From Candidatus Omnitrophota bacterium (GTDB taxonomy: Bacteria; Omnitrophota; Gorgyraeia; Gygaellales; Profunditerraquicolaceae), in the NCBI GenBank assembly GCA_020062065.1, contig JAGUWZ010000090.1:1-15115 (forward strand): 15,115 nt of DNA, written 5' to 3'. Shown here piece after piece: positions 1-15,115 of this stretch (position 1 is the stretch's first letter; every line of letters starts with the position of its first letter). The position numbers and the translations under genes are program-made. The notes beneath the pieces are model-generated. The model did not search any database, was not told the origin of the DNA, and saw nothing but the letters and a program-made list of their open reading frames with translations.

Positions 1-2
1 CC

Positions 3-107
3 ACAACTACATGTGAAAGTCAACAAATAATACGTAACATTATTTATGAAGAGACCCACTTAGGTAAATCGCCTCAAGATATTCCATTCTGGCTCGTGGA
101 CTCATGA
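3..107 (+). CDS. C-terminal end of a probable transposase (partial, runs off the window start)
   Basis: An open frame enters from the left edge and ends at TGA 105-107. It gives about 34 residues, ending in EETHLGKSPQDIPFWLVDS. The 'GKSPxDIPxW' ending just before a stop resembles the tails of DDE transposases, but this is recognised by impression and no IS family can be named. Support comes from the next 100 bp, which contain two copies of a 23-bp repeat and a rough inverted copy around the stop codon, as expected at an insertion-sequence end. It could instead be the tail of an unrelated gene. No start or catalytic residues lie within the window. Confidence 0.45.
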   Translation, partial: TTTCESQQIIRNIIYEETHLGKSPQDIPFWLVDS

Positions 108-138
108 CAATACACCCCCTTTATAAGGGTATATTATC

Positions 139-206
139 GGGTAACATGAATTATGAGTCAACGATACCTTAAGAATTTATTTTGGGTAACATTTAATATG
201 AGTCAA
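139..206 (+). repeat. Two 23-bp direct repeats, probable insertion-sequence end
   Basis: GGGTAACAT..A.TATGAGTCAA occurs at 139-161 and again at 184-206, matching at 20 of 23 positions, with a 45-bp period. A rougher inverted version (containing GACTCATGAC) lies around 98-118, overlapping the transposase-like stop codon. The arrangement suits transposase-binding repeats at the end of an insertion sequence. Alternatively these are operator sites, since the second copy ends 20 bp upstream of the -35 box of the next promoter. The sequence alone does not decide. Confidence 0.5.
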
Positions 207-225
207 TTCGAAGAGTAAAAAAAAC

Positions 226-253
226 TTGACAGGTCTAAATATTATGGTATACT
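226..253 (+). promoter_or_regulatory. Strong sigma-70 type promoter for the leader-ANTAR-glnA unit
   Basis: The -35 box TTGACA (226-231) is a perfect consensus. After a 16-bp spacer comes TATACT (248-253), one mismatch from TATAAT. Transcription would start near 260. An A-tract lies immediately upstream of the -35 box. No gene starts for more than 280 bp downstream; the transcript first passes through a structured leader and a terminator. This suggests constitutive initiation with control at readthrough. Confidence 0.75.
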
Positions 254-415
254 TTTTTTCGCAAATAAAGCACATAGTTAGTGCTTAAAGAAAGGGAGTA
301 AGGTGGCGTTCGAAAGAGCGTCTTTTATTTCGTAGTCCTTTCTTTCAAGGTTAGAAGAATCGGATAAAAATATCTTTTTTAGTAGCAAAGTTTGCCAAGA
401 AGGACGTTTTCTTTT

Positions 416-433
416 TAGGACAATGGCGTTCTA
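416..433 (+). promoter_or_regulatory. Hexaloop hairpin, candidate ANTAR binding site overlapping the terminator
   Basis: TAGGAC (416-421) pairs with GTTCTA (428-433) in six pairs, one of them G-U, around the loop AATGGC (422-427). The loop has A at position 1 and G at position 4, the hallmark described for ANTAR-domain RNA targets. Its loop and 3' arm use the bases that form the 5' arm of the terminator (425-431), so the two folds exclude each other. Known ANTAR targets have two such hairpins. The expected upstream partner is not clear here: the best candidates are 268-286 (seven-base loop ATAGTTA) and 385-395 (two or three pairs around AAGTT). The assignment rests on structure and on the ANTAR gene downstream. 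Confidence 0.6.
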
Positions 434-472
434 TGCCAAATGTTTTGGCAGAAGAGCGCCTTTTTATTTTTT
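425..472 (+). terminator. Intrinsic terminator in the leader
   Basis: GGCGTTC (425-431) pairs with GAGCGCC (454-460) with one G-U pair. Above an internal loop, TGCCAAA (434-440) pairs with TTTGGCA (444-450) around a TGT loop. The hairpin is followed directly by TTTTTATTTTTT (461-472). This is a textbook rho-independent terminator placed before the genes it would switch off, which is why it is read as an attenuator and not as the end of an upstream gene: no complete gene precedes it after the promoter. Confidence 0.8.
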
Positions 473-543
473 ACGCTTCGATTGATTTGAGATAAATCTA
501 ATTATTATTGAAGAGTTTCTGAAATCGAAGAGGCCGACAAGAA

Positions 544-785
544 ATGACCAAAGATGAAATTTGGTTAGAGAAAACACTCGATGAGATAGAAGCTCAAATG
601 CGCCAGAATAACTTAGAAGGTCTAAAGCAATTGTAAAGAGTTTGGTTAGAGATGCTCTGAGGGCTTTAGAAGATACTCAGGTAGAGTGGGAACTCGACCA
701 TAATTCGAAAGAAATAAGAGAAGAGTTTGCTGTTGTGCGTCATTGTTTAGATTATCTAAAAAGGTTCTGTGAAGGAATGGCGTAA
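544..785 (+). pseudogene. Small helical protein of unknown function, broken by a frameshift
   Basis: ATG 544, preceded by AAGAGG, opens a 30-codon frame (MTKDEIWLEKTLDEIEAQM...) that stops at TAA 634-636. A second frame, open from 612, carries on as VKSLVRDALRALEDTQ... to TAA 783-785, so one missing base near 620-633 would join both parts into a protein of about 80 residues. Both parts are charged and predicted mostly helical, and no family was recognised. The second part ends 31 bp before the ANTAR regulator gene, so it would be the first gene behind the attenuator. The shift may be a real mutation or an assembly error. No classical -1 slippery heptamer is seen at the junction, so programmed frameshifting is unlikely. 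Confidence 0.45.
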
Positions 786-816
786 GTAAGGCTCTAAAGA
801 AAAAAGTAGGTGTTCA

Positions 817-1524
817 ATGGAGAGTATGCCCTTTGAAGAGCAGATAAAGGCTCTATCAAAAATAAGTAAAGCTATAACTTCAGATTTGTATTTAGAAGAT
901 ATCCTTCGCCTTATTGTTGTGGTGACCGCAGAGGCGATGGGTTCAAACATCTGCTCAATAATGCTCATTGATGAGAAGAAAAATGAGATTGTAATTAGGG
1001 CTACGCAAAGCGTAAGCGAAGAATATATCAAAAAACCGCCTTTAAAGATAGGAGAAGGGATTGCGGGAAAAGTAGCAAAAGAGAATAAACCCATAGCTAT
1101 TAAGGAGGTGATTAAAGAAAAAGAATATAAATATAAAGATATTGCAAAGAAAGAAGGGCTCTGCTCTCTTTTATGCGTTCCTTTGGCAGTGAAGGGTAAA
1201 GTTATCGGAGTTATTAATTGTTACACATCTACTCCTCATAATTTTACTGAGACAGAGATTGATATTTTGACCTCCATTGCTAATCAGGCAGCAGTGGCAA
1301 TTGAAAATACAGAGTTGATGGTAAAGTCTAAGGTTATCCAAGAGGAATTAGAGGCGCGCAAAAAAATTGAGCGGGCTAAGGGAATTTTGATGAAAGAAGA
1401 AGGCTTAACAGAGGAAGAGGCTTATAAAAAACTTCAAAGGTATAGCATGGATCACCGTAAGACCATGCATGAAGTGGCTGAAGCGATTATTTTAGCCAGT
1501 GATATAAAAAAGAAAATAAGATAA
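817..1524 (+). CDS. GAF-ANTAR transcription antitermination regulator
   Basis: This 235-residue protein has an N-terminal GAF sensor domain (about residues 25-165), a helical linker, and a C-terminal ANTAR domain (about 174-230) with the family pattern ERAKGILMKEEGLTEEEAY...RYSMDHRKTMHEVAEAI. ANTAR domains bind paired hairpins in nascent RNA and prevent intrinsic terminators from forming. Unlike many ANTAR proteins it has no receiver domain, so its input should come through the GAF domain, by a ligand or redox state. Cys46, Cys116, Cys120 and Cys135 lie in that domain. The start ATG 817 has AGTAGG at 805-810. The gene lies downstream of a leader with a matching RNA element and 34 bp before glnA, so nitrogen control of glnA and of itself is the obvious role. 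The ligand is unknown. Confidence 0.9.
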   Translation: MESMPFEEQIKALSKISKAITSDLYLEDILRLIVVVTAEAMGSNICSIMLIDEKKNEIVIRATQSVSEEYIKKPPLKIGEGIAGKVAKENKPIAIKEVIKEKEYKYKDIAKKEGLCSLLCVPLAVKGKVIGVINCYTSTPHNFTETEIDILTSIANQAAVAIENTELMVKSKVIQEELEARKKIERAKGILMKEEGLTEEEAYKKLQRYSMDHRKTMHEVAEAIILASDIKKKIR

Positions 1525-1558
1525 CATAGGATGTTACAAAGAAAAGGAGGAAGAACAC

Positions 1559-2890
1559 ATGGGTAATAAGAGCAGAGAAGAAATCTTAAAATTAGCAAAA
1601 GAAATGGATGTTAAATTTATCCGGCTATGGTTTACAGATATCTTGGGTCAAGTTAAAAGTTTCGCTATTACAGACAGTGAATTAGAAGGCGCATTAGAAA
1701 ATGGTATGGGATTTGATGGCTCATCAATTACTGGGTATCAATCAATTGAAGAAAGTGACATGATTGCTCTTCCGGATCCAAATACATTTCATATTCTTCC
1801 TTGGCGGCCTAAAGAAAAGGCAGTTGCCAGAATGATATGCGATATCTTAACACCAGATAGAAAGCCTTATGAAGGTGACCCAAGATATGTCTTAAAAAGA
1901 GCCTTAGAGCGGATGAAGAAAATGGGTTTTGATTATTATTATCTTGGTCCAGAGTTAGAATATTTTTATTTTAAAAATGACCAATTAACCGAAATTTTAG
2001 ATAAAGGTGGTTACTTTGATTTGACTACCCTTGATGGAGCTTCGGACTTAAGGCGCGACACAATTTTTGCGTTAGAAGCCATGGGAATTCAAATTGAATA
2101 TAGCCACCATGAGGTAGGTCCTAGCCAACATGAGATTGATATGAGATACCAAGATGCATTGAATATGGCAGACCATGTTATTACCTATCGGGTAGTGGTT
2201 AAAGAGATAGCTCAGAAACACGGTGTATATGCAACTTTTATGCCTAAGCCTCTATTTGGCGTGAATGGTAGCGGAATGCATACACATCAGTCACTATTTA
2301 AGGGCGATAAAAATGCCTTTTTCTCCAAGGACGATAAATATTACTTAAGCGATGTGGCAAAAAAATTTATTGCTGGCCAGCTAAAACACGCAAAGGAGAT
2401 GAGCGCAATATATGCCCAGTGGGTCAACTCCTACAAGCGACTTGTTCCTGGATATGAAGCACCAGTTTATATTGCCTGGTCACGCAGAAATAGATCGGCT
2501 TTAATTAGAGTGCCTGAGTATCATCCAGGAAAGGAGAAAGCAACCAGAGCAGAATTTAGGTCTCCAGATCCTGCTTGCAATCCATATTTGACATTTGCGG
2601 TAATGCTTCATGCAGGTCTTGAAGGTATTGAGAAAGGATACCAGTTACCTGAACCCATAGAAAAAAATCTATATCATTTATCTCCTGAAGAAAGGAAAGA
2701 GATGGGAATTGAATCTCTATCTGATAGCTTAGGAGAAGCAATTCTTATTGCTGAACAGAGCGGGATTGTTAAAAAGGCATTGGGGGAACATGTTTTTACC
2801 AGATTCATAGAACTAAAGAAAAAAGAATGGGAGGATTATCGAATACAGTTAACCAAGTATGAGTTGGATAACCTGCTTTCCATACTTTGA
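1559..2890 (+). CDS. glnA: Glutamine synthetase, type I (GSI-alpha-like)
   Basis: Catalyses ATP-dependent amidation of glutamate by ammonium to glutamine in the cytoplasm; the family forms dodecamers. The 443 residues are full length for the short GSI-alpha form found in Bacillus and Thermotoga. Visible motifs: GFDGSS at 51-56, GPELEYF (metal ligands Glu132, Glu134), HHEVGPSQHEID, the ATP signature NGSGMHTH (236-243), the flap PGYEAP with Glu300, and EFRSPDPACNPY (331-343). The 25-residue insertion of the adenylylated GSI-beta form is not apparent, although a Tyr (372, in EKNLYHLSPEE) sits where the adenylylated Tyr would be. Residue 62 is Ser where Bacillus subtilis has the feedback-inhibition residue Arg62. 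A strong ribosome site AAAGGAGG (1543-1550) fixes the start. It probably shares a transcript with the ANTAR regulator 34 bp upstream. Confidence 0.97.
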   Translation: MGNKSREEILKLAKEMDVKFIRLWFTDILGQVKSFAITDSELEGALENGMGFDGSSITGYQSIEESDMIALPDPNTFHILPWRPKEKAVARMICDILTPDRKPYEGDPRYVLKRALERMKKMGFDYYYLGPELEYFYFKNDQLTEILDKGGYFDLTTLDGASDLRRDTIFALEAMGIQIEYSHHEVGPSQHEIDMRYQDALNMADHVITYRVVVKEIAQKHGVYATFMPKPLFGVNGSGMHTHQSLFKGDKNAFFSKDDKYYLSDVAKKFIAGQLKHAKEMSAIYAQWVNSYKRLVPGYEAPVYIAWSRRNRSALIRVPEYHPGKEKATRAEFRSPDPACNPYLTFAVMLHAGLEGIEKGYQLPEPIEKNLYHLSPEERKEMGIESLSDSLGEAILIAEQSGIVKKALGEHVFTRFIELKKKEWEDYRIQLTKYELDNLLSIL

Positions 2891-2936
2891 TTTGGTTAGC
2901 CCTCGATAAGCTTATCTCAAGATTGAGATTAAAGGA

Positions 2937-2959
2937 CCAGGAACACTGGGGGATTTTTT
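2937..2959 (+). terminator. Weak candidate terminator after glnA
   Basis: CCAG/CTGG (2937-2940/2946-2949) forms a short hairpin followed, after four bases, by TTTTTT (2954-2959). A competing pairing CCAGGAA/TTCCTGG (2937-2943/2973-2979) has a longer stem but a large loop. The stem is short and the T-run is offset, so this is only a candidate. The palindromic repeat 45 bp further on could serve as a better transcript end. Confidence 0.3.
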
Positions 2960-3004
2960 AATAATCAGACTTTTCCTGGAAGATCAAAATAGTAGAATTA
3001 AGCT

Positions 3005-3162
3005 GATTTAATAACTAGTAAAATGATAATTTCAACCCAATTTTATTAACGCAGATTCTCGCAAATCAAACGCGGATTTTCGCAGATAAATCTTTAAATC
3101 TGCGTATATCTGCGTGCAATCTGCGTTCATCTGCGTTTAAAAAGATAGTTGTTAAATTGGCT
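3005..3162 (+). repeat. Palindromic dispersed repeat, copy 1 of 3
   Basis: A ~159-bp element present three times in the window, all in the same orientation (others at 11062-11221 and 13485-13643). It begins GATTTAATAACTAGTAAAAT and ends TTAAATTGGCT. The core is a large inverted repeat: four CGCAGAT-type units (3050-3087) at ~11-bp spacing face four ATCTGCG units (3098-3137), able to form a long hairpin. Outer ends carry a short inverted match (CAATTTTA... against ...TAAATTGG). There is no coding potential. It is probably a non-autonomous mobile or REP-like element. It lies between glnA and gltB. Confidence 0.85.
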
Positions 3163-3292
3163 GAGAATTAGAAAATAGAGAGATTTTGCCTTCCTTGGGC
3201 GATGCGAGGTAATCATCTCGCTGGGCAGCCTGGTGAATCTGTGAAACTCAACATTATTTTTTAAATTTTTGTGCCCATAATTTAAGCAGAAG

Positions 3293-3379
3293 ATGATTAC
3301 AGTTTTGGTATTAGAAGATGAAAAAAAGGTTTACAACCTACTTTCTGAAGCCTTGCGTAAGGAAGTATTCCTTTGTTGA
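3293..3379 (+). pseudogene. N-terminal fragment of a response-regulator receiver domain
   Basis: A 28-codon frame from ATG 3293 reads MITVLVLEDEKKVYNLLSEA and then LRKEVFLC before TGA 3377-3379. The hydrophobic beta strand followed by EDE and an amphipathic helix matches the first strand, acidic pocket and first helix of CheY-type receiver domains. Everything past the first ~25 residues is missing: the next 40 bp lead into gltB. It is likely the stub of a regulator lost by deletion. It is short, so a chance resemblance cannot be excluded, but the fit to the start of a receiver domain is good. Confidence 0.45.
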
Positions 3380-3424
3380 TGAGTCAGAGATAGGAATTAA
3401 TGTAGAGAAATGGAAGACAGAGCA

Positions 3425-6400
3425 ATGAAATATTATCATTTACCCAAAAAACAAGGATTATATGACCCCGCTTTTGAACATGATGCTTGTGGAGTAGGTT
3501 TTGTTTGTAATATCAAAGGCAAAAAGTCAAATGAGATTGTGCATTTGGGACTAAACGCCCTTAAACGTCTTTTACACCGTGGCGCAACTGGAGCTGACCC
3601 TAAGACCGGAGACGGAGCAGGCATCTTAATCCAAACTCCCCATGAATTTTTTAAAAAAGTTGCTTCTGACTTAAAGTTTGACCTGCCCAATTTAGGCGAT
3701 TATGGCACAGGCCTGGTATTTTTACCTCCTAACAAAAAAGAGCGTCAATTTTGTAAAAATGTTTTCTCTAAAATAATTAAGGAACAAGGGCAAACTATTT
3801 TGGGCTGGCGTAGGGTTCCAGTTGATGATACTGACATCGGCAAAACCGCACGCGAGACAGAACCAGTTATTGAACAAATCTTCATTGCCCGAAACTTAAG
3901 CCTTAAAATGCAAATAGATTTTGAAAGAAGACTTTATATTATTAGAAAAAAGACAGAAAATATTATCCGGCAATCAAAGTTAAAACAGAAATCCTATTTC
4001 TATATTACCAATATTTCCAGTCGCACCTTTTCCTATAAAGGACTGCTTATGTCAACACAGTTGGAGAAGTTCTTTTTGGACCTAAAAGACCCGGAGGTAA
4101 AAAGCGCTCTTTGTTTAATCCATGCCCGCTACTCAACCAATACTTTTCCCACCTGGGATTTGGCTCAACCATTTAGATTTTTAGCGCACAACGGAGAGAT
4201 AAACACATTAAGGGGTAATATCAACTGGATGCGGGCAAGGGAAGGGTGGTTAGAAAGTAAGTTATTTGGTAAAGAGCTAAAAAATATTTTTCCTATAGTC
4301 GTTCCAGGGGGAAGCGATTCGGCAACCATTGATAACGTCTTTGAATTTCTTGTTTTGGGAGGTCGGTCTTTACCACATGCGATGATGATGCTTATTCCTT
4401 CTGCCTGGGAACAGAATCCACTTTTGGATAAGAAAATCAGAGATTTTTACCGATACCATGCCTGTCTAATGGAACCCTGGGATGGACCAGCAGCCATTGC
4501 TTTTACTGATGGAACCAGTGTTGGTGCGGTTTTGGATAGAAATGGTCTTCGTCCCGCAAGATACATTGTTACTAAGAAAGATTTTGTGGTTATGGCTTCA
4601 GAAGTAGGAGTTTTAGATATTAAGCCCAATGATATCCTTATTTCAGGAAGGCTTGAGCCAGGAAAGATATTTTTTATTGATACAGAAGAAGGTCGTATTG
4701 TAGATGATAATGAGGTAAAAGAAATAATCTCAAGACGCAAAACCTATGGTGTTTGGCTTAAAGAAAATATGCTGGAACTTGAGCATCTGCATAGTGTTAG
4801 GTTTAAGAAAAAAAATGAAGAAGATACCTTGACTTTGCTAAAAGCATTTGGCTATACGCGCGAGGATTTAAAATTTATTATTAAACCTATGGTAGAAAAT
4901 GCTCAAGAACCTATGGGCTCAATGGGAGATGATACTCCCCATGCGGTTTTATCAAAAGAGCCCCGGCTTCTTTATGACTACTTTAAACAGTTATTTGCCC
5001 AGGTTACTAATCCCGCAATTGATCCTATACGTGAAGAGTTGGTGATGAGCCTGGAAAGTTATATAGGTCCAGAAAATAATCTTTTGGAGGAGACGCCTAT
5101 TCATTGTCACAAATTAAGGGTGAAGTATCCTATACTGACTAACGAGGAACTGGCTAAGATTCTTAATCTCAAAGAAAAGGGTTTTAAGACCAAAACAATT
5201 TCAACTCTTTTTTCCGCCAGAGATGGATTCCCCTCCGACAGAAAAGTCTCTAAAGAATTAGAATTTATGAAGACGCTGGATAAAATATGTAAAGAGGCAA
5301 CTCTGGCGATAAAAGAAGGTTATACCTTTATAATCTTAAGCGACCGGGGGGTAAATAAAGATTATGCCGCATTACCTTGTCTATTAGCCGCAGGCGCAGT
5401 ACATCATTACTTGGTAAGAAATGCCTTGCGCACGCAAATCGGGATAATTTTAGAAACCGCAGAACCCAGAGCGGTGCATCATTTTGCACTTTTATTCGGC
5501 TATGGAGCAGATTGTATCAATCCCTATCTTGCCTATGAGGCGGTTAAATGCATAGTTAAAGAAGAAAGATTGGGCCTGGATATCAAAACTGCTTTGAAAC
5601 ATTACATAAAAGCTTTAGAAAAAGGTATCTTAAAAATTCTTTCTAAGATGGGTATTTCAACCCTACAGAGTTATAGAGGCGCCCAAATTTACGAGGCCTT
5701 GGGATTGGATGAGGATGTAATTGAGCAATGTTTTAGCGGAACTGTATCCAGGATTGGTGGTGCGGGATTTAATGTAATTGCCAAGGAGAGTATTCTAAGG
5801 CACAGAGAGGCTTATCCCGAAAGGCAAATACAAGTTCCTTATTTAGCCACGGGTGGCGTATATCAGTGGAAGAGAGACGGTGAATTTCACTTATGGAATC
5901 CTGAGAGTATTGCGGCTCTTCAGGATGCGGTATGGAACCAAGATTATAAAAAATATAAGGAATTTACTCAACTTATTAATAACCAGTCTGACAATCCGAC
6001 GACATTGCGAGGTTTACTTAAGTTTAAGAGCTCAAAATCCATTCCTATTGAAGATGTTGAGTCTGTGGAGAAGATTGTAAAACGTTTTGCCACTGGCGCG
6101 ATGAGTTTCGGTTCTATAAGTAAAGAAGCGCATGAAACGATTGCCATTGCCATGAATAGAATGGGCGCGCGTTCTAATAGTGGTGAAGGCGGAGAGGATC
6201 CGGCAAGATTTTTTCCTCGGCCTAACGGAGACATAAGTCGCAGCGCAGTAAAGCAAGTTGCTTCAGGTAGATTTGGTGTTACCACCAATTATCTGGTTAA
6301 TGCTGATGAATTGCAGATAAAGATTGCTCAGGGCGCAAAGCCAGGAGAAGGCGGGCAGCTGCCTGGTCATAAAGTCAGTGTTACCATTGCCAGAACTCGT

Positions 6401-7984
6401 TACACTACTCCTGGCGTAACCTTAATTTCTCCACCTCCACATCATGATATCTATTCCATTGAAGATCTTGCTCAATTAATCTTTGATTTAAAGAATACAA
6501 ATCCTCATGCGCGTATCAACGTTAAACTCGTCTCAGAGATTGGCGTGGGAACTATTGCTGTCGGCGTGGCTAAAGGCCATGCAGATGCGATTTTAATTTC
6601 CGGTGGAGACGGAGGAACAGGCGCTTCACCAATGAGCTCTATAAAACACGCTGGTCTTCCCTGGGAATTGGGTCTTTCAGAGACTCATCAGACCCTAGTG
6701 TTAAACGACTTAAGAGGTAGGGTAAGGCTTCAGACTGATGGACAGATGCGCACAGGCAAAGATGTGGCAATAGCCGCTCTTTTAGGAGCAGAAGAATACG
6801 GTTTTTGTACTTCTGTTTTAATTGTCTTAGGATGCGTAATGTTAAGACACTGCCAGCTTAACAACTGTTCGGTAGGGATAGCTACTCAGGAAGAAATTTT
6901 ACGACAGAGATTTAAAGGTAGGCCTGAATATGTGGTTAATTATTTTCATTTTGTCGCTTGTGAATTGCGTGAGATTATGAGCTACCTTGGTATAAAAACG
7001 CTTGATGAGATGATTGGAAGAACCGAACTTTTAGAAGTCAACCAAGAAATTCTGCCCTGGAAGGCAAAGGGAATTGATTTTTCAAAAATCCTGTATAAAC
7101 CAAAGGTGCCTAAAAGGGTGGATACCTACTGCAAAATCTTGCAGGACCATGGAATCGAAGAAGTTTTGGATTTAAAACTTATTCAATTATGCCAAGATGC
7201 CTTAGAAAAAAAGCAAGCCGTTAAAATAGAACTGGATATTAAGAATACAGATAGAACAACTGGCGCAATGCTTAGCGGTCAGATTTGTAAGCTATTTGGA
7301 GAAGAAGGACTGCCTGATGATACAATTCGCTGTAAATTTAAAGGTGCAGCGGGTCAGGGCTTTGGGGCATGGCTTGCCAAAGGAATTACCTTTGAACTTG
7401 AAGGTATGGCTAATGATTATGTTGGAAAAGGTATATCTGGTGGAAAGATTATAATTTATCCTGATAAAGAGGCAGACTATAGACCCCAAGAGAATATTAT
7501 CATTGGTAATACCACTTTTTATGGAGCGATATGCGGAGAGGCCTATATCCGTGGAGTGGCAGGAGAACGTTTTTGTATTAGAAATTCGGGTCTCTTGGCT
7601 GTAGTTGAAGGACTTGGAGATCACGGATGCGAATATATGACTGGCGGCAGAGTAGTTGTTTTAGGTAAAACTGGTAGGAACTTTGCCGCAGGTATGTCTG
7701 GTGGGATCGCTTACATTTACGACGTAGAGAAGAGTTTTAGAAAAAGATGTAATTTGGAGATGGTGGAATTAGAGGGGGTCTCGGTAGATGATGTAAGGAA
7801 CATTTATAATCTATTGCGGAATCACTATCAATACACTCAAAGTCAAATTGCCGGAAAAATTCTGGATAATTTTGCGCGGGAGATTAAGAAATTTATCAAG
7901 GTTATGCCTATAGAGTATAAACGAATATTAGAAGGCAAGGAATTAGAGGTGAAGTTGGAACCGGCTGAGGTTTCTGATGGGTGA
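3425..7984 (+). CDS. gltB: Glutamate synthase (NADPH), large subunit
   Basis: The large GOGAT subunit transfers the amide of glutamine to 2-oxoglutarate, giving two glutamates. Domains in the 1519 residues: class II glutamine amidotransferase (from Cys22, HDACGVGF, to about 420), the inactive central domain (about 470-780), the FMN-binding synthase domain (about 865-1225), and the C-terminal GXGXG beta-helix (from about 1270). The 3Fe-4S cysteines CVMLRHCQLNNC fall at 1137, 1143 and 1148. The residues before Cys22 are a short propeptide removed to expose the catalytic cysteine. The frame also has ATG at 3410, but 3425 has the better ribosome site (GGAAGA, 7-bp spacing) and a propeptide length like that of the Bacillus protein as recalled. 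It overlaps gltD by 8 bp. No nearby ANTAR-type leader was found. Confidence 0.96.
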   Translation: MKYYHLPKKQGLYDPAFEHDACGVGFVCNIKGKKSNEIVHLGLNALKRLLHRGATGADPKTGDGAGILIQTPHEFFKKVASDLKFDLPNLGDYGTGLVFLPPNKKERQFCKNVFSKIIKEQGQTILGWRRVPVDDTDIGKTARETEPVIEQIFIARNLSLKMQIDFERRLYIIRKKTENIIRQSKLKQKSYFYITNISSRTFSYKGLLMSTQLEKFFLDLKDPEVKSALCLIHARYSTNTFPTWDLAQPFRFLAHNGEINTLRGNINWMRAREGWLESKLFGKELKNIFPIVVPGGSDSATIDNVFEFLVLGGRSLPHAMMMLIPSAWEQNPLLDKKIRDFYRYHACLMEPWDGPAAIAFTDGTSVGAVLDRNGLRPARYIVTKKDFVVMASEVGVLDIKPNDILISGRLEPGKIFFIDTEEGRIVDDNEVKEIISRRKTYGVWLKENMLELEHLHSVRFKKKNEEDTLTLLKAFGYTREDLKFIIKPMVENAQEPMGSMGDDTPHAVLSKEPRLLYDYFKQLFAQVTNPAIDPIREELVMSLESYIGPENNLLEETPIHCHKLRVKYPILTNEELAKILNLKEKGFKTKTISTLFSARDGFPSDRKVSKELEFMKTLDKICKEATLAIKEGYTFIILSDRGVNKDYAALPCLLAAGAVHHYLVRNALRTQIGIILETAEPRAVHHFALLFGYGADCINPYLAYEAVKCIVKEERLGLDIKTALKHYIKALEKGILKILSKMGISTLQSYRGAQIYEALGLDEDVIEQCFSGTVSRIGGAGFNVIAKESILRHREAYPERQIQVPYLATGGVYQWKRDGEFHLWNPESIAALQDAVWNQDYKKYKEFTQLINNQSDNPTTLRGLLKFKSSKSIPIEDVESVEKIVKRFATGAMSFGSISKEAHETIAIAMNRMGARSNSGEGGEDPARFFPRPNGDISRSAVKQVASGRFGVTTNYLVNADELQIKIAQGAKPGEGGQLPGHKVSVTIARTRYTTPGVTLISPPPHHDIYSIEDLAQLIFDLKNTNPHARINVKLVSEIGVGTIAVGVAKGHADAILISGGDGGTGASPMSSIKHAGLPWELGLSETHQTLVLNDLRGRVRLQTDGQMRTGKDVAIAALLGAEEYGFCTSVLIVLGCVMLRHCQLNNCSVGIATQEEILRQRFKGRPEYVVNYFHFVACELREIMSYLGIKTLDEMIGRTELLEVNQEILPWKAKGIDFSKILYKPKVPKRVDTYCKILQDHGIEEVLDLKLIQLCQDALEKKQAVKIELDIKNTDRTTGAMLSGQICKLFGEEGLPDDTIRCKFKGAAGQGFGAWLAKGITFELEGMANDYVGKGISGGKIIIYPDKEADYRPQENIIIGNTTFYGAICGEAYIRGVAGERFCIRNSGLLAVVEGLGDHGCEYMTGGRVVVLGKTGRNFAAGMSGGIAYIYDVEKSFRKRCNLEMVELEGVSVDDVRNIYNLLRNHYQYTQSQIAGKILDNFAREIKKFIKVMPIEYKRILEGKELEVKLEPAEVSDG

Positions 7985-9419
7985 TATTAGAGGTTTTTTA
8001 AAAGTTAAAAGGCAAGCCAGAGAATACAGGCCAGTTTATGAGCGTATCAAGGATTATCGAGAGATTCCAATCTTACGCACTGGCGAACATTCTCAAGAAC
8101 AAGCGTCGCGTTGTATGGATTGTGGCACACCTTTTTGTCATTGGGGCTGCCCCATAGGCAATTTTATACCGGAATGGAATGATTTTGTGTTTAGTGGACA
8201 ATGGGAGAAAGCGCTCCAGCTTTTGGAAGCAACGAATAATCTTGCTGAAATTACCGGCAGAATCTGCCCGGCTCTCTGTGAATACGCCTGTGTTTTAGGT
8301 ATTAACGATGAGCCGGTTACCATCTGCGAAAATGAATTAGCCATTATTGAATACGCCTTTAAAAATGGTTACATTACCGCCCATTTACCTAAGAAGCGCA
8401 TGGGAAAGAAAGTTGCGGTTATTGGCTCTGGGCCTGCGGGTTTAGCCTGCGCAGCTCAATTAAATTGTGCAGGCCATAGAGTCGTGGTATTTGAAAGAGA
8501 TGACAAAATCGGCGGAATCTTACGTTACGGTATCCCTGATTTTAAGTTAGAAAAATGGGTTTTGGAAAGGCGGCTTAAGATTTTGGAGAAAGAAGGAATT
8601 GAATTTAAAACTAAGATTAATGTAGGCATAGACTATAAGGTTTCTAAATTGAAGAAAGAATTTGATGCGATTTGTTTAGCCGGGGGTTGCCGTGTTCCTC
8701 GAGACTTAAAGATTGAAGGAAGGGACTTGAAAGGAATTTATTTTGCTATGGATTATCTAATTCAGTCAAATAGAAGAGTTGCTGGCCAAAATTTTCCTGT
8801 TGGTCAGTTAATCGATGCCAAAGGTAAAAAGGTTGTAATTATCGGTGGGGGAGATACTGGTGCTGATTGTGTGGGAGTAGCACATAGACAAGGGGCAAGT
8901 TGCGTCATACAGATAGAACTCCTGCCTCAGCCGCCCGAACATCGCCCTTCCGATTGTCCATGGCCTAAATATCCAATGCTTTTAAAAACTTCTACTAGCC
9001 ATGAAGAGGGAGCAGAGCGTAAGTGGTCAGTATTAACTAAGAAGTTTATTGGAGAGAAGGGCGAAGTGAAAAGACTTTTCTGTATCAAGGTAGAGTTTGA
9101 AAAGGATATTAAAGGTCGTCTTGCAATGAAAGAAATTCCCGGCTCAGAATTTGAGATATATGCGGATTTAGTAATTCTTGCCTTGGGATACTTACATCCT
9201 GAAAAAAAGGGCTTAATTGAAGAACTTGATTTGGGATTAGATTCTTGTGGAAATGTGAAAGCCGATTCCAACTTTATGACTTCTCAAAAAGCTGTATTTG
9301 CTTGCGGAGATATGCGTCGTGGTCAATCCTTAGCTGTCTGGGCAATCTCAGAAGGAAGAAAGGCGGCGCATTATATAGATAAGTATCTTATAGGAAGTAG
9401 CTATTTACCATGTCTTTAG
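7977..9419 (+). CDS. gltD: Glutamate synthase (NADPH), small subunit
   Basis: The beta subunit of GOGAT (480 residues) takes electrons from NAD(P)H via FAD and passes them through iron-sulfur clusters to the large subunit. Visible features: N-terminal cluster cysteines RCMDCGTPFCHWGCP (Cys46, 49, 54, 58) and ICPALCEYAC (97, 101, 105), the FAD dinucleotide motif VIGSGPAGLACAAQL (148-162), the NADPH-binding motif IIGGGDTGADCVGVAHRQGA near 285-304, and the closing FAD-contact region FACGDMRRGQSLAVWAISEG. Length is normal. The start ATG 7977 lies inside the end of gltB, with TGAGG at 7966-7970 as ribosome site. The overlap suggests translational coupling to give the two subunits in equal amounts. 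Confidence 0.96.
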   Translation: MGDIRGFLKVKRQAREYRPVYERIKDYREIPILRTGEHSQEQASRCMDCGTPFCHWGCPIGNFIPEWNDFVFSGQWEKALQLLEATNNLAEITGRICPALCEYACVLGINDEPVTICENELAIIEYAFKNGYITAHLPKKRMGKKVAVIGSGPAGLACAAQLNCAGHRVVVFERDDKIGGILRYGIPDFKLEKWVLERRLKILEKEGIEFKTKINVGIDYKVSKLKKEFDAICLAGGCRVPRDLKIEGRDLKGIYFAMDYLIQSNRRVAGQNFPVGQLIDAKGKKVVIIGGGDTGADCVGVAHRQGASCVIQIELLPQPPEHRPSDCPWPKYPMLLKTSTSHEEGAERKWSVLTKKFIGEKGEVKRLFCIKVEFEKDIKGRLAMKEIPGSEFEIYADLVILALGYLHPEKKGLIEELDLGLDSCGNVKADSNFMTSQKAVFACGDMRRGQSLAVWAISEGRKAAHYIDKYLIGSSYLPCL

Positions 9420-9704
9420 TCTTACAAAGGTCAATAGGGGATAGGGTTAAAAATCCGCTTGCCAATCCCTCTTGATGGGATGAGCGCGTTTAGCAGAAAG
9501 AGCGAGGGTAAGAAAGCCAGCTCTCATTAAAAACTTCTGGCAAGCGCTACATCAGGCACTGCTTGCAAGCAAAGTAAAAACTTTTCAGCACAAGCATTGA
9601 GGGAGAGACAGTCCTTAAAATAACTTGCCTTACTCAATCTGTTGTGATATTTTATTATCAACCAGGACATCATAAAAAGTTAGAACCTTATAGAATAGTC
9701 CCTG
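9420..9704 (+). other. Non-coding stretch after gltD
   Basis: No convincing reading frame, RNA gene or strong terminator is seen. There are minor inverted repeats: ATCCC/GGGAT near 9464-9481, CAAGC/GCTTG (9541-9545/9561-9565), and the 10-bp palindrome GCTTGCAAGC (9561-9570). Base composition is more GC-rich and less gene-like than the flanks, so it may be a decayed remnant. No homology to a known family could be made out. Confidence 0.4.
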
Positions 9705-9744
9705 CCATAGTTGACACTCAGGCGAACCCTGACGAGATAATTAG
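9705..9744 (+). repeat. 40-bp direct repeat, left side of the toxin-antitoxin cassette
   Basis: This 40-bp sequence, with core CTCAGGCGAACCCTG, returns at 10517-10556 with 33 of 40 positions matching and no gaps. The two copies start 812 bp apart and bracket the toxin and antitoxin genes. This copy also contains TTGACA (9711-9716) with GATAAT 19 bp further (9736-9741), a long-spaced but possible promoter for the cassette. The right copy has TTGACG and no -10 box, so any promoter function would be specific to this side. Confidence 0.65.
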
Positions 9745-9759
9745 TTGAGGTGGTTCGCT

Positions 9760-10359
9760 ATGTGTAAAGTCGGTGTGTTGATGAAAAATAAGGCAGTTTA
9801 TATTATTGCGGGACCGAATGGATCAGGCAAAACAACTTTTGCTAAGTTATTTTTGCCTGACTATGTGAATTGTCCGAATTTTGTAAATACCGATCTTATC
9901 GCTCAAGGGTTAGCTCCCTTTAAGCCTCGCGCCGCAGCTATTAAAGCCGGCAAGCTCGTATTGCAAGAAATCCACGAATACACCAGACGGGGCGTTGATT
10001 TCGCTTTTGAGACGACATTGTCTGGCAAATCTTATGTAAGATTGCTTACCAAATTAAAATTGAAAGGTTATGCTTGTCATCTTTTCTTTCTCTGGATTCC
10101 CAGCCCGGAGTTAGCAATCGCCCGTATTAAAGATAGAGTTGCTGAAGGTGGACATCATGTGCCTGCCGAAGATGTGCGTAGAAGATTTGCTCGGGGTATA
10201 AATAATTTCTTCAACCTGTATGAATCTTTGTTTGATTCTTGGATGTTATTTGATAATTCAAAAACAAAGCCCATATTGATTGCCAAAAGAAAAAATGGCC
10301 ATAGAGAAGTAATTAACGGCGGTTTATTTGTGGCGGTTCAAAAAAATGTGAGGCGATAA
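9760..10359 (+). CDS. Zeta-toxin family P-loop kinase-like protein
   Basis: This 199-residue protein has a Walker A motif AGPNGSGKTTF (residues 17-27), NTDLIAQGLAPF, and the FAFETTLSG segment, in the order typical of the zeta-toxin/COG4185 'predicted ABC-type ATPase' family. Zeta toxins phosphorylate UDP-N-acetylglucosamine and block wall synthesis; whether this member does so is inferred only from family. A TTG at 9745 could start the frame, but ATG 9760 has GAGGTGG at 9747-9753 with ideal spacing and is preferred. ATG 9781 would also keep the whole domain. The gene is followed with no gap by the small probable antitoxin gene at 10360, and the pair lies between 40-bp direct repeats. Confidence 0.85.
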   Translation: MCKVGVLMKNKAVYIIAGPNGSGKTTFAKLFLPDYVNCPNFVNTDLIAQGLAPFKPRAAAIKAGKLVLQEIHEYTRRGVDFAFETTLSGKSYVRLLTKLKLKGYACHLFFLWIPSPELAIARIKDRVAEGGHHVPAEDVRRRFARGINNFFNLYESLFDSWMLFDNSKTKPILIAKRKNGHREVINGGLFVAVQKNVRR

Positions 10360-10512
10360 ATGAAAAAAAGAATGTCTTTGCAGGATAAAGCCGAAGCAGC
10401 CTTAAAAAAAGCTGTGCGCGGCGTTGTTGAGCGACATAAAAAATCTGGCCGACCTCTGGCAATTTGGGAAAATGGCAAAACCGTTCGTATTTCTCCGAAC
10501 ACAGTAAAGTAG
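10360..10512 (+). CDS. Small probable antitoxin partner of the zeta-like toxin
   Basis: This 50-residue basic protein begins right after the toxin stop codon (TAA 10357-10359, ATG 10360-10362), with GAGG at 10350-10353 as ribosome site. Its sequence has a helical N-terminal half (MSLQDKAEAALKKAVRGVVE) followed by GRPLAIWENGKTVRISPN. Small proteins with a 'GRPL.VW..GKVVRI' tail next to COG4185 kinases are familiar from bacterial genomes as putative antitoxins; this is from memory, not a search. It is too short for a classical epsilon antitoxin (about 90 residues). The tight coupling and compact cassette argue that it is a real gene. Antitoxin function is inferred from context. Confidence 0.7.
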   Translation: MKKRMSLQDKAEAALKKAVRGVVERHKKSGRPLAIWENGKTVRISPNTVK

Positions 10513-10516
10513 GGAA

Positions 10517-10556
10517 CCATTGTTGACGCTCAGGCGAACCCTGGCAGGGGAATTAG
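10517..10556 (+). repeat. 40-bp direct repeat, right side of the toxin-antitoxin cassette
   Basis: The right-hand copy of the repeat at 9705-9744 begins 4 bp after the antitoxin stop codon. Seven positions differ. The near-perfect fit of the repeats to the ends of the two-gene unit suggests a mobile or duplicated cassette. It was compared with integron attC features (GTTRRRY and RYYYAAC boxes at the two ends of a folded site) and does not match clearly. Confidence 0.65.
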
Positions 10557-11061
10557 GGGACGCTTCGGGGTTTTTGTAGTTCGGAATCGTTTACAAACCA
10601 TAGATTACAACTGCGGCCGGACAGTTAAGTGTCAGCATAGTGCCTTGTCCATTTAATATTATTTGACACCACAGTCTTCAGATTCCCCCCTATACTCATC
10701 GTCGGAAAATCTCCGAAAAGTATCAAAAATACCTGTTTTTAGGAAGGCATCAAGAAGAAACCTGCGTCTTAACTGAACCAATGCTTAGAGATATTTTAGC
10801 TGGGTTAGAAGCCAACAGCCAACTACAGCAGTTAAGGCAGATATTTTTAGGAAAGGTTTTTAAAAATTTTGATATATGAATAAAGAAACCGAGAAAATTT
10901 TCTAAACTAAAAAATCAAAAAATGTCCAGAGAGGGTGGAATTGATTTGAAAAGAGAGTTTTTGGTGGTAGAATATGTTTAATCTTACTTTATTATTATAT
11001 CAGATATACAGGAGCCATAAGGCGAGTGCCTATCTTGTAAATTTTATAAATTAAGAAAGCT
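10557..11061 (+). other. Non-coding stretch with one open-frame remnant
   Basis: No complete gene is seen. One frame is open from 10667 to TGA 10877-10879, about 70 codons, with no ATG until 10781. It reads ...KYQKYLFLGRHQEETCVLTE and ends ...RQIFLGKVFKNFDI. Its composition is protein-like, but no family was recognised, so it is most likely the tail of a lost gene. Small hairpins occur, such as TCGGA/TCCGA (10702-10706/10712-10716). From 10880 to 11061 only very short frames exist, up to repeat copy 2. Confidence 0.4.
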
Positions 11062-11221
11062 GATTTAATAACTAGTAAAATGATAATTTCAAGCCAATTT
11101 TATTAACGCAGATATTCGCAAATCAAACGCGAGATTCTCGCAGATAAAACTTTTTCATCTGCGTATATCTGCGTGCAATCTGCGTGTATCTGCGTTTAAA
11201 AAGGTAGTTCTTAAATTGGCT
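11062..11221 (+). repeat. Palindromic dispersed repeat, copy 2 of 3
   Basis: Same element as at 3005-3162, with a few substitutions, for example AAGCCAATTTTATTAACGCAG on the left and AAAAAGGTAGTTCTTAAATT on the right. Here the left AGCCAATTT and right AAATTGGCT ends form an exact short terminal inverted repeat. It shares an internal spacer (ATAAAACTTTTTCATCTGCG) with copy 3, so those two are closest. It ends only 14 bp before the rmuC ribosome site, so the hairpin would lie in the 5' leader of that gene unless transcription starts within the element. Confidence 0.85.
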
Positions 11222-11250
11222 AAATTAAGAGGAAAAAAGGAGGAACCATA

Positions 11251-12747
11251 ATTACTGTCATCGCAATCTTAACTATAGGTATCGTTATAAATTTAATCTT
11301 ATTTTTTATAATATTAGGTAGAGGCGAGAATCAAGCTAAAAAGATAGAAAATATAGATAAAGATATCTTGAGGCTTGAATCTAATGTAAGAGATGAAATT
11401 GCGAAAAATAGAGAAGAAAGCAATAATAACGCCAGGCAGCTCAGAGAAGAAATTGCAAATTCTTCGAAGACCTTCGGAGATTCTATCTCTAAACATATAA
11501 CAGAGATAGCCAATCTTCAAAAGAATCAACTTGATATTTTTTCCAATCAACTCTCAAAATTGACAGAACTAAATGAGCAAAAACTTGAACAGATACGGGA
11601 AGCTATTGTAAATAACTTAAAGGCTTCTAATGATTCAGTCATTTCGAAAATCGTAGAAGTAGTTAATCTCCAGAAGAATCAATTCGATACTTTTTCGAAA
11701 CAGCTCATAACCTTGACGCAAATGAACGAGCAGAAGTTAGAAGCAATGCGCAGTACTGTAGAGCAAAGATTGAAATCAATCCAGGATGACAATGCGCTTA
11801 AATTAGAACAGATGCGGCTAACTGTAGATGAGAAATTACATACTACTCTGGAGAAGCGATTGGGAGATTCATTTAAGTTAGTAAGTGACAGACTTGAGCT
11901 TGTGCGTCAGGGGTTAGGCGAAATGCAGGCATTAGCAAATGGGGTGGGTGATCTTAAAAAGGTATTAACTAATGTAAAAACTAGAGGTACGTGGGGAGAG
12001 ATTCAACTAGGTAATTTGTTGGAGCAAATATTAACGCCAGAACAGTATTCAACGAATGTTGTTACTAAAATAGGCAGCAGAGAGAATGTTGAATTTGCTT
12101 TAAGATTACCCGGAAAGGATGATAAAGTAGTCTGGTTGCCAATAGATGCAAAGTTCCCAAGGGAAAATTATGAGCGGTTATTAGAGGCCCAAGAACAAGC
12201 CAATCCTATTTTGGTGGAAAAATCCGGCAAAGATTTGGACGATACAGTGAAATTGATGGCCAAGAATGTGCGAGATAAATATCTCGACCCACCAAATACA
12301 ACAGATTTTGGTATACTATTTTTGGCTACCGAAGGTTTATACGCGGAAATAATACGCCGCCCTGGACTTTGCGACTATATTCAGAGAGAATATAGGGTAG
12401 TTGTGGCTGGTCCAACTACGATTGCAGCATTGCTGAATAGTTTACAGATGGGGTTCAGGAGTCTTGCAATTGAAAAAAGAGCAGGCGAAGTGTGGAATTT
12501 GCTCGGTGTCGTAAAAAATGAATTTGGCAAGTTCGGCGACCTCTTAGATAAAACACATAAACAACTGCAAACTGTAAGCACCACTATTGAAGGCGCAGCA
12601 AAGAAATCTAGAACAATTGAAAAGAGATTAAAAGATGTGCAAGTTTTACCGGCTGCAGAGTCTAAGGAACTTTTGGCTCAATTAGAAGCAGCAGATACTA
12701 GCGAAGCTGATGAACAAGATTGGCTCAATGAGACCAAGGAATCGTAA
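11251..12747 (+). CDS. rmuC: RmuC family protein, with a probable rare ATT/ATA start
   Basis: RmuC proteins are membrane-anchored with a nuclease-like domain and limit recombination at inverted repeats; the exact reaction is not well settled. Codons from 11251 give 498 residues: an N-terminal membrane helix (about residues 2-24, TVIAILTIGIVINLILFFII), a long coiled coil (about 30-230), and the RmuC domain with TRGTWGEIQLGNLLE, LPIDAKFPRENY, FLATEGLYAEIIRRPGL and GPTTIAALLNSLQMGFRSLAIEKRA. The first common start codon in frame is TTG 11368, which would lose the membrane helix and has no ribosome site. Upstream, AAAGGAGG (11236-11243) is followed by ATA 11248 and ATT 11251 in frame, so initiation at ATT (7-bp spacing) is favoured. 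The coiled coil contains a 51-residue tandem duplication. Confidence 0.88.
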   Translation: MTVIAILTIGIVINLILFFIILGRGENQAKKIENIDKDILRLESNVRDEIAKNREESNNNARQLREEIANSSKTFGDSISKHITEIANLQKNQLDIFSNQLSKLTELNEQKLEQIREAIVNNLKASNDSVISKIVEVVNLQKNQFDTFSKQLITLTQMNEQKLEAMRSTVEQRLKSIQDDNALKLEQMRLTVDEKLHTTLEKRLGDSFKLVSDRLELVRQGLGEMQALANGVGDLKKVLTNVKTRGTWGEIQLGNLLEQILTPEQYSTNVVTKIGSRENVEFALRLPGKDDKVVWLPIDAKFPRENYERLLEAQEQANPILVEKSGKDLDDTVKLMAKNVRDKYLDPPNTTDFGILFLATEGLYAEIIRRPGLCDYIQREYRVVVAGPTTIAALLNSLQMGFRSLAIEKRAGEVWNLLGVVKNEFGKFGDLLDKTHKQLQTVSTTIEGAAKKSRTIEKRLKDVQVLPAAESKELLAQLEAADTSEADEQDWLNETKES

Positions 12748-12793
12748 CTTAATTGGATAAATTTAGTTATGGACATCTCTGACTACCTGAAGG

Positions 12794-12827
12794 GTAGATA
12801 CCCACGGCCATGGCCGTGGGTATCTAC
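12794..12827 (+). repeat. Perfect 34-bp palindrome after rmuC
   Basis: GTAGATACCCACGGCCA at 12794-12810 is followed at once by its exact reverse complement (12811-12827), with no spacer. As RNA it would form a very stable hairpin, but the bases after it (TAACAAAAATC) are not a T-run, so it is not a standard intrinsic terminator. It may still end or stabilise the rmuC transcript. Similar 'CCCACGGC...GCCGTGGG' hairpins are known to me from the ends of IS200/IS605-type elements and REP sequences, so a solo remnant of such an element is the main alternative. It starts 46 bp after the rmuC stop. Confidence 0.8.
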
Positions 12828-12986
12828 TAACAAAAATCTTTATAGCGATTACTTCAGTAGAAACTAAATTACTCATGGTTCAAACTCCCTTCCTATTTCA
12901 TTCATTCCGCATCGCAGATTCATCCAAGGCGATTTTTGCAAAATACTCAAGACCTTCGTTGGGAGCAAGGTTGTGCTTTGCAAGAT

Positions 12987-13445
12987 ATGATTAAATTAAA
13001 ACAGCTTATTCCGGAAGATTATTGCTTGAGTTGTAAGGGGTGTTGTAGATTTAGTCAAGAGAATTCTGCCTGGTCCCCGAAGCTTTTAGAAGAAGAGAAA
13101 AATAGATTAGAGAAAATCCGTATATTAGCCGACCCCCAAGAAGGGAATTTTATATGCGCCTTTTTAAATAAAAGAAACAATAAATGCAAAATTTATCACT
13201 CCAGGCCATTTGAATGTCAGCTTTATCCGTTTGTTTTCAACGGGGTTAATAATAAAGTATTTTTGGCAATGGATTTAAACTGCGCTTTTATAAAAGAAAA
13301 CCTAAAGACCCCGGGATTCAAAGACTACACCCAAAGCTTAACAAACCTTATTAAAAACCCGGGGTTCCTTAATCTTTTAAAAGACAACCCTCATCTCATC
13401 CAGAATTATGAAGGAGTGCTTGCCCTTGCAGTGCTTGATATTTAA
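12987..13445 (+). CDS. YkgJ-family cysteine-cluster protein (putative Zn/Fe-binding)
   Basis: This 152-residue protein has the CxxCxxCC cluster YCLSCKGCCRF (Cys13, 16, 19, 20), then Cys57, Cys67, the RPFECQLYPF segment (Cys77) and Cys99. These are the arrangement and spacing of the YkgJ/'Fe-S oxidoreductase-like, zinc- or iron-chelating' family. Biochemical role is unknown. ATG 12987 puts the cluster near the N-terminus as in relatives recalled, but has no clear ribosome site; TTG 12978 (GGGAGCAAGG upstream) and TTG 12936 are in-frame alternatives that add 3 or 17 residues. The gene stands alone between the palindrome and repeat copy 3. No nearby partner explains its function. Confidence 0.8.
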   Translation: MIKLKQLIPEDYCLSCKGCCRFSQENSAWSPKLLEEEKNRLEKIRILADPQEGNFICAFLNKRNNKCKIYHSRPFECQLYPFVFNGVNNKVFLAMDLNCAFIKENLKTPGFKDYTQSLTNLIKNPGFLNLLKDNPHLIQNYEGVLALAVLDI

Positions 13446-13484
13446 ACCCTCGCGCAGACAATAAGCAATAGAGAGAACTTATTA

Positions 13485-13643
13485 GATTTAATAACTAGTA
13501 AAATGATAATTTCAACCCAATTTTATTAACGCAGATTTTCGCAAATCCAACGCGGATTTTCGCAGATAAAACTTTTTCATCTGCGTAAATCTGCGTGCAA
13601 TCTGCGTTCATCTGCGTTTAAAAAGATAGTTGTTAAATTGGCT
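13485..13643 (+). repeat. Palindromic dispersed repeat, copy 3 of 3
   Basis: Nearly identical to copy 1 across its whole length, including the outer GATTTAATAACTAGTAAAAT and the right-hand AAAGATAGTTGTTAAATTGG. Like copy 2 it is followed by TAAATTAA. It begins 39 bp after the YkgJ-like gene and ends 23 bp before the DUF2156 gene. All three copies therefore occupy intergenic space in the same orientation as the genes. Confidence 0.85.
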
Positions 13644-13666
13644 AAATTAATGGGTAGATATGACTT

Positions 13667-14581
13667 GTGGTTTATAACGCAGTGAAACTTAACAGGTTAT
13701 CCCTTAAAGATAAACAGTTGTTCAAAGGGTTTCTAAACCTAACAACCCACGAATTGTCCGTCTATGCATTTGAGAATATTTATATCTGGAATAGGTTCTT
13801 TGATATATACTGGACGATAATCAAGAATCATCTTTGTTTGTTCTTCCAGGATAAAATAGGTTGTTTTTTATATTTGCCGCCACTGGGTAAAAACCTAAGA
13901 CCAGAAGTAGCCCAGGAGGTTTTTAGGATTATGGATAAATTTAATAAAAATCCTGGACTATCCCGGATAGAGAATGTTGAAGAGAAAGAGAGAGTATTTT
14001 ACCAGGATTCAGGATATGAGTGTCGGTATAAATCATTTGACTATCTCTGTTTGCGAAGCGCATTGGCAGGTTTAAAAGGAAACCGTTTTAAATCCAAGCG
14101 CAGCTGTATCAACTATTTTACCAAGAATTATAGTTTTGAGTACTGGGATTATTCTTGCGATGATAAAGATGGGTGCTTGCAACTTTATAAGGATTGGATG
14201 AAGAGCCGTAAATTACAAGATGTTGATCCTGTATATAAAGGAATGCTTGGAGATAATTTTTTGTGCCTAGAGGTATTATTGCGCGATTATAAGAATTTGG
14301 ATTTAATCGGCAGGGTCATTAAGATAGATAGCCTGATAAAAGGGTTTAGTTTTGGTTTCCAGTTGAATAAAGAGACTTTCTGCATCCTCTTTGAGATAGC
14401 AGATTTATCTTTTAAAGGTTTGAGCCAGTATATATTCCGCCGGTTTTGTGAAGACTTAAAAAAATATCGCTATATAAACATTATGGATGATTCTGGGCTA
14501 CAGAATCTAAAAAAGGTAAAACTCTCATATCATCCACTAAGATTAATCCCGGCTTACATTGTTAAAAGAAGCAGGGACTAA
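13667..14581 (+). CDS. DUF2156 (LPG-synthase C-terminal-like) protein
   Basis: The 304 residues resemble stand-alone DUF2156 proteins, related to the GNAT-like C-terminal domain of phosphatidylglycerol lysyltransferase. Clues are the opening LKDKQLFKGFLNLTTHELSVYAFENIYIW, CLFFQDKIGCFLYLPPLG, the DSGYECRYKSFDYLC stretch and the closing NIMDDSGLQNLKKVKLSYHP. There are no membrane helices, unlike full lysyltransferases. Substrate is unknown; aminoacyl transfer to a lipid or peptide is a family-level possibility only. GTG 13667 is the first start after an in-frame TGA (13661-13663). GTG 13682 (giving MKLNRLSLKDK) may be the true start. The gene ends 4 bp before the exonuclease gene, suggesting an operon. 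Confidence 0.75.
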   Translation: MVYNAVKLNRLSLKDKQLFKGFLNLTTHELSVYAFENIYIWNRFFDIYWTIIKNHLCLFFQDKIGCFLYLPPLGKNLRPEVAQEVFRIMDKFNKNPGLSRIENVEEKERVFYQDSGYECRYKSFDYLCLRSALAGLKGNRFKSKRSCINYFTKNYSFEYWDYSCDDKDGCLQLYKDWMKSRKLQDVDPVYKGMLGDNFLCLEVLLRDYKNLDLIGRVIKIDSLIKGFSFGFQLNKETFCILFEIADLSFKGLSQYIFRRFCEDLKKYRYINIMDDSGLQNLKKVKLSYHPLRLIPAYIVKRSRD

Positions 14582-14585
14582 AAAG

Positions 14586-15115
14586 ATGGCTAAACTGATA
14601 GAGGAAATAGAATTTACTATTTTCGATACCGAGACCACAGGGCTCAAGCCGCGCTCAGGCGATAGAATCGTGGAGATCGCAGCCATAAGATTTAAGGGCG
14701 AAGAAAAAATCGCTACATTTCAGACTTTAATTAATCCCCACCGCTTTCTTTCTCCTGCCGCCTTTGAAGTGAATAAAATTACTTCTGATATGCTCAAAGA
14801 TGCCCCTCTTATAGAAACAGTGATGCCCAGATTCCTGGATTTTATTCAGAGCAGTTGTCTGTGTTCCTACAATGCAGTTTTTGATTTAGGGTTCCTTAAT
14901 AGCGAATTAAAGATTATTGGTCGGGATTTTCCAAAGGATATAGTGGTTGTAGATATACTCTCTATGGCCAGACGGCTTATGCCTGAGTTGGGACGTCACG
15001 CACTTTCTTATGTCGCGGAAAGCCTGGGAATTAAAGAAGAACAAGAACATCGCGCCCTTGCTGATGTGGAACTAACTTTAAAAGTTTTTAATAGCTTTAA
15101 AGAGGATTTGAAGAA
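14586..15115 (+). CDS. DnaQ-like DEDDh 3'-5' exonuclease (partial, runs off the window end)
   Basis: The visible 176 residues contain all three exonuclease motifs of the DnaQ/epsilon family: ExoI FDTETTGL (Asp14, Glu16), ExoII YNAVFDLGFL (Asp100), and ExoIII EHRALADVELT (His155, Asp160). The DEDDh class degrades DNA or RNA from the 3' end and includes the polymerase III proofreading subunit. Nothing shows whether this is true epsilon, an accessory exonuclease, or the front of a longer protein such as a DinG- or UvrC-like fusion. The start ATG 14586 follows AGCAGGGA with suitable spacing and is 4 bp after the DUF2156 stop. No stop codon occurs before the window ends. Confidence 0.9.
   Translation, partial: MAKLIEEIEFTIFDTETTGLKPRSGDRIVEIAAIRFKGEEKIATFQTLINPHRFLSPAAFEVNKITSDMLKDAPLIETVMPRFLDFIQSSCLCSYNAVFDLGFLNSELKIIGRDFPKDIVVVDILSMARRLMPELGRHALSYVAESLGIKEEQEHRALADVELTLKVFNSFKEDLK

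Follow-up and report, generated by a model that had tools for sequence, protein, structure and literature searches.

The glnA operon of this Omnitrophota bacterium probably governs its own transcription by antitermination, with the one-component GAF-ANTAR protein encoded by its first intact gene acting on the leader ahead of that gene. On the comparative sequence evidence we put the probability of this reading at about 85%. The window, by which we mean the whole 15,115-nucleotide stretch analysed, is one contig of a 0.84 Mb genome that is 71% complete; most of its close protein relatives that bear a name belong to Candidatus Omnitrophota. The observations that point to an ANTAR attenuator are hairpins that compete, are conserved and covary, the genes found behind the same element elsewhere, a single ANTAR gene and its RNA-contact residues; binding, antitermination, the direction of the response and the signal are inferred.

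The operon lies on the forward strand in the order promoter, leader, frameshifted small ORF, GAF-ANTAR gene, glnA, gltB-like gene and gltD-like gene. The regulator (817-1524, 235 aa) matches the Pfam families GAF (E 2.3e-24) and ANTAR (PF03861, E 3.7e-22; 78.3 bits against a curated cut-off of 27.3) and no others; a receiver domain is not found in it, as the earlier note on this DNA had read from the sequence. Glutamine synthetase, glnA (1559-2890, assigned by Pfam), starts 34 bases past the regulator gene. The large subunit of glutamate synthase is assigned to the gltB-like gene at 3410-7984 from its own sequence and from relatives: its protein shows a 67% match to the gltB product of one relative (L140), and a relative's gltB carries the Pfam domains GATase_2 and Glu_syn_central. 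The small subunit, with Fer4_20 and Pyr_redox_2 domains, is encoded by the gltD-like gene (7977-9419). Glutamate-synthase-like genes also lie 3′ of the regulator in the five relatives tested.

Several smaller features surround these genes. The small ORF in the gap between leader and regulator (544-786) is open to codon 30 in one frame and then continues in another; an intact 79-aa relative of it comes after the leader in L009. At 3291-3380 the beginning of a receiver-like protein is broken off ahead of gltB. L140 has an intact relative of this protein, 127 aa long, between an ANTAR element and gltB, which suggests that the gltB of the window may have lost an element of its own. Clustered repeats of a ctgcg-type word occupy 3050-3140, between glnA and gltB, and a Zeta-toxin-like protein with an AAA_33 P-loop is encoded downstream of gltD (9745-10359).

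The ANTAR part of the regulator matches those of the Rv1626-like protein 1s8n, EutV, NasR and AmiR. Seven of the 11 RNA-contact residues of EutV are identical in it (R181, K182, K188, E199, Y203, M211 and R214), EutV K147 is replaced by R186, and Q207, D212 and T216 differ; the numbering is by alignment with an inferred offset, at which all 11 letters fit. Among the identical residues are the tyrosine that stacks on G4 of the RNA loop and the methionine plug, both listed as contacts in the parts of the EutV work drawn on here (PMC8934654).

The leader, at 226-472, comprises three modules, the first made of P1a, P2a and T1, the second (343-416) weak, and the third made of P2c and T3 with P1c; the second and third are partly degenerate in the window. 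It starts with a sigma-70-like promoter at 226-253 (TTGACA-16-TATACT, with TG ahead of the -10 box; a score of 11/12). Promoter-type sites are not commoner here than in shuffles (seven against a mean of 10.4), and by eye the leaders of relatives have a TTGACA-type box at a comparable distance. In the first module, the P1a hairpin found by the scan (268-286, AAGCAC[ATAGTTA]GTGCTT, fold z -2.85) presents a seven-base loop with A1 at 274 and G4 at 277. P2a (295-311) was recognised by eye in a shifted register that differs from the minimum-energy fold; its loop AAGGTG (300-305) carries A1 and G4, and base 308 is bulged. The same kind of bulged register, with loop [AG]AxG, occurs in 11 of the 105 matches to the covariance model described below. 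The strong terminator T1 (305-330) was found by the scan and falls inside a model match; it pairs 305-311 with 316-322 ahead of a T tract at 323-330.

Module 2 begins with P1b (343-357, TTTC[AAGGTTA]GAAG), found by the scan and with a counterpart in six relatives, although the energy fold favours a slightly different pairing. P2b (362-375, GGAT[AAAAAT]ATCT) has lost G4 here, where relatives have GGAT[AAxGAC]GTCC. The weak terminator T2 (367-416) comes from the fold, with stems 367-371/406-410 and 373-380/397-404 and a T-rich stretch at 407-416; its z is -1.1 and 26 of 200 shuffles are equally stable, whereas T2 is clear in relatives. At its tip sits P1c (383-397, loop AAAGTTT at 387-393, one stem mismatch), recognised through the second model match. 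Strict A1/G4 loops are thus those of P1a and P2c, with P2a in its shifted register and P2b without G4. P1 and P2 are separated by about 8 bases in the first module, by 4 in the second and by about 18 in the third; in the EutV system a linker longer by 20 bases abolished antitermination, according to the passages at hand (PMC8934654).

Module 3 contains the element on which the earlier note had rested its case. The six-pair hairpin P2c (416-433, TAGGAC[AATGGC]GTTCTA, A1 at 422 and G4 at 425) is exactly as it had described, both in the sequence and in the scan, and has a folding energy of -4.6 kcal/mol on its own (z -4.3). Scan, model and fold all give the terminator T3 (425-472), in which GGCGTTCT at 425-432 pairs with AGAGCGCC at 453-460 around an inner hairpin at 434-450, followed by a T-rich tract at 461-472; the stretch 416-472 folds into T3 at -22.1 kcal/mol (z -4.2). 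Hairpin and terminator both need bases 425-432, so the two compete, and the proposed sharing of the terminator's 5′ arm is borne out. Within 200-540 there is a single A1/G4 hexaloop hairpin of at least five pairs that overlaps the beginning of a terminator stem. Of 2000 shuffles of that region that preserved dinucleotides, 1 contained such an overlap, and none is present on either strand of 541-15115. That the first intact gene beyond is the GAF-ANTAR gene, followed by glnA, agrees with Pfam, the frameshifted small ORF coming in between. The picture of one hairpin and one terminator was incomplete: two more terminators (305-330 and 367-416) and the partner hairpins at 268-286, 343-357 and 383-397 belong to the same leader.

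Hairpins by themselves would be insufficient, and it is the leaders of relatives that make the case. There a pattern recurs in which a P1 hairpin with loop A-N-N-G-T-Y-N is followed by P2, for which GGAC[AANGGC]GTTC is typical; a GC-rich terminator begins with the loop and 3′ arm of this second hairpin. The loops of P2 are six bases long; those of P1 are seven bases long in the window and in most of the training leaders, and six in L046 and at many other targets. Among 18 leaders, seven have three terminators, six have two (the window is one of these) and five have one, scan matches upstream of the first P1 being excluded. The first modules of 17 relatives show double changes in four of the five P1 pairs and six of the eight terminator pairs, with 93.2% of cells paired, a level reached in 0 of 500 shuffles and approached by no slid register. 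G4 of the P1 loop is present in 17 of these 17 rows and A1 in 16. A single fixed P2 register across the first modules was rejected; it yields no double changes because two registers occur. For P2c, where compensatory change in the 416-433 stem had been suggested as a check, 92.5% of cells are paired over 16 hand-picked rows, two pairs are invariant and two of the five covary, one being G-C in 8 rows and A-U in 6. Retention of the loop identity, also raised as a check, proved strict for G4 (15 of 16 rows) and less so for A1 (A in 12, G in 4). Across 10 rows, support for P1c is weak to moderate.

A covariance model, R1, was built from the first modules (P1 plus terminator) of 17 relatives, drawn from the 19 closest that have at least 460 bases upstream of the regulator gene, and the window was excluded from it. 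In the window R1 matches 266-334 (47.3 bits, E 8.3e-10) and 379-472 (32.8 bits, E 2.7e-6), with a third match on the reverse strand at E 0.29. Beyond the first two, nothing in the 71%-complete genome matches at E <= 0.1. The next two up to E 10, at 2.3 and 2.7, were dropped, as neither place shows a leader of this kind in front of a nitrogen gene; neither other element targets nor amtB were found in this incomplete genome. Matches at E <= 0.1 occur in 50 of 58 related genomes, and at E <= 0.01 in 102 of 191 Omnitrophota genomes (best 2.4e-14), against 11 of 151 Chloroflexota genomes taken as a control (best 8.0e-4). Since the top Chloroflexota score, 33.4 bits, exceeds that of the second window match, the latter is not secure on score alone and is carried by its position, 45 bases past the first. 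No Rfam family reaches its gathering score over the window; five sub-threshold matches at E <= 5 include no ANTAR family, and Rfam may hold none.

These comparisons bear on whether the terminators might be plain attenuators or insulators, for example coupled to Rho/NusG or to translation, with the A1/G4 hairpins incidental. Terminators alone could attenuate, and terminator-like sites are indeed frequent in the region (six against a shuffle mean of 2.3). Against such a reading stands the loop. The 105 model matches take in weak and reverse-strand ones; in 70 of them P2 has at least three contiguous pairs, and G4 is present in 69 of these 70 (A1 in 55, G in 13 and T in 2). The 11 further matches in the shifted register have G4 in 11 of 11 and A1 in 6; 24 of the 105 fit neither register. 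P1 covaries, no leader peptide was noticed in 254-472, and the element keeps company with the protein, an ANTAR gene being present in 73 of 76 Omnitrophota genomes with the element (E <= 1e-3) and in 70 of 115 without it (Fisher p 5e-9 over 191 genomes, a value uncontrolled for kinship). We regard incidental hairpins as very improbable.

The genes behind the element are consistent with control of nitrogen assimilation. As the first or second gene after R1 matches in Omnitrophota we find glnA of types I and III, glnK (P-II), amtB, gltB, glutamate-synthase-like genes, gdhA and nifH; nadE, pyrG, purS-purQ, guaA-like, hcp-like and amino-acid permease genes; and genes for AsnC-type and LuxR-like regulators. 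A nitrogen or glutamine gene (hcp-like counted) or the ANTAR gene lies within 1.3 kb downstream of 28 of 42 non-training matches, a descriptive count whose Pfam-named reference genes were drawn from the matches themselves; five have other named classes only, and nine have no assigned gene. At four loci the elements precede purS-purQ, pyrG, nadE and GMP-synthase-like genes, whose enzymes use glutamine, and this suggests a glutamine-sensing regulon. Two protein families recur at such sites. Regulators of about 170 aa with a weak LuxR/GerE match follow ANTAR elements at five loci and twice adjoin nifH or glnK, and a conserved protein of 265-275 aa, for which Pfam gives no match, is encoded at three loci, either next to glnK or separating ANTAR elements from amtB.

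Whether the neighbouring gene supplies the regulator is a separate matter. The attenuator could be controlled in trans by another ANTAR protein or RNA-binding factor, and the GAF-ANTAR protein encoded next to it could have its targets elsewhere; the genome lacks 29% of its sequence, and several relatives have two ANTAR genes, one of them in glnA operons where no upstream element was seen. Against this, 817-1524 is the only ANTAR gene match in this 71%-complete genome, and 17 of the 19 closest relatives have the leader immediately before the regulator gene. Of the other two, the closest relative of all (L002) carries the element after the regulator gene and before glnA, and L005 has none; R1 found three more leaders of the regulator gene. 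We consider trans control improbable, and the readthrough control of its own operon proposed earlier draws support from this comparative evidence.

In the preferred reading, autoregulation by the GAF-ANTAR protein, RNA polymerase would by default halt at T1, T2 or T3. The GAF domain would sense a nitrogen signal, for which 2-oxoglutarate or the glutamine state are guesses, and a GAF-ANTAR dimer would bind the A1/G4 loop hairpins of the nascent RNA. Because the P2 hairpins use the 5′ arms of the terminators, the bound form should keep the terminators from folding, and polymerase would read on into the regulator gene and glnA, perhaps also gltBD, giving a positive autoregulatory loop. Several points stand against this reading: P2b without G4, the z of -1.1 for T2, the mismatch in P1c and its distance of about 18 bases from P2c; seven-base P1 loops where the published motif has six, and the three changed contact residues; the nine of 42 matches without an assigned gene, and the two among the 19 closest relatives that lack an upstream leader; and also the lack of double changes in a fixed P2 register, the Chloroflexota match that outscores the second one in the window, and the failure to find further targets or amtB in the 71%-complete genome.

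Some of the same defects would be expected if only T1, with P1a and P2a, were functional and the T2 and T3 parts were decaying remnants of a leader with three modules, in a shrinking genome. One terminator suffices in five relatives, and the frameshifted small ORF and the broken-off receiver-like gene also lie in the window. P2c and T3 are nonetheless intact and strong, 32.8 bits were given to the second match by a model blind to both, and a single hexaloop can bind EutV, by the account in PMC8934654 as far as consulted. We think such decay unlikely, if by no means far-fetched.

One more structure connects the modules. By species-matched complementarity, AAAGAAAGGG at 287-296 can pair with TCCTTTCTTT at 336-345, a flanking helix that encloses P2a and T1 and overlaps, and so excludes, P2a and P1b. 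Within-species pairs beat cross-species pairs (permutation p 0.0002 by helix score over 23 leaders, 0.013 by duplex energy). A universal flanking helix was rejected, since only seven of 18 multi-module leaders reach <=10 of 200 shuffles. As the helix overlaps P2a and P1b it may reset the first module, which we offer as a lead. It also enters a more speculative idea, possible but on balance doubtful, in which the tandem leader would be a digital switch made of serial terminators, each needing one GAF-ANTAR binding event, with the regulator's own gene behind them and a helix reset. Serial terminators would multiply the chance of stopping, active regulator would raise its own level to give a steep glutamine programme, and the helix, forming only once T1 is passed, would strip module 1 of protein for the next polymerase.

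If the main reading is right, an uncultured small-genome phylum governs nitrogen assimilation largely at transcription termination, under the control of a one-component regulatory protein. Pairing a GAF-ANTAR protein with a defined RNA target would let its signal be sought directly, and serial antiterminators with autoregulation would be an economical way, found in nature, to obtain a switch that works on RNA. What may be new here is the arrangement of the leader in tandem modules, the control of a GAF-ANTAR gene by its own product, and a regulon in Omnitrophota that centres on glutamine. That ANTAR proteins control nitrogen genes is itself established, as the earlier note had said (PMC3369931 and PMC6316151, in the parts available to us), and because such control already extends in print to glutamine and glutamate synthase genes, the novelty then suggested narrows to the lineage, the tandem modules and the self-regulation of the GAF-ANTAR gene. 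In the openly licensed PMC literature, searched for ANTAR with Omnitrophota, glnA, GAF, tandem terminators or autoregulation, we saw no report of this arrangement.

Among known systems, NitR of Clostridium saccharobutylicum, from the Firmicutes, is a receiver-ANTAR protein encoded beside glnA and in this differs from the GAF-ANTAR protein here. It resembles the present case in that antitermination and induction of GS/GOGAT genes when nitrogen is limiting are attributed to it, in what we have of that report (PMC6316151). The survey of ANTAR regulons (Ramesh 2012, PMC3369931), to the extent used here, lists P-II, ammonium transporters, nitrogenase and glutamate/glutamine synthases, with no PAS- or GAF-ANTAR example characterised at that date, and the portion at hand contains 'autoregul', 'omnitroph' and 'glnA' 0 times; further background is in the excerpts used of PMC3369936 and PMC10066038. 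Its dual-hairpin RNA (EutV/eut, NasR/nasF, AmiR/amiE) shares with our leader two A1/G4 hairpins, the second overlapping the terminator 5′ arm, and nitrogen-rich regulons. It differs in that the window and most relatives have a seven-base P1 loop and P2 in two registers, with up to three serial modules per leader and a GAF-ANTAR regulator. Desulfotomaculum acetoxidans, in the same passages, has no fewer than 13 elements spread over six transcription units for nitrogen, more than one per unit, their serial placement being unstated there. NasR of Klebsiella oxytoca is likewise a one-component protein with its sensor fused to ANTAR, but senses nitrate through a NIT domain and targets nasF (PMC7496416, in part), whereas the window protein has GAF. 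EutV/EutW of Enterococcus faecalis, in the sections drawn on (PMC8934654, PMC5821096), shares the ANTAR contact residues, terminator competition and several attenuated terminators, four per locus, but is a two-component system with a receiver, and its four terminators front four different genes instead of standing in series (PMC5821096).
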